Assembly: GCF_902459745.1 (NCBI RefSeq)
Contig: NZ_CABPSJ010000003.1
Location: forward strand, 496,001-560,000
From: Pandoraea communis
Lineage (GTDB): Bacteria > Pseudomonadota > Gammaproteobacteria > Burkholderiales > Burkholderiaceae
Length of the DNA stretch: 64,000 nt
Reading direction: 5' to 3'
Shown: piece by piece, positions 1 through 64,000 of the stretch
Position numbering within the stretch: position 1 is the first letter of the stretch
How the letters are laid out: the number at the start of each line of letters is the position of its first letter
The notes under the pieces: generated by a model
Seen by the model: the letters and a program-made list of their open reading frames with translations, nothing else
Database searches by the model: none
What the model was told of the DNA's origin: nothing
Made by a program: the position numbers and the translations under genes

Positions 1-1023
1 AGCCAAGGATTGCCGCAGGGAGCGACCGTCGGATGGACTGAGCTGGGGGCGCAGGTGGGTGCGCAACTGGCAGCATTGCGCGAGCAGCGCGGCATGTCGA
101 TCGAAGACGTGTCGGCGCGCTTGAAAGTCTCGGTGCAAAAGCTCAAGCGTCTTGAAGCCGGCGAGTGGGATGCCTTGCCGGAAATGCCATTTATTCTGGG
201 TGTCGTGCGCAGCTACGCACGCATGCTCGGGGCCGATCCGGAGCCGATGATCGAGCCGCTGCGCCGTTTTGGCCGCGCTGCGCCCATCGATATTCCGCAA
301 CCCCCGACGGGCCAGCCGAGTATTCCGAAGAGCCCGGTGCGCTTCCGCTCGCCGGTTGCCGCGTCGCAGGCCAAATGGCCTTGGGCGTTGGCTGCGCTCG
401 TCGTGATCGCCGGCGCTGCCTGGTATTTCGGCAATGCCCACAAGCCGGGGCGTGGTTCCACCGAGCCGGCAGAGTTGGCCAGTGCTGCATCGGCCCAGGG
501 AGCGACAGACGTTGCCGAACCGGCCAGTCAACCTGTGGTGGCCGATGCCAATGGCACGCCGCCCGGCGCAGACGGTACGAATAGCGTCAACACCGGCAAT
601 ACCGAGGGTGCCGTCAATACTGCACCGGCCAGCGCTGCCGCAGCGGGCCCGGGCCTGATTGCGGCTACCGATCCGACGCACGTGGTTGCCGGGCTGACGG
701 GCGCCAGCGCTGCAGCCGCGCCGGTGGCGCCGACGCCGGGAACCCCGGCCGATGGCAAGGCGTCCATCCCGGGTGCGCCAGGTAATGGCAAGATTGCGTT
801 GCACCTGAAGGCGGATAGCTGGGTCGAAGTACGTTCGAAGGACGGCAAGGTGCTGTTCTCCCAGTTGATGCGCGCAGGTGCCGAACAGGTAATTACGGGC
901 GATGCGCCGCTCAAGGTCGTTGTGGGTAACGTCGCGGGCGTCGAGTCGCTGGAATTCAACGGTCAACCGGTCGAGATCAAGTCCCGCAACGCGGGCAATG
1001 TGGCGCGTCTGACGCTCCAGTAA
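1..1023 (+). CDS. rodZ: RodZ-like HTH/DUF4115 membrane protein (5' end cut by window)
   Basis: Cytoskeleton-type membrane protein related to RodZ, which links MreB to the cell-wall elongation machinery. The reading frame is open to base 1 (codons S-Q-G before a TTG at 10), so the true start is probably outside the window. Visible order: a cytoplasmic HTH_25/Xre-like domain (roughly nt 40-280, with the pattern LREQRGMSIEDVSARLKVS), a Pro-rich linker, one transmembrane helix (nt ~365-430, WPWALAALVVIAGAAWYFG), an Ala/Pro/Thr-rich periplasmic spacer and a C-terminal beta domain of the DUF4115 type (nt ~790-1020). It sits 18 nt before ispG, as rodZ does in enterobacteria. The family assignment is firm; strict orthology in rod-shape control is inferred. 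Confidence 0.85.
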   Translation, partial: SQGLPQGATVGWTELGAQVGAQLAALREQRGMSIEDVSARLKVSVQKLKRLEAGEWDALPEMPFILGVVRSYARMLGADPEPMIEPLRRFGRAAPIDIPQPPTGQPSIPKSPVRFRSPVAASQAKWPWALAALVVIAGAAWYFGNAHKPGRGSTEPAELASAASAQGATDVAEPASQPVVADANGTPPGADGTNSVNTGNTEGAVNTAPASAAAAGPGLIAATDPTHVVAGLTGASAAAAPVAPTPGTPADGKASIPGAPGNGKIALHLKADSWVEVRSKDGKVLFSQLMRAGAEQVITGDAPLKVVVGNVAGVESLEFNGQPVEIKSRNAGNVARLTLQ

Positions 1024-1041
1024 GACCGAAAGAGGGTAATC

Positions 1042-2322
1042 ATGGCTTCTGTAGAATGCATGCCGATCATCGGCGGTCCGGCACCCCGCCGTCAGTCGCG
1101 CAAGGTCGAGATTCGCTGGGGTGGGCAACTGGTGACGGTCGGTGGCGACTCGCCGATTCGCGTGCAATCGATGACCAACACCGATACGGCAGACGTGATC
1201 GGTACGGCCATTCAGGTCAAGGAACTGGCGCAGGCAGGCTCCGAGCTGGTACGCATCACCGTGAATACACCGGAAGCCGCCGCCGCGGTGCCGGCAATTC
1301 GCGACCAACTTGACCGCATGGGTGTGATGGTGCCGCTGGTCGGCGACTTTCACTACAACGGCCATAAGCTGCTTGCCGACTATCCGGCATGCGCCGACGC
1401 GCTGTCGAAGTACCGCATCAACCCGGGTAACGTCGGGCAAGGCGCCAAACGTGATACGCAGTTCGCGCAAATGATCGAAATGGCGATCAAGTACGACAAG
1501 CCTGTGCGTATCGGCGTGAACTGGGGCAGCCTGGATCAGTCGCTGCTCGCGCGGATCATGGACGAGAACGCGGCACGTGCGACGCCCTGGGATGCACAGA
1601 GCGTGATGTACGAAGCCCTTATCACGTCGGCGCTGGAGTCGGCGGAACTGGCGCAACGCGTGGGTTTGTCGGCCAACAAGATTTTGCTCTCCTGCAAGGT
1701 GAGCGCGGTGCAGGACCTGATCGCCGTTTATCGCGAACTGGCCAAGCGTTGCGACTACGCCCTGCATCTGGGGCTGACCGAAGCCGGCATGGGGTCGAAG
1801 GGTATCGTGGCGTCGACGGCCGCACTGTCGGTGCTGCTGCAGGAAGGGATTGGCGACACGATCCGTATTTCGCTGACGCCGGAGCCCGGCGGCGCGCGTA
1901 CCGGTGAGGTCGTGGTGGCGCAGGAAATCCTGCAGACGATGGGCCTGCGCGCGTTTGCGCCGATGGTCATCGCCTGCCCTGGGTGCGGCCGCACGACGAG
2001 TACGGTGTTCCAGGAACTGGCCTCGAATATTCAGGCATATCTGCGTGAACAAATGCCGATATGGAAGGCGCAATATCCGGGCGTCGAGAATATGAACGTC
2101 GCGGTGATGGGGTGTATCGTGAACGGCCCCGGAGAGTCGAAGCACGCGAACATCGGCATCAGCTTGCCGGGGTCGGGCGAATCGCCGGCGGCCCCCGTGT
2201 TCGTCGATGGTGAAAAGGTGCGCACGCTGCGCGGCGATCATATCGCCGAAGAGTTCCAGCAGATCGTCGACGCGTACGTGAAGACCCGCTACGGTCAGGC
2301 CGAAGGGGCGGTCGCCGCATAA
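1042..2322 (+). CDS. ispG: 4-hydroxy-3-methylbut-2-en-1-yl diphosphate synthase
   Basis: IspG (GcpE) converts methylerythritol cyclodiphosphate to HMBPP, the penultimate step of the MEP isoprenoid pathway, in the cytosol with a 4Fe-4S cluster. The three cluster cysteines are visible as C312 and C315 in CPGCGRT and C358 in [10 protein letters not shown], with the fourth-ligand glutamate E365. At 426 residues it is longer than the E. coli enzyme (372), as is usual for betaproteobacteria, with the extra residues in the middle of the protein. A GAGGG ribosome site precedes ATG 1042; a second Met six residues in is possible. It is followed 23 nt later by hisS. Confidence 0.97.
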
Positions 2323-2345
2323 GCAGGCAGGACACACAAGAGAAT

Positions 2346-3722
2346 ATGACTGACGCAAAGAAGAAGCGCCCCGCCAAACTGGCCGGGGTCAAAGGCATGA
2401 ATGACATTCTTCCGCAGGACGAAGCCCTGTGGGAGTTCTTCGAGGAATCGGTGCGCGCCATGTTGCGTGCGTACGGCTATCAGCAGATCCGTACGCCGAT
2501 TCTCGAGCACACGCAATTGTTCACGCGCGGTATCGGTGAAGTGACCGATATCGTCGAGAAGGAGATGTACAGCTTCACCGATTCGCTCAACGGCGAGCAA
2601 TTGACGATGCGCCCGGAGGGCACCGCAGCCGCAGTGCGTGCGACGCTCGAACACAATCTGCTGTACGGCGGTCCGAAGCGTCTGTGGTATTTCGGCCCGA
2701 TGTTCCGTCACGAGAAGCCGCAGCGCGGCCGCTATCGCCAGTTCCACCAGGTGGGCGTTGAGGCGCTCGGTCTTGCCGGTCCGGACGCGGATGTCGAAAT
2801 CATTCTGATGTGCCAGCGCCTGTGGGACGATCTCGGGCTGACCGGCATTCATCTGCAACTGAACTCGCTGGGGCAGGGCGAAGAGCGTGCACGTCATCGT
2901 GCCGATCTGATCGCGTATCTCGAGAAGCATGTCGACTTGCTCGATGAAGACGGCAAGCGCCGTCTCTACACGAACCCGCTGCGCGTGCTCGATACGAAGA
3001 ACCCGGCGATGCAGGAGATGGTCGAAGGGGCACCGAAGCTCATCGACTACCTCGGTGAGGACTCGATCAAGCATTTCGAAGGCGTGCAGTCGCTGCTCAA
3101 GGCGAACAACATTCCGTTCACGATCAATCCGCGTCTGGTGCGCGGGCTGGATTACTACAATCTGACCGTGTTCGAGTGGGTGACCGACAAGCTGGGTGCA
3201 CAGGGCACGGTTGCCGGTGGCGGCCGTTACGATCCGCTGGTCGAACAACTGGGTGGCGATGCCACGCCGGCGTGCGGCTGGGCCATGGGAGTTGAGCGCA
3301 TTCTCGAATTGCTGCGCGAAGACGATCTCGTGCCGCAGGCCGAAGGCGCCGACGTGTACGTCGTGCATCAGGGTGACGCGGCTGTCGCGCCTGCGCTGAT
3401 CGCGGCCGAACGTATGCGTGATGCCGGTTTGAACGTCGTATTCCACTGCAGTCCGGACGGCAAGGGCAGCAGCTTCAAGTCGCAAATGAAGCGTGCGGAC
3501 GCGAGCGGCGCGAATTTCGCAGTGATCATCGGCGAGAACGAAGTGGCTTCGGGCACGGCCGTGGTCAAGCACCTGCGTGCCGCCGATCAGGCGAACAATC
3601 AGACGAGCGTAGCGTTCGACGGCCTCGCGGAGCACTTGATCGACACGATCGTCGCCAGTGCCGACGAAAGCGTGAACGAAAGCCTGGCCGATGTCGGCGC
3701 GGGTAACGAAACCCTTCATTAA
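2346..3722 (+). CDS. hisS: Histidine--tRNA ligase
   Basis: Class II aminoacyl-tRNA synthetase that charges tRNA-His. Visible landmarks are the KGMNDILP start, class II motif 2 with RPEGT at residues 89-93, the histidine-specific RGLDYY at 266-271, the AGGGRYD loop and motif 3 GWAMGVERI, then an anticodon-binding C-terminal domain. The length (458 aa) is normal plus a basic N-terminal tail. It lies between ispG and the YfgM-like gene, the conserved order. The catalytic-domain paralogue hisZ is encoded 8 kb downstream, and the tRNA substrate gene lies in the same window at 58.3 kb. Confidence 0.97.
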
Positions 3723-3754
3723 TTCAAGACGCCAGACACGGAGAGCACCGGCGA

Positions 3755-4384
3755 ATGAGCAGCTATCACGAGGAACAGGAACAGATCGAGAACGTAAAGG
3801 CCTGGTGGAAGCAGTACGGCAATTACGTTATCTGGACGCTGGTCGTCATCATGCTGGCCTATGGTGGCTGGAACCTTTGGCGCTATTACGACCGCAAGCA
3901 GACGGTCGAGGCGGGCGTACTGTATGGCGAGTTGGAGAATGCCATCGACGCGAAGGACAAGGCGAAGGTGGCCCGTATCGCGTCGGACATGGAAAGCAAG
4001 TTCAGCGGTACGCCGTACGCACAGATGACGGCAATGCTTGCAGCCAAGTCGCTTGCAGATGCGGGGGATGCGGCGGGTTCGAAGGCGCAACTGCAGTGGG
4101 CGGTGTCGAACGCGAAGGACGACGAGTACAAGCAACTTGCCAAGCTGCGTCTGGCCGGTGTGTTGCTCGACGAAAAAGCGTACGACGAAGCGCTCAAGCT
4201 GCTCGACAATCCGCCCGCCCCTTACGCCGGTCTGTTCGCCGATCGCCGTGGCGACGTGCTGGTCGCGCAGAGCAAGGTGGCCGATGCGCGTACCGCGTAC
4301 AAGCTGGCACTCGAAAAGCTCGACAAGCAGGATTCGGGCATGCGCCAGTTCGTTCAGTTCAAGCTCGACGCGCTGGGGGCCTGA
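3755..4384 (+). CDS. YfgM-like tetratricopeptide membrane protein
   Basis: Single-pass inner-membrane protein of the YfgM/DUF2133 family (209 aa). In E. coli YfgM associates with SecYEG and PpiD and helps periplasmic chaperone traffic. The N-terminus is short and acidic, one transmembrane helix runs from about residue 26 to 47 (YVIWTLVVIMLAYGGWNLW), and the rest is an alpha-helical TPR-like periplasmic domain ending LDALGA. Its position between hisS and bamB, both part of the same conserved run, supports the call. The precise function in this organism is inferred. Confidence 0.9.
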   Translation: MSSYHEEQEQIENVKAWWKQYGNYVIWTLVVIMLAYGGWNLWRYYDRKQTVEAGVLYGELENAIDAKDKAKVARIASDMESKFSGTPYAQMTAMLAAKSLADAGDAAGSKAQLQWAVSNAKDDEYKQLAKLRLAGVLLDEKAYDEALKLLDNPPAPYAGLFADRRGDVLVAQSKVADARTAYKLALEKLDKQDSGMRQFVQFKLDALGA

Positions 4385-4441
4385 CGCGCGTTTGGCACTC
4401 CGTTGGCAAGTATTACCCTCCCATAACGCATAACCGGGTAC

Positions 4442-5668
4442 ATGATGATCTTTAACGACTTCCGTCGATCGATGCCGCAAACGATGGCCATGTCACAGTC
4501 CGCGCAGGCGGCGTCGACGCGCCGTGGCATTTTCAAGCGCGCGGGCAGTGCCGTGCTGACGCTGGCAGTGCTGGGTACGCTGGGTGGTTGCGGAATCTTC
4601 GGCGGCAAGCCGGCGCACGAGCCGACGCCGCTCACGGAGATCAAGCAGGCGTTGACCGTCAAGCAGATCTGGACAGCCAGCGTTGGCAAGGCCGGCGCTT
4701 ACAGCTTCGCACCGGTCGCGGTGGGCAACGCCGTGTTCGCCGCAGGCGCGAACGGCAGCATCGTGCGCGTGGATGCGGATACGGGGGCATCGACCTGGTC
4801 GGCCAAGGCGGATACGAACATCACCGCCGGTCCGGGCAGCGACGGCGAGACGACCGTCGTCGCCACGCACAAGGGCGATGTGATCGCGTTCGATCACGAC
4901 GGCAAGCAGTTCTGGAAGGCCAACGCCGGTAGCGAGGTACTCACGGCGCCGCTGGTTGGTCGCGGCATCGTTGTCGTGCGTGCGATCAACAATCGCGTGA
5001 CGGCGTTCGATTCGGGTACGGGCTCGGTGCGTTGGTCGTATTCGCAGCCGTCGTCGACGCTCACGCTGCGTACCGGCACGGGCATGACGTTCGTGGGTGA
5101 CCGTGCCGTCGTGACGGGCTTCCCTGGCGGCAAGATGGTGGCGCTCGACGCCAATACCGGCAACCCGCTGTGGGTCACGCCGCTGTCGTACCCGAAGGGT
5201 GTGACGGAAGTGGAGCGTGTGAACGACGTAACCGGCTCGCCGGTCGTGTTCGGCCGTCAGGTGTGCGGTGCGACGTTCCAGGGCCGTGTGGGCTGTGCCG
5301 ATGTGCAGACCGGCAATGGCTTGTGGGCGCGCGATTTCTCGTCGCCGAACGGTGTTACGCAGGATGAACGTGTGGTGGCGGCAGTGAACACCGATGGCGC
5401 CGTCTACGCCTTCAGCGCTGCCGATGGCAGTACACTGTGGCAGAACGACAAGCTCAAGTACCGCGACCTGTCGGCGCCGTTGGCGCTCGGCCGCGTGGTG
5501 GTGGTGGGCGACAAGCAGGGCTATCTGCATTTCCTGTCGCGTGACAATGGTGAGCTTCTGGCTCGCGTCAAACTGAGCGGTGCGATCGGTGCGCAACCGA
5601 TCCTTGCCGGCCAGACACTGGTTGTGCAAACGCGCGACGGCAACATCTACGGCTTCCGTCCGGATTAA
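4442..5668 (+). CDS. bamB: Outer membrane assembly lipoprotein BamB
   Basis: Lipoprotein subunit of the BAM beta-barrel insertion complex. A hydrophobic signal segment ends in a lipobox (LGTLGGC) with the lipidated cysteine at residue 50 if the first ATG is used. The body shows repeated PQQ-type beta-propeller motifs such as DADTGASTWS, DSGTGSVRWSY and DANTGNPLW. The signal peptide would be unusually long from 4442; Met codons at 4472, 4484 or 4490 give a more normal length, and none has a strong Shine-Dalgarno sequence, so the start is uncertain. It is followed by a clear terminator, which separates it from der. Confidence 0.95.
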   Translation: MMIFNDFRRSMPQTMAMSQSAQAASTRRGIFKRAGSAVLTLAVLGTLGGCGIFGGKPAHEPTPLTEIKQALTVKQIWTASVGKAGAYSFAPVAVGNAVFAAGANGSIVRVDADTGASTWSAKADTNITAGPGSDGETTVVATHKGDVIAFDHDGKQFWKANAGSEVLTAPLVGRGIVVVRAINNRVTAFDSGTGSVRWSYSQPSSTLTLRTGTGMTFVGDRAVVTGFPGGKMVALDANTGNPLWVTPLSYPKGVTEVERVNDVTGSPVVFGRQVCGATFQGRVGCADVQTGNGLWARDFSSPNGVTQDERVVAAVNTDGAVYAFSAADGSTLWQNDKLKYRDLSAPLALGRVVVVGDKQGYLHFLSRDNGELLARVKLSGAIGAQPILAGQTLVVQTRDGNIYGFRPD

Positions 5669-5702
5669 CCGGTTACCGGCAGCACCCGGGCATTTTCCGG
5701 GA

Positions 5703-5735
5703 ACGGCCGGCGCGCTGCCGGCCGTCTTCGTTTTT
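5703..5735 (+). terminator. Rho-independent terminator after bamB
   Basis: A 9-bp perfect GC stem (ACGGCCGGC / GCCGGCCGT) with a 5-nt loop is followed by a short T tract at 5731-5735. It ends the rodZ-to-bamB transcript just before der. Confidence 0.8.
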
Positions 5736-5746
5736 AGGGCTTATTC

Positions 5747-7084
5747 ATGAAACCCGTGATCGCGCTCGTAGGGCGCCCCAACGTCGGCAAATCGACGCTA
5801 TTCAACCGTTTGACCCGCTCGCGCGACGCGCTCGTCGCCGACATGCCCGGGCTCACGCGCGACCGTCACTATGGCGAGGGGCGCGTTGGCGAGCATCCGT
5901 ACCTGCTGATTGACACCGGTGGCTTCGAACCCGTGGCCAAGGAGGGCATCTTCCACGAAATGGCCAAGCAGACGCGTCAGGCCGTGGTTGAGGCCGACGT
6001 GGTGATCTATATCGTGGACGGACGTCAGGGTCTCACGCCGCACGATCAGATCATTGCCGATTATCTGCGCAAGACAGGGCGCAAGATCATGCTCGTGGTC
6101 AATAAGGCCGAGGGCATGAAGTATTCGTCGGTCGCGAACGAATTCTACGAACTCGGTCTGGGCGACCCGCTCGCCATCTCGGCCGCGCATGGCGACGGTG
6201 TGAAGGAAGTCATCGACGAAGCCATCGCACCGTTTTACGCGAGTCAGGACGAGAGCGAAGAGGATAAGCAGAACGACGGGCGAGTGAGGATTGCCATCGT
6301 CGGGCGTCCGAACGTCGGCAAATCGACGTTGGTCAATACACTCCTCGGTGAAGAGCGCGTGATCGCATACGACATGCCGGGCACCACGCGCGACTCGATT
6401 CATATCGAATTCGAGCGTCAGGGACGCAAATACACGCTGATCGATACCGCCGGTCTACGCCGTCGCGGCAAGGTTTTCGAGGCTGTCGAGAAGTTCTCGG
6501 TTGTGAAAACGCTGCAATCGATCGCCGATGCGAACGTCGTGATCCTCATGCTGGATGCCCGTCAGGACATCTCGGATCAGGACGCACATATCGCCGGTTT
6601 TATCGTCGAATCGGGGCGTGCGCTGGTCGTTGGCGTGAACAAGTGGGATGGACTGGACGAGTACACGCGTGAGCAGACCAAGCAGGAATTGGAGCGAAAG
6701 CTCAAGTTCCTCTCTTTTGCGAACTTTCACTTCGTTTCGGCCGCGAAGGCCACGGGCATTGGCCCGCTGATGCGCTCGGTGGACGAGGCGTACGCTGCGG
6801 CGATGAGCAAACTGCCGACGCCGAAGCTGACCAAAGCCCTCATCGAGGCGGTGGAGCATCAGCAGCCGCGACGTTCGGGGTTCTCCCGTCCGAAGCTGCG
6901 CTACGCCCACCAAGGGGGCTCGAATCCGCCGATCATCGTCATTCACGGGAATAGTCTCGATGGGGTGACCGATACCTATCGGCGTTACCTCGAGAACCGT
7001 TTCCGCGAAACTTTTAAGTTGAAGGGCACTCCATTACGCATAGAGTTCCGGAACAGCGCGAACCCTTACGCCAAGGGCGAGTGA
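5747..7084 (+). CDS. der: Ribosome biogenesis GTPase Der (EngA)
   Basis: Tandem-GTPase needed for maturation of the 50S subunit. Two complete G domains are visible, each with the P-loop GRPNVGKST (residues ~8-16 and 186-194), DTAG-type G3 motifs and NKxx G4 motifs (VNKAEG, VNKWDG), followed by the C-terminal KH-like domain. The length of 445 aa is typical. The start at ATG 5747 lies just after the bamB terminator and gives the canonical beginning [12 protein letters not shown]. It is essential in most bacteria studied. Confidence 0.97.
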
Positions 7085-7103
7085 AAGCCAGTCCAGGGCG
7101 GGG

Positions 7104-7126
7104 TTTTGCTGGCGACGCTAGCAAAA
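7104..7126. repeat. 23-bp near-perfect palindrome upstream of hfq
   Basis: The two arms TTTTGCTGGCG and CGCTAGCAAAA are inverted repeats around a central A with one mismatch. It lies 20 nt after der and 84 nt before hfq, just upstream of a TATAGT box at 7132-7137. It could be a weak terminator of der or an operator in the hfq promoter; the sequence alone does not decide. Confidence 0.5.
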
Positions 7127-7210
7127 TCAGCTATAGTGTGGAAGTCAGGGTGGGAAGCGCGCACACGCCTTGGCTTACGGTCATTTGCTAAAAATACAAT
7201 GGAGTAACTT

Positions 7211-7447
7211 ATGAGCAACAAAGGGCAACTTTTACAAGACCCGTTTCTGAACGCCTTGCGTAAGGAGCATGTTCCCGTCTCGATCTATCTGGTCAACGGT
7301 ATCAAGCTGCAGGGAAACATCGAGTCGTTTGACCAGTATGTCGTCCTGCTGCGCAACACGGTTACCCAAATGGTCTATAAGCATGCCATTTCGACGGTCG
7401 TACCTGCGCGTCCGGTGAATTTCCATCCGGAAGCCGAGCAGTCCTGA
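7211..7447 (+). CDS. hfq: RNA chaperone Hfq
   Basis: Hexameric Sm-like protein that pairs small RNAs with mRNAs. The 78-residue sequence carries the Sm1 motif ([20 protein letters not shown]) and the Sm2 motif [10 protein letters not shown], and Q8, Y55-K56-H57 type RNA-contact residues are present. The tail after the Sm fold is very short, as in betaproteobacteria. ATG 7211 is preceded by GGAG. It lies directly upstream of hflX, the order also found in enterobacteria. Confidence 0.98.
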
Positions 7448-7510
7448 TTCAGGCTCGCCCGACCGGGAGTCTCTCCGGCCGGGCGAATTTCTCTTCCCCA
7501 CCGCCCGCTC

Positions 7511-8716
7511 TTGTCCAACAGCCCCAATACCCATCCCCAGCGTAGCTTGACGATCAACGCCGCGCTCGTCGGCATCGATTTCGGCAAACTCGATTTCGAA
7601 GCCAGCCTCCAGGAACTCGACCTTCTGACGCAATCCGCAGGCGCCACGCCTGTCGTGACCATTACTGGTCGCCGTCACAGCCCGGATGCAAAGCTCTTCA
7701 TCGGCAGTGGTAAAGCCGAAGAGCTGCGTGCCGCCATCGAAGAGTACGACGTCGAACTGGTCATTTTCAATCACGCCCTGACGCCTGGCCAGCAGCGTAA
7801 CCTCGAACACCTGTTGCAGCGTCGGGTGGTCGATCGCACCAGCCTGATCCTCGATATCTTTGCCCAACGTGCCAAGAGTCATGAGGGCAAGCTGCAGGTC
7901 GAACTCGCGCAGTTGCGGTACCTGTCCACGCGCCTGGTGCGTGCCTGGACCCACTTGGAACGTCAGAAGGGCGGTATTGGCTTGCGCGGACCGGGTGAAA
8001 CGCAGTTGGAAACCGATCGCCGACTGCTCGGCGACCGCGTGAAGTCGCTCGAGGTTCGCCTCGAGAAGCTTCGACGCCAGCACGACACGCAACGTCGTGC
8101 GCGCCAGCGCAGCGGCACCGTGTCGATTTCGCTGGTGGGCTACACGAATGCGGGCAAATCCACGCTGTTCAATGCGATGACGAAGGCCAATGCCTACGCC
8201 GCAGATCAGTTGTTTGCCACGCTCGATACCACCTCCCGTCGTGTTTATCTTGGCGATGTCGGGAACATCGTGCTGTCTGATACTGTCGGATTCATCCGCG
8301 AGCTGCCGCACCAATTGGTTGCGGCATTCCGGGCGACGCTTGAGGAGACGGTACACGCCGATATGCTGCTGCATGTGGTGGATGCCTCAAGTCAGGTGCG
8401 CCAGGAGCAGATGGCCGAGGTCAACGCCGTTTTGGCAGAGATCGATGCGGCCGACATCCCGCAGATTCTCGTCTGGAACAAGATCGACGCGGTGCCGGAA
8501 CTGGCCGCACAAGGGCCGAGAATCGAACGGGATGAAGCCGGGCGCATTACGCGAGTCTTTTTGAGCGCGCGCACCGGCCAGGGCCTCGACCTGCTGCGCG
8601 AGGCCATTAGCGAGGCGGTTGTGGCCGGCACTGCTGGGTTACAATCGCAGATCGAAGCGCCCGATGTCCGGCTTATCGACCGTTGGGGCGATGTGCCGCG
8701 CGCAGAAGACAGATAA
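7511..8716 (+). CDS. hflX: GTPase HflX
   Basis: Ribosome-associated GTPase that splits stalled or heat-stressed ribosomes. It has the N-terminal HflX subdomain, the glycine-rich linker (GIGLRGPGETQLETDRR) and a G domain with P-loop GYTNAGKST from residue 210, DTVGFIREL and NKID motifs. The start appears to be TTG 7511, since no ATG lies upstream in frame after hfq and the next Met would remove conserved sequence. A weak ribosome site fits this. It is 64 nt after hfq and 236 nt before hflK. Confidence 0.95.
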   Translation: MSNSPNTHPQRSLTINAALVGIDFGKLDFEASLQELDLLTQSAGATPVVTITGRRHSPDAKLFIGSGKAEELRAAIEEYDVELVIFNHALTPGQQRNLEHLLQRRVVDRTSLILDIFAQRAKSHEGKLQVELAQLRYLSTRLVRAWTHLERQKGGIGLRGPGETQLETDRRLLGDRVKSLEVRLEKLRRQHDTQRRARQRSGTVSISLVGYTNAGKSTLFNAMTKANAYAADQLFATLDTTSRRVYLGDVGNIVLSDTVGFIRELPHQLVAAFRATLEETVHADMLLHVVDASSQVRQEQMAEVNAVLAEIDAADIPQILVWNKIDAVPELAAQGPRIERDEAGRITRVFLSARTGQGLDLLREAISEAVVAGTAGLQSQIEAPDVRLIDRWGDVPRAEDR

Positions 8717-8952
8717 CACGAGACGTCACACCGTGAAGGGTGACTGCCACGGGGAACACCGGCAGCGCACAACACGGGTGACGAACTGGCAAGAGACTAG
8801 ACGGAGGCCGGGCAAGGCCACCGATCGGCACACCAGAGATTCGGGAACTACGCGCGAACCGGCAGCATGCGCGCTCCGAAGTGAGGCGCGCCGGTCGCAA
8901 CGCCAAGACCGCTTCAGTCACCACGCTTCTACCTATGCTTCCAAGAGCTTTG

Positions 8953-10290
8953 ATGCGACGAGTTGGCTTGATATTCTCCCTGAACGACCCGCGCTGGGGG
9001 CGGGACGGCGGCGATACGCCGTCCGGTAATCAGGAGCCGAACCGCCCCGATCGTGCGAACAATCCGAATCCGCAGGATCCGAAGGAGCCACAGCGCGGAC
9101 CGCAAGGTCCGCAGCAGGACGGCCCCCCCGATCTCGACGAACTGTGGCGCGATTTCAATCGGCGTCTTAACCGTATCTTCGGCCGCAAGAGTGGCGGAGG
9201 CGGCAATAACGGCGGTTCGAGCAATTTCTCCGGCGGCTCGCGCGGATCGAGCATCGGCGCCGGCGTTGTCATCGCGCTGGCATTCCTGATCTGGCTGGCC
9301 ACCGGCGTCTTCATCGTCCAGGAAGGTCAGGTCGGCGTCGTCACGCAATTCGGCAAATACAAGTACACGACGACTTCGGGTATTCAATGGCGCCTGCCGT
9401 ACCCGTTCCAATCGGTCGAGATCGTCAACATGTCGCAGATCCGTTCGGTCGAAATCGGCCGCTCGAATACGATTCGCGATACCGATCTGAAGGATTCGTC
9501 GATGCTCACGGGCGATGAAAACATCATCGACGTGCGCTTTGCCGTGCAGTACCGCATCAAGGATGCGACCGAATTCCTGTTCAATAACGTGGACGCCGAA
9601 TCGTCGGTGAACTTGGCAGCGCAAACGGCGGTTCGCGAGATCGTCGGCAAGAGCAAGATGGACTTTGTGCTCTACGCCGGTCGCGAAGAGATCGCCAACG
9701 ACCTGGTCACTTCGATCCAGCGCATTCTTGACGACTACAAGACCGGCATTCTGGTCACGAGCGTGACGATGCAAAGCGTGCAGCCGCCTGAGCAGGTGCA
9801 GGCCGCTTTCGACGATGCCGTGAAGGCTGGGCAGGATCTGGAGCGTGCGAAGAATGAAGCGCAGGCCTATGCCAATAACGTGATTCCGCGTGCCAAGGGT
9901 ACGGCGTCGCGTCTGACGGAAGAGGCTGCCGGCTACAAGGCGCGTGTCGTGTCGCAAGCGCAGGGCGATGCCGATCGCTTCAAACTGGTGCAGGAAGCCT
10001 ATGCCAAGGCGCCCGGCGTCATTCGCGAGCGGATGTACCTGGACACGATGCAGCAGATCTATTCGCGCACCACGAAGATCATGGTGGATTCGAAGAACAA
10101 CAGTCTGTTGTACCTGCCGTTGGACAAGATCATGGAGCGCACCCGCAGCGGCGATGCGTCGCCGCCGGCCCCGGCCTCCGGTGCGGCAGCGAATGCAGCC
10201 ACTGGATCGTCTGCTGCTGATGACAGCTCGGACGCCGACCATGATCGATCGCGCGCGGCATTGCGCAACCGCGACCGCGATTCACGCTAA
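8953..10290 (+). CDS. hflK: FtsH modulator HflK
   Basis: SPFH/band-7 membrane protein that forms the HflKC cage around the FtsH protease. The N-terminal cytoplasmic segment is rich in Gly, Asn and Pro (FSLNDPRWGRDGG), one transmembrane helix lies around residues 101-125 (VVIALAFLIWLATGVFIV), and the band-7 domain and coiled coil follow, ending in an Ala/Pro/Asp-rich tail. I chose ATG 8953 because it gives the family start just before FSLNDPRWG; the frame is open to a GTG at 8881 and another ATG at 8935, so the start is not certain. HflC follows after 12 nt. Confidence 0.93.
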   Translation: MRRVGLIFSLNDPRWGRDGGDTPSGNQEPNRPDRANNPNPQDPKEPQRGPQGPQQDGPPDLDELWRDFNRRLNRIFGRKSGGGGNNGGSSNFSGGSRGSSIGAGVVIALAFLIWLATGVFIVQEGQVGVVTQFGKYKYTTTSGIQWRLPYPFQSVEIVNMSQIRSVEIGRSNTIRDTDLKDSSMLTGDENIIDVRFAVQYRIKDATEFLFNNVDAESSVNLAAQTAVREIVGKSKMDFVLYAGREEIANDLVTSIQRILDDYKTGILVTSVTMQSVQPPEQVQAAFDDAVKAGQDLERAKNEAQAYANNVIPRAKGTASRLTEEAAGYKARVVSQAQGDADRFKLVQEAYAKAPGVIRERMYLDTMQQIYSRTTKIMVDSKNNSLLYLPLDKIMERTRSGDASPPAPASGAAANAATGSSAADDSSDADHDRSRAALRNRDRDSR

Positions 10291-10302
10291 GGGGATAAGC
10301 GC

Positions 10303-11202
10303 ATGAACCGTATTGGAACCGTAATTGTTGCGCTGATCGTTCTGTTGATCGTGCTTGCCTCGACGATGTTCGTGGTGGATCAGCGCCGTTTTGCCGTGGT
10401 GTTTTCGCTGGGCGAGATCCGCGACGTATATAGCCAGCCTGGCCTGAAATTCAAGTTGCCGCCGCCGCTCCAGACCGTGCTGTATCTGGACAAGCGCATC
10501 ATGACCATCGATAACCCGGAGCCGGAGCGCTTCATCACGGCCGAGAAGAAGAACCTGATCGTCGACTCGTATGTGAAGTGGCGTATCGTCGACCCGCGCA
10601 AGTTCTACGTGAGCTTCAAGGGTGAGAGCCGTCTTGCTCAGGATAGATTGACGCAGCAGATTCGCTCGGCATTGCAGGAAGCGTTCACCAAGCGCACGGT
10701 GACGGAGGTGGTGTCCTCGCAGCGTGAACAAGTAATGCAGTGGGTGAAGCAGAAGGTCGGCGAAGACGCTGCGCAAGTGGGCATCGAGATTGTCGACGTG
10801 AGGATGCGCCGCGTGGATCTGGCCGCTGGCATCAGCGATTCGGTCTATAGCCGGATGGCTGCCGAGCGTAAGCGCGTGGCGAACGAGCTGCGTTCGACTG
10901 GCGCTGCCGAGGCCGAGCAGATTCGTGCCGATGCCGACCGCCAGCGCGACGTGGTGGTGGCGGAAGCCTATGCCAAGGCCCAGCAGGTCAAGGGCGAGGG
11001 CGATGCCGCTGCGGCGGGTATATACGCGCAGGCATTTGGCCGTGATCCGCAGTTCGCGCAGTTCTATCAGAGCCTGGAAGCGTACAAGGCGACGTTCCGC
11101 GACAAGGCGGACGTCATCATTGCCGACCCGAACAGCGATTTCTTCCGATTTATGCGCGGCTCCGGTGGTGCTGGCGCGCCGAGCGGAAAAGCGGGAAAAT
11201 AA
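10303..11202 (+). CDS. hflC: FtsH modulator HflC
   Basis: Partner of HflK in the inner-membrane SPFH complex that modulates FtsH proteolysis. The 299-residue protein begins with a transmembrane anchor (VIVALIVLLIVLASTMFVV, residues ~5-24), then the band-7 domain and an alanine/glutamate-rich coiled coil (AEAEQIRADADRQRDVVVAEA), with a Gly-rich end. GGGGA lies before ATG 10303. It is coupled to hflK by short spacing and followed by a strong terminator. Confidence 0.96.
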   Translation: MNRIGTVIVALIVLLIVLASTMFVVDQRRFAVVFSLGEIRDVYSQPGLKFKLPPPLQTVLYLDKRIMTIDNPEPERFITAEKKNLIVDSYVKWRIVDPRKFYVSFKGESRLAQDRLTQQIRSALQEAFTKRTVTEVVSSQREQVMQWVKQKVGEDAAQVGIEIVDVRMRRVDLAAGISDSVYSRMAAERKRVANELRSTGAAEAEQIRADADRQRDVVVAEAYAKAQQVKGEGDAAAAGIYAQAFGRDPQFAQFYQSLEAYKATFRDKADVIIADPNSDFFRFMRGSGGAGAPSGKAGK

Positions 11203-11224
11203 CGCCTTTGACATCCGAGTAGCT

Positions 11225-11260
11225 GCCACCGCCCGCGTCAAACGCGGGCGGTGGCGTTTT
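11225..11260 (+). terminator. Rho-independent terminator after hflC
   Basis: A perfect 13-bp stem (GCCACCGCCCGCG / CGCGGGCGGTGGC, loop TCAAA) is followed by GTTTT. It closes hflX-hflK-hflC. It also covers a GTG at 11251 that could otherwise be taken as the start of the next gene. Confidence 0.9.
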
Positions 11261-11274
11261 GGCCGAGTCCCCCT

Positions 11275-11466
11275 GTGACCAGCAGCACGATAATTCTCGC
11301 TTTGGCCCTCATGCTGATCGTCGAGGGGTTGTTTCCGTTTGTCGCTCCGGAACGGTGGCGGCAAAGTTTTCGTAAAATAACGGAAATGCCGTCCGGCCAG
11401 ATTCGCTTCTTCGGCCTGGCCGCCGTCTCGTTGGGGCTGATTCTGATGCTGCTGGCCGACCACTAA
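11275..11466 (+). CDS. DUF2065 (YjeT-like) small membrane protein
   Basis: Small inner-membrane protein of the DUF2065 family, function unknown, with two helices ([18 protein letters not shown] and [18 protein letters not shown]). GTG 11275 gives 63 residues, matching the E. coli YjeT length of 65 and its N-terminus. An upstream in-frame GTG at 11251 lies inside the hflC terminator hairpin and is unlikely to be used. The position between hflC and hisZ/purA is conserved in related genomes. Confidence 0.85.
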
Positions 11467-11504
11467 AAGGTGCTTCCCTGCGCCGCCTGAGTACCGAAAT
11501 ATCC

Positions 11505-12665
11505 ATGCCGAACTGGCTCCTTCCCGAAAATATCGCCGACGTGCTGCCGTCCGAGGCGCGCAAGATCGAAGATCTGCGCCGGCTCATGCTCGATCGCTTC
11601 CGTACCTACGGGTACGAACTCGTGATGCCGCCGATGCTCGAGTACGTCGAGTCGCTGCTGACCGGCACCGGCCACGACCTCGATCTGCGCACGTTCAAGC
11701 TCGTTGACCAGCTCTCGGGCCGTACGATGGGCCTGCGCGCCGACATCACCCCGCAGATCGCCCGTATCGACGCCCACTTGCTCAATCGCAAGGGCGTGAC
11801 GCGTCTGTGCTATGCGGGGAGCGTTCTGTTTACGCGTCCGCGCAATTTGCTGGCAACGCGCGAACCGTTCCAGATCGGCGCTGAAATCTTCGGGCATAGC
11901 GGGCTGGAAGCCGATCTCGAGATTCAGGAGCTGTTGCTCTACTGCCTGCAACTTGCCGGCCTAAAGCAGATTCGGATCGATCTGTGCCATGCAGGCGTTC
12001 TGGAGGCGCTGATCGAGCGTGTGCCGGCTGCCGAGGCTATTGAGAGCCAGTTGTTCGGTGCCCTGGCAACCAAGGATGTGCCGCAACTCGAAGCGCTGAC
12101 TCGTGACCTGCCTGTGCCCCTTCGCGACGCGCTGCTGGCGTTGACCACGTTGTATGGTGAACCGGCCGAGACACTCGCTCGCGCCCGCAAGGTGCTGCCG
12201 GATCTGCCCGGTGTGAAGGCTGCATTGGACGATCTGGCCTATCTGGCGGCGTCGCAGAGCAAGGATGGCCCGGCAGTGCTATCCATCGATCTGGCCGATC
12301 TGCGAGGCTATCAGTACCACAGTGGCGTGATGTTCGCCGCATATGTCGATGGCATCCCCAATGCGATTGCGCGCGGTGGACGCTACGACAAAGTGGGGCA
12401 GGCGTTCGGGCGAGACCGTCCGGCAACCGGTTTTTCACTTGATTTGCGTGAATTGGCAGCAATTTCGCCGGTTGAAGCGCGCAGTAACGCCATTTTGGCG
12501 CCGGCGGACGACGTCCCTGGGTTGCGTGCCAAGATCGAGAGCCTGCGAGATGCGGGCGAGGTCGTCATCCGCATGCTGCCGGGGCACGATCAGGATTTCG
12601 AGGAGTTCACAGGGGACCGTGTACTTGTCGAGAAAAATGGTCAGTGGGTTGTGACGCCCCGGTGA
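11505..12665 (+). CDS. hisZ: ATP phosphoribosyltransferase regulatory subunit
   Basis: HisZ is a catalytically inactive HisRS paralogue that combines with short-form HisG to catalyse and feedback-regulate the first step of histidine synthesis. The 386-residue protein has the class II synthetase fold signatures ([37 protein letters not shown]) but lacks the HisRS anticodon-binding domain. Its presence implies that the genome encodes a short HisG elsewhere; none is in this window. It follows DUF2065 by 38 nt and leads to purA. Confidence 0.95.
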
Positions 12666-12709
12666 ACTTCGCTGAAAAAAGCGGCACTAGCGCCCGTCAA
12701 CACGGGTAG

Positions 12710-14080
<1,371 letters not shown>

Positions 14081-14108
14081 AATACCAGTAGGACTGGCAA
14101 GGCACACC

Positions 14109-14645
14109 ATGAATCTGCCCCAAAACGACGATAAGAACCTCTGGGTCTCGTGGGAAGAGTACCACCGGCTGATCGAGCGTCTGGCGCTCAAGGTCTATGA
14201 GTCCGACTGGAAGTTCGACAAGATCCTGTGTCTGGCCCGTGGTGGTTTGCGTGTAGGCGATCAGCTTGCACGCATCTATGACGTGCCGCTCGCGATTCTG
14301 GCGACCAGTTCGTATCGTGAAGCCGAAGGCACTGTTCGTGGCGATCTCGACATTGCCCAGTACATCACCATCACGCGCGGCGAGCTGGAAGGCCGTGTGC
14401 TGCTGGTCGACGATCTGGTCGATTCGGGGGTGACGCTCGAACGCGTTGGCAAGCACCTCAAGGAGCGTTTCCCGAAGGTGACCGATGTGCGCTCCGCAGT
14501 GCTGTGGCACAAGGCTTGCTCGAAGGTGGCTCCGGATTACGCGGTCGAATTCCTGGCAACGAATCCGTGGATTCACCAGCCCTTCGAGGAGTACGACACG
14601 CTGCGTCCGCACAACTTGTCTGCGTGGATCAAGCGCGGCACCTGA
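14109..14645 (+). CDS. Type I phosphoribosyltransferase (hypoxanthine/xanthine type)
   Basis: Cytosolic PRPP-dependent transferase, 178 residues. The PRPP loop VLLVDDLVDSGVT is at about residues 97-110, and the short N-terminal domain with CLARGGLRVGD is typical of bacterial xanthine/hypoxanthine enzymes. The reading frame extends upstream into purA in a shifted register, but ATG 14109 after purA is the sensible start. The neighbouring purA supports a role in purine salvage; the base specificity cannot be told from sequence. Confidence 0.9.
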   Translation: MNLPQNDDKNLWVSWEEYHRLIERLALKVYESDWKFDKILCLARGGLRVGDQLARIYDVPLAILATSSYREAEGTVRGDLDIAQYITITRGELEGRVLLVDDLVDSGVTLERVGKHLKERFPKVTDVRSAVLWHKACSKVAPDYAVEFLATNPWIHQPFEEYDTLRPHNLSAWIKRGT

Positions 14646-14701
14646 GCGATATTGGTAAGGCCGGGTGTGCTGAGAGACGCAGTTCGGCAGGGAAGCCCAA
14701 C

Positions 14702-14744
14702 AAACAGGCGGTGACATCGAAAGATGCCCCGCCTGTTTCGTTTT
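14702..14744 (+). terminator. Terminator after purA-phosphoribosyltransferase
   Basis: Arms AAACAGGCGG and CCGCCTGTTT form a 10-bp stem with a 17-nt loop, followed by CGTTTT. Confidence 0.7.
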
Positions 14745-14912
14745 GTGTGTCCGTTTCCGAAGTGCTTGCCGTGGATTTGACATGCGATAGCGCGGTGAGG
14801 CCATTTGGCGGGCAATCTCCCCTCTGCTCAAAGCTTCAGTGCCCCGGGTGACGTGATTTCATACGATATCAGTCACGACCTGTGCAGATTCTTCGACTGC
14901 GATTCCGTCACG

Positions 14913-15545
14913 ATGAAGTGGTTTGGCCACTATTCCGCGATTTTCTCCGCATGTCTTGTTGGCGTGATGGCACTGATCAGCACGCCAAGTCTTGCCGCGT
15001 CCGCCGTGGCGGGAGTGCGTACGGCAAACGGACTTCGATATGTCTATGTGACCAACCAGACATCGATGGCCAAGGCCAAACTGGCAGTGCTGGACCGATG
15101 TAGGACCCAACTCGCGTCCGGTAGCCGGGGAGGGCAATGCGAGGTGTTGATGGCCGGGAACGGGCCCGCATACTGGGCGGTTGTGCGTGCAAGTAACGGG
15201 GAGGTTGGCGTCGCGCTCGGCGATACCCAGACATCTGCCGTTCAGGACGCATTTGTCGTTTGTCAGCGCGGGGGCGAATGCTCTGCCGATAACGCGCACA
15301 TCTGGTTCGATAACGGCCAACGTCCAGGCAAGCGCTTGCCGCCGCCTCCCGCGGCTCAGGCATCGCCCGCGCAGTGCCGGATTCCTACGGGGCAGGTCGT
15401 ACGCATGCAGACGCGATGTATCAACGGCGAGTGCATCCGGACGTATGAGAACGGGTGCACGGTTCGCTTCCAAGCGGCACGCTGTCTGGACCCGGAGACG
15501 AACAGCTACGTGTGGAGACCGAACGGTTGCGGCGATGGGGGCTGA
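14913..15545 (+). CDS. Secreted DUF4189-domain protein
   Basis: Exported protein of unknown function, 210 residues from ATG 14913. A signal peptide is clear (MKWFGHYSAIFSACLVGVMA with cleavage near SLAAS). The DUF4189 domain follows, with paired cysteines (DRCRTQL, QCEVL, VVCQRGGECSADN), then a Pro/Ala linker and a Cys-rich tail with CINGECIRTYENGC and a GCGDGG end. The frame is open to 14805, but the signal peptide fixes the start. It stands alone between two terminators. Confidence 0.8.
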   Translation: MKWFGHYSAIFSACLVGVMALISTPSLAASAVAGVRTANGLRYVYVTNQTSMAKAKLAVLDRCRTQLASGSRGGQCEVLMAGNGPAYWAVVRASNGEVGVALGDTQTSAVQDAFVVCQRGGECSADNAHIWFDNGQRPGKRLPPPPAAQASPAQCRIPTGQVVRMQTRCINGECIRTYENGCTVRFQAARCLDPETNSYVWRPNGCGDGG

Positions 15546-15607
15546 TGATTCTGCATGCTGCGGGCGGATCGCCCGGTGCGTGATGTGTTGTTCCGTGCAT
15601 CCCGCCA

Positions 15608-15649
15608 TCAATGAAAAATGGGCGCCTTCGAGCGCCCATTTTTCATTGA
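15608..15649. terminator. Bidirectional terminator between DUF4189 gene and prlC
   Basis: An 18-bp perfect inverted repeat (left arm 15608-15625, right arm 15632-15649) has an A-rich left flank and T-rich right flank within the arms, so it can end both converging transcripts. Confidence 0.9.
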
Positions 15650-15665
15650 AGACTCCCGTTGGGCG

Positions 15666-17744
15666 TCAGCTTGCCGACATGCCGCTGTGACGCAGCAAGG
15701 CATCAACTTGCGGCGCGCGGCCCCGGAACGCGATAAACGACTCCATTGCCTCGCGGCTACCACCCACCGCGAGAATTTCATCGCGATAGCGGGCACCCGT
15801 TGCCGTGTCGAGTACCGATCCGCTGACCTGCGCGGCCTCTTCAAACGCTGCATACACGTCGGCAGACAGCACTTCGGCCCACTTGTAGCTGTAGTAGCCT
15901 GCCGCATAGCCTCCCGCAAAGATGTGGCTGAACGTATTCGGCCAACGTGAGAACTCCGCTTGCGGTGTGACGTGCAGCCGATCATTGATGCGTTTCGAAA
16001 GCGCCAGCACCGACTCGTTGCCACGCGGATCGAAGTCGTAATGCAGGTGCATGTCGAAGTCGGAGAAGACCAACTGGCGCAGCATCATCAGGCCGCTCTG
16101 GAAATTGCGCGCTGCGATCATCTTGTCGAACAGCGTGCGTGGCAACGGCGCGCCTGTATCGACGTGCGCCGTCATGTGTTCCAGTACATCCCATTCCCAG
16201 CAGAAGTTCTCCATGAACTGAGACGGCAATTCGACGGCATCCCACTCGACGCCATTGATGCCCGCCACGCCAGCATCTTCCACTTGCGTGAGCATGTGGT
16301 GCAGGCCGTGTCCGAATTCATGGAACAGCGTGATGACGTCGTCGTGCGGCAGTAGCGCGGGCTTGTCGCCAACGGGGGCGGGGAAGTTGCAAACGAGGTA
16401 GGCTACCGGTGTTTGCAGCTCGCCATCGTGCAGGCGCTTGCGGGTGCGGGCGCTGTCCATCCATGCGCCACCGCGTTTGCCTTCGCGGGCAAACAAGTCC
16501 ATGTAGAACTGCGCGACCAGTTCGCCATCGCGCTCGATGCGGAAGAAGCGCACATCCGGATGCCAGGTTTCGGCATCTTGCGGACGAATCGTGACACCGA
16601 ACAACGCGCCAGCGACGCGGAACAGGCCGTCAAGCACCTTGGGCAACGGGAAATATTGGCGGACTTCCGTTTCCGAGAAGGCATAGCGTTGCTGGCGCAG
16701 CTTTTCCGACGCGTAGGCTGTATCCCACTGCTGTAACTTATCGATGCCAAGCGAGGCAGCGGCGAACGCCTGCAGTTCTTCCCAATCCTTTTCGGCGTAC
16801 GGACGCGCGCGGCGGGCGAGGTCTTCGAGGAACTCAAGGACTTGCGCGGGCGATTCGGCCATCTTGGGTTCGAGCGATACCTCGGCATAGTTCTTGAAGC
16901 CGAGCATGTGGGCTTCTTCGCGGCGCAGCGAGAGTTGTTCGACAACGATCTCAGTGTTGTCCCAACCGGCTTCGCCGTCGCCGAATTGCGGGCCAAGTTC
17001 AGATGCACGCGTGACGTTGGCGCGATACAGCTTCTCGCGAAGCGCACGATTGTCCGCGTATTGCAGCACAGGGAAGTACGACGGGAAGTGCAGTGTGAAT
17101 TTCCAGCCTTCGAGGCCGTCGCGTTCGGCTGCGGCGCGCGCAGCGGCCTTGTCGTCGTCAGGCACGCCGGAAAGCGCCTGCTCGTCGGTCACGACAAGTG
17201 AAAACTTGTTAGTGGCGTCGAGCACGTGGTCCGAAAAACTCTTGGCCAGATATGCCTGCCGCTCCTGAATTTCGGCGAATCGCGGTTTCTGATCTTCGGG
17301 AAGTTCGGCGCCGCCGAGGCGGAAACCGCGCATCTCGTTGTCGAGAATCTTCTTGCGTGCTGGCGACAGACCTGCGAATTCCGAACCCGCAGCGATGGCC
17401 TTGTACTTTTCGAACAGCGCTAGATTCTGACCGACGCTCGCTGAGAACTCGGTGACGCGCGGCAGGTTTTCGCTGTACGCCGCGCGTAGCTCCGGTGTGT
17501 CGGCGACCGCGTTCAGGTGCCCGACGATTTCCCAGGCACGGCCCAGTCCTTCGGTACCGTCTTCCACGGCGTCGAGAATGTTGGCCCAGGTCGCCGGCGT
17601 GGATGGGGCTGCTGCCCGGTCGACGGCCACGCGCGCTTGCTCCAGCAATACGTCAACGGCGGGCGTCACGTGTTCGGGGCGGATCTCGGCGAAACGCGGG
17701 AGTCCTTCGATATCGAGCAGAGGATTGGTTTGCGGCGTATTCAT
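15666..17744 (-). CDS. prlC: Oligopeptidase A (M3 metallopeptidase)
   Basis: Cytosolic zinc peptidase of the M3 family that degrades peptides, including cleaved signal peptides. The zinc motif HEFGH is at residues 475-479 from ATG 17744 and is followed by the expected downstream glutamate region. At 692 residues the length is normal for PrlC. A GTG five codons upstream (17759) is an alternative start with no better ribosome site. It is downstream of folD on the same strand but separated by the folD terminator, so it has its own promoter. Confidence 0.96.
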   Translation of the reverse strand: MNTPQTNPLLDIEGLPRFAEIRPEHVTPAVDVLLEQARVAVDRAAAPSTPATWANILDAVEDGTEGLGRAWEIVGHLNAVADTPELRAAYSENLPRVTEFSASVGQNLALFEKYKAIAAGSEFAGLSPARKKILDNEMRGFRLGGAELPEDQKPRFAEIQERQAYLAKSFSDHVLDATNKFSLVVTDEQALSGVPDDDKAAARAAAERDGLEGWKFTLHFPSYFPVLQYADNRALREKLYRANVTRASELGPQFGDGEAGWDNTEIVVEQLSLRREEAHMLGFKNYAEVSLEPKMAESPAQVLEFLEDLARRARPYAEKDWEELQAFAAASLGIDKLQQWDTAYASEKLRQQRYAFSETEVRQYFPLPKVLDGLFRVAGALFGVTIRPQDAETWHPDVRFFRIERDGELVAQFYMDLFAREGKRGGAWMDSARTRKRLHDGELQTPVAYLVCNFPAPVGDKPALLPHDDVITLFHEFGHGLHHMLTQVEDAGVAGINGVEWDAVELPSQFMENFCWEWDVLEHMTAHVDTGAPLPRTLFDKMIAARNFQSGLMMLRQLVFSDFDMHLHYDFDPRGNESVLALSKRINDRLHVTPQAEFSRWPNTFSHIFAGGYAAGYYSYKWAEVLSADVYAAFEEAAQVSGSVLDTATGARYRDEILAVGGSREAMESFIAFRGRAPQVDALLRHSGMSAS

Positions 17745-18005
17745 GCGTTCGGTGTCCACTGGAAGGGGCTTACAAGGAGTGTGGGGGCATCCAGTCGAAT
17801 TTTCCAGTCGTTTTTTTCAACTGGTACGATTGAGATGGCTGATGGGGAACCGCCTGAAACCCCCTGTCGGGCATGCGTTCGCCGGGTTTTGCTGGGTAGC
17901 GGCGACGGCGGCTGAGGACGCTGCCGATACGCGATACAGACAGGATTTTCGGGACATTCTGACCCTGGCATCGGCCCTTTCGCGTGGGGCACTGGCGCGG
18001 GGCCT
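17745..18005. other. Intergenic region upstream of prlC
   Basis: Together with the folD terminator this makes a gap of about 330 nt. It should hold the prlC promoter, but I see no convincing -35/-10 pair and no gene. Confidence 0.4.
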
Positions 18006-18050
18006 GGAAAAACAATAAGGGCGCAGCCGGCCTGTCGGTCGGCTGCGCCC
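18006..18050 (-). terminator. Terminator after folD
   Basis: Read on the minus strand, a 10-bp stem GGGCGCAGCC / GGCTGCGCCC is followed by TTATTGTTTTT. Confidence 0.85.
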
Positions 18051-18077
18051 TGCGAGTAGCGCGGAACTGCCTGACGC

Positions 18078-18932
18078 TCAGGCGCCGAGCGCGCGCTCAG
18101 CTGCCTCGATGGTATTCACGAGGAGCATGGTGATTGTCATCGGACCGACACCGCCCGGCACCGGCGTGATGAAGCCGGCGACATCCTTGACGCCGTTGAA
18201 ATCGACATCGCCACACAGCTTGCCTGCGTCATCGCGGTTCATGCCAACGTCGATCACCGCTGCGCCCGGCTTGACCATGTCGGCCGTGACGATGTTGCGC
18301 TTGCCCACGGCTGCGACGATCACGTCGGCGTTGCGGGTGTGAGCGGCCAGATCGCGCGTCTTGCTGTTGCAGATCGTGACGGTGGCGCCAGCCTGAAGCA
18401 GCATCATGGCCATCGGTTTGCCAACGATGTTTGATGCACCGATCACCACGGCCACTGCCCCACGCAGCGGGAAATCCACCGATTCCAGCATTTTCATGCA
18501 GCCATACGGCGTGCAGGGGCGGAACAGCGGCGCGCCGGTCATCAGGGCGCCGGCATTCGAAACGTGAAAGCCGTCGACATCCTTTTCCGGGGCGATAGCC
18601 TCTAGCACCTTGTGGCTGTCGATATGTTTCGGCAGGGGCAGTTGCACGAGGATGCCGTTGATCTTCGGATCGCGGTTGAGTTCATCGATGCGGGCGAGCA
18701 GGGCGCTCTCCGTCAGGTCGGCCGGGTAGCGGTCGAGCGACGAATGCAGGCCGTTGTCTTCGCAAGCCTTGACCTTATTGCGTACGTAGACCTGGCTGGC
18801 AGGGTCCTCACCGACCAGAACCACGGCAAGACCGGGCTGATGGCCACGGGCGGTGAGGGCGGCGGCGCGCGTGGCAACTTCGGCGCGAATGCGTTTGGCG
18901 AGGGCGTTGCCGTCGATGAGGGTGGCGGTCAT
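18078..18932 (-). CDS. folD: Methylenetetrahydrofolate dehydrogenase/cyclohydrolase
   Basis: Bifunctional cytosolic folate enzyme that interconverts 5,10-methylene-, methenyl- and 10-formyl-THF with NADP. The catalytic region with YVRNK, the [12 protein letters not shown] signature, PCTPYGCM and the Rossmann motif [12 protein letters not shown] are visible in 284 residues. The frame extends 13 codons upstream of ATG 18932, but the family start [12 protein letters not shown] fits 18932. It is monocistronic, with its own terminator. Confidence 0.97.
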
Positions 18933-19272
18933 GATGCGTGGGTATCGTATGAAGGAAGGGGGCTGGCCCATAGGGCCGGATACGGCAGCGACAGTCAGGC
19001 GGTGACAGACGCGAAGACCGTATTATAACGGCGCGCCGGAACGGGCGGGAGGGGGCAAGTTGCCCCGGAACGAGCATCGACGGGCATGCCTTCGGCTGTC
19101 ATTCGACCGCCTGGGAAGCGAAGTGCTTCGTCGAATTGGCGTCGCTCGATATTGATGGCGAGCAACGCCATGCAAATGCGGCCGGAAGACAATCCACCGG
19201 CCGCTAATCCGACACCCCGTCAGTGGGCCGACGCGGTGCGATGCATACGGCATACGGCAGTCTACGACACGG
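18933..19272. other. Intergenic region between folD and the response regulator gene
   Basis: 340 nt without a convincing gene. On the minus strand a TATAAT hexamer (plus 19022-19027) about 90 nt before folD could be a -10 box, but no -35 match lies at the right distance. Confidence 0.4.
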
Positions 19273-19917
19273 TCAAGGGCGAGGTGAGCCGCTTGAGCGC
19301 TTGGAGAGTGCAAGGCGGAGCAAGTCGGCGACGGTATTGACGTTGAGCTTCTCCATGATGTTGGCACGGTGTGCCTCGACCGTTTTGATGCTGATGCCAA
19401 GATCATCGGCAATCTGCTTGTTCAGGCGGCCGGCAATAATGCGCTCCAGCACCTGATGCTCGCGGCTCGTGAGCTTCGAAAGCAGGTCTTCGGCAGCTTG
19501 CTGCTCACGTTGGCTGCTCGCGTCTTGCCGGGCCTTCGAGAGCATCCGTTCGACTTGAGCGCGGAGTTCCGCTTCGTCAAAAGGCTTTTCGATGAAGTCC
19601 ATCGCACCTTTTTTCATCGTGTCGACCGCCATCGGCACGTCGCCGTGGCCCGTCACGAAGATGATCGGAATGTTGAACCGGTTTTCGACTAGTTTTTCCT
19701 GTAGCTCCAGCCCGCTCATGCCGGGCATGCGAACATCGAGAATCAGGCAGCCCACCTGATGTCCGTTGTAGTGCGAAAGAAACTCCTCTGCGCTTGCAAA
19801 GCCTCGCACATGGTAGCCATTGGCCTCGAGAAGCCAGCGAAGCGAGTCACGGACCGCTTCGTCGTCATCGACAACGAAGACGGTTTCTTGGTCGATATTG
19901 GTGTTGGGTGTCGTCAT
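19273..19917 (-). CDS. FixJ-family response regulator
   Basis: Two-domain regulator, 214 residues: a receiver domain with acidic pocket D17-D19, phospho-acceptor D61 (LILDVRMPG) and the conserved EKPFDEAEL lysine, then a LuxR/FixJ-type HTH (LTSREHQVLERIIAGRLNKQIADDL). ATG 19917 overlaps the kinase stop codon as ATGA and has a GGGGGAGG ribosome site, so the pair is translationally coupled. The family activates transcription after phosphorylation. Its target is unknown; the closest divergent operon is aceE-aceF-lpdA. Confidence 0.93.
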   Translation of the reverse strand: MTTPNTNIDQETVFVVDDDEAVRDSLRWLLEANGYHVRGFASAEEFLSHYNGHQVGCLILDVRMPGMSGLELQEKLVENRFNIPIIFVTGHGDVPMAVDTMKKGAMDFIEKPFDEAELRAQVERMLSKARQDASSQREQQAAEDLLSKLTSREHQVLERIIAGRLNKQIADDLGISIKTVEAHRANIMEKLNVNTVADLLRLALSKRSSGSPRP

Positions 19918-22397
19918 AGTCCTCCCCCGGATCCGGATGTCGTATCGCCTTCTAACGGTAACAGAATACAAAATGTACAACCATTCCGCACGCCATCGAT
20001 TTCATTGTTTTCTACCCAAAGACGGCCGTGGTGCGATTCGATGATCGAACGGCAGATGTTCAGGCCCATGCCCATGCCGTCCGACTTAGTACTAAAAAAG
20101 GGTTCAAACAATCGTTCGATTGTCGCTTCGTCTACGCCGGGCCCGTGATCCGAGACCTGGAATTCGACCGATTTGTCGCGACGCTCCACGTGCAGACGCA
20201 CCGTGGAGTCACGTCGCTGGCCTGGCGGCGGCGTGTAGCCGTGCATCGCCTCGGCGGCATTCTTGAGCAGGTTCACGATCACCTGTTCGATAAGAACCGG
20301 ATCGACGTTGATCTGTGGCAAACCTGCGGGCAACTCGGTGACGATGCGAATGCGGCGTTTGCGCGCCTCGATCTCGGCGAGGCCCACGGCATCCGCCACG
20401 ATCTCATAAATCGATGACGGTTGGCGCTTCGGCTCGCTGCGTTTTACGAATGCCCGGATCCGCTTGATGATCATGCCTGCGCGAACCGCCTGTTGGGATG
20501 TTTTCTCCAGGGCAGGCAATAACGTTTCCGGCGAGGTGCGGCCGGCACGCACGAGGGCCGCAGTGCCCATGCAGTAGTTATTGATGGCGGCGAGAGGCTG
20601 GTTCAGTTCGTGAGCGAGCGACGAGGCCATCTCGCCCATCGTCGTCAGACGTCCCGTGAACTGCAGGCGCTCTTCTTCCTGACGGGCCAATTCTTCCGCA
20701 TGACGCCGCGCCGTAATGTCGGTTGCCACCTGCAACTGTGCCAAGTGGCCGTCCACCCACTGAATATATTGGCGTCGGACTTCGAACCATTTCTGGTGTG
20801 CGGGCAGATAGATTTCCTGCGTCTCGGCCGCCGTGTCGGTAAGCGAGGCAGCCGGCAATCCGGCAAACGCGTCGACCATGTCGATGTGGTCGAGCGAGGC
20901 CGGCGAGAGTTCGCCACCGCCCGACAACTCCAGATGGCCTTCAGGGCGCGTGCCGAACAATTGGCGGTAGTAGCGGTTCGCAAACAGCAACTCGGCCTTG
21001 TCGACGGCGAGCACGGACACCGACGCGTCAAGGCTTTCGAGCACGGTCGTAAAGCGCTCGTGGGCTGCGGCGAGTTCCTCACGTGCCCGCTTCGGTTCGC
21101 TGATGTCGGTCAGCGAGGACATCCAGCCTGTCTGGCGGCCATGCGCATCCACGAGCGGTGAGACGAACATGCGTGCGTAGAAGATCGTGCCGTCCTTGCG
21201 CTGCACACGAATTTCGAACCCGTGCGAGGGGGCCTTGCCGCGCAGCGTCATGTCAATGCGACGCTGCATCTCGTGGATGTCGTCCTTGGGCCAGTAAGGG
21301 TAGGGCGGTGCCCGGTTCATGAGGTCTTGCTCATCCCACCCCGTCATCCGGCAGAACGCCGGGTTCACATAGGTGATATGGCCCTGAAGGTCGAGCACCC
21401 GCATGCCGATCACGATGGAGTTTTCCATCGCTCGCCGGAACGATGTCTCGTTGAACAGCGCTTGTTGGGCCTCGAATCGTTGGCGCGTATGCCGCCACAG
21501 GCTCCAGAGACTCCAGAGGACGAAGCAGGACAATCCGGCAATCAACCAGACCAGTGTGTTGTTGACGAAATTGCCGACCGCCGGATACGAATAGATCCGT
21601 ACGGCGAGGCTGTGGCCGGGCGGGTCGAGCAGTAACTCGTACGAGACGTCGCGCGGCAGAGGCGGTCGTGTCGATGTCGTCGCCAACTCGTTGTTGTGGG
21701 TGTCGATGAAGGACACTTTGAATTTGTCGCCAAGCTCTTGCGGCAATTCGTGAATCAGCAGGCCCTCGACGGAATACACGGCGCTGATCGTGCCGAGAAA
21801 TTCACGTTCGCGCAGCACGGGGACCTGAACGACGATGTAGCTCGCGCCGGACGCGTCGTAGATCAACGTGGAATAGGCCGATCGGCGCGAATCGCGGGCG
21901 GCACGAAATGCGACCAGGAGTTCGTCCTCCATCGGATGCTGAGCCGATCCCTGCAAACGCGAAGCGAAAGGCGAGTCGGCCGGCACTGCCCACTTCGGGC
22001 GTTGCGACGCATCGAGCCAGTTCATGAAGACGATGTCCGCATGATTCTGCATCAGCTCGCTCGCCGTATTCTGGAAGTGCGCAACGTCCTGCGGCTTTGC
22101 CGCCGTATCGCGGGCAAGTGAACTGATCTGGTCCTGAATGGCCAGCATATTGAGGCGGATCTGCTGCTGCGCCCAAGCCACGTTCCGATACAGCGTGTCC
22201 TGCTGCTGCTCCGTCTCTCGCCGATTCAGGCTCCACAGGATCAAACTCATCACCACGAGGAAGATCACAATGGAGACCAGCGGGACCAGCAGGTAGTAAT
22301 GCGACTCCGCGAACCCCTGCAACCAGCGATTGGAGCGGGCAGGCGCGGTGGCGGACCGGGACGGCGGAGCGGAGTTGGCAAGGCGTGGCGAAAGCAT
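19914..22397 (-). CDS. PAS-domain sensor histidine kinase (FixL/DctB-like)
   Basis: Membrane sensor kinase, 827 residues from ATG 22397. Order: a cytoplasmic basic N-tail, TM1 (residues ~34-55, VPLVSIVIFLVVMSLILW), a periplasmic sensing domain of about 250 residues, TM2 (LVWLIAGLSCFVLWSLW), two PAS domains with a PAC segment (RVQRKDGTIFYARMFVSPL), a HisKA domain with phospho-acceptor H596 in LAHELNQPLAAINN, and an HATPase domain (DHGPGVDEATIERLFEPFF, GMGMGLNICRSIIESHHG). The frame is open another 52 codons upstream, but this start gives a normal topology. The signal sensed is unknown. It is divergent from aceE across a 342-nt regulatory region. Confidence 0.92.
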   Translation of the reverse strand: MLSPRLANSAPPSRSATAPARSNRWLQGFAESHYYLLVPLVSIVIFLVVMSLILWSLNRRETEQQQDTLYRNVAWAQQQIRLNMLAIQDQISSLARDTAAKPQDVAHFQNTASELMQNHADIVFMNWLDASQRPKWAVPADSPFASRLQGSAQHPMEDELLVAFRAARDSRRSAYSTLIYDASGASYIVVQVPVLREREFLGTISAVYSVEGLLIHELPQELGDKFKVSFIDTHNNELATTSTRPPLPRDVSYELLLDPPGHSLAVRIYSYPAVGNFVNNTLVWLIAGLSCFVLWSLWSLWRHTRQRFEAQQALFNETSFRRAMENSIVIGMRVLDLQGHITYVNPAFCRMTGWDEQDLMNRAPPYPYWPKDDIHEMQRRIDMTLRGKAPSHGFEIRVQRKDGTIFYARMFVSPLVDAHGRQTGWMSSLTDISEPKRAREELAAAHERFTTVLESLDASVSVLAVDKAELLFANRYYRQLFGTRPEGHLELSGGGELSPASLDHIDMVDAFAGLPAASLTDTAAETQEIYLPAHQKWFEVRRQYIQWVDGHLAQLQVATDITARRHAEELARQEEERLQFTGRLTTMGEMASSLAHELNQPLAAINNYCMGTAALVRAGRTSPETLLPALEKTSQQAVRAGMIIKRIRAFVKRSEPKRQPSSIYEIVADAVGLAEIEARKRRIRIVTELPAGLPQINVDPVLIEQVIVNLLKNAAEAMHGYTPPPGQRRDSTVRLHVERRDKSVEFQVSDHGPGVDEATIERLFEPFFSTKSDGMGMGLNICRSIIESHHGRLWVENNEIDGVRNGCTFCILLPLEGDTTSGSGGGL

Positions 22398-22593
22398 GGC
22401 GAGATTGTAGCGCAGGCGCGCCGGTTTCCCTCTGCCGCGACCTGTTAAGGATGGCTTTTCGGAAGGGTCCGATGTTTTCGGTAAGACACCAGCGCAAAGT
22501 GCAACGGAGACCGATCGGTACGCTTTCAAATCGTGGTGTGATAGTGCCCGCAACCCTTTGATTTTATGTGCACTGCAACAGAATTCCGTATTA

Positions 22594-22654
22594 TGAAATT
22601 TGCTATCGTAATCTGAAATTTCGCTTGCGGAGGCAGGAATAACCTTCGTACAAT
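22594..22654 (+). promoter_or_regulatory. Candidate aceE promoter with upstream direct repeats
   Basis: The 342-nt divergent region between the kinase gene and aceE holds TTGCGG (22625-22630), an 18-nt spacer and TACAAT (22649-22654). Immediately upstream are two copies of TGAAATTT at 22594-22601 and 22614-22621, exactly 20 bp apart, which is a spacing suited to an activator bound on one DNA face. AAGGAGA lies before the aceE ATG. The boxes are predicted by eye only. Confidence 0.45.
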
Positions 22655-22739
22655 GCCCCGGTAAAAAAGCCGGTGGGCCCGTCCATGAAGCGGGTATCGA
22701 CCGTTACGCCAACCCGCTAACGACAGACAAGGAGACACC

Positions 22740-25427
<2,688 letters not shown>

Positions 25428-25524
25428 AGGCCGCTTCGCGCGGTGTGCGCGACCGTCAGCCGCCCCTTGGCGGCAGGCGGGCGCACGCCGCACGTCAAGC
25501 GCAGCCTCGAGGAGACTGTGGAAA

Positions 25525-27168
25525 ATGAGTCAAGTGATCGAAGTGAAAGTCCCGGATATCGGTGACTTCAAGGACTTGCCCGTCATCGACGTGCTGGTCA
25601 AGGCGGGCGACAAGATCGATGCCGAGCAGGCCCTGATCACGCTGGAGTCGGACAAGGCCACCATGGACGTGCCCAGCCCGGCCGCCGGTACCATCAAAGC
25701 GTTGAGCCTGAAGGTCGGCGATGAAGTATCCGAGGGTTCGCTGATTCTGACGCTCGAAACAGCGAACGGCTCGGGCGCCCAGGCAAACGGTGCCGCTGCC
25801 CCCGCGCCAGCCCCGCAGGCCGCTGCCCCGGTATCTGCACCAGCGCCGGCCGCCAGCGGCGGTACGAGCACGATCGACGTGAAGGTGCCGGACATCGGTG
25901 GTTACGACGATGTGCCCGTGATCGACGTGTTGGTCAAGGTGGGTGACACCGTGACGACCGAGCAATCGCTCGTCACGCTGGAATCCGACAAGGCATCGAT
26001 GGACGTGCCGAGCCCGGCGGCAGGTGTCGTCAAGGAACTGAAGATCAAGGTTGGCGACAAGGTGTCGGAAGGCACGTTGATCGTTGTGCTCGAAGGTGCT
26101 GCCACGGTGGCTCCGGCTAAGGCCGCAGCACCGGCGCCGGCACTCACTCCGGCTGCCCAGAGCGCGGCACCGGTAGCGCCGGCTCCCGCCGCTGCTCCGG
26201 CGCCTGCCGCCGGGCCGGCGGTTGCTGCTGCGGCCGGCAATCAGCCGATCAGTCACGCCAGCCCGTCGGTGCGTAAGTTTGCCCGTGAACTGGGTGTGGA
26301 CATTACGCAAGTGAAGGGCTCGGGTCCGAAGGGCCGCGTGGTCGTTGACGATGTGCGCAATTTCGTCAAGAGCGCACTCGCGGGCAACCGCCCGGCGGCT
26401 GCGGGTGCCGCACCGGCGGGGGGGGGCGAGCTGAATCTCCTGCCGTGGCCGAAGGTCGACTTCTCGAAGTTCGGCCCGGTCGAGCCGAAGGCACTTTCGC
26501 GTATCAAGAAGATTTCGGGCGCGAACCTGCATCGCAACTGGGTCATGATCCCGCACGTCACGAACAACGACGAAGCGGATATCGGCGAACTCGAAGCCTT
26601 CCGTGTGCAGTTGAACAAGGAAAACGAAAAGGCCGGTATCAAGGTGACGATGCTTGCTTTCGTTATCAAGGCCTGCGTCCTGGCCCTGAAGAAGTTCCCC
26701 ACGTTCAACGCGAGCCTCGACGGCGACAACCTCGTCTTCAAGCAATACTTCCATATCGGCTTCGCGGCAGACACGCCCAACGGTCTCGTTGTGCCCGTTG
26801 TTCGCGATGCCGACAAGAAGGGGGTGTTCGAGATCGCACGTGAGACCTCGGAACTGGCCAAGCTCGCTCGCGAAGGCAAGCTCAAGCCGGATCAGATGCA
26901 GGGCGGTTGCTTCTCGATCTCGTCGCTCGGCGGTATCGGGGGCACGACCTTCACGCCGATCATCAACGCGCCGGAAGTGGCGATTCTGGGCTTGTCGCGT
27001 TCGTATCAGAAGCCGGTGTGGGACGAGCGCAAGCAGCAGTTCCTGCCGCAACTGACGCTGCCGCTGTCGTTGTCCTACGATCACCGTGTGATCGACGGCG
27101 CCGAAGCCGCACGCTTCAACGCCTACCTGGGCCAACTGTTGCAGGACTTCCGTCGCGCAATGCTGTAA
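25525..27168 (+). CDS. aceF: Dihydrolipoamide acetyltransferase (pyruvate dehydrogenase E2)
   Basis: Core of the pyruvate dehydrogenase complex, 547 residues. Two lipoyl domains carry lipoylated K44 (ESDKATMD) and K156 (ESDKASMD), joined by Ala/Pro linkers. A peripheral-subunit-binding domain (SVRKFARELGVDITQVKGSG) and the catalytic acyltransferase domain with H520 in SYDHRVIDG follow. A run of nine G (26418-26426) lies in the flexible linker before the catalytic domain and is in frame here. Betaproteobacterial E2 usually has two or three lipoyl domains, so this is normal. Confidence 0.97.
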   Translation: MSQVIEVKVPDIGDFKDLPVIDVLVKAGDKIDAEQALITLESDKATMDVPSPAAGTIKALSLKVGDEVSEGSLILTLETANGSGAQANGAAAPAPAPQAAAPVSAPAPAASGGTSTIDVKVPDIGGYDDVPVIDVLVKVGDTVTTEQSLVTLESDKASMDVPSPAAGVVKELKIKVGDKVSEGTLIVVLEGAATVAPAKAAAPAPALTPAAQSAAPVAPAPAAAPAPAAGPAVAAAAGNQPISHASPSVRKFARELGVDITQVKGSGPKGRVVVDDVRNFVKSALAGNRPAAAGAAPAGGGELNLLPWPKVDFSKFGPVEPKALSRIKKISGANLHRNWVMIPHVTNNDEADIGELEAFRVQLNKENEKAGIKVTMLAFVIKACVLALKKFPTFNASLDGDNLVFKQYFHIGFAADTPNGLVVPVVRDADKKGVFEIARETSELAKLAREGKLKPDQMQGGCFSISSLGGIGGTTFTPIINAPEVAILGLSRSYQKPVWDERKQQFLPQLTLPLSLSYDHRVIDGAEAARFNAYLGQLLQDFRRAML

Positions 27169-27177
27169 CAGGCGGAC

Positions 27178-27210
27178 GCCGCCGGTAGCGCATAGGCGCA
27201 AACCGGCGGC
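27178..27210 (+). repeat. Inverted repeat between aceF and the BPH gene
   Basis: Nine-bp arms GCCGCCGGT and ACCGGCGGC enclose a 15-nt loop. There is no T tract, so it looks more like an mRNA stability or attenuation hairpin than a terminator. Confidence 0.5.
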
Positions 27211-27251
27211 GCTCGCGCGACAGCTTCAGGATCTGGACGGGGAGGGGCATC

Positions 27252-27833
27252 ATGACCACCGTGGTAGTCGTCAAGAAGGCAGGCGAGATCGCCATTGCCG
27301 CCGATTCGCTCGTGACGTTCGGCGACACAAGACTCTCGCAATCGTACGAGGAGAATCGCAAGGTTTTTCTCGTGGGCGATTCCTATGTCGGCCTGGCCGG
27401 CACGACCGCGCACTTTCCGGTCATGCGCGCCATTCTTTCCGGTATGGCAGACGAGTGCCGTCTGCACTCTCGCGACGAAGTGTTCCGCACGTTCTGTCGC
27501 GTCCATCAGAAGCTCAAGGAAGAGTATTTCCTCAACACGAAGGAAGAGGAGGACGATCCGTACGAGTCGTCGCAGATCACCAGCGTGATCGCGAATCCGA
27601 CGGGTATTTACGGGGTCTATTCCTACCGGGAAGTGTTTGTTTTCGATCGGTTCTGGGGGATCGGTTCGGGGCGCAACTTCGCGCTCGGTGCCATGTATGC
27701 CCTCTACGACCAGGATCTGAGCGCTAGCGCCATCGCCGAAGCGGGCGTGAAAGCGGGGGCGGAGTTCGACAAGAGTTCCGCCGGCCCGTTTCAGGTGCAT
27801 GCGTTTCCGATCGATACCACCATCAAGTCATAA
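27252..27833 (+). CDS. Proteasome-like Ntn-hydrolase, probable beta-proteobacterial proteasome homologue (BPH)
   Basis: 193-residue protein of the HslV/proteasome beta fold. After Met removal it begins with TTVVVVKKAGEIAIAADS, so the N-terminal threonine nucleophile and the Asp17 equivalent are present, with a basic pair (R35-K36 after processing) near the family lysine. GSGRNFALGAMYAL matches the proteasome GSG turn and helix. It is longer than HslV (about 175) and shorter than Anbu (about 240 or more), there is no adjacent hslU, and the sequence fits BPH, a ring-forming homologue described in Thiobacillus and Cupriavidus. It has a strong GGGGAGGGG ribosome site and lies between aceF and lpdA. 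Substrates and any partner ATPase are unknown. Confidence 0.8.
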   Translation: MTTVVVVKKAGEIAIAADSLVTFGDTRLSQSYEENRKVFLVGDSYVGLAGTTAHFPVMRAILSGMADECRLHSRDEVFRTFCRVHQKLKEEYFLNTKEEEDDPYESSQITSVIANPTGIYGVYSYREVFVFDRFWGIGSGRNFALGAMYALYDQDLSASAIAEAGVKAGAEFDKSSAGPFQVHAFPIDTTIKS

Positions 27834-27853
27834 ATGCGACAGGGAGACCCCGC

Positions 27854-29608
27854 ATGAGTCTCATCGAAGTCAAGGTACCGGACATCGGCGCAGAGGGCGT
27901 GGATGTCATCGAAGTGATGATCAAGCCGGGCGACAAGATCGCCAAGGAAGCGTCGCTCATTACGTTGGAATCCGACAAGGCCTCCATGGAAGTGCCGTCC
28001 GAAGTGTCGGGCACGGTCAAGGAGGTGAAGATCAAGGTGGGCGACAAAGCCAGCCAGGGCACACTGATCGCGCTGATCGAAGCCGATGATGCGGGGGCCG
28101 CCAAGGTCGCCGCTCCGGCGGCTGCGCCGGCACCGGCAGCGCCCGCTGCGCCTGCGGCTCCCGCGCCGGCCGCCGCCAAGCATAGCGGCGGCGCAGATAC
28201 CGAATGCGACGTGCTCGTGCTGGGTGCCGGTCCGGGAGGTTACTCGGCCGCGTTCCGCAGCGCTGACCTGGGCCGCAAGACGGTGCTCGTCGAACGCTAC
28301 GCAACGCTCGGTGGTGTGTGCCTGAACGTAGGTTGTATTCCGTCGAAGGCGCTGCTCCACACGGCGGCCGTCCTCGAAGAGGCGCAATCGCTGGGTCATC
28401 ACGGCATCTCGTTCGGGAAGCCCGAAGTCGATCTCGACAAGCTGCGCGCCTATAAGGAAAGCGTTGTCGGGAAGCTCACGGGCGGTCTGGCCGGCATGGC
28501 CAAGATGCGCAAGGTGGAAGTCGTTCGCGGCGTAGGCAAGTTCCTCGACCCGAACCATATGGAAGTCGTGGCCGAAGATGGCAGCAAGCGTACGGTGAAG
28601 TTCGCGCAGGCGATTATCGCTGCGGGCTCGCAGGCGGTGAAGTTGCCTTTCCTGCCGGAAGATCCGCGTATCGTCGATTCGACCGGCGCGCTCGAGTTGC
28701 GCCAATTGCCGAAGAAGATGCTGGTGATCGGCGGGGGCATTATCGGTCTGGAAATGGCGACGGTCTATAGCGCCCTGGGTACCGAGATTGACGTTGTGGA
28801 AATGCTCGATGGCCTGATGCAAGGTGCTGACCGCGATCTGGTCAAGGTTTGGGAGAAGATGAACGCGAAGCGATTCGGTCGCGTCATGCTCAAGACCAAG
28901 ACGGTGGGTGCCGAGGCCAAGCCCGATGGCATCTATGTGAAGTTCGAGGGCGAAGCTGCACCGGCTGAGCCGCAGCGCTACGACCTCGTGCTGGTCGCGG
29001 TGGGCCGCAGCCCGAACGGCAAGAAGATCGGTGCCGAGAATGCGGGCGTGTCGGTGGGCGATCGCGGCTTCATCTCCGTCGACAAGCAGATGCGCACGAA
29101 TGTGCCGAATATCTTCGCGATCGGCGACATCGTGGGGCAGCCGATGCTTGCGCATAAAGCCGTACACGAAGCGCATGTGGCGGCCGAAGCGGCGGCAGGA
29201 GAGAAGGCATACTTCGATGCCATCCAGATTCCGTCTGTGGCCTATACCGATCCGGAAGTGGCTTGGGCCGGCAAGACCGAGGACCAACTGAAAGCGGAAG
29301 GCGTGAAGTACGGCAAGGCCGTGTTCCCGTGGGCAGCATCGGGCCGCGCTATCGCCAATGGCCGCGACGAGGGTTTCACGAAGCTGTTGTTCGACGAAGA
29401 GACGCATCGCATCGTTGGCGGCGCGATCGTTGGCACGCATGCGGGCGATCTGATTGGTGAGCTGTGCCTGGCCGTCGAGATGGGGGCAGACGCCGTCGAC
29501 ATCGGCAAGACGATTCACCCGCACCCGACGCTGGCCGAATCGATCGGCATGGCAGCGGAGATCTACGAAGGCGTTTGCACCGACGTACCGCCTGCGCGCA
29601 AAAAGTAA
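27854..29608 (+). CDS. lpdA: Dihydrolipoamide dehydrogenase with N-terminal lipoyl domain (pyruvate dehydrogenase E3)
   Basis: FAD-dependent E3 that reoxidises dihydrolipoamide using NAD. The 584-residue protein starts with its own lipoyl domain (lipoylated K42 in ESDKASME) joined by an Ala/Pro hinge to the flavoprotein. That part shows the FAD motif VLGAGPGGYSAA, the redox disulfide C156/C161 (GGVCLNVGCIPSK), the NAD motif VIGGGIIGLEMA and the C-terminal catalytic HPHPTLAES. The lipoyl extension is common in betaproteobacterial and neisserial E3. It is the last gene of the operon, followed by a terminator. Confidence 0.97.
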   Translation: MSLIEVKVPDIGAEGVDVIEVMIKPGDKIAKEASLITLESDKASMEVPSEVSGTVKEVKIKVGDKASQGTLIALIEADDAGAAKVAAPAAAPAPAAPAAPAAPAPAAAKHSGGADTECDVLVLGAGPGGYSAAFRSADLGRKTVLVERYATLGGVCLNVGCIPSKALLHTAAVLEEAQSLGHHGISFGKPEVDLDKLRAYKESVVGKLTGGLAGMAKMRKVEVVRGVGKFLDPNHMEVVAEDGSKRTVKFAQAIIAAGSQAVKLPFLPEDPRIVDSTGALELRQLPKKMLVIGGGIIGLEMATVYSALGTEIDVVEMLDGLMQGADRDLVKVWEKMNAKRFGRVMLKTKTVGAEAKPDGIYVKFEGEAAPAEPQRYDLVLVAVGRSPNGKKIGAENAGVSVGDRGFISVDKQMRTNVPNIFAIGDIVGQPMLAHKAVHEAHVAAEAAAGEKAYFDAIQIPSVAYTDPEVAWAGKTEDQLKAEGVKYGKAVFPWAASGRAIANGRDEGFTKLLFDEETHRIVGGAIVGTHAGDLIGELCLAVEMGADAVDIGKTIHPHPTLAESIGMAAEIYEGVCTDVPPARKK

Positions 29609-29731
29609 CTCGCGTCGGCACTGGCGCTTGGCATCGAGTGTCGAGCATTTGCGGTGCAAGCGTCGAAGGCCGATGCGCTGGCGGACGCCCTCAATCGCGC
29701 CGTTCGCCATTGTGGCGTCTGTCAGAAGAAA

Positions 29732-29764
29732 GCCGTCATCCCATTCAGGGGTGGCGGTTTTTTT
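29732..29764 (+). terminator. Terminator after lpdA
   Basis: A 10-bp stem GCCGTCATCC(C) with GGGGTGGCGG (two G-T pairs, loop ATTCA) is followed by a run of T. The space from 29609 to 30031 otherwise holds only terminators and an 11-G run at 29866-29876. Confidence 0.8.
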
Positions 29765-29893
29765 ATGTGCGGATGTCGGCTGCGAAATGTCTGGCGCGAA
29801 CGCCTGCCGCATGCGTCGCGACTGGCGTTCGATCGACCCCGTCGCGGCGGGAAGGGCACAGGAGCGGGGGGGGGGGCGTCAAACCGCTGCCCC

Positions 29894-29920
29894 AAAAAGA
29901 AACCCGGCGCGGGCCGGGTT
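29894..29920 (-). terminator. Terminator after the phasin gene
   Basis: On the minus strand AACCCGGC and GCCGGGTT form an 8-bp stem followed by TCTTTTT. A second small palindrome (GGTACTT-A-AAGTACC, 29926-29940) lies just before it. Confidence 0.8.
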
Positions 29921-30031
29921 CGAAAGGTACTTAAAGTACCGAGGAGACAACTGGGTGTCGCTGTATCACTTTGAGACACAGCGACAGATTTTCAAGCGTC
30001 CCTCGCGACAGCGCTATAAAAGCGCTATCGA

Positions 30032-30592
30032 TTACTTCTTGGTGCTGGCAGCGCGCGAAGCCTGAGCGGCAGCCTTCGATGCAACGTTGGTCGCAGCAGC
30101 GAAGTTCGTCTCAGCGATCTCCACGGCTTGCTTGGTTGCCTTCTGCACGCTGTCGAAAGCGCTATTGGCAGCCGACAGTGCCGACTTGGCGAGTGCAACC
30201 GCCGACTCGGAACCGGCCGGGGCGTTCTTGGCCAGGTTGTCGAACAGCGCTTGGACATTGTGCGAGCCTTCAGCCAGTTGGGCTTCAGCCACCTTGGTCA
30301 CTTCAGCTTGCGTCGACGAAGCGATTTCATACAGGTGGCGGCCGTACGCGAGTGCCTTTTCGGCAGCCGGCTGGACGAGGTTGGCTTGCAGAGCGAGCAA
30401 CTCTTGCGCGTCCTTCACAGCGAAAGCCTTCTGCGCGGTCGAAGCGGATTCGGCCAGCGATGCCTTGACGGCTTGCAGGTTCAGCTCGACCAGCTTTTCA
30501 ACGCCTTCGAAGGCTTTGTTGGTCAGGCCAAACAGGGTTTCGAGGTTGGCTTTATGGGCGGCAGCGAGTTGCTCGGGGGTCAGAAACGACAT
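30032..30592 (-). CDS. phaP: Phasin family protein
   Basis: Polyhydroxyalkanoate granule surface protein, 186 residues, almost wholly alpha-helical and alanine-rich ([20 protein letters not shown] at the start, Lys/Ala tail). Phasins coat PHA granules and control their size and number. The N-terminal helix and the repeated AxxxA pattern are typical of the PhaP1/TIGR01841 group. AGGAGA lies before ATG 30592. It is alone on the minus strand with its own promoter and terminator; no PHA synthase is in the window. Confidence 0.92.
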
Positions 30593-30711
30593 GGCGTTCT
30601 CCTATGGTGTCATACACAACATATCGACCCACTCCGTGTTCGCTGGTTGGTTCTCACCTTATGTCGGTGAAAACACGGTTGGGGCCTCTCAAATCGATGC
30701 ATTCTCTTTTG

Positions 30712-30775
30712 TGCATCGCACAATTGCAAGTGTAGAGATATTTTTGGCAGTGTCAAGTCTTTTTTGTGCGCCGCA
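30712..30775 (-). promoter_or_regulatory. Phasin promoter flanked by two TGC-N3-GCA sites (possible PhaR operators)
   Basis: Read on the minus strand there is a perfect -35 TTGACA (plus 30751-30756), a 16-nt spacer and -10 TACACT (plus 30729-30734). TGCGCCGCA (30767-30775) sits just upstream of the -35 and TGCATCGCA (30712-30720) at the expected transcription start. This layout matches the PhaR control known for phaP1 in Ralstonia/Cupriavidus. The rest of the 477-nt gap up to 31069 shows no gene. Confidence 0.55.
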
Positions 30776-31069
30776 GCAATTCAACAAAAGCTTACAAAAT
30801 CAAAAGCTTGAGATCCCATCAGGGGCGAGTGACACTGCGTCGCGGCGACGTTTTCACGCTCCCCGGAGAGCCTTGATTGGTGCGGTTTTGCACTGTTTTG
30901 GCGCCCGGCGCACCATGCACGGCGATGGTACTATCAATAGGTTCCGGCACCGGCGGGACGGTAACGCATGCAAGATTGCTCTCGCTTTCGAAGGGGGCGC
31001 GTGCTGTCCGCCAGTGCCGATATTCTTCACCGCCTTTTTGCGTGCCGCATCTGCCGGCCACTCGCGTCG

Positions 31070-32011
31070 ATGCAAGCGTTTTACAGCGACCATTTCGTCT
31101 TGCCATTGCCGCCGGGGCATCGGTTTCCCATGGAGAAGTATTCCCGTCTGCGCGAACGCGTTACCGGCGAACTCCCGGAAGTCGCGCTGGCCGAGGCCTT
31201 GCCCGCAGACGACGCGATGCTGGGTCGCGCCCATTCGCGGGAGTACGTGGCGCGCGTGAGCGCCGGTGAGCTGAATCCGAAAGAGCAGCGCGATATCGGA
31301 TTTCCGTGGTCGCCGCAGATGGTCGAGCGCTCGCGCCGGTCTGCCGGGGCGACAGTGGCCGCCTGCCGTGCCGCGCTCTCCGATGGCGTGGCCGTGAATC
31401 TCGCTGGCGGCACCCATCACGCGTATGCCGATCGTGGGGAAGGGTTCTGTGTATTCAACGACGCCGCCGTCGCCGCCCGCACGATGCAGGCCGAACTCGG
31501 CCCCCACACCCGTGTCGCGATCATCGATCTCGATGTGCATCAAGGCAACGGCACCGCCGCCATTTTCGAGCGCGACCCCAGCGTCTTCACGTTGTCGCTG
31601 CACGGCGAACACAATTATCCGTTTCATAAGGCGAACGGCGACCTCGATGTGGCGCTGCCCGACGGCTGCTGTGACGACGAATATCTCGTCGCGCTCGGTC
31701 ATGCGCTGACCGATCTTTTCGCGCAGTTCACGCCGTCGCTCGTGATTTATCTCGCGGGGGCCGATCCATTGGAAAACGACCGGCTCGGCCGGCTGGCCCT
31801 GACGCAAGATGGATTGCTCGCGCGCGACCGTCGTGTATTGACGGCGTGCGCCGAGCGGGGACTGCCGGTCGCTATCGCGATGGCGGGTGGCTATGGCCGA
31901 GACATCGGGCAGACGGTCGCCGCGCATTTCGCCACGATCCGGCTCGCCAGCCAATTCCAGCGCGCGAGCCGCCGTGTCTTCCGCGCGCCGGCGGGCGGCG
32001 TTCTCGTATGA
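31070..32011 (+). CDS. Histone deacetylase family protein (acetylpolyamine/class II deacetylase-like)
   Basis: Zinc-dependent amidohydrolase of the arginase-deacetylase fold, 313 residues. Zinc and catalytic motifs are visible: GGTHHAYADRGEGFCVFND (tandem His), IDLDVHQGNGTA (Asp and His ligands) and the third ligand in YLAGADPLENDRLG. The frame is open 34 codons upstream, but ATG 31070 gives the family start (MQAFYSDHFVLPLPPGHRFP). It overlaps the next gene by ATGA, so the two are coupled. The substrate, acetylpolyamine or another acetyl-amide, is not decided by sequence. Confidence 0.9.
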   Translation: MQAFYSDHFVLPLPPGHRFPMEKYSRLRERVTGELPEVALAEALPADDAMLGRAHSREYVARVSAGELNPKEQRDIGFPWSPQMVERSRRSAGATVAACRAALSDGVAVNLAGGTHHAYADRGEGFCVFNDAAVAARTMQAELGPHTRVAIIDLDVHQGNGTAAIFERDPSVFTLSLHGEHNYPFHKANGDLDVALPDGCCDDEYLVALGHALTDLFAQFTPSLVIYLAGADPLENDRLGRLALTQDGLLARDRRVLTACAERGLPVAIAMAGGYGRDIGQTVAAHFATIRLASQFQRASRRVFRAPAGGVLV

Positions 32012-32997
32012 GCGAACGTCAAATGGCAGCCCGGCCCCCCTCGCATTCGGCCAAGGGGCACGCAACGGCGAGCAACGCACGCCTGAGCCTCTGGAGCGCG
32101 ACCATGCCATGGTGGTTCGTGCTGATCTGGAGCACGGGCTTTATTGTCGCCAAATACGGCATGCCGAATGCCGAACCGCTGACGTTTCTGGCGTTGCGCT
32201 TCGGCGGCACGCTGCTGGTCATGCTGCCCGTCGCGTTGTTGACGGGCACACCTTGGCCCATGCGGCGTGAGGGCGGCGGCGCCGGGCGCATCGACTGGCC
32301 GCTCATTGCGCATCTTGCCGTGTCCGGCATCCTGATCCAGGCGGTATATCTCGGCGGCGTGTGGGCCGCGATCAAACAGGGCGCACCGGCGGGACTGGCA
32401 GCATTGATCGTCGGTATTCAGCCATTGCTGACGGCACTTTTTGCGCGCGTGGTCGGCGAGCCGGTCTCGCGACGCCAATGGCTCGGGCTGCTGTGTGGAT
32501 TTGTCGGCGTTGGGCTGGTCGTTGCCAACAAGGTCGGTGTTCGCGGCATCGGCGTGGGACCCGTGGCTTTGTGTGTGCTGAGCCTGTTCGCGATTACGGC
32601 CGGCACGCTCTATCAGAAACGTTTCTGTGCGCATTTCGATTTGCGCGTCGGTACGCTCGTGCAGTTCGGCGCGGCTTTCGTCGTGACGCTGCCCGCGGCG
32701 TGGGCGCTTGAAACCATGCAAGTGCGCTGGAACGTTGAAATGCTTGGCGCGCTCGCATGGTCGGTGCTGGCGTTGTCGATCGGTGCAATTTCTTTGCTGT
32801 TTTTGCTGATCCGGCATGGTGCCGCGACCAAGGTTTCCAGCCTTATGTATCTGACGCCGCCGACCACCGCTGTCATGGCCTGGCTGCTGTTCGGCGAGAT
32901 GCTGTCACCGCTGAGTGCTGCCGGGATGGTCGTTGCGGCCCTCGGCGTTGCGCTTGTGATCGAGCGGCGGGCGGTGCCTGTCGCGTCAGCGTCTTGA
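32008..32997 (+). CDS. EamA/DMT-family transporter
   Basis: Inner-membrane drug/metabolite transporter, 329 residues, with about ten hydrophobic helices arranged as two EamA repeats and a polar N-terminal tail of about 30 residues. ATG 32008 overlaps the deacetylase stop codon, so both are made from one transcript and may act on related small molecules. The exported compound is unknown. Confidence 0.85.
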   Translation: MSERQMAARPPSHSAKGHATASNARLSLWSATMPWWFVLIWSTGFIVAKYGMPNAEPLTFLALRFGGTLLVMLPVALLTGTPWPMRREGGGAGRIDWPLIAHLAVSGILIQAVYLGGVWAAIKQGAPAGLAALIVGIQPLLTALFARVVGEPVSRRQWLGLLCGFVGVGLVVANKVGVRGIGVGPVALCVLSLFAITAGTLYQKRFCAHFDLRVGTLVQFGAAFVVTLPAAWALETMQVRWNVEMLGALAWSVLALSIGAISLLFLLIRHGAATKVSSLMYLTPPTTAVMAWLLFGEMLSPLSAAGMVVAALGVALVIERRAVPVASAS

Positions 32998-33042
32998 GCC
33001 AGACGCCATTTCCCTTTCATTGTTTGGCGCGAGCAAAAGTCT

Positions 33043-33858
33043 ATGAAACAAGAACACCCGCGTGCGCAAGCTGCGCAACCCTCGCAAAGCGACAACGCCC
33101 CAACATCCGGCCTGCCCATGCAACCCATGGTTGGGGAAAGTACCCATCGCCCGGCTGTCAACGATAACGCCAGGCTGCGCGTGGAATATGTTGACGAGGC
33201 GATTCGCAGCCGGCGTTCGATTCGAGCCTACCTGCCGACGCCCGTGCCGCAGGCTACCGTGGCGGACATTCTTTCGGTTGCGTCGCGTGCGCCTTCGGGC
33301 AGCAACATTCAGCCGTGGCAGACCTATGTGCTGTCCGGTGAGGCGTTGAAGTCGCTCACGACGCGGCTGTTGGACGCGTTCAACGACCCGGCCCAGCGAT
33401 TGATGCACCAGGAGGAGTACGCGTATTACCCGCGCGAGTGGAGTGAGCCTTATCAGGCGCGTCGTCGCAAGGTGGGATGGGATCTGTATAGCCTGCTGGG
33501 CATCGGGCGCGCCGATAAGGAGCGCATGCACGGGCAGCACGCACGTAACTTCACGTTCTTCGGTGCGCCGGTGGGTTTGATCTTTACGATCGATCGGCAT
33601 CTGGAGCAGGGCAGTTGGCTGGACTACGGCATGTTCCTGCAAAGCGTGATGGTCGCGGCGCGCGCGCGAGGGCTCGATACCTGTCCGCAGGCGGCGTTTG
33701 CCACGTTCCACCAGGTCATTTCGGCGGAACTGCGATTGCCCGAGACCCGGATGGTCGTGTGCGGTATGGCGTTGGGTTACGCAGATCCGGAGGCGGTCGA
33801 GAACCGGCTCGTCACCGAGCGTGCGCCTCTGAATGAGTGGGCGCATTTTTTGAACTGA
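33043..33858 (+). CDS. Nitroreductase family protein
   Basis: FMN-dependent oxidoreductase of the nitroreductase fold, 271 residues. The FMN contacts RRSIRAYLPTPVP and SRAPSGSNIQPWQTYVL are clear, followed by FFGAPVGLIFT and GLDTCPQAAF. An N-terminal extension of about 50 polar residues precedes the fold; Met codons at 33118 and 33124 would shorten it. It is 45 nt after the DMT gene and may be in the same operon. The substrate is unknown. Confidence 0.88.
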   Translation: MKQEHPRAQAAQPSQSDNAPTSGLPMQPMVGESTHRPAVNDNARLRVEYVDEAIRSRRSIRAYLPTPVPQATVADILSVASRAPSGSNIQPWQTYVLSGEALKSLTTRLLDAFNDPAQRLMHQEEYAYYPREWSEPYQARRRKVGWDLYSLLGIGRADKERMHGQHARNFTFFGAPVGLIFTIDRHLEQGSWLDYGMFLQSVMVAARARGLDTCPQAAFATFHQVISAELRLPETRMVVCGMALGYADPEAVENRLVTERAPLNEWAHFLN

Positions 33859-33973
33859 TTGATATCAAGGGGTTGGCATAATTTGGCAAATTTTGGCGAT
33901 CATGTGATTTTTTGCGTTGCGTCGCACAAAACTGCCAGATGCCGGTTTAAGTATTTCCGCTAAGTCATTCATA

Positions 33974-34002
33974 TTGCTTATTTTTTCGGAAGTTACTAAA
34001 CT
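33974..34002 (+). promoter_or_regulatory. Candidate promoter of the PBP7-type gene
   Basis: TTGCTT and TAAACT are separated by 17 nt, 45 nt upstream of the start codon. Confidence 0.4.
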
Positions 34003-34046
34003 TCTCACAACCTCGTTGTCTGCCAACCTCACGCTACCCCCAATTT

Positions 34047-35312
34047 ATGTACGCGATCACGACTCTTGCGCGTCTGTGCCGCTCCCGCCTCTGGGGTGCT
34101 GCCGTCGTGGCGATTTCACTCGCCGCCGGTACCCCGGCAGTCACTTACGCCGCTGGTAAGACGAGCGAATGCTCGCCCAAGACGGCCAAGACTGCTGCCC
34201 AGAAGCGCGCATGTGCCAATCCTAAAGCGACGAAAGCCGTCGCCGCTTCCAAAACCGGTGCCAAAGGTGCCGTCGCCACGACCGCCGCTCGCGATACCAA
34301 GAGCGTGAAGGCGGGCGGCAAGGCGCGTAAGCTGGCCACCGTCGACGACGACGCTGCTGCCAAGCGTGTCGCCGTCAAACGTGTCGTCTACAAAAACGGC
34401 AAGCGCCGTGTCGTGACGTCGTATCGCACCGTCAACTTTACGCCGCAAGCACCGGAGCGTCTGTCGACGGGCCGTGCGTTCGGTCTGCACGAAACGCCTG
34501 ACACTCTCGCGCTGCGTTCCTCGGTGGCTTATGTGATTGACGAGCGCACCGGCGAGTCGCTGTTCGACAAGAACTCGCAAGCGGTGCTGCCGATCGCCTC
34601 GATCTCGAAGCTGATGACGGCGATGGTGTCGCTCGACGCCGGTATCCCGATGACCGACGTCATGGAAGTGACGGACGAAGATCGCGATTACGAAAAGGGC
34701 ACAGGTTCGCGCCTGTCGGTGGGTTCGCGCCTGTCGCGCGAAGACATGCTGCACATTGCGCTGATGTCGTCGGAGAATCGTGCGGCCGCTGCGCTGTCGC
34801 GCTACTTCCCGGGGGGCCGTCCCGCCTTCCTGGCGGCGATGAATCGCAAGGCCAAGCAACTCGGCATGAACGACACGCACTTCAACGATCCGACGGGGTT
34901 GTCGAGCCAGAACGTGTCGAGTGCGCGTGATCTCGTGAAGATGGTCAAGGCCGCTTATCAGTACCCGATGATTCGTCGTTTCTCGACGGATACCAATTAC
35001 GACGTCAATACCGGCCGCCGTGAATTGCACTACGTCAGCACGAATCACCTGATCGGTCATCCGGGCTGGGAAATCGGTCTGCAGAAGACGGGCTATATCA
35101 ACGAAGCGGGTCAATGCCTCGTGATGCAGGCCAATGTCGAAGGCCGTCCGGTGATCATGATTCTGCTTGATTCGACCGGCAAGTATTCACGCTTCGCCGA
35201 CGCCACGCGCGTTCGTAAGTGGCTGCTCGATGGCGGCGGCACTACGCCGCAGCGTACGGCGGGCACGACGCCGACGGCACAGGTCGCAACCAACAGCGAA
35301 CACGCGCTGTAA
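34047..35312 (+). CDS. pbpG: D-alanyl-D-alanine endopeptidase (PBP7/8 type)
   Basis: Periplasmic low-molecular-weight penicillin-binding protein that cleaves peptide cross-links in murein. A signal peptide (WGAAVVAISLAAGTPAVTYA) is followed by a long Lys/Ala-rich basic stretch (residues ~45-130) and an S11 peptidase domain with the serine motif S185-I-S-K188, S242-E-N244 and K347-T-G. The basic insert is longer than in E. coli PbpG (about 310 aa) and may bind murein or DNA-like polyanions. The gene is flanked by a promoter candidate and a bidirectional terminator. Confidence 0.92.
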   Translation: MYAITTLARLCRSRLWGAAVVAISLAAGTPAVTYAAGKTSECSPKTAKTAAQKRACANPKATKAVAASKTGAKGAVATTAARDTKSVKAGGKARKLATVDDDAAAKRVAVKRVVYKNGKRRVVTSYRTVNFTPQAPERLSTGRAFGLHETPDTLALRSSVAYVIDERTGESLFDKNSQAVLPIASISKLMTAMVSLDAGIPMTDVMEVTDEDRDYEKGTGSRLSVGSRLSREDMLHIALMSSENRAAAALSRYFPGGRPAFLAAMNRKAKQLGMNDTHFNDPTGLSSQNVSSARDLVKMVKAAYQYPMIRRFSTDTNYDVNTGRRELHYVSTNHLIGHPGWEIGLQKTGYINEAGQCLVMQANVEGRPVIMILLDSTGKYSRFADATRVRKWLLDGGGTTPQRTAGTTPTAQVATNSEHAL

Positions 35313-35359
35313 GCCGTGTCTCGTTAAGTTGCGCGGCGCACGTCGCGCCAACTATGAAA

Positions 35360-35389
35360 CAAAAGGCGCTCCCGAGGGAGCGCCTTTTG
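35360..35389. terminator. Bidirectional terminator between pbpG and the iclR-type gene
   Basis: A 14-bp perfect stem (CAAAAGGCGCTCCC / GGGAGCGCCTTTTG) with A-rich and T-rich flanks serves both converging genes. Confidence 0.9.
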
Positions 35390-36220
35390 TTATTCGGCCG
35401 TGCTGTTCTGCGACTGACTGCTGCCGCCAGCATCCGGGTTCGGCACGTGAAAGCCCAGCGACGTCGAAATGTGCAACGCAGTCTCGTTCAGGTTGGCGAG
35501 CCACGCGTCCTGTAAGCGGTCGGCCGGCGCAGACAGCGAAAGCCCCGCAACGAGCTTGCCGCTATCGTCGTAGATCCCTGCCGCAATGCATCGCACACCC
35601 AGCTCGAGTTCCTCGTTATCGCGTGCATAGCCCGACTTACGCACGTGAGTCAGTTCACGCTCGAGCTTTTGCAGATCGGTGATGCTATTGCGTGTATGTC
35701 CAGACAGGCCGGTGCGTGCGGCGTAGGCGCGTACGCGCGAGGCTTCGTCGGCGGCGAGGAAGAGCTTGCCGACCGAGGTGAGGTGCAACGGCGCATGGCC
35801 GCCGATGGCGCGCACCACCTGCATGCCCGAGCGCTCGCTATAGGCACGCTCGATGTAGACGATTTCGTCGCCTTGACGTACCGACAGATTGACCGTTTGA
35901 CCGGTAATGCGATGCAGGCCGCGCATCGGCGCGAGCGCGGCATCGCGTACCGACAGGCGCGCTTTGACCAGATTGCCGAGTTCGAGCAGACGCATGCCGA
36001 GACGGTACGTGCCCGGATCGCAACGATCGACAAAGCGGCAAGCCACCATGTCGTTCAGGATGCGGTGCGCGGTCGACGGATGAAGCTCGGTAGCTTGCGC
36101 CAGTTCCTTGAGGCTCACGGGATCGGCGTGGCCGGCAAGGGCATCGAGCAGACGCATCATGCGCTCGATTACCTGAATGGACGTGCGCGACTCCGCGCCT
36201 GGATTGCTTTCGTCTTTCAT
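35390..36220 (-). CDS. IclR-family transcriptional regulator
   Basis: 276-residue regulator. The winged HTH is at residues ~12-75 (VSLKELAQATELHPSTAHRILNDM) and the IclR effector domain follows (GQTVNLSVRQGDEIVYIER, LHLTSVGKLFLAA, GVRCIAAGIYDDSG). I placed the start at ATG 36220; the frame is open upstream without a better start. No metabolic target is adjacent: the flanks are pbpG and an unknown gene. Two inverted repeats lie within 85 nt upstream. Confidence 0.9.
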   Translation of the reverse strand: MKDESNPGAESRTSIQVIERMMRLLDALAGHADPVSLKELAQATELHPSTAHRILNDMVACRFVDRCDPGTYRLGMRLLELGNLVKARLSVRDAALAPMRGLHRITGQTVNLSVRQGDEIVYIERAYSERSGMQVVRAIGGHAPLHLTSVGKLFLAADEASRVRAYAARTGLSGHTRNSITDLQKLERELTHVRKSGYARDNEELELGVRCIAAGIYDDSGKLVAGLSLSAPADRLQDAWLANLNETALHISTSLGFHVPNPDAGGSSQSQNSTAE

Positions 36221-36239
36221 GGGGTAGGGCCGAGTTTCG

Positions 36240-36304
36240 TATAGAAGTGATTCTATATCATATTGTGAAAAATTCGCAGAGTTCGCATAGAGGACTTCTG
36301 CGAA
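36240..36304 (-). promoter_or_regulatory. Two inverted repeats upstream of the iclR-type gene (candidate operator)
   Basis: TATAGAA-GTGA-TTCTATA (36240-36257) is a perfect 7-4-7 inverted repeat 20 nt before the start codon. TTCGCAGA and TCTGCGAA (36273-36280 and 36297-36304) form a second 8-bp repeat with a 16-nt spacer. Autoregulation through such a site is common for IclR proteins. The rest of the gap to 36525 shows no gene. Confidence 0.5.
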
Positions 36305-36525
36305 AAATCCAGCCGTCCGATGCGCTGGCGCCATCGACGGTTGACGCATCTGGCGCGTCCGGCGAGCCGTAACGGGCGTGTTACAGGAAAGCGTCGTTGC
36401 CGCAGTAACTGCCGGCCTAAACCAAAAGTGGTCTTTCGCTCGCGTGCCTATCATTCCCTTGCCATTTAATTCGGTGTCTGACCGGATCGGAAGATGTGGT
36501 CGGCACCATAAAGGAGGCGCTGGGA

Positions 36526-37803
36526 ATGTATGGGTATGTTTATGCGCCGGCGGCCCCATGGTCGCAGGGGAAGTGCGAGTTGAAGCAGAAGGCCGCCACA
36601 AGCGGAAAGTCGATTGCCGAGAAGCACGAGGAAATCGTCCGGCAGTTTCAACAGATTGCAAACACAAAGGCGCAGTTGGGATTGAGCAGTGAGTCGATCA
36701 CCCGGCTGGAGAGCGCATTTGCTTCGACGTACAAGAAGGCGACCTCAGGCTACTGGGGCGGCGGGCTTTGGGACGGGTTTTATCGTTATACGTCCAACCC
36801 CAGCCGTCAGGGGTTGTACTTCCTGGTTGGCGAGCAGTTACATGACCGCGACATCGACAGTCTCACACCGTCTGCCAGGCGGTTTTCGATGATCCTGGGG
36901 CATTTGGCGGATGCGCTGCGCAAAGAAGAGGAGATGCTGCACAAATGCGGCGAGATGGTTGAACGCTCGACGGCGCTCAGGAGTGCGACTTTTGAGGACG
37001 CCGCTGCGCAAAGAGCCGAGTACGCGAAGATCGGTGCGGAGTGTATGGACGTTCTGGCCGAAGTCGAGCAGTGCCTGAACGCTGCACGCGAGACGATCAG
37101 GTGCGGGTCGAAGGAAGTGTGGCCGGAGAGGAAGCATTTCGGCAAGCGCTTTGCGATGTCGGCCGTCCTGTATTGCATCGCGGGTGGCCTTGCGATTGCG
37201 GCGCTGATTGCGTCGAGCGGCACACTCGCCATCGTCGGGGTGGTGTTGGCGATAGTGATTCGTGTCGTCAGTCTGGGAAGCATTCGCGGGTTCGACCGCG
37301 AGCGGGGGTGGAAGTCTGTCGAGAGTCTGTTGGCGAGTGCAAAACAACTTATTGAAACGGAGGGGGCAACGATGAAGACGTATTTGGATATCAGCGACCG
37401 GCGTGCTGCTTTGGCACGTGAGGACATGATGTGGAATCTGCTGCAGGATGTGAGGACCCAGACGCAAGGTACGGATGCCCGGGTCAGCGCCATGGCGGAG
37501 CAAATGAGCGGCGTCGTTTCCAGTGTGGACTCGCTGCGAGGCGATGTCAGGCGGCAATCCCAGGCATTAAACACGACGCAAGAAACGCTGGTGTCTGGCT
37601 TCAGTGCGGTTGAGCGCAAGCTCGACGATTTCAGAACCGATCTGCAGCGGCTGTCGCGTTTGCAAGAGGTCACGTCAATGCGTTCGGCGATGGTAGCGCT
37701 CTCCACATTCCCTGCGGGCGATGCATCGTACCGCAACCGGCAGATGCCCGAACGCGCGAATTCCTGGAGTCCATATACACACGCCGGCGCTCGCATGGCC
37801 TAG
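36526..37803 (+). CDS. Unknown protein with central membrane hairpin and C-terminal coiled coil
   Basis: 425-residue protein that I do not recognise. The N-terminal ~200 residues are helical and charged, with an aromatic stretch (YWGGGLWDGFYRYT). A double hydrophobic segment follows at ~215-265 (AVLYCIAGGLAIAALIA and TLAIVGVVLAIVIRVVSL). The C-terminal third has Gln/Ser-rich heptads suggestive of a coiled coil (VSAMAEQMSGVVSSVDSLRG). ATG 36526 has a perfect AAGGAGG 8 nt upstream; a GTG at 36496 is a poorer start. It has no signal peptide and stands alone, so no function is assigned. Confidence 0.8.
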   Translation: MYGYVYAPAAPWSQGKCELKQKAATSGKSIAEKHEEIVRQFQQIANTKAQLGLSSESITRLESAFASTYKKATSGYWGGGLWDGFYRYTSNPSRQGLYFLVGEQLHDRDIDSLTPSARRFSMILGHLADALRKEEEMLHKCGEMVERSTALRSATFEDAAAQRAEYAKIGAECMDVLAEVEQCLNAARETIRCGSKEVWPERKHFGKRFAMSAVLYCIAGGLAIAALIASSGTLAIVGVVLAIVIRVVSLGSIRGFDRERGWKSVESLLASAKQLIETEGATMKTYLDISDRRAALAREDMMWNLLQDVRTQTQGTDARVSAMAEQMSGVVSSVDSLRGDVRRQSQALNTTQETLVSGFSAVERKLDDFRTDLQRLSRLQEVTSMRSAMVALSTFPAGDASYRNRQMPERANSWSPYTHAGARMA

Positions 37804-37849
37804 TCGGCGGTGAGCGTCTGCGCACATCTGCGCGAGATGCGGGAATCCA

Positions 37850-37881
37850 CGCTGGGCCGGTTCGGCCCAGCGACTTATAAT
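37850..37881 (+). promoter_or_regulatory. Candidate lutA promoter with overlapping hairpin
   Basis: A consensus TATAAT (37876-37881) lies 32 nt before lutA. The expected -35 position falls inside a perfect 9-bp inverted repeat, CGCTGGGCC-GGTTC-GGCCCAGCG (37850-37872). No T tract follows, so an operator is as likely as a terminator of the gene upstream. Confidence 0.45.
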
Positions 37882-37913
37882 GGCGCATTATTCCCGAATA
37901 GAGGATTCCCCCA

Positions 37914-38639
37914 ATGCGCGTCGGACTCTTTGTCACGTGTCTAATCGACATGATGCGTCCGGAGATCGGTTTCTCGACACTCAAGCTGCTCGAGACAGCC
38001 GGCTGCGAGGTCGTGATTCCCAATTCCCAGACTTGCTGCGGTCAGCCCGGCTACAACTCTGGCGAACGGGCCATCGCCCGAGATCTCGCTCAGAAATTTC
38101 TCGATGAATTCGAATCGTTCGACTATGTCGTCGTGCCGTCAGGGTCATGCGGTGGCATGGTCAAGGCGCATTACGGCGATCTCTTTGCCGACGACCCCGA
38201 ACTGATGGGGCGTTACGAGCGGCTGCGTCCTCGTGTGTTCGAGCTGACCGATTTTCTCGTCAACGTGCTGCATGTCGATACGGTGCCCGGCGATTACAAC
38301 GGCGAAGTCACGTATCACGACGCCTGCTCGGGGCTGCGTGAGCTTGGCGTCAAGGCACAACCGCGCGCATTGCTCGCAAAAATGCCCGGCGTGAAGATGA
38401 CCGAGATGAAGGACTGCCAGGCTTGCTGCGGCTTCGGGGGTACCTTCGCGCTCAAGTACGGCAACATCTCGACGGCCATCGTCGACGAGAAGTGCGCCAA
38501 TATCGCAGCGAGCGGTGCACCGGCAGTGGTGCTCGGCGACCTCGGGTGCATGCTCAACATCGAAGGGCGTCTGCGCCGCACCGGCGACACGAAGACGCGC
38601 GTGCTGCACATCGCTCAGGTACTTGCCGGCGATGCGTGA
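37914..38639 (+). CDS. lutA: Lactate utilisation Fe-S protein LutA-like
   Basis: Cysteine-rich iron-sulfur oxidoreductase subunit (241 aa) of the LutABC/YkgEFG L-lactate oxidation complex. Two CCG-domain motifs are visible: TCCGQPGYNSG with an upstream Cys, and CQACCGFGGTFALKYG. AGAGGA precedes ATG 37914. It is followed 79 nt later by lutB. The family role is L-lactate oxidation to pyruvate; here the set is incomplete. Confidence 0.9.
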   Translation: MRVGLFVTCLIDMMRPEIGFSTLKLLETAGCEVVIPNSQTCCGQPGYNSGERAIARDLAQKFLDEFESFDYVVVPSGSCGGMVKAHYGDLFADDPELMGRYERLRPRVFELTDFLVNVLHVDTVPGDYNGEVTYHDACSGLRELGVKAQPRALLAKMPGVKMTEMKDCQACCGFGGTFALKYGNISTAIVDEKCANIAASGAPAVVLGDLGCMLNIEGRLRRTGDTKTRVLHIAQVLAGDA

Positions 38640-38718
38640 GTTCGCCGCAGTCCTCCCGACAATCACGCTTGTGCGCGCGGTGATGCGCGCCGGCGGCCAT
38701 CACCTTTCGTGAGTCGCG

Positions 38719-40128
38719 ATGCAAGTTCAATCGATGCAATTCAAGGCGCGGGCCGGGCAGAAGCTTGCCGACCAGCGTTTGCAAGCCAACCTCAAGAAGC
38801 TCTCGACCAAGTTCGTGACGGCGCGTGCTGCCGCCATCGAAGAGATCGACTTCGAGGCGACACGCGAGGCGCTCAAGGAGCGCCGCAATCGCGGGCTCGA
38901 GACGCTCGACGTCTGGCTGGAGATCTTCGAGCGCGAAGCCACGCGACGCGGTGCGACCGTGTTGTTCGCGGAATCGACGCAGGATGCAGCACGTCTGATT
39001 GCGGAGATCGCCCGCAAGCACGATGTGAAGAAGGTGATCAAATCGAAATCGATGGTCACGGAAGAGTTGCAGCTCAACAAGGTGCTCGCCGACATGGGCG
39101 TGCAGTCGGTTGAGACTGACCTTGGCGAGTACATCCTTCAGATCAACGACAACGAGCCGCCGTCGCACATCATTGCGCCGGTGGTGCACAAGGATAAGGA
39201 CGAAGTCGCCGACCTGTTTGCCCGCGTTCACCACAAGCCGCGTCTGACCGAAATTCCGGCGATGACGCGTGAAGCCCGCGAGATGCTGCGCCCGCAGTTC
39301 CTTTCGGCGGACATGGGCGTGACAGGGGGCAACTTCCTCGTGGCAGAAACCGGCTCCGTGGCCGTGGTGACGAACGAGGGGAACGAAGGCATGTGCACGA
39401 TCATGCCGCGTGTGCACGTGGCGGTGACGGGCATCGAGAAGGTGTTGCCGACGCTTGAGGACCTGGCGACGGCGATGCGTCTGCTACCGCGCTCGGCAAC
39501 CGGGCAAGGCACATCGAACTACTTCTCGCTGCTGACCGGCACGCGAGCCGAGGGCGAGGTCGATGGCCCCGACCACATGTACTTCGTGCTGGTGGATGGC
39601 GGCCGCTCGGGTCTGATCGGCGGCGCGTTCCAGGAGATGCTGCGTTGCATCCGCTGCGGCGCGTGCATGAACCATTGCCCGGTCTATCAGAAGATCGGCG
39701 GTCATGCTTACGGATGGGTGTATCCGGGGCCGATGGGATCGGTGCTCACGCCGAGTTACGTCGGGCTCGAAAAGACGCTCGATCTGCCGCAGGCGGCGAC
39801 GTTGTGTGGTGAGTGCAATCGCGTCTGCCCGGTGGGAATCCCGATTTCCGATCTGCTGCGCAAATTGCGCGAGCGTCAGGTCGATCGTGGTCTGCGGCCG
39901 TGGCAGGAGCGGGCGGCGCTCGCCGCGTGGGCATTCGCCGCGCGTCGCCCGCGTCTGTATGCAACGCTCTCGAGGCTGGGCGCTTGGGCATTGCGACGGA
40001 TGGGGCGCGATCGCGGCAGCATCTCGAAGCTGCCGTTTGCCGGCGGTTGGACCGATACGCGTGAGATGCCTGCGCCGAGCGGCAAGACGTTCCGTGCGAT
40101 GTATCGCGAGCGTCGCGCACCGCGATAA
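38719..40128 (+). CDS. lutB: Lactate utilisation protein LutB-like
   Basis: 469-residue LUD-domain iron-sulfur protein. The N-terminal LUD domain (residues ~60-300, GVTGGNFLVAETGSVAVVTN) precedes two 4Fe-4S motifs, CIRCGACMNHCPVYQ and CGECNRVCPVGIP, and a basic C-terminal extension. ATG 38719 or 38734 may start it. LutC, the small third subunit, is not encoded in the gap before it, nor downstream up to the terminator at 40180. Confidence 0.92.
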   Translation: MQVQSMQFKARAGQKLADQRLQANLKKLSTKFVTARAAAIEEIDFEATREALKERRNRGLETLDVWLEIFEREATRRGATVLFAESTQDAARLIAEIARKHDVKKVIKSKSMVTEELQLNKVLADMGVQSVETDLGEYILQINDNEPPSHIIAPVVHKDKDEVADLFARVHHKPRLTEIPAMTREAREMLRPQFLSADMGVTGGNFLVAETGSVAVVTNEGNEGMCTIMPRVHVAVTGIEKVLPTLEDLATAMRLLPRSATGQGTSNYFSLLTGTRAEGEVDGPDHMYFVLVDGGRSGLIGGAFQEMLRCIRCGACMNHCPVYQKIGGHAYGWVYPGPMGSVLTPSYVGLEKTLDLPQAATLCGECNRVCPVGIPISDLLRKLRERQVDRGLRPWQERAALAAWAFAARRPRLYATLSRLGAWALRRMGRDRGSISKLPFAGGWTDTREMPAPSGKTFRAMYRERRAPR

Positions 40129-40179
40129 GTGTGGTGTGATGATGCGCTGGTGCCGTTGATGCGCCGGTGATGCAGCAAG

Positions 40180-40230
40180 AAGGCCGGGCCCCGGATGTCA
40201 GAGACAGGCAGCAGGGGTGCCGGCTTTTTT
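40180..40230 (+). terminator. Probable terminator after lutB
   Basis: An imperfect stem (AAGGCCGGGCCCC with GGGGTGCCGGCTT) encloses a loop of about 24 nt and is followed by six T. Confidence 0.55.
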
Positions 40231-40243
40231 GTGTCCGTGAGAC

Positions 40244-40903
40244 TTAGCTTCGGGCGGGTAACGCGAGACGCTTTTCGATGCGCCGCTGCAACGCCGACAA
40301 TCCGGTCGACAGTACCCAGTAGATGGCAGCACACGCGAGATAGAGCGGCAATGGCTGATACGTCGACGCGATGACCTCCTGCGCGGAGCGCAACAGCTCC
40401 GTTACCGTAATGACCGAGACCAGCGACGTGTCCTTGATCAGGCTGATAAGGCTATTGCCGAGGCTCGGCACGGCCATGCGCAGGGCTTGCGGCGCGATGA
40501 CATAGCGCAGCGTTTGCCAGTAAGACAGGCCGAGGCTGTACGCCGCCAGCCACTGGCCGCGCGGCATGCCTTCGAGGGCGCCGCGCATGCTCTCCGACAG
40601 ATACGCGCCGACGTTAAGACTCAGCGTGAGAACACCGGCCGGTGTCGGCTCGAGCGAGATGCCGATGCCTGGCAAGCCGTAATAGATCACGAAGATCTGC
40701 ACGAGCAGTGGGGTGCCGCGCATGACGCTGACGTAGGCGCGGGCGATACCGCGCAGCACGCGGATCTTGCCGATGCCCATGATCGCCACGATGACGCCGA
40801 TCACCAGACCGAATACCATCGACAGCAATGCGAACTTGATCGTGAGCACAGTGCCTTGCAACAGCACCGGCATGGATTGGGCGGCGAGTTCGAATGGATT
40901 CAT
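40244..40903 (-). CDS. Amino-acid ABC transporter permease
   Basis: HisM/GlnP-type inner-membrane permease, 219 residues, five or so helices, with the EAA loop region EGMPRGQWLAAYSLGLSYWQT that contacts the ATPase. It follows the periplasmic binding protein on the same strand. No ATP-binding subunit lies downstream; the next gene, lutB, is on the other strand, so the ATPase must be elsewhere. Confidence 0.93.
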   Translation of the reverse strand: MNPFELAAQSMPVLLQGTVLTIKFALLSMVFGLVIGVIVAIMGIGKIRVLRGIARAYVSVMRGTPLLVQIFVIYYGLPGIGISLEPTPAGVLTLSLNVGAYLSESMRGALEGMPRGQWLAAYSLGLSYWQTLRYVIAPQALRMAVPSLGNSLISLIKDTSLVSVITVTELLRSAQEVIASTYQPLPLYLACAAIYWVLSTGLSALQRRIEKRLALPARS

Positions 40904-41015
40904 GGGGGATTTCTGGTGGTGAATCGTGAGCTGAAAAGACGACGGCCGGCACTCGCGTCATTTGCGTAGTGCCGGCCGTGATGCGACCGAAATGTGTCGC
41001 TGCGCGGCTTGCGTA

Positions 41016-41813
41016 TTACTTCGCAGGCTTGGACACGTCCTCACCAAACCACTTTTCCGCGAGCTTCGCGAGCGTACCGTCCTGCTTCATGCTCGAGAGC
41101 GCATCGTCGATGGCCTTGGCGAACTTCGGATTGCCCTTGCGGAACGGGATGCCGACCGATTGGTTGGTGTCTTGCAGCACGGCACCGGGACGCAGCGGCA
41201 GGTTCGACGTTTTGATCAGATACGCCAGCATCAAGCGGTCGTTGAGGGCCGCATCGACGCGCCCGGCCGCAAGATCGCGCAGATACTCGGGGGCGCCCGG
41301 GTATGTACGCACATCAATGCCTGGCACCGCTTTCGCGAGCTTGTCGTAGTTGCTGCCGAGGCTGACGCCGAGCTTGTGGCCTTTGAGCGCTTCGAGCGAA
41401 GCGAATTCGCGCTTGTCGTCCTTGCGTTGAATGAGCTGGGCGGCGGAGTAGGTGTACGGCTGGCTGAAGTCGAGCGATTTCTTACGCTCGTCCGTGATGG
41501 CGACCTGATTGACGATGACGTCGAACTTGCCCGCCACGAGTCCACCGATAATGCCGCTCCATTCCGTCGTCACGAACATGGGCTTCACGCCGAGACGCTG
41601 CGCGACGGCCTTGGCAACGTCGACATCGAAGCCGTCGAGCTGACCATCGGTGCCGCGATAGTTGAACGGCGGGTACGTGCCTTCGATGCCGATTTTCAGC
41701 ACACCGGCGGACTTCACGGTGTCGAGCAGATCGGCCGCGCGGGCGGGCGTGGTGCCCACCAGGGTGGCGGCGGCCAGTGGTACGAGGCACAGCGTCTTGA
41801 GCCAGGCTTTCAT
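41016..41813 (-). CDS. Periplasmic amino-acid-binding protein (cystine/polar amino acid type)
   Basis: Substrate-binding component, 265 residues. A signal peptide (MKAWLKTLCLVPLAAATLVG, cleavage after ARA) precedes an SBP_bac_3 domain with the start GVLKIGIEGTYPPFNYRG and the substrate pocket region DFSQPYTYSAAQ. It resembles FliY/TcyJ. GGGAGAC lies before ATG 41813. It may be cotranscribed with pyrD, which ends 47 nt upstream. Confidence 0.92.
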   Translation of the reverse strand: MKAWLKTLCLVPLAAATLVGTTPARAADLLDTVKSAGVLKIGIEGTYPPFNYRGTDGQLDGFDVDVAKAVAQRLGVKPMFVTTEWSGIIGGLVAGKFDVIVNQVAITDERKKSLDFSQPYTYSAAQLIQRKDDKREFASLEALKGHKLGVSLGSNYDKLAKAVPGIDVRTYPGAPEYLRDLAAGRVDAALNDRLMLAYLIKTSNLPLRPGAVLQDTNQSVGIPFRKGNPKFAKAIDDALSSMKQDGTLAKLAEKWFGEDVSKPAK

Positions 41814-41860
41814 GATGATGAAGTCTCCCTGAGGCAGATGAAGGGGCAACGTTCAGCCAG

Positions 41861-42889
41861 TCAGGCCGTACGCAGCGCTTGCACACATTCTCGCACCAGC
41901 TCGGGGCCGCGGTAAATCAGACCACTGTATACCTGAACGAGGCTGGCCCCCGCATCGAGCTTGGCTCGTGCATCGGCACCCGACAGAATGCCGCCAACGC
42001 CGATGATTGGCAATGCGCCACCCAGTTCGGCGGCGAGCGCACGGATCACGCGATTCGAGGCGTCGAACACCGGGCGTCCCGATAGGCCGCCCGTTTCGTT
42101 AGCGTACGGCAGGCCCGCCACGGCTTCGCGCGAGAGCGTCGTGTTGGTGGCGATCACGCCGTCGAAGCCGTGACGCGTTAGCGTATCGGCGATGACCTTG
42201 ATCTGTTCGTCGTCGAGATCCGGCGCTATCTTGAGTGCGATCGGCACGTACTTGCCGTGACGATCGGACAGTTCGCGTTGCTTGTCCTTGAGCTTGCCGA
42301 GCAGCGCATCGAGTTCGTCGGCGCCCTGCAATTGGCGCAGATTCTTGGTGTTGGGCGACGAGATGTTGACCGTTACATACGTGGCGTACGGATACACCTT
42401 CTCGAGGCAGATGAGATAGTCGTCGACCGCGCGCTCGATCGGCGTATCGGCGTTCTTGCCGATGTTCAGGCCCAGCGGTCCTTTGTAGCGCGCCGACTGC
42501 ACGTTCTGAAGAAACTGCTCGACGCCGCCGTTGTTGAAGCCCATGCGGTTGATGATGGCTTCGGCTTGCGGCAGACGGAAAATGCGAGGCTTCGGATTGC
42601 CCGGCTGCGGGCGCGGCGTGACGGTACCCACTTCCACGAAACCGAACCCCAGCGCGGCGAGGCCATCGATGCAACTGCCGTCCTTGTCGAGGCCGGCGGC
42701 AAGACCGACGGGGTTCGGGAAGCGGATACCCATAACCGTACGCGGATCTTCGGGCAGCGTCTGACCAATGAGGCCGGCCAGTCCGAGCGAGGCGGCAGTG
42801 CGCAGCGTGGCCAGTGTCAGATGGTGGGCTTGTTCCGCGTCGAGGCAGAACAAGGCGCGACGGGCCAGGGGATAGAGGGGCGCAAGCAC
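41861..42889 (-). CDS. pyrD: Dihydroorotate dehydrogenase (quinone), class 2
   Basis: Membrane-associated flavoenzyme of pyrimidine synthesis, 342 residues. The N-terminal membrane-binding helices of class 2 enzymes precede [43 protein letters not shown] (with the catalytic serine region) and [11 protein letters not shown]. It lies 128 nt after bpt on the same strand. Confidence 0.97.
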
Positions 42890-43017
42890 GATGTCGGGTT
42901 CGGCAGAATCGGAAAGTCGCCATTTTACCGGTATCCCGGTCGCAGAGCGCGTCTTTTTCTACGCTCTGCGTACTCTTGTTTTGCGCAGTGCCGGGGGGTG
43001 GATGAGCGCGATGCGCA

Positions 43018-43812
43018 CTACTGGTGTGATTGAGGCGATTGGCCGGCGGCGTCGAGCATGGCTTCAGGCATGTCTTGCCATTGACCGTCGAGCAGGCCTT
43101 GCAGCGGCCGGAAGTTGGCCTTGTACACCATCTTGCGGCTCGCCTGAATCCAGTAGCCGAGATAGACGTGCGGCAGCCCTAGGGCGCGCGCCTGTTCGAT
43201 CTGCCACAGGATGTTGTATGTGCCGTACGATGCGCCTTCGACGTCGGGGTCGAAGAACGTATAGACCGACGACAGGCCGTCACTCAGGATGTCCACCATG
43301 CTGATCATGCGCAGCGTGCCTGCGCCCTGATGGCCGGGCGGCTCGCGGAATTCCACCAGACGGGAGTTCACACGGCTTTGCAGCAGGAACTGCTCGTATT
43401 GCTCGCGGCTGTCGTGATCCATGCCGCCGCCCGCGTGGCGCCGCGACTGATAGCGCATATAGAGCTGGTAATGCTCTTCGGTGTAATGCAGGCCCGATAC
43501 GTTGACGGCGAGGCCGGCGTGGCGTCGCCAGATGCGGCGCTGCGTACGGTTTGGCACGAAGCGCGCGATCGGCACGCGCACCGGCACGCACGCGCGGCAG
43601 CCGTCACAGTACGGGCGGTATGTGAAGACCCCGCTGCGACGAAATCCGGAGCGAACGAGTTCGCTATAGACGTCCGAATTGATTAGATGACTGGGTGTGG
43701 CGACCTGCGAGCGGGCCGTGTGATTATCGAGATAGCTGCAGGGGTAGGGCGCCGTTGCGTAGAACTGAAGGGCAGACAGCGGAGAGAGCGGCAGTTCGTT
43801 CGGATGGGTCAC
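43018..43812 (-). CDS. bpt: Aspartate/glutamate leucyltransferase (Bpt)
   Basis: Bacterial N-end-rule transferase that attaches leucine to proteins with N-terminal Asp or Glu, marking them for ClpAP. It is a 264-residue ATE1-type protein with the Cys-rich N-terminal site [13 protein letters not shown] and the C-terminal region [25 protein letters not shown]. It starts with GTG 43812, overlapping the aat stop as GTGA, so translation is coupled to its functional partner. Confidence 0.95.
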
Positions 43813-44573
43813 TGGGAAACCTCGTGAGCCTTATCTGCTGCGTTACCGTAGGCCAGTGCGCTGAGCACCTGTTTGTCCAGGCGCCAGACCGGCGCGGGGG
43901 CCATGACCGCCGTCTTCACGTGCGCGAGAAACGCCTGGCGGGGAATTTCGCCGCCGCCGAGCGACGCCAGATGCGCGGTACTTTGCTGGCAGTCTATCAC
44001 CTCTATTGCGTGTGTGCGTGCAAACGCGACGAGCGCGGCAAGCGCGATTTTCGACGCGTCGGTGCGCTTGGCGAACATCGATTCGCCGTAGAACATGCGG
44101 CCGAGTGCCACGCCATAAAGGCCGCCGACACGCTCGCCTTCATAGAAGGTTTCCACGCTGTGGGCGAGCCCGGCGTCGTGCAGCGAGCGGTAGGCGGCAA
44201 CGATGGCCGGTGTGATCCATGTGCCGTCCTGGCCGCGACGCGGTGCTTGGGCGCATGCCTGCATGACTGCGGCAAAGTCGACGTCCAGGCGGATCTCCCA
44301 GGCGTCGTCGCGTAGCACGCGGCGCAGCAATTTGCGGAAGTTGTGGCTGACGACGAAGTTCTCGGGGCGCAACACCATGCGCGGGTCGGGGCTCCACCAG
44401 AGAACGGGCTGGCCCTGCGAGTACCACGGGAAGATGCCCTGCCGGTAGGCGGCGAGCAGACGTTGCGCAGAGAGGTCGAGTCCGGCCGCGAGCAGCCCCG
44501 GCGCTTCGCTCGATGCATCGAGCGCTTCGTCCACCGGCGGGAACGGATCGTTTGCTTCGAGCCAGACGACCAT
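43809..44573 (-). CDS. aat: Leucyl/phenylalanyl-tRNA--protein transferase
   Basis: Transfers Leu or Phe from tRNA to proteins with N-terminal Arg or Lys, the second arm of the bacterial N-degron pathway. The 254-residue sequence has the family motifs [47 protein letters not shown] and [13 protein letters not shown]. It is coupled to bpt and 60 nt after the NUDIX gene. Confidence 0.96.
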
Positions 44574-44632
44574 GGTGAGGTTAGCGCTCCGGAGCGGCAG
44601 TCGGCTTCATGCAACGCGCGATGAGCGTGCGC

Positions 44633-45268
44633 TCAGACACGCAGCATCGGCGTGAGGATGTCTTCGGTGTGCGCCGTATTGACGGGCAGCGACGGTACCG
44701 GTGTACCCGGCACGGCGGCCTCGTCTTGCGAGGCTTCGAGGTGTACGCCGAATGCCCCTGCGCGACGGTCTTCGAAGAAGAAGCGCAGGGTCTTCGCCAC
44801 GGTCGGGAAGGCGATCTCGTCCCAGGGGATCTCGTCTTCCGAAAACAGGGCGACTTCGAGGCTCTCTTCGCCGGCGGCGAACTGCGGCTCGCACATCTGT
44901 GCCAGATAGAAGATATGAACCTGATTGACATGCGGTACGTTGAGCAACGAGAAGAGGGCGCCGACTTCGACGACGGCGCCAGCTTCTTCGAGTGTCTCGC
45001 GTGCGGCGGCCTGCGACGTCGTTTCGCCAATTTCCATGAAGCCTGCGGGCAGCGTCCAGTAACCGAGACGCGGCTCGATGGCGCGTTTGCAAAGCAGCAC
45101 CTGATCGCCCCACACAGGCACCGTGCCGAGCACGTTGCGCGGGTTCTGATAGTGGATAGTGCCGCAATGAGTGCAGACATGCCGCTCGCGATTATCGCCG
45201 GGCGGAATGCGCAACTCGACCGGGTGGCCGCAGGCGGAACAGAATTGGATGGGAGGACGTCGGTTCAT
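44633..45268 (-). CDS. NUDIX hydrolase with N-terminal zinc ribbon
   Basis: 211-residue protein. A CxxC...CxxC zinc ribbon (CSACGHPVE, CTHCGTIHY) precedes a Nudix domain with box GFMEIGETTSQAAARETLEEAG. The combination resembles NADH pyrophosphatase-like or ADP-ribose Nudix enzymes; the substrate is uncertain. ATG 45268 is chosen because the frame upstream overlaps the tRNA promoter region. It leads the NUDIX-aat-bpt-pyrD run. Confidence 0.9.
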   Translation of the reverse strand: MNRRPPIQFCSACGHPVELRIPPGDNRERHVCTHCGTIHYQNPRNVLGTVPVWGDQVLLCKRAIEPRLGYWTLPAGFMEIGETTSQAAARETLEEAGAVVEVGALFSLLNVPHVNQVHIFYLAQMCEPQFAAGEESLEVALFSEDEIPWDEIAFPTVAKTLRFFFEDRRAGAFGVHLEASQDEAAVPGTPVPSLPVNTAHTEDILTPMLRV

Positions 45269-45408
45269 GGTTGCTGCGAGTGTATCATCGGCAACGCACG
45301 CTGTGCGGCAAGGCCAACAGCGCGTTGGGATAACCCGTGTTGGGGCACATGCGGCGGTTTTTTCCCGACCCCCAGACCTGGGCCAGAAAAATAATCGGCC
45401 AGTTATGT

Positions 45409-45436
45409 TGCGCTGCGATGGCAATTGCCATATAAT
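45409..45436 (+). promoter_or_regulatory. Promoter of initiator tRNA
   Basis: TTGCGC, a 16-nt spacer and a consensus TATAAT end 13 nt before the mature tRNA. Confidence 0.65.
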
Positions 45437-45449
45437 TCAATTCTTCAGA

Positions 45450-45526
45450 CGCGGGGTGGAGCAGTCTGGCAGCTCGTCGGGCTCATAACCCGAAGGTCAC
45501 AGGTTCAAATCCTGTCCCCGCAACCA
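45450..45526 (+). tRNA. tRNA-fMet (CAT), initiator
   Basis: 77-nt tRNA with encoded CCA. The anticodon loop is CTCATAA flanked by the three G-C pairs (GGG/CCC) of initiators, and position 1 is an unpaired C against A72, another initiator mark. TTCAAAT is the T loop. It has its own promoter and terminator. Confidence 0.97.
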
Positions 45527-45532
45527 AATTCG

Positions 45533-45565
45533 AAAGCCTGATTTCCACAAGAAATCAGGCTTTTT
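45533..45565 (+). terminator. Terminator after tRNA-fMet
   Basis: A 13-bp stem AAAGCCTGATTTC / GAAATCAGGCTTT with loop CACAA and a T run, directly after the CCA end. Confidence 0.9.
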
Positions 45566-45640
45566 GCGTTTTGCCTCCGTCGCGCATATTTGTCATGGGT
45601 ACGCGTGCACGTCTCTCGACATATCCAACTGCGGGTTTCC

Positions 45641-46105
45641 ATGTCAGGCATCTTCACTACGCACGAAAACGAATTCGACGCCATCGTCGAGCTTTGGGAG
45701 GCGTCCGTGCGCGCGACGCACGATTTCCTGGGCGACGCCGATATCGCCTGGTTGCGTCCGCGCATTCGTCATGACTATCTGGGGGCGGTCACGCTACGTG
45801 TATTTCGTGACGACGCTGGCGTCCTTCGTGGTTTTCTCGGGGTGGCGCAGGGCAATGTGGAGATGTTGTTTGTCGCGCCCGACGTGCGCAGGCAAGGCAT
45901 TGGTGCTGCGTTGCTGGCTTACGCCGTGCGTGAGCTGGGTTGCACGAGCGTCGACGTGAACGAGCAGAACCCGCAGGCGCTGGCGTTCTATCGGCGCGAG
46001 GGGTTCGAGGTGACGGGGCGATCGGAACTCGACGGGCAGGGCCGGCCGTTCCCGCTGCTGCACATGAGACTCGCTAGCGCGAAGCCGGCAGCAGGCGCTG
46101 TTTGA
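45641..46105 (+). CDS. GNAT-family N-acetyltransferase
   Basis: 154-residue acetyltransferase. The acetyl-CoA loop RRQGIGAALL and the C-terminal NPQALAFYRREGFEVTGRS are typical of GNAT motif A and B. I chose ATG 45641 because it begins the fold; the frame is open to 45590 with no evident ribosome site. The acceptor is unknown. Its 3' end overlaps the converging EamA gene by 32 nt. Confidence 0.87.
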   Translation: MSGIFTTHENEFDAIVELWEASVRATHDFLGDADIAWLRPRIRHDYLGAVTLRVFRDDAGVLRGFLGVAQGNVEMLFVAPDVRRQGIGAALLAYAVRELGCTSVDVNEQNPQALAFYRREGFEVTGRSELDGQGRPFPLLHMRLASAKPAAGAV

Positions 46106-46958
46106 TCTTCGCGCCGAATACGTTCACCACGAGGCCAGTCATCACCAGCGCGGCCCCGGCGATTTGAGCTTCGGCCAGTTGTTCGTCGAGCAGCAGAGCG
46201 GCGGATGCAAGGCCGATGATCGGCACGAGCAGCGAGAACGGCGCGACCTGACTGGCGGGGTAGCGCGTCATCAGGCGGCCCCACAGCGAATAGCCGACGA
46301 GCGTTGCGATGAAGGCGAGGTAGGCGATGGCGAAGATCGATGTTGCGGAGATATGCGACAGCGAGTTCGCGATTTGCTGCGGGCCTTCGAACCAATAGGA
46401 GAGCAGGGCGAACGGAATCGGCGGAATCAGGCTGGCCCAGACCACGAGGCCGACGAGATCGACATTGCCGATCTTTTTCGTGATGACGTTGCCTGTCGCC
46501 CAGCTAAGCGACGCGCAAAGCGTGAGCACGAAACCGAGTGGCGTCATCGCGCTGCCGCCGTGCATGCCGATGACGGCGAGGCCCGCTGCCGCGATGAGTA
46601 GGCCGTAGATGTTTTGCGCGCGGAAGCGTTCTCCGAGGCACAGCACAGCGAGCCCCAACGTGAAGAACGCCTGCGCCTGAAGCACGAGTGACGCCAGGCC
46701 GGCGGGCATGCCGACGTACATCGCGGTAAACAACAGTGCGAATTGCCCGAACGAAATCGTGATGCCGTAGGCGACCAGCCAGCGCCAGGGCACCTGCGGG
46801 CGTCTGACAAAGAAGATCGCGGGGAAGGCGGCGAGCAGGAATCGAAGGGCGCCCAGCAACATTGGCGGCACGCCATGCAGGCCGACCTTGATGACGACGA
46901 AGTTCACGCCCCAGGCGAGTACGACGATAAGTGCCTGCAACAGATCCTTCGGTGCCAT
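46074..46958 (-). CDS. EamA-type transporter
   Basis: 294-residue inner-membrane transporter with ten predicted helices in two EamA repeats, beginning DLLQALIVVLAWGVNFVVIK, close to E. coli EamA (O-acetylserine/cysteine exporter). GGAGAC precedes ATG 46958. It marks the last clearly chromosomal gene before the accessory region. Confidence 0.88.
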   Translation of the reverse strand: MAPKDLLQALIVVLAWGVNFVVIKVGLHGVPPMLLGALRFLLAAFPAIFFVRRPQVPWRWLVAYGITISFGQFALLFTAMYVGMPAGLASLVLQAQAFFTLGLAVLCLGERFRAQNIYGLLIAAAGLAVIGMHGGSAMTPLGFVLTLCASLSWATGNVITKKIGNVDLVGLVVWASLIPPIPFALLSYWFEGPQQIANSLSHISATSIFAIAYLAFIATLVGYSLWGRLMTRYPASQVAPFSLLVPIIGLASAALLLDEQLAEAQIAGAALVMTGLVVNVFGAKIKQRLLPASR

Positions 46959-47110
46959 GCCGGCGTCTCCTTGTGCTGCATCGAGGTTATTGGAGGAAGG
47001 CGAAAGTGTACTCCTGGGGCGTCGACGTGTCGTGTGAAAAACCGGCGCCATGGCTCGTGGGGCCGGACTCATGCGGAGTAGAATTTTTTCGTTACGAGGG
47101 AGTTCTGCCA

Positions 47111-47440
47111 ATGAAGAAGTCGAGACTCACGGACGGCCAGATACTGGGGGCGCTCAAGCGAGCGGAAGCGGGTCTGGCGATGGCTGCGTTGTGCGGGGAG
47201 CCGGGTATCAGCTCGGCGACGTTTTATAAATGGCACTCGAAGTACGGTGGCATGGACGTCCCGATGATGTCGCGCATGAAGGAACTGGTGGCAGAGAACG
47301 CGCGGCTACGCAAAGATGTACATCGAGGAGAAGCTCAAGGCTGAGATCGCCTCGGAGGCGCTGCAAAACAGGTTCTAAAGCCGTCTCGCCGACGGGAGAT
47401 GGCAAAGCTGGTGGCGACGTCGGTGCCGCAAAACGTCCAA
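47111..47440 (+). pseudogene. IS3-family OrfA remnant with frameshifts
   Basis: The start MKKSRLTDGQILGALKRAEA and SSATFYKWHSKYGGMDVPMM is an IS3-type OrfA helix-turn-helix. After ENARLRK the frame shifts by one base: MYIEEKLKAEIASEAL continues in another frame, then a second shift leads to KPSRRREMAKLVATSVP. OrfB is missing and no terminal inverted repeats are seen. Up to 47697 nothing else is recognisable. It sits at the left edge of the accessory region. Confidence 0.8.
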
Positions 47441-47697
47441 TGAATTCGCACAATACTCATGGTTGCCCGACGTCCGGCACCAATCCAGGGATGGCGCGTG
47501 TTGCAGGCGATTCGCTTTACCGCAAATCGGGGACGGCGGCACCACATCTCATTCAATCTCGGTGGTTTCTCGCCAGTCGGCGATTAGGGTTTGCTGGCTG
47601 CCATCGTAGGGCCTAAGCGAAGCAGCAGCGGGTCACGTCAAATGGCTTTCGCTCCGTCAGCACGTGGAAGCAAGCGCCAGTTTGTGTGCCGGTGCCG

Positions 47698-49701
47698 TCA
47701 TGAGGACAGCAACGCCGACAGCGCTGCCAGCCCAACCGGTGCTTGAGCTACCCATGGCACGGCAAACGTACGCTGAGCCAGTCCACCTGACAGCCTGGCC
47801 ATTTGCCGCCGCTCGCCATCCAGACGGGCTTGCAGCAAGGGGTCATGCGTGCCTGAAGCCAGGATGGATTTGTTGACTACCCATGCATAAGGCTCGATCT
47901 TGGCGCGACGCAGGTCGTCTTGCAACGCGGCCGCTTGGGACACCGGCGTCACCTCCGGCAAGGTGACCAGGATGATGCGGGTGTAGCTGGCATCTTGAAG
48001 GCGCATCAGCGGCGTGACCATATGAAGAGGGCCCTTGCCTTCAAACTCGCGCGTCATCTGACGGTGATAGGCGCCCGTGGCATCCATCAACAATAGAGAG
48101 TGCCCGGTGGGCGCCGTGTCCAGCACTACAAAGGCGGTGCGGGCTTCGGCCACCGTGCGCGAGAACGCGTGGAACACGGCCACCTCTTCGGTGCAGGGCG
48201 ATTGCAGATCCTCCAGCAGCAAGGCTTTTTCCTGCTCATCCAGCCCGGGCGAGCGCGCCGCCATGATCTTGTCGATGTAGCGCTGAGTCTCCACCTTGGG
48301 ATCGATGCGGCCAACTTGCAGGCCCGGCAACTCGCCATCGAGCGTCATGGCCAGGTGGGCCGCCGGGTCGGTGGTGCTGAGGTGAACCGCGTGACCGCGC
48401 TTGACCAGGCCGATGGCCAGCGCCGCTGCAATGGTGGTCTTGCCGACGCCACCCTTGCCCATCACCATGATCAGGCCTTTGCCGGCAGCAGCCAGTTCAT
48501 CCACCAGCTTGTCAATGTGCTCTGTGGATAGTGGCGTTTCATCGATCATGGATCTACCCTGCCCATTGGCTGGAGGCGCGTCGGTCAACAAGGCGCGCAA
48601 GGCGGGCAAGCCGACCGTGTCAAAGGCCCGCAAAGGCACAGTGCTTTGGGGCAAGGCGCGCAAGGCCTCGGGCATGGCATCCAGCGCTTGTTGGCCTAGG
48701 GCCTCGATGGCGCGTGCCACAGCATCGTTCGGGTCGGTGGCTTTGAACACGCCGTTGATCATCAACTGCTGGTTGTTCAAGCCAAGCCCCCGTAACTCTT
48801 CAGAAGTACGAGCCGCCTCGGCCAATGCGCTGCGGTCGGCGCGCGCCACCAGCACGACGGTGGTGAGCGCTGGATCGCACAAGGCAGTGAGGGCTGCATT
48901 GAAGCGCACTTCCTGCATCTTCAGGCCCGAATGCGGCCCCAAGCAGGAGGCGCCCCGGTCGTTGTCCTTGAGAAAGCCGCTCCAGGCTTTGGGCAGGCTC
49001 AGCAGGCGCAGCGTGTGCCCCGTGGGCGCCGTGTCGAACACGATGTGGTGGTATTCAGCCGCATCACCCGCAAGAAGGTTTGAGAACTCGTCGAACGAGG
49101 CGATCTCGGTGGTGCATGAGCCAGAGAGTTGCTCACGCACCGTGGCGCGCTCGGCCTCAGTGGCTTGCGCCTCCATCTGCGCCAGCACGCGCTGGCGGTA
49201 GGTCTCGGCCGCCACGTCGGGGTCGATGTTGAGCACCGACAGGCCCGGTGCGCCTGGCACGGGGGTGGGGATGTTGCGAAGCTCGATGCCCAGCATTTCA
49301 TCGAGGTTCGATGCGGCGTCGGTGCTGACCAGCAGCACCTTCTTGCCCGCGTCTGCCAGCTTCAGCGCGGTCGCAGTGGACAAGGACGTCTTGCCAACCC
49401 CGCCTTTTCCTGTATAGAAGAGGTGCCGGGTCGGATGGTTCAGAAAGGCCAAGGGTTGTGACTGGGGCTGTGGCCTGAGCCAGGCCTGCACTTCTTCATG
49501 CGATGGCAAGCCGCCGCTGTGCACGATCTGGCCACCGATCATGACGGCAGGTGTGGCCTTGACGCCAAAGCGCTTGATCTCGTCGGGGTTCTCGATTTTG
49601 GTGATCTCCACCGCGACACCAGCGGCGTTGGCCACCCGCTTGATCATCTCGATGGTGACGTGGCACTTACTGCACCCCAGACCCAAAACTTTGATTTCCA
49701 T
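47698..49701 (-). CDS. arsA: Thioredoxin-like/ArsA fusion ATPase
   Basis: 667-residue protein. Residues ~1-85 are a small thioredoxin-fold domain with CSKC active site (VLGLGCSKCHVTIEMI), and the rest is a two-lobed ArsA anion-pump ATPase with P-loops GKGGVGKTS and GKGGVGKTT and two DTAPTGH signatures. The metalloid-binding cysteines are kept (SGSCTTEIASF, ASCLGPHSG, SPCTEEVAVFH). ArsA normally powers ArsB and takes arsenite from ArsD; neither is present here, and the N-terminal domain could play a carrier role. The neighbouring ATPase remnant suggests a decayed metal-resistance island. Confidence 0.9.
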   Translation of the reverse strand: MEIKVLGLGCSKCHVTIEMIKRVANAAGVAVEITKIENPDEIKRFGVKATPAVMIGGQIVHSGGLPSHEEVQAWLRPQPQSQPLAFLNHPTRHLFYTGKGGVGKTSLSTATALKLADAGKKVLLVSTDAASNLDEMLGIELRNIPTPVPGAPGLSVLNIDPDVAAETYRQRVLAQMEAQATEAERATVREQLSGSCTTEIASFDEFSNLLAGDAAEYHHIVFDTAPTGHTLRLLSLPKAWSGFLKDNDRGASCLGPHSGLKMQEVRFNAALTALCDPALTTVVLVARADRSALAEAARTSEELRGLGLNNQQLMINGVFKATDPNDAVARAIEALGQQALDAMPEALRALPQSTVPLRAFDTVGLPALRALLTDAPPANGQGRSMIDETPLSTEHIDKLVDELAAAGKGLIMVMGKGGVGKTTIAAALAIGLVKRGHAVHLSTTDPAAHLAMTLDGELPGLQVGRIDPKVETQRYIDKIMAARSPGLDEQEKALLLEDLQSPCTEEVAVFHAFSRTVAEARTAFVVLDTAPTGHSLLLMDATGAYHRQMTREFEGKGPLHMVTPLMRLQDASYTRIILVTLPEVTPVSQAAALQDDLRRAKIEPYAWVVNKSILASGTHDPLLQARLDGERRQMARLSGGLAQRTFAVPWVAQAPVGLAALSALLSS

Positions 49702-49767
49702 GACGATGATCCTTGGTTTGATTTCTTCCAAGCTGCTCGCGCAGATACGATTGCGCGGACAGCGGAA

Positions 49768-49984
49768 TTACTGTGCGCCGGTTGGCGTAGCCCGACAGGT
49801 GCTTGCATCCACAAAACGCAAGAGACGCAAGGCGTTGAGCACCACCAACACCGTGGCATTCTGATGAATCAACATGGCAACACCGCGTGCGAGGCGCGGC
49901 TCAAGGCAATGGCAAACGACAGCCTGGCCAGATCACCGCCCATCAGTGCCACATCGGCGGTTTCCAAGGCTACGTCAGTGCCTC
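49768..49984 (-). pseudogene. Heavy-metal P-type ATPase C-terminal remnant
   Basis: On the minus strand GTDVALETADVALMGGDLAR is the conserved post-hinge segment of P1B ATPases. The frame then breaks (a stop near 49875) and continues as LIHQNATVLVVLNALRLLRF, the usual C-terminal end of CadA/ZntA/CopA-type pumps, ending at TAA 49768-49770. Most of the pump is gone and at least one frameshift or small deletion is present. Confidence 0.7.
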
Positions 49985-50171
49985 TGCGTCACCCATGCCG
50001 GAGATCACAACTGACGGTTTGCTGACAGAATATGGCGGCCAGAACCGCGAGATGAATGACCGGTTACAAGCGCAACGACAGGCCGATTCGGGTCGAAAAT
50101 CGTCGTCTCAGAGCCTTCTTTTTCGGCCCTATCAGCCGCCGCCACCCTTACTAATACCCAAAATCCCCTCT

Positions 50172-50310
50172 CCTTAAAAATCAAAAGCTTCCCTTCCGCA
50201 GCCGACACCCCGAAAAAGTAAAGCCCCCACCCGAAACCCCTTACCCCACAAGCCTCCCAGCCACCAACAGCCAAGGGTAAATAGCCTATTGAGTCAAAAC
50301 CTGGGCCTTC
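50172..50310 (-). repeat. Diverged copy of the dusA-element end
   Basis: This stretch is recognisably the same sequence as 55758-55890, which follows the intact integrase (for example CATAAGCCTCCCA/CACAAGCCTCCCA and GAGTCAAA). It marks the integrase-side end of an older element. Confidence 0.65.
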
Positions 50311-50532
50311 GTCCGTCCGCACCTCGTCGAGCGGCGGGTCGGCTTGCGCCGTGGCTTCGAGAGCGCCAGGCCGAGCAGTTCCTTCTCTCTTGGCAATCCG
50401 CATGGCCGCAGCGGGTTTGCGATCGAACGTCCGCGCCTCGGAATAGATCACCCGGCCGCCTCGCTTGAGGCGGATCTGTGCGGTATCCCCTATGCTTTTG
50501 TCCTTTCGTTCCTGTATCGCGATTGCGCCTAT
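50311..50532 (-). pseudogene. Remnant of a dusA-type integrase (internal deletion, start lost)
   Basis: Translating the minus strand gives QERKDKSIGDTAQIRLKRGG and SEARTFDRKPAAAMRIAKRE, homologous to the first ~70 residues of the intact integrase at 55917-57002. The start ATG is ATA here. After DPPLDEV the sequence jumps directly to the element end, so about 870 bp of the gene have been lost. Confidence 0.75.
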
Positions 50533-50671
50533 AGGTTATGTCGGTGGGTACATGGCTTTTTTGATGTTACAGCGTAGCACTCGGGTGCCAACACGGGCGA
50601 AAATGAGCAAAAACAATGGAAATGAGCTGCTATGTTTTCGCCGCACTCGCCTGTTTTGTAAGGGATTTTGC

Positions 50672-50725
50672 ATGAATTCAACACCCCGCCGCGTCAGCGT
50701 CGCGCCGATGACTGCTTGGGGGTAG
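50672..50725 (+). pseudogene. Displaced 5' fragment of dusA
   Basis: MNSTPRRVSVAPMTAWG then a stop. It matches the start of the intact dusA (MNLPSRRVSVAPMMDW) and, upstream, a CTGTTTTGTAAG leader is shared too. It is the footprint of the earlier integration. Confidence 0.8.
50685..50711 (+). repeat. Left attachment-site repeat (27 bp) of the younger dusA element
   Basis: 27 bp identical to 57158-57184, inside dusA codons 6-14 (CGCCGCGTCAGCGTCGCGCC is the core). Together they bound a 6.47-kb segment with an integrase next to the right copy. Confidence 0.8.
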
Positions 50726-50763
50726 GTGTTCCTGTCGTGCCTGATCTGGCCGGCGATTCCGAT

Positions 50764-50817
50764 GACTTGTACGTTAAGTATTAGTAGTACAAGTCTATGG
50801 GCGCACTTCGTGCGCCC
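50764..50817. repeat. Two adjacent inverted repeats near the left att site
   Basis: GACTTGTAC / GTACAAGTC (50764-50772, 50787-50795) and GGGCGCAC-TTC-GTGCGCCC (50799-50817) lie side by side. They could be recombination-directionality or replication sites, or a transcription stop; no T tract follows. Confidence 0.5.
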
Positions 50818-51614
50818 GCCGTCCTCGCCCCTGCGGGCGGCGGGCGCGCGCAGTGCTTCCAAACTTCTGTCCGTAACCCTTCGCGTACAAGACGAGCGAT
50901 AGCGCGCCATTGAGGCTGAAAGGTTCGGCATGAGAGCCGGGATGCAAAGGAATGAGGTAGTGGCGAACGCGCGAGGTCATACCCGCTGCTCGGTCACGCG
51001 GGCCGCGCTGAGCCGCGCGATAACCGCCCGGACTCCGCAAGCACGCATACGCAACCCTCTCTCCGGGTACGGCGCTGACACTCCCGACGCTAGACGCCTT
51101 GAAAGACGACCGGCTTACGGAAATACAAACGTCAACGAACGAACCAACGGATGAGGTTGGGTTACGACGGTGTTACCTGCTGGGTGAGATAGGGAATTTT
51201 GGATGATGGCCGCAGTACGACGATGGACACTGCCCGCGATGGGATCTTGGCCGAGCTCTCGTTTAATTGCCCCAGCATACGCTTTTGAGCGCAGATCGAC
51301 TTCTGGCTTCTGCCGCCGGAAGTGGAGATAGGCCAGTGCGCGCCCGTACTGCTATGCACTGAAAAAACTAAACCCAAACGGAAGCCACGTATGGAAGCGT
51401 GGCGCGAATGTGGAGTTATTAAAGCAGCGCGCGAACGCACCGTATATGGGGAAATTCCGATTGGGTCAGAGGTGAGGGGAGTGATGGCTTGCATGGCGAA
51501 TGGCGTGGCGTGGATTTGAGATAGCGAGCGCCGTAAAGCGCAGCGCTATGAATGCAGCCGAAACATGCGGGGGGCCATGCCGTTGGCAGAGTCAGATGAA
51601 CTGCTAGGTGACGA
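50818..51614. other. Element DNA without a recognised gene
   Basis: About 800 nt. A minus-strand open stretch (51115-51351, reading GRALAYLHFRRQKPEVDLR) has no start codon and no family I recognise; it may be a gene remnant. Confidence 0.4.
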
Positions 51615-51836
51615 CTATACGTCGAGAAAGTCAGCTTTCAACTTGTGGCATTCGCAGACGAGTTCGACTGTCATTTCGCCAAGCTCTTCGAAGATCGCGA
51701 GAAGGAAGCGGTGAGGCATTTCCTTGCCCGCGTCTGTGGTCGTACATGTCGTGAGCACGAGGATACGTTCGGCGAGAGTGCTGAGCTTGTCTACGGACGA
51801 GCGGATGGGGAAAACTGCTGGGGGATTACAGGTCAT
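51615..51836 (-). CDS. Small protein, possibly DUF3077-like
   Basis: 73 residues from ATG 51836, which has GAGGTG 8 nt upstream. The pattern FPIRSSVDKLSTLAERILVL then FLLAIFEELGEMTVELVCE is reminiscent of small DUF3077-type proteins of Pseudomonas and relatives, of unknown function. The similarity is by eye and weak; it could also be a chance frame. Confidence 0.4.
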   Translation of the reverse strand: MTCNPPAVFPIRSSVDKLSTLAERILVLTTCTTTDAGKEMPHRFLLAIFEELGEMTVELVCECHKLKADFLDV

Positions 51837-52260
51837 GTGGGGCACCTCGATCTAGCCAATCTGAGAACCCCGCCACCCGCTGCATTGCGCAGGGGTGGGC
51901 GGGCACTGGACTAGGTTGGCGAACCGCTGATGATTCGGATTAGGCGGCACACCCGAAGGTGTCCCAATCCAGGCCCGCCCGTTGACGCAGAGGCGCGGCA
52001 CAGCGCACACGAAAGCCGCAAACATCGCGGCTGTGTGCCCGAAAACATCTTTCGGGTCGCCAAACCCGGCCGCGTTTGGAGCGCGACGGGAATTAGATTA
52101 ACGATCCGATTTCGAGGGCACCACTCGGTCGGAGTTGCATTCTAGGTCACTCGCTGCAATTCAGAACATTCCGATGCCTCAATAGGGATTCTTCTTGGTA
52201 GACGAGAGGATCTGCGAGCTACCGGGCACCAGAAGCGTAAACAGAGCCAAGTGGCCCCAT
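51837..52260. other. Element DNA without a recognised gene
   Basis: No frame here has a good start, ribosome site and recognisable protein. Confidence 0.4.
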
Positions 52261-52728
52261 TTACGTGTAAACAGCGGAAGTGGACCGGCCAGGTTGAGAT
52301 GCTGCATCAACGAATGCCTTCTCACCCGCAATGAATGTCGTCGTTACGGTACCTGGCCGGAGAACTACGCCGCGAAGCGGCGATGTCACCAACAGACAGT
52401 CATCCAAATTCAATTCAAACCAATCTGCCCCCTGAAACGCTTCGATTCCGGCGCTAGTGGAAGGAAACTCATACCCCCTGATCAATGCGCTAGTGGGGAG
52501 AAGTTCGCTCACTTTCACCACGTAAAAGTGCTCTGCGCCTACGGCCCGAAACGCGGCCCCAATACGGTCGGCGTCTCCATCGAATAGGGCTTTGTCATCG
52601 ATTTCGATTGCCTTCCACGACATCTGACTCAACACGGCCGAATCAAGTGTCCAATCCGCAGCTAGCAAGCGCCGAAGTGACGTGGCCTCATCTCTATCGA
52701 TCGTTCGGACTCGCGCGCTTGGTGTCAT
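52261..52728 (-). CDS. Hypothetical protein, second gene of a possible immunity pair
   Basis: 155 residues, acidic, soluble, with no signal or membrane segment; the family is unknown to me. A distinctive stretch is ADWFELNLDDCLLVTSPLRG, followed by VVLRPGTVTTTFIAGEKAFV. It lies 66 nt after the Imm1-like gene on the same strand, which together resembles the orphan immunity genes found beside polymorphic toxin loci. No toxin gene is present. Confidence 0.65.
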   Translation of the reverse strand: MTPSARVRTIDRDEATSLRRLLAADWTLDSAVLSQMSWKAIEIDDKALFDGDADRIGAAFRAVGAEHFYVVKVSELLPTSALIRGYEFPSTSAGIEAFQGADWFELNLDDCLLVTSPLRGVVLRPGTVTTTFIAGEKAFVDAASQPGRSTSAVYT

Positions 52729-52794
52729 GCAGGATTCTCCGTCGCGATTCTTGATTCAATCGATATCGACAGTATTCAGGCTGCGGTAGGGTCA

Positions 52795-53178
52795 CTATTC
52801 GGGCGCCAGGCGCCACTGAACAAATGACGGATACGGTGTTCCATTGAGGAACGCCAAGAACACTTCGACAACTTGATCGGCCATGAACCATTCATCTGCG
52901 CGCATCGGAATGTGGCCTGCTCCGAAGACCAGGATCGTGCCGTCTGGGCGTACCGGCGAGGGCTTGTCATGGAACGCCCTCCATCGTTTCGCGCCGAATT
53001 CGAAGCGCTCAATCATGCAACTGACGCCACCACCGGCTACCTGCACGTAGTTGCCCGAATCATCGGTTAACGACGCATAGGACGACTTTCCGTAGCTTCG
53101 CAGCGCTTTGAGCGCACGAGCCACCTGTGCAGGAGTCGGCGCGTCGTTTGCCAGCTTTCGCTCGACGTCGAGTTTCAT
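52795..53178 (-). CDS. Imm1-like hypothetical protein
   Basis: 127 residues. The C-terminal pattern ADQVVEVFLAFLNGTPYPSF with the following VQWR resembles Imm1 immunity proteins, in which a helix ending in a G-x-P-x(2-4)-W segment is typical; the central DGTILVFGAGHI strand also fits. This is a by-eye resemblance, not a profile hit. Imm1 proteins neutralise nuclease or deaminase toxins of polymorphic systems. It precedes the 155-residue gene on the same strand. Confidence 0.6.
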   Translation of the reverse strand: MKLDVERKLANDAPTPAQVARALKALRSYGKSSYASLTDDSGNYVQVAGGGVSCMIERFEFGAKRWRAFHDKPSPVRPDGTILVFGAGHIPMRADEWFMADQVVEVFLAFLNGTPYPSFVQWRLAPE

Positions 53179-53572
53179 TGTTGGTTCGTCTCGATTTCTC
53201 TCATTAAGACGGGAATCATATCAGTGTGTGGACCGTATATCGAACGACTGCTTTGGGTCGGAACCGCCGTCGCAAAGGCTTCTTTGCGGTGACCTCCCCC
53301 GGATACCCGAGCACCTTGAATTAGAAAATTCCGGCTTCAATGTGGGAGATTCGGAACTCGCTCGGAGTGCATGGTGTGGCGAGGGCTGCTTTTGCTGCTA
53401 TAGCAAGCAGGGCGTCGCTCCCCCAATGGCGGCCGAATGTGGTCGTCGCCTATCGGCCATCAAGGGTCATTCGCCCGCTCTGCCGCTCGGACCTTCGGGC
53501 GTCGCCTCCCATCCGAGAAGCGGTCGTTCAGTTCATGATGTTCGCCGCCACCCCGACCAAGAGTTCAATTAG
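53179..53572. other. Element DNA without a recognised gene
   Basis: Upstream flank of the integrase tail. Several short frames exist, but none has support. Confidence 0.4.
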
Positions 53573-53719
53573 GGTCTGCGTGCGAAGGCGGGGACCGACA
53601 AGCGCGCCTCGTCCGGGAAGATTCGGGCCGCTCAGCGACAGCTTGGTCATCTGTCGCTGACGATGACGGAGCACTACGTGCAGGAGCGGAAGGGTGACAG
53701 GGTAGATCCTACGAAGTGA
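53573..53719 (+). pseudogene. C-terminal remnant of a second tyrosine recombinase
   Basis: 48 codons on the plus strand reading GLRAKAGTDKRASSGKIRAA, then QRQLGHLSLTMTEHYVQERK and a stop. The arginine of the H-x-x-R box, the LGH histidine and the catalytic tyrosine (EHY) of phage-type integrases are all visible. The first ~300 residues are missing. It is unrelated to the dusA integrase, so a different mobile element once lay here. Confidence 0.8.
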
Positions 53720-53892
53720 CCTCATTTCCTAGGGTAAATGGGTAGCCCTTGGATGAGCACGAAGTGTTGTTGAGAGTCGCCTCCGCGAAAAACCCAGGCG
53801 TCGGCTTGCCAGGTCCAGGTATAGCTGAAGGAGGCAAGCCGATTCATGTTTTAGCGCCTTGTGCGTACCTCGAGGCTTTTTTGTTTTAACAA

Positions 53893-55440
53893 TCAGTCGC
53901 TTTTTGGTGGGACTGGCTTGAGTCGCGGTTTCGGCTTTTTCCGGGGAGCAGACTCACCTGCAGCGGAATCGATTTCAACAGGCGCAGCGACTGCCTCGGT
54001 GCCGATATCTAACACCTCCGCTGCCGCTATGTTTGGTAAGCGGCTTGGTACGGTGAGAGCGTCGGGTTCCTCGTCGCGTTTTGCATGATAATCGTGCCCA
54101 TATACGTCGAGATACGCCTTAAAAAATTCGTCCCGATCGCGGAATTCGGAAAATAGCGGCCAATCGTGGTACGCCCCTTGATGAACCAGTTCTCCACATT
54201 TCCCGATTTGTCTCATCAAATCCGCTGCCGTTTCGTATTCGTCTTTTAGGACGGCAACAGCAAGCTTGAAATCTCTTATGGAGGCGGTCCAGTCGCAGGA
54301 TTTCAAAACTCTTAAGCATTCGTCGGTTTTTTTGATTTTTTTATATGCAATTGCTAGATTTATGTTTCTAATTCTAATGTTTAGTTCGTCTGCACCTTTT
54401 TGCATTTCAGGTGAAAGTGAAAATGCTCCCATACTTGCTGCAAGCTGCCAGTTTTTCCTGCGAAGCTCATCGTAGACTGCTAAGCGTATATGTTCGTTTG
54501 CAATGTCAGATTCTGCAGGCAAGACCTTTCGCCACAAGGTATATACAAGCATAAAAGCGACAAGTGAAAGTACATGGCAAGCCCTGAAATAATATGAGGC
54601 GCCGACGGTTAGTGTTTCGCCGGCCGTGAGCTTCGGATCAAGTTGGCAACCCTCTTTTTTGCAGACACCAAGATATTGCTCGCTAACGATCCCATCGTTG
54701 TGCGTCATCAGGTTCCGGCGCTGCCCGATTTCAACGAATTCATGCCACTCGGGGAATTTTTTCAGCGTTTTTAAGCCAAATTTGTTTTCGAGAAGCGAGA
54801 ATTGTTCTACATAGCTTTCCCTCCTGAAAGAGTCGATCTCCTTTTCAAGCATGTCTTTTTTTGCGGCGTCTAGCGTGTCAAATTCCAGTAGCTCTGCTAG
54901 CGTAACCTCCCGCTTTACACTCTTTAGTAACTCGGGTTGTTTCTCATAAATTATTGTAAGTAGGTTTCCGATAAAAGCATCGAATTCGCTAAACAAACCA
55001 ATGAACAAGCTTCGCTCAACAATAGTTCCCATCTTGGATTTATTGAGGCGTGTGTACTCGGTCAACGCCGCGATGAGCGCGGTACGCTCTCGGATGTCGT
55101 CGGGCATTCTGACGGTAAAGCTGTCAGTTTCTTTCTCATCTATATGCGGGCTAATAGTTTCTAGGCACTCATCGATTTTCGCTTTGAAATGCGCAAGGAT
55201 CGCATTCATCGTAATCCTTGCGGCGCGACGCATGTCGTCAGTCCGGCTCACGAATTCGCCCGCTAGTTGCGCCAGTGGCGATTGCGGAGGGCGATCTGGG
55301 GGCGCGCCGGAAGGCGAGGTACCGGGAGCATTAGTATCGACCGGTGGTTTGCCGACACCACCGCCGTCCCCATTTGGGCTCGGCGTCAGTGCTTCTTCTT
55401 CATCAAGGACGTAATTCGCTGATTTTTCACCCGGTTTCAT
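53893..55440 (-). CDS. HEPN-motif protein, candidate defence or toxin RNase
   Basis: 515-residue soluble protein, not a family I can name. Residues ~1-60 are acidic and Pro/Gly-rich, 60-260 are helical with the HEPN-type catalytic motif R242-N-L-M-T-H247 (R-x4-H) in GQRRNLMTHNDGIVSEQYL, and the rest is a helical repeat-like region, possibly TPR-like (NLAIAYKKIKKTDECLRVLK). The tail is basic (PRKKPKPRLKP). GGGGGAAAC precedes ATG 55440; the frame upstream to 55749 has a different composition. The gene is visibly AT-richer than its neighbours, a sign of transfer. It is the main cargo next to the integrase. Confidence 0.75.
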   Translation of the reverse strand: MKPGEKSANYVLDEEEALTPSPNGDGGGVGKPPVDTNAPGTSPSGAPPDRPPQSPLAQLAGEFVSRTDDMRRAARITMNAILAHFKAKIDECLETISPHIDEKETDSFTVRMPDDIRERTALIAALTEYTRLNKSKMGTIVERSLFIGLFSEFDAFIGNLLTIIYEKQPELLKSVKREVTLAELLEFDTLDAAKKDMLEKEIDSFRRESYVEQFSLLENKFGLKTLKKFPEWHEFVEIGQRRNLMTHNDGIVSEQYLGVCKKEGCQLDPKLTAGETLTVGASYYFRACHVLSLVAFMLVYTLWRKVLPAESDIANEHIRLAVYDELRRKNWQLAASMGAFSLSPEMQKGADELNIRIRNINLAIAYKKIKKTDECLRVLKSCDWTASIRDFKLAVAVLKDEYETAADLMRQIGKCGELVHQGAYHDWPLFSEFRDRDEFFKAYLDVYGHDYHAKRDEEPDALTVPSRLPNIAAAEVLDIGTEAVAAPVEIDSAAGESAPRKKPKPRLKPVPPKSD

Positions 55441-55916
55441 GTTTCCCCCGTTGGTCTTCGGCCGGTTTATAGCGCTGTAAATCCCAAAGTGTAGCGTTGG
55501 TTTTGTAGTGAGGTGAATTGAAACACGGCCGTCTAGCGTTTCGGTGCGGCCAACCGGCAAAAACGGCTCCCCCGTTGATCGCATCGTTGGACGGCATCGA
55601 GCACGCCGCGCGATTGGGTCGAGCCACGCGAATGGCCGTTGTACGTCGGAAACGCCCATGGATGGGAAGGCGGGTCGACCGGCAGAAGTGGGTCGAAAGC
55701 CGCCATCGCAATGCCGACCTTTTCGACCCAATTCCGCACCACGCCTCAAATCCCCCCTACCATAAAATCAACGACTTATCCTCGCGCCGTAACACCCCAA
55801 AATAGTTAACGCCCCATCCGCAACCCCATAAGCCTCCCAACCACCCCCACCCAAGGTTAATAGCTTACGAGTCAAATCTTGGCGCTGCGCTTTGTCACGC
55901 TCAGGTGCTTGCTGAG
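55441..55916. other. Spacer between the HEPN gene and the integrase
   Basis: No supported gene. 55758-55890 is the end-of-element sequence that is repeated, diverged, at 50172-50310. Confidence 0.5.
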
Positions 55917-57002
55917 TCATGCGTCCATTGCCGGGGCTAGTCTCGCAAGCCAGGGCCAGTCGGCGAATCGATTGCCCGTCTGGCGGATATGCGTGTATCT
56001 CTTTAGGCTTGCCCAACTCCGGTGGCCGGTTACGGCGGCCACACGAGGTATCGACAGACCTTGCTCGAACAGCCAGCTAGTGCCCTCATGGCGCAGGTCG
56101 TGAAATCTAAAGTCTTCAATTTGTAGAAACTTGCATGCGCGCGTGAACGCTGCGCCGACCGCATCCGTGGTGTGGGGGAAAATTCGGTCTTCCCCTTCGT
56201 GTCGCGGTATCGCCGAAAGAATGCGCATGGCTTCTGGGGGAAGGTCGCACCAAACGTCGTTGCCGATTTTCTGACCGGGGTGTTTCATGTCCCGAACCAA
56301 TATCCGCGATCCCTCCCTATCCAAGTTCGACCACTTGATCGTAACGATCTCCTCTTGACGCCGAGTCGAGAACATAGCGAACGGGACTATGTATTGCATC
56401 GGTGCGCTATTCGGATGCCTTTTGCGGATGCCAACGAAATGCTCAAGTAGCAGATCCAGTTCAGCAAAGCTTGCGCGTCTTTCCCTTTTTGCGGACTTGG
56501 CCGTATGACCGAGATGAGATAGGACTCGTCGCGCATCCTTCAAGGCTTGCTCAGACAGTGGATAGCCCCAAGCGGGGCGGGCGACATTGACGACTGCCCC
56601 GATGTGGGACATATAGTTGCTCGCCGTTTGTGGAAGGACGTCGAGGCTTTTGGCAAATTCAACGTAGTCGGCACTCCCCAACTCGCTGCAACGCTTTTCG
56701 CCGATTGGCGCTCGCGCGACGGCGTTCAGAACTTGGGCCTTCGTGCGTCCGATTTCCTTGATGGACTCGCGGACGTACTTCCCGATGACCTCGCTAAAGA
56801 GGGGATCGGCTTGCGCTGCGGCTTCGAGCCCGCCAGGTCGAGCTAACTCCTTCTCTCTTTTGATGATCCACGCCGCCGCAGCTTGCCTGCGGTCAAACGT
56901 CCGTGCCTCGGTATACGCCACCCGGCCGTCCCGCTTCAGGCGGATCTGTGCCGTATACCCTATACTTTTGTCCTTTCGTTCCCGTACTGAGATTGTTCCC
57001 AT
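55917..57002 (-). CDS. Tyrosine recombinase of the dusA-integrating type
   Basis: 361-residue site-specific integrase. A basic N-terminal arm-binding part (SVRERKDKSIGYTAQIRLKR) and a core-binding domain precede the catalytic domain with R in STRRQEEIV, K in DMKHPGQ, HDLRHEG, GHRS and the nucleophile in KRYTHI. It reads away from dusA and begins 143 nt upstream of the dusA start. This arrangement matches the integrase family reported to target the 5' end of dusA in many bacteria. All catalytic residues are present, so it may be active. Confidence 0.9.
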   Translation of the reverse strand: MGTISVRERKDKSIGYTAQIRLKRDGRVAYTEARTFDRRQAAAAWIIKREKELARPGGLEAAAQADPLFSEVIGKYVRESIKEIGRTKAQVLNAVARAPIGEKRCSELGSADYVEFAKSLDVLPQTASNYMSHIGAVVNVARPAWGYPLSEQALKDARRVLSHLGHTAKSAKRERRASFAELDLLLEHFVGIRKRHPNSAPMQYIVPFAMFSTRRQEEIVTIKWSNLDREGSRILVRDMKHPGQKIGNDVWCDLPPEAMRILSAIPRHEGEDRIFPHTTDAVGAAFTRACKFLQIEDFRFHDLRHEGTSWLFEQGLSIPRVAAVTGHRSWASLKRYTHIRQTGNRFADWPWLARLAPAMDA

Positions 57003-57144
57003 AGGTTTTCGTCGGTGCTACACGGCTTTTTTCGGTGCTACACCGTAGCACTTGTGTGCTAAAACGAGCCTAAATGGCGTCTAAAATTGGGAAATCGGGC
57101 ACTACGCTTTTTGCTGTAATCGACTGTTTTGTAAGAGATTTTCA

Positions 57145-58158
57145 ATGAATTTACCCTCCCGCCGCGTCAGCGTCGCGCCGATGATGGATTGGACGGATTC
57201 GAACTGTCGCGTCTTTCATCGTCAGCTTTCGCGCCATATGTGGCTGTATACCGAGATGGTCACGACCGGTGCGCTGCTGCATGGCGACGTCGCGCGCCAT
57301 CTCGACTTTGATGCCGTGGAGCATCCCGTTGCACTGCAGCTTGGCGGAAGTGAGCCGCAGGATCTCGCGCGCGCCGCGACGCTAGGCGAGCAGTGGGGGT
57401 ACGACGAGATCAACCTGAACTGCGGTTGTCCGTCGGAGCGTGTGCAGCGCGGTGCGTTCGGCGCTTGTCTGATGGCCGAGCCGGAACTGGTGGCCGACTG
57501 TGTGAAAGCGATGCGCGACGTGGTGCAGGTGCCAGTGACGGTCAAACATCGCATCGGGATCGACGACGTCGAGTCGTTCTCGTTCGTCGAGGACTTCGTC
57601 GGCAAGATTGCAGAGGCCGGTTGCACGACGTTCATCGTTCATGCGCGCAATGCGATTCTGAAGGGATTGAGTCCGAAGGAGAATCGCGAGATTCCGCCGC
57701 TCAAGTACGACTATGCGTATCGTCTCAAGCAAGTCTTCCCGCAACTCGAGATTCTGATTAACGGCGGTGTGAAGACGCTTGATGAAGTCGAACTGCATTT
57801 GCAGCATGTCGACGGCGTGATGCTGGGCCGGGAGGCATATCACAATCCCTACGTGCTGGCGCACGTCGACGCGCGCTTCTATGGCGACACGTCGCCGGTG
57901 AAATCACGCGAGGAAGTGGAAGACGCGCTGATCGAGTACGCTGCGGCACAAGTGGAGAAGGGTAAGTATCTTGGCGGGATCACGCGTCATGCTTTGGGGC
58001 TATATCGGGGCGTGCCGGGCGCACGCGGATGGCGTCGTGTGCTATCCGATCCGAAGCGTTTGAAGGCAGGCATCGGCGCGTTCGAAGAGGCGCGTGCACA
58101 GTTGCGTGCGGGTGCGGTTTCCGAGCGAGACGATGCAGAGTCGTTAGCAGCAGCGTGA
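57145..58158 (+). CDS. dusA: tRNA-dihydrouridine(20/20a) synthase DusA
   Basis: FMN enzyme that reduces U20/U20a of tRNAs, 337 residues. The FMN-site start RRVSVAPMMDWTD, the catalytic cysteine in NLNCGCPSERVQ, the HARNAILKGLSPKENR loop and NGGVKTLDE are intact. The first ~14 codons and the promoter lie on the element side of the att site, so integration has rebuilt a working 5' end instead of breaking the gene. A shorter, displaced 5' end remains at 50672. Confidence 0.97.
   Translation: MNLPSRRVSVAPMMDWTDSNCRVFHRQLSRHMWLYTEMVTTGALLHGDVARHLDFDAVEHPVALQLGGSEPQDLARAATLGEQWGYDEINLNCGCPSERVQRGAFGACLMAEPELVADCVKAMRDVVQVPVTVKHRIGIDDVESFSFVEDFVGKIAEAGCTTFIVHARNAILKGLSPKENREIPPLKYDYAYRLKQVFPQLEILINGGVKTLDEVELHLQHVDGVMLGREAYHNPYVLAHVDARFYGDTSPVKSREEVEDALIEYAAAQVEKGKYLGGITRHALGLYRGVPGARGWRRVLSDPKRLKAGIGAFEEARAQLRAGAVSERDDAESLAAA
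57158..57184 (+). repeat. Right attachment-site repeat (27 bp) within dusA
   Basis: Identical to 50685-50711; the first difference is one base beyond the end. Confidence 0.8.
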
Positions 58159-58271
58159 TCTTGAGGCGGCGAACGAACCTGCTTCGCGTGCGTTCGCCGC
58201 GTTAGATGACGATGTCGCGCATCGATCGTGCACGAGAGCGAAGAAATATTCCGAAGCGGTGAAAAAAGTGC

Positions 58272-58301
58272 TTGGCAGCGCAATAAAAACGTCGCTATAA
58301 T
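58272..58301 (+). promoter_or_regulatory. Promoter of tRNA-His
   Basis: TTGGCA, an 18-nt spacer and TATAAT, ending 42 nt before the tRNA. Confidence 0.65.
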
Positions 58302-58343
58302 CTTGTTTCTGTTCAGCAAGCAAGTCAAGTTGCTGATCACGGC

Positions 58344-58420
58344 GGTGGCCGTAGCTCAGTTGGTAGAGTCCTGGATTGTGATTCCAGTCGTCGTGGGTTC
58401 GAGTCCCATCGGTCACCCCA
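58344..58420 (+). tRNA. tRNA-His (GTG)
   Basis: 77 nt with encoded CCA and the extra G at -1 opposite C73 that is diagnostic for tRNA-His. The anticodon loop reads TTGTGAT and the T loop TTCGAGT. Its 3' half is the attachment site of an integrated element. Confidence 0.97.
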
Positions 58421-58446
58421 AAATTCCCTTGTAGTTCGTAGCGTTG
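58373..58446 (+). repeat. attL of the tRNA-His element (74 bp)
   Basis: The last 48 nt of the tRNA plus 26 nt beyond are repeated at 60541-60614 with one mismatch (A58420 versus G60588). Confidence 0.9.
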
Positions 58447-58504
58447 CCGCTATCTCAATCGTTCCATGCAGTGAAATTCGGAACGAAAATCCCAAATTCG
58501 GAAT

Positions 58505-59143
58505 TCATTCAGTAGCATCAGCGATCTTCGTTCTGCGTCGATCGTAGTGTCGGTGCGTTGTCGACGGGTTCGTGTGTGCGGCAAAATCGTACGCATCGGC
58601 GGCACGCTTCTCGAGCTTTTTCGTGATGGCAGTGGGGCGGATGTCGAGAAGCGAGAAATAGGCCGGACGCTTCGTGAGTTTGAGCGCCAAGTCATCCACA
58701 TTTTCCCCCTTGCGCTGTGCAGCTTCGCGGGCCTTCTTCGCCTTGAATTCTTGCGCGATCGTCTCATCCTTCTCGCCGATATACGAGTACATCGCGTCCT
58801 GCCACACTGAGTTCCAACCGCTTTTCGTGTAAGGCCACCCCCTGCGATTCGGGAACAGGAACACGCTCGACACTTTCCGCTCGCGCTTCGCACGCTCGAC
58901 GACCACCCGCAAGCGAGGCGACCACTTCCGCAGTTTGCGCGTCACTGCCTCGCCAAGCTTTCGCTTTGCGCTGACGACCATCACGCCGTCGTCACTTATT
59001 CCGGATATGTGGTACGGGCGCACCTCTGCGGCCCGGAAGCCGGTGAGATAAGTGAACATGCCGGCTACGCCCATCGTGCGAAACGCCTGTGGCCGCATAG
59101 CAAAATGCGAGGGTGAATCTAGAGATAGCGGATAACGGCCCAC
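58505..59143 (-). pseudogene. Truncated integrase of the tRNA-His element
   Basis: 212 residues forming only the catalytic half of a tyrosine recombinase: TGFRAAEV (Arg I), SLLDIRPTAITKKLE (Arg II box) and THRHYDRRRTK (Tyr). The N-terminal arm-binding and core-binding parts are missing, and only a GTG is available as a start. It reads toward the tRNA, as is normal for such elements. Excision by this protein alone is unlikely. Confidence 0.8.
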
Positions 59144-59168
59144 CGCATTGGATGGGCCGCAACAACGG

Positions 59169-59462
59169 TTACCGCACCAATCGCGGTTTCTCGCCCCGCT
59201 TCGCCGCGTGAAGAATGACGTGGGGCCCCATCAACCTATCCGTCGCTACCATCGCTTCTGCGAACGTCTCGAAGTAAATCGCATGCTCAGGGTCGGACAC
59301 ATGTGCTCGCCTGATTTCTCCTGCTGTCTCGTCCCAAGCGTAACCGAGGTACTTCCTGTATTCGTGGAACCAGACAACATGCCCTTCACGCGTCAACGAC
59401 TTGGGGAGGTCGAGTTCGCCGTTTCCTCCATCCTTTCCGCCATTGTCGTTTGAATCGCTCAT
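59169..59462 (-). CDS. Small hypothetical protein of the tRNA-His element
   Basis: 97 residues from ATG 59462, with AAGGAGA 5 nt upstream. The N-terminus is Asp/Gly/Asn-rich; a middle stretch is aromatic and charged (VVWFHEYRKYLGYAWDET), and the end is basic. The ribosome site supports translation; I do not recognise the family. Confidence 0.6.
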   Translation of the reverse strand: MSDSNDNGGKDGGNGELDLPKSLTREGHVVWFHEYRKYLGYAWDETAGEIRRAHVSDPEHAIYFETFAEAMVATDRLMGPHVILHAAKRGEKPRLVR

Positions 59463-59623
59463 CAAAGTCTCCTTAGATGCCAGTGGATTTAGCCGTGTTA
59501 GCGGCTGAATTCATCATCGCAGGCGTGCTGTGCCCTGAGTTTCAGTAACTTCCGAATATTCTGAGTACTCGGTCGGGACTCGACAAACAACTCCCGTTCC
59601 CGACATCGGGCTGGGCATGCAAT

Positions 59624-59640
59624 TTGATAACTATTATCAA
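59624..59640 (+). promoter_or_regulatory. ParDE operator palindrome
   Basis: TTGATAA-CTA-TTATCAA is a perfect inverted repeat 51 nt before parD, with a further half-site GTGATAA just downstream (59644-59650). ParD and the ParDE complex usually bind such repeats to repress their own operon. Confidence 0.6.
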
Positions 59641-59690
59641 TGGTGATAAAATTCCAACTATTCCAGCCAAGCCCCCTAACTGAGGAAATC

Positions 59691-59948
59691 ATGATTAGCG
59701 CTGAACTTGGGCGACAGCTTGAGAGCTACATTGCCGAGCTTGTGGCGACGGGCCGTTACGGCTCGAAGAGTGAGGTTTTGCGCGAAGGCGTGCGACTCAT
59801 TCAGGATCGTGAGACCCAGCTTGCTGCGCTCGATGCCGTCGTTGAGAAGGGCATTGCCGACGCGGAAGCAGGTCGGGGCCAACCGGCCGCCGACGTGTTC
59901 GACCGTCTCGAAAAGAAGTATCAGGCGATGGTGAACGACAAGGCATGA
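59691..59948 (+). CDS. parD: ParD-family antitoxin
   Basis: 85 residues with the ribbon-helix-helix fold at the N-terminus (LGRQLESYIAELVATGRYGS, KSEVLREGVRLIQDRE) and a flexible toxin-binding tail. ATG 59691 has TGAGGAAA upstream. It neutralises ParE and represses the operon; its stop overlaps the parE start. Confidence 0.9.
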   Translation: MISAELGRQLESYIAELVATGRYGSKSEVLREGVRLIQDRETQLAALDAVVEKGIADAEAGRGQPAADVFDRLEKKYQAMVNDKA

Positions 59949-60244
59949 TCGTTCACTTACTGCCCGAAGCCATCGTCGACCTCGAAGCCATTGGTGACTA
60001 CATCGCGCGGGACAATCCGCGCCGTGCCGTGACGTTCATTCAGGAACTGCGAGACAAGTGCTTGAGTCTTGCTGAGATGCCGCTAGCGTTCCCCGTGGTA
60101 CCGCGTTATGAGCGTTACGGTATCCGCCATCGCGTCTATGGCAACTACCAGATCTTCTATCGTGTGGTCGAGTCGGACGACCGAATTGACGTCGTCCATA
60201 TCCTCCACAGCGCTCGCAACTACGCCGCAGTTCTGTTCCCGTGA
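59945..60244 (+). CDS. parE: ParE-family toxin (RelE/ParE superfamily)
   Basis: 99 residues: AIVDLEAIGDYIARDNPRRA at the start and the conserved end RHRVYGNYQIFYRV, VVHILHSARN are typical. ParE toxins poison DNA gyrase. It is full length and coupled to parD by an ATGA overlap, so the module seems functional although the surrounding element is reduced. Confidence 0.9.
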   Translation: MIVHLLPEAIVDLEAIGDYIARDNPRRAVTFIQELRDKCLSLAEMPLAFPVVPRYERYGIRHRVYGNYQIFYRVVESDDRIDVVHILHSARNYAAVLFP

Positions 60245-60540
60245 GCCGATGCCGGTGGGGCACGTAGGGGGAGGATCGCGCTGCTTCCCAATCGCGCCTA
60301 ATACCGGCTCGTAAACTCCTCGCAGAGCCCCGAATTTTCGTGCTGAATTTTTGCGCAGGCCATTGGGGGTATCTTTGGGACGCACTGGCAAATACGGCTT
60401 CAAGCGTTGGCCCCTCTCTGTCGATTTCTTGTCAACGGGCGGCCGGAAAGCCTTGTCGCACCGTTGCATGTCCAGCTATGAGAATTGACAATCGGGACAC
60501 CCTAACAGCCTAAAAAAAGAAAAATTGCTATTTGATAACC
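60245..60540. other. Tail of the tRNA-His element
   Basis: No supported gene in the roughly 300 nt between parE and attR. Confidence 0.4.
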
Positions 60541-60614
60541 GGATTGTGATTCCAGTCGTCGTGGGTTCGAGTCCCATCGGTCACCCCGAAATTCCCTTGT
60601 AGTTCGTAGCGTTG
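60541..60614 (+). repeat. attR of the tRNA-His element (74 bp)
   Basis: Copy of the tRNA-His 3' end and flank. It ends a 2.2-kb insertion; the 5' half of the tRNA is absent here. Confidence 0.9.
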
Positions 60615-60775
60615 TTCGCGACAAGTCCTCTCCCGGTCAGGGAAAATTTCCAAGAAATTCATGTGCCGGGCATTGAGGTGGCCGCGTCATTTTTGCATCC
60701 TCTGAAGCACGCTGCACACTCGCGAATCGGTCGGACAGTTTTGCGCCACCCGTGAGGGGCGCTTCCGACGAGTCT

Positions 60776-61144
60776 TCAGATCTTATGCAGGTGGCGCTTT
60801 ACCACTTCACCCGCTTTGATCCGATGATTCGCGAACTGTTCGGCCTTGGACGCCCAACTCTCGATCTCGGCGTAATGTCCTTCATGCCTTGCGCACAACT
60901 CGGCGACTTCGGTACTGCTCAGCGATTTGTCAGCGGTGATGACGTCACGCAAGGCGTCGCATGCTTCATGCATCTTGGCTGCGAGATGGGCGCGATGGTC
61001 CGGCGTCGTGACGAACATCTTGACCGCAATCGCCTGAATCCCCTCGCTTAACCTCTGCAATCGCTCCTGGGAGGTGATCCCTTCGTTCGCATTGGTCGCA
61101 ATTTCAAGTAGATTCAGGCCGACTTTAACCTCGTCTTCGTACAT
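60776..61144 (-). CDS. Hypothetical helical protein
   Basis: 122 residues, all-helical and charged (EIATNANEGITSQERLQRLS, EGHYAEIESWASKAEQFANH), with no signal or membrane segment; not recognised. CCGGAG lies before ATG 61144. It is the first gene after the tRNA-His element and may be part of the original chromosome. Confidence 0.65.
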   Translation of the reverse strand: MYEDEVKVGLNLLEIATNANEGITSQERLQRLSEGIQAIAVKMFVTTPDHRAHLAAKMHEACDALRDVITADKSLSSTEVAELCARHEGHYAEIESWASKAEQFANHRIKAGEVVKRHLHKI

Positions 61145-61291
61145 AAAACACTCCGGTGAGAATGATCCAGCCAGGTGGATTGGCCGCCTGCGGGCGTGAC
61201 GTCGTATGAGAGCGATTCATAGCATCCCTTGGCGGGGCCCCCCCCCTGAACAAAGACTGACAAAGTTTGATCTATGTCTAATACCGCGTCC

Positions 61292-61422
61292 GGCGCCTGC
61301 CGCCAGTGCGAGCGAGGCCGTCCATAATGAATCCGTCATGTTCACATGACCCTGTCTTCCCGGGTGGTCATGGTGCCCCATGCGACCCGGTTTCAAGACC
61401 CACCCCCAGGTGGGTCTTTTTT
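61292..61422 (+). ncRNA. Candidate small RNA with own promoter and terminator
   Basis: CTGACA (61257-61262), a 16-nt spacer and TAATAC (61279-61284) would start a transcript near 61291. It would contain a hairpin (CATGACC 61345-61351 with GGTCATG 61366-61372) and end at a perfect 8-bp terminator (GACCCACC / GGTGGGTC, 61397-61416) with six T. No reading frame of note lies inside. It could also be a leader of the DUF1488 gene 126 nt downstream. The remaining part of the 61145-61547 gap holds a 9-C run and nothing else. Confidence 0.45.
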
Positions 61423-61547
61423 CGTCTGCGCCGCCCTCCGCCGTGTGCTAGGTGAAACGTGCCGATGTCACTTATTGAATTCGAACGTGCTACGCTTTTT
61501 GAAAGCGTAAGGTGTTTTTCGACTTTCAGGGCGCAGCGGAGGTGGCA

Positions 61548-61802
61548 ATGAGTTCCTTTCTGCACGGCGGCATCGGACTCGGAAACGACGGCGAGTTCGT
61601 GCGTTTTTACGTCAACGTCGATGGCAGCGTTTTCAACTGCCAGATAGGGCGGGCCGCACTCAATCGTCTCGCAAATGCCGACGCCAGCGGCGAAGCACTC
61701 TTCGATCAGTTCATGGATGCCGAAGACGAGATCGTCAAGCTTGCCGCCAACGCGATTGCCAGTGGCGTGCGCACCGAGCCCATCGTCGTCGATGTGCCAT
61801 GA
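61548..61802 (+). CDS. DUF1488-like small protein
   Basis: 84 residues from ATG 61548, preceded by GGAGG. The pattern VRFYVNVDGSVFNCQIGRAA, F-x-x-x-E-D-E-I and VKLAANAIASG is that of DUF1488, a small cytosolic family of unknown function. A GTG at 61512 is a weaker start. Confidence 0.7.
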   Translation: MSSFLHGGIGLGNDGEFVRFYVNVDGSVFNCQIGRAALNRLANADASGEALFDQFMDAEDEIVKLAANAIASGVRTEPIVVDVP

Positions 61803-61888
61803 ACCCATGCGAGTCAACCTTTTCGCGCCGAACACGAGCCACCCCGTTCGACATGCCATTTCCTGCATCCCGCCAACCGGAGTCTGTT

Positions 61889-62140
61889 ATGAACTACGCA
61901 TCGCATGAGCAGGTCTACGAATACCGCGCAGGTTATCAAGTTCGCGTGCGCGCCTTTCAGAAGGAGTACGCCGGACCCTGGGACTATCTGGTGCAGGTCA
62001 TCAAACACGGCAAACCGGAGGGGCCGGAGGTGCGATCCCCTGACGGGCATCGCGACAATCGTGTCGACGCCGAGATGGCCGGGCGTAAGGCCGGAGAGCG
62101 CATCGTCGACGAGTTGCTTGGCGGCGATTCGTACGAATGA
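61889..62140 (+). CDS. Small hypothetical protein
   Basis: 83 residues from ATG 61889 with CGGAG upstream (YEYRAGYQVRVRAFQKEYAG, then a basic, Gly-rich region). The frame is also open from an ATG at 61799 that overlaps the previous stop as ATGA, which would add 30 low-complexity residues. Function unknown. Confidence 0.6.
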   Translation: MNYASHEQVYEYRAGYQVRVRAFQKEYAGPWDYLVQVIKHGKPEGPEVRSPDGHRDNRVDAEMAGRKAGERIVDELLGGDSYE

Positions 62141-62160
62141 CACCAGTCCCGGGGGCAGTC

Positions 62161-63858
62161 TCAATTCCCCGTCGCAGCACCGGCATGTCGCCGCCATTGA
62201 CCGTCTGCCGACACCGACGCGAGACCGTCCTCCGCGAGTTTCTCCAGATGCGCCTGCAAGGAGCGCCGAGCGACGGCGTGCCGTGACACGGGCACATCTG
62301 CATACACCACCGGTATGAGCGTCTCGATCGTCGTCGGCCCTATCTGCGCAAGCGCATTGAGCGCGCGGGCCTCGCGCGCGAGCCGATGCGCAATGAGCCG
62401 GGCAATTCGTTGCGCCGGCCGATCCATCACAAAGCCATGCCCAGGGGCGAGCCACTCGGGCGCGAGCGCGGCCAGTTTCGCAAGCGACGCCAGATAGGTC
62501 GCCATATGCCCGTCAGGCGGGTTGATGACGACTGTCGAGCCTTGCATGACGTGGTCGCCGGTGAAGACCAGCTCAGCGCCTTCCAATGCATAGCAAAGAT
62601 GATTGGTCGCATGCCCGGGCGTATGAATCGCGCGCAGGATACGGCCGTCCGGCAACGTCACCGCGTCGCCGTCTGCCAGCGTCACGTCGGGCACGAAGGC
62701 TGTGTCTTGCCCTTCGTCATGACGCGCGCGCATGCCATAGGTCGTTGCCCCCGTCCGCGCTTTTAACAGGCGCGCGCCGGGTGAATGATCGCGGTGCGTA
62801 TGGGTGACGAAAATCTGCCGGATGGGGCCGCGAGCGGCGCGCAGGATCGCGTCGATGTGCGCCGGGTCGTCGGGGCCCGGATCGATCACCGCCCACGCGT
62901 TGTCCGGGCTGCCGCCCACTAGATACGTATTCGTGCCGGGGCCAGTCATCATGCCTGGATTCGGCGCGGTCAGACGCAGCGTGCCGGGCATCAGTGTCAC
63001 CACGCGCCCAGGCACAATCTCGTAGCTGCCCGCGCCTTGTTCGTGCGGATCGGTCAGGGTCAATTCGGCCCAGGCCGGCTCGTCCGGTGTGACCGGCCAG
63101 CGACCCCGTTTGCCGCTGGCAAGACGCGGCTGAATGCGCGGTACCCCTTTCAGTGCCGCTGCGGCGGCTATCGCCTGATCCGAAGTGCCCATGCCCTCCA
63201 GCCATTGCAGCAGCTTGCGCGTGGGCGGCAGCAGGCGAAGTTGATCGGCATGCGTGAGGGCGTACCGGGGGCGCATCCATCGGTGCGCCGCCGTCTCGAT
63301 CTGATCGACTTCGACCTGTTGACCCTCGGGAAGCCTCGCCAGAAAGAACCGTGTGTCAAAACGCTTTGCCAAGCCCAGCGGCGTGACCCAATGACTCAGA
63401 TAGTGCAGACGTTGCGCGGCGAGTTGCACGTCGAACGAGCGGCATAGCGATGCAATATCGACTCGCCCCTCGTGCAGCGCCTCGCGTTCGCCGCGCATGA
63501 TGCCGAGGCGATGTTGGTCGACGGGGGTGCCAGAGCCATCGTCGGCGAACAACACGCCCGTTTCCTCGAAGCATTCCCGCATGGCGGTCACGTAGTAATC
63601 GAGGCCCCCCTCGGGCAGTTGCAGACGCCGACTGGCCGTCGCGTCGTCGAGGGCATCGCACACGAGGTGGCCCAGCCGGTCGCCAGCATCGACTACGCCG
63701 CCGGGGAACACGTAGGCATCGGAACTGAAGTCGGTCGCGCGTACGGCGCGTCGCAACAGCAAGACTTCCATGCCGCTGGCTCGTTCGCGCAGCACGACGA
63801 CGCTGGCGGCCATTCGGAGGCTGGGTGGCGCCGGGTGGGCTTCGTTGCGATCGGACAT
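62161..63858 (-). CDS. Nudix hydrolase-metallo-beta-lactamase fusion protein
   Basis: 565 residues. Residues ~15-250 are a Nudix domain of the long-insertion NUDT19 type: VFPGGVVDAGD, then an insert, then MRECFEETGVLF, in place of a contiguous Nudix box. Residues ~280-490 are a metallo-beta-lactamase domain close to LACTB2, with the zinc motif THTHRDHSPGA, the HTPGHATNH segment and FTGDHVMQGS, followed by a winged-helix-like end. The fusion suggests two hydrolytic steps on one substrate, perhaps a CoA or nucleotide derivative; this is inference. It runs to 142 nt from the right edge. Confidence 0.88.
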   Translation of the reverse strand: MSDRNEAHPAPPSLRMAASVVVLRERASGMEVLLLRRAVRATDFSSDAYVFPGGVVDAGDRLGHLVCDALDDATASRRLQLPEGGLDYYVTAMRECFEETGVLFADDGSGTPVDQHRLGIMRGEREALHEGRVDIASLCRSFDVQLAAQRLHYLSHWVTPLGLAKRFDTRFFLARLPEGQQVEVDQIETAAHRWMRPRYALTHADQLRLLPPTRKLLQWLEGMGTSDQAIAAAAALKGVPRIQPRLASGKRGRWPVTPDEPAWAELTLTDPHEQGAGSYEIVPGRVVTLMPGTLRLTAPNPGMMTGPGTNTYLVGGSPDNAWAVIDPGPDDPAHIDAILRAARGPIRQIFVTHTHRDHSPGARLLKARTGATTYGMRARHDEGQDTAFVPDVTLADGDAVTLPDGRILRAIHTPGHATNHLCYALEGAELVFTGDHVMQGSTVVINPPDGHMATYLASLAKLAALAPEWLAPGHGFVMDRPAQRIARLIAHRLAREARALNALAQIGPTTIETLIPVVYADVPVSRHAVARRSLQAHLEKLAEDGLASVSADGQWRRHAGAATGN

Positions 63859-64000
63859 GAGGCGTGCGCACGCAAATCGCGCTGAATCGGGAAGCGTCTA
63901 GTTTGCCACCGGAAGGCCCCCGCCGCAGGCGGGGCTACCCCCGATGTGCGGCCTGAGTGGAGTGTGCGGTGTTCGGGGCGAGCAGGGTGAGCCGCGTGTG

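Follow-up and report, generated by a model that had tools for sequence, protein, structure and literature searches.

Why does a gene for a proteasome-like hydrolase lie inside the pyruvate dehydrogenase (PDH) operon of Pandoraea communis, between the genes for E2 and E3? We analyzed a 64,000-nucleotide stretch of contig NZ_CABPSJ010000003.1, hereafter the window, for which this arrangement had been proposed, and the open reading frame together with the Pfam assignments of its neighbours confirms a 193-aa gene, bph, between aceF and lpdA (Table 1). Spacers of 83 nt and 20 nt separate the gene from the aceF stop and the lpdA ATG, respectively. Its own ATG is preceded by a purine-rich GGGGAGGGG stretch that reads as a likely ribosome-binding site, and a scan of positions 26900-28000 returned neither promoter-like sites nor, on the plus strand, terminator-like sites. 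The product is identical (100%, 193 residues) to proteins of P. bronchicola and P. horticolens. Around the operon, Pfam identifies a PAS-domain histidine kinase divergent from aceE and 186 nt upstream of it, a candidate operon regulator, and, just 3′ of lpdA, a phasin and a histone-deacetylase-family protein.

Table 1. Features of the bph locus (positions are those of the window)
Feature	Position	Strand	Basis or detail
PAS-domain histidine kinase	19914-22553	-	Pfam
aceE (PDH E1, 895 aa)	22740..25427	+	Pfam
aceF (PDH E2, 547 aa)	25525..27168	+	Pfam: two lipoyl stretches, E3-binding, catalytic domain
aceF-bph intercistronic hairpin	27177..27211	+	fold, covariation
likely ribosome-binding stretch of bph, purine-rich	27240..27248	+	read off the sequence
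bph	27252..27833	+	193 aa; ATG at 27252, stop codon 27831-27833
lpdA (PDH E3, 584 aa)	27854..29608	+	Pfam: N-terminal lipoyl domain
phasin	30032-30592	-	Pfam
histone-deacetylase-family protein	30968-32011	+	Pfam

The beta-proteobacteria proteasome homologue (BPH) was reportedly first described by Valas and Bourne in 2008. In a PDB search, the bph product matched 5ovu, the BPH of Cupriavidus metallidurans, best (E 4.1e-90, near full length), followed by the BPH of Thiobacillus denitrificans (structures 5ovs and 5ovt; E 1.9e-36 to 5ovs, near full length) and then, far more weakly, by HslV (E 1.3e-4); 20S beta-5 chains appeared at E 0.006 and above, and no Anbu-named chain was present among the 50 matches listed, with E up to 1. 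The product scores 34.8 bits against PF00227 (cut-off 22.4), a domain that Anbu and 20S beta subunits share with BPH, 38 bits against the 157.75 required by the NCBIfam HslV model, and 20.7 bits against the cut-off of 191.9 of the bacterial 20S model. HslV (ClpQ) resembles BPH in its proteasome-beta fold family and N-terminal Thr, but it has its own gene beside hslU on contig C1, away from bph on contig C3, whereas bph has no hslU neighbour: none of the six HslU-family matches in the genome lies inside the window, and the sole HslU match over cut-off adjoins hslV. The original prediction therefore holds on both points, a better fit to BPH than to HslV or Anbu and, as far as HslU is concerned, no ATPase partner nearby; these comparisons make bph the BPH orthologue of Pandoraea. 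Against the C. metallidurans protein, encoded in the same PDH operon context (PMC5777263), we see only species-level variation in sequence, whereas the T. denitrificans gene lies beside argG and not in a PDH operon; all three BPHs have Thr1 and the catalytic set, an acidic pore loop and no partner ATPase.

The Pandoraea protein opens M-T-T, with a Thr directly after the start Met and no propeptide, and all of mature Thr1, Asp17, Lys36, Gly49, Ser138, Asp172 and Ser175 are present. The N-terminal Thr nucleophile and Asp17, which had been singled out from the start, recur widely: across 130 aligned BPHs, Asp17, Lys36 and Gly49 are invariant (130/130 each), Ser138 is found in 121 and Asp172 in 127, and 125 have Thr as residue 1, the other 5 Ser. 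Thr1, Asp17, Lys36, Gly49, Ser138 and Asp172 are intact in 24/24 PDH-linked rows, with position 175 being Ser in 21 and Thr in 3. The five Ser1-type rows all come from the order of the window (L191, L197, L202, L207, L211), and in two genomes, G157 and G118, such a BPH accompanies an argG-linked one (L197/L217, L211/L216). Outside the order, six rows have Thr at residue 1 (L312, L313, L316, L322, L323, L324), some of them very divergent, and the published rule that all BPHs outside Betaproteobacteria have Ser1 is, on these alignments, not strict. The acidic pore loop, at about residues 92-109 (KEEEDDPYESSQ), falls in a stretch of 21 residues in all 24 PDH, 52 hsp33/hsp15 and 41 argG/yajQ rows, with a median net acidic charge of 5, 6 and 5, respectively, and of 4-5 in every PDH-linked loop. 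Within Pandoraea, bph is under strong purifying selection (median dN/dS 0.029, n=19), compared with 0.038 for aceE (n=17), 0.051 for lpdA (n=19) and 0.072 for aceF (n=18), and this low value indicates that BPH is in use.

What it is used for is less obvious from the biochemistry in print. In C. metallidurans BPH, Met removal was demonstrated by mass and Thr1 is exposed; epoxomicin and MG132 both react with the nucleophile, and epoxomicin is bound to Thr1; the protein forms a heptameric double ring in solution, with a tetradecamer reported for two relatives; and the tested peptides and casein were not cleaved (PMC5777263). To have called this family little-studied was fair, though its crystal structures (5ovu, 5ovs, 5ovt) are published, with an active site of normal proteasome layout (PMC5777263). 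Because the published peptides and casein remained uncleaved, proteolysis by BPH is putative. That failure on standard substrates by a nucleophile that does bind epoxomicin and MG132, along with the existence in the same family of connectase, a specific ligase (PMC8665760), would fit a BPH that is no longer a protease and acts as a ligase-like, amidase-like or structural ring on a few partners; with the whole catalytic set under strong constraint and the active site arranged as in ordinary proteasomes, we consider such a loss of protease function unlikely.

The genomic surroundings of bph vary across the order. BPH is present in 116 of 300 genomes drawn from it, and the 117 sampled loci, which exclude the window's own, divide into PDH (11), hsp33/hsp15 (52), argG/yajQ (41), GATase-like (3) and other contexts (10, some of them at contig edges); a tblastn recount of the same loci gave aceF in 11, lpdA in 11, hsp33 in 44, hsp15 in 15, argG in 41 and yajQ in 40. 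At the family level, BPH matches turned up in 37 of 150 sampled genomes, the one in G434 being weak, at 32% identity. The suggested survey of the aceF-BPH-lpdA order in Burkholderiales shows an arrangement conserved in related genera: among the nearest 80 of 147 relatives from named genomes, a set biased to near kin, aceF and lpdA both lie within 400 nt of BPH in 75, and in another three BPH is followed after 98-124 nt by a lipoyl-domain match, which we took for a longer lpdA, while L082 stops at a contig edge and aceF is unresolved in L099. The order is retained down to 53% protein identity (L139).

When 133 BPHs are placed in a tree, one branch separates all 27 PDH-linked rows from the rest (one change, SH-aLRT 95), and the clade extends over six or more of the family codes sampled (f1, f3, f8, f10, f21, f49). 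An HslV-rooted tree of 110 rows likewise places its 18 PDH rows together (support 94), inside a clade (99) that is otherwise mostly hsp-linked; both trees were built quickly, without bootstrap. With all PDH-linked BPHs in one clade, the simplest account of the linkage would be a single ancient relocation followed by inheritance.

The PDH operon also occurs without bph. We chose 26 genomes, G434 included, among those taken to lack BPH; a PDH-type aceF locus was obtained from 25 of them, and none of the 30 loci examined had a BPH match. We considered whether another gene replaces BPH in these operons and rejected this, as lpdA lies close behind aceF, within 310 nt, in 21/25; in three loci (L263, L266, L267) no lpdA match exceeds 80 bits, and L268 stops inside aceF. 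In the genus of the window, 14 genomes have BPH, the window's included, and one listed genome, G194, does not. This reduced genome (1.2 Mb) keeps aceE, aceF and lpdA (L253), with an aceF-lpdA gap of about 204 nt, and contains no PF00227 protein, both HslV and BPH having been lost. Weak PF00227 proteins (22-25 bits; L278, L279, L280) are found in BPH-less relatives, one of these proteins being 32% identical to BPH; these are possibly other proteasome-like families.

These distributions bear on a reading of BPH as a protease dedicated to PDH quality control, which would act on oxidised or mis-lipoylated E1, E2 or E3 and be co-transcribed for that reason. In favour of it, one clade with six or more family codes has kept the E2-E3 position, carbonylation readily affects PDH (PMC5777263), and putative S1 positions diverge from those of the hsp-linked type. 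We nevertheless judge this role improbable: the linkage has a single origin, 106 of the 117 BPHs of the order lie elsewhere, BPH-less PDH operons are common and G194 keeps aceE-aceF-lpdA with no PF00227 protein, and in published work a BPH pull-down brought down neither a PDH subunit nor HslU and carbonylation patterns were unchanged (PMC5777263). The original prediction, that a functional link to PDH had not been established, is still correct, but the link had already been probed in print, with a negative pull-down; the location in the PDH operon, the missing unfoldase and the PDH link left as a question are all in PMC5777263. As regards published knock-out or expression data for BPH, PMC9166356 and PMC8591527 name no proteasome in their accessible parts.

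An early idea, that PDH- and hsp-linked BPHs share a substrate pocket, came from strands 18-28 and 46-56, where identity is 0.58 for PDH versus hsp and 0.23 for PDH versus arg (permutation 0.0002), these strands having been picked after the group-separating positions were known. Positions that we take to form S1, carried over to BPH from the proteasome literature by simple offsets, show the opposite trend (0.34 for PDH versus hsp, 0.44 for PDH versus arg, permutation 0.977). As the two sets conflict, we draw no conclusion on substrates and gave up the shared pocket.

Expression tuned within the operon had been suggested from the gene's own strong ribosome site and from a hairpin ahead of it, proposed at 27178-27210. 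The hairpin itself is borne out, with arms at 27177-27185 and 27203-27211 and an inner stem at 27188-27191 and 27196-27199, to which the minimum free energy fold adds outer pairs at 27172-27175 and 27213-27216 (z -2.57; an equally good fold in 1/200 shuffles). In an alignment of 15 of the 17 Pandoraea junctions (the window plus L033-L048, omitting L045 and L046, whose junctions are longer), pairing holds in 98.4% of cells, and 6 of 13 hairpin pairs have changes on both sides, a covariation reached in 0/500 shuffles. The hairpin is a single copy in the genome, with nothing beyond chance matches, and Rfam gave no match in 22000-31000. What proved weaker than stated is the case for its tuning expression. 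Ten of 79 aceF-BPH gaps are too short to fold, and z falls below -2 in 10/17 gaps of Pandoraea and 42/52 of the others, with unrelated sequences; for the aceE-aceF gaps (25428-25524 in the window) the count is 50/53 with a mean z of -4.25, a rough comparison given that gap lengths differ. The aceE-aceF gap folds more strongly, and therefore the aceF-bph hairpin is not special to BPH and we rejected it as a BPH-specific control element: hairpins tend to occur at the junctions of this operon in general and do not mark BPH.

Beyond the order, BPH has another home. A class sample of 369 genomes contains 45 BPH matches besides that of the window, all outside the order, and ribD precedes and ribE follows BPH in 28 of these 45 loci (at least one of the two in 30), with nrdR upstream in 28 and ribBA in 27, Pfam having been used to check one representative of each neighbour. 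The usual order is nrdR-ribD-BPH-ribE-ribBA (L281-L311 and L325), and none of the 45 loci has aceF, lpdA, hsp33 or argG near BPH. In one rib operon (L325, genome G624), BPH is in two pieces in different frames and is apparently broken. Residue 1 is Ser in 29/29 of the best outside-order loci, and in the HslV-rooted tree the PDH/hsp clade falls among rib-linked rows, with moderate support. Published contexts are the PDH operon in C. metallidurans, argG in T. denitrificans and Hsp33 in Laribacter (PMC5777263). Neither “riboflavin” nor “ribD” appears in PMC5777263, “riboflavin” is likewise absent from the accessible part of PMC8665760, which adds no BPH context data there, and a literature search found nothing relevant. 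As far as these two papers were accessible, ribD-BPH-ribE is a fourth BPH context, absent from both.

Because clades of BPH sit with lpdA (an FAD enzyme), with Hsp33 (a redox chaperone) and with riboflavin synthesis, one could also read BPH as a redox- or flavin-linked quality-control hydrolase whose contexts reflect one shared substrate class and not neutral parking; the argG context fits this poorly, and we give it little credence. Very unlikely, finally, is a second peptidase of HslVU partnered by the HslU of this genome or by another AAA+ protein: the genome does encode HslU and descent of BPH from HslV has been stated (PMC5777263), but the HslV model score is far below its requirement, hslU lies beside hslV and not bph, and the HslU-contact residues are not conserved, with no HslU pulled down (PMC5777263).

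Taken together, BPH is probably an autonomous Ntn hydrolase that draws its expression from housekeeping operons, and not a component of PDH. By analogy with the Cupriavidus protein, loss of the Met would expose Thr1 as the N-terminus, and 14 subunits would assemble into a double ring that encloses the active sites. BPH has been described without an ATPase partner or unfoldase (PMC5777263); no AAA+ partner would be needed and cleavage would be ATP-independent, probably of a narrow set of peptides or of unfolded or damaged proteins admitted by the acidic pore loops. A single relocation between aceF and lpdA, subsequently kept, would have provided steady co-transcription with central metabolism, and each operon would supply expression and not a partner, PDH subunits being neither dedicated substrates nor dedicated partners. 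Two points count against this expression-based reading: the retention of aceF-BPH-lpdA down to 53% identity could reflect selection for a PDH link, and the differences at putative S1 positions between PDH- and hsp-linked types would possibly fit a PDH-specific substrate.

Like a few other proteasome relatives of bacteria, BPH has structures in hand but no known substrate, so that any guide to its role helps. A single PDH-linkage event together with the rib branch means that the PDH operon alone is no guide to BPH function, and the PDH, Hsp33, argG and rib types form a comparative set for the substrate search.
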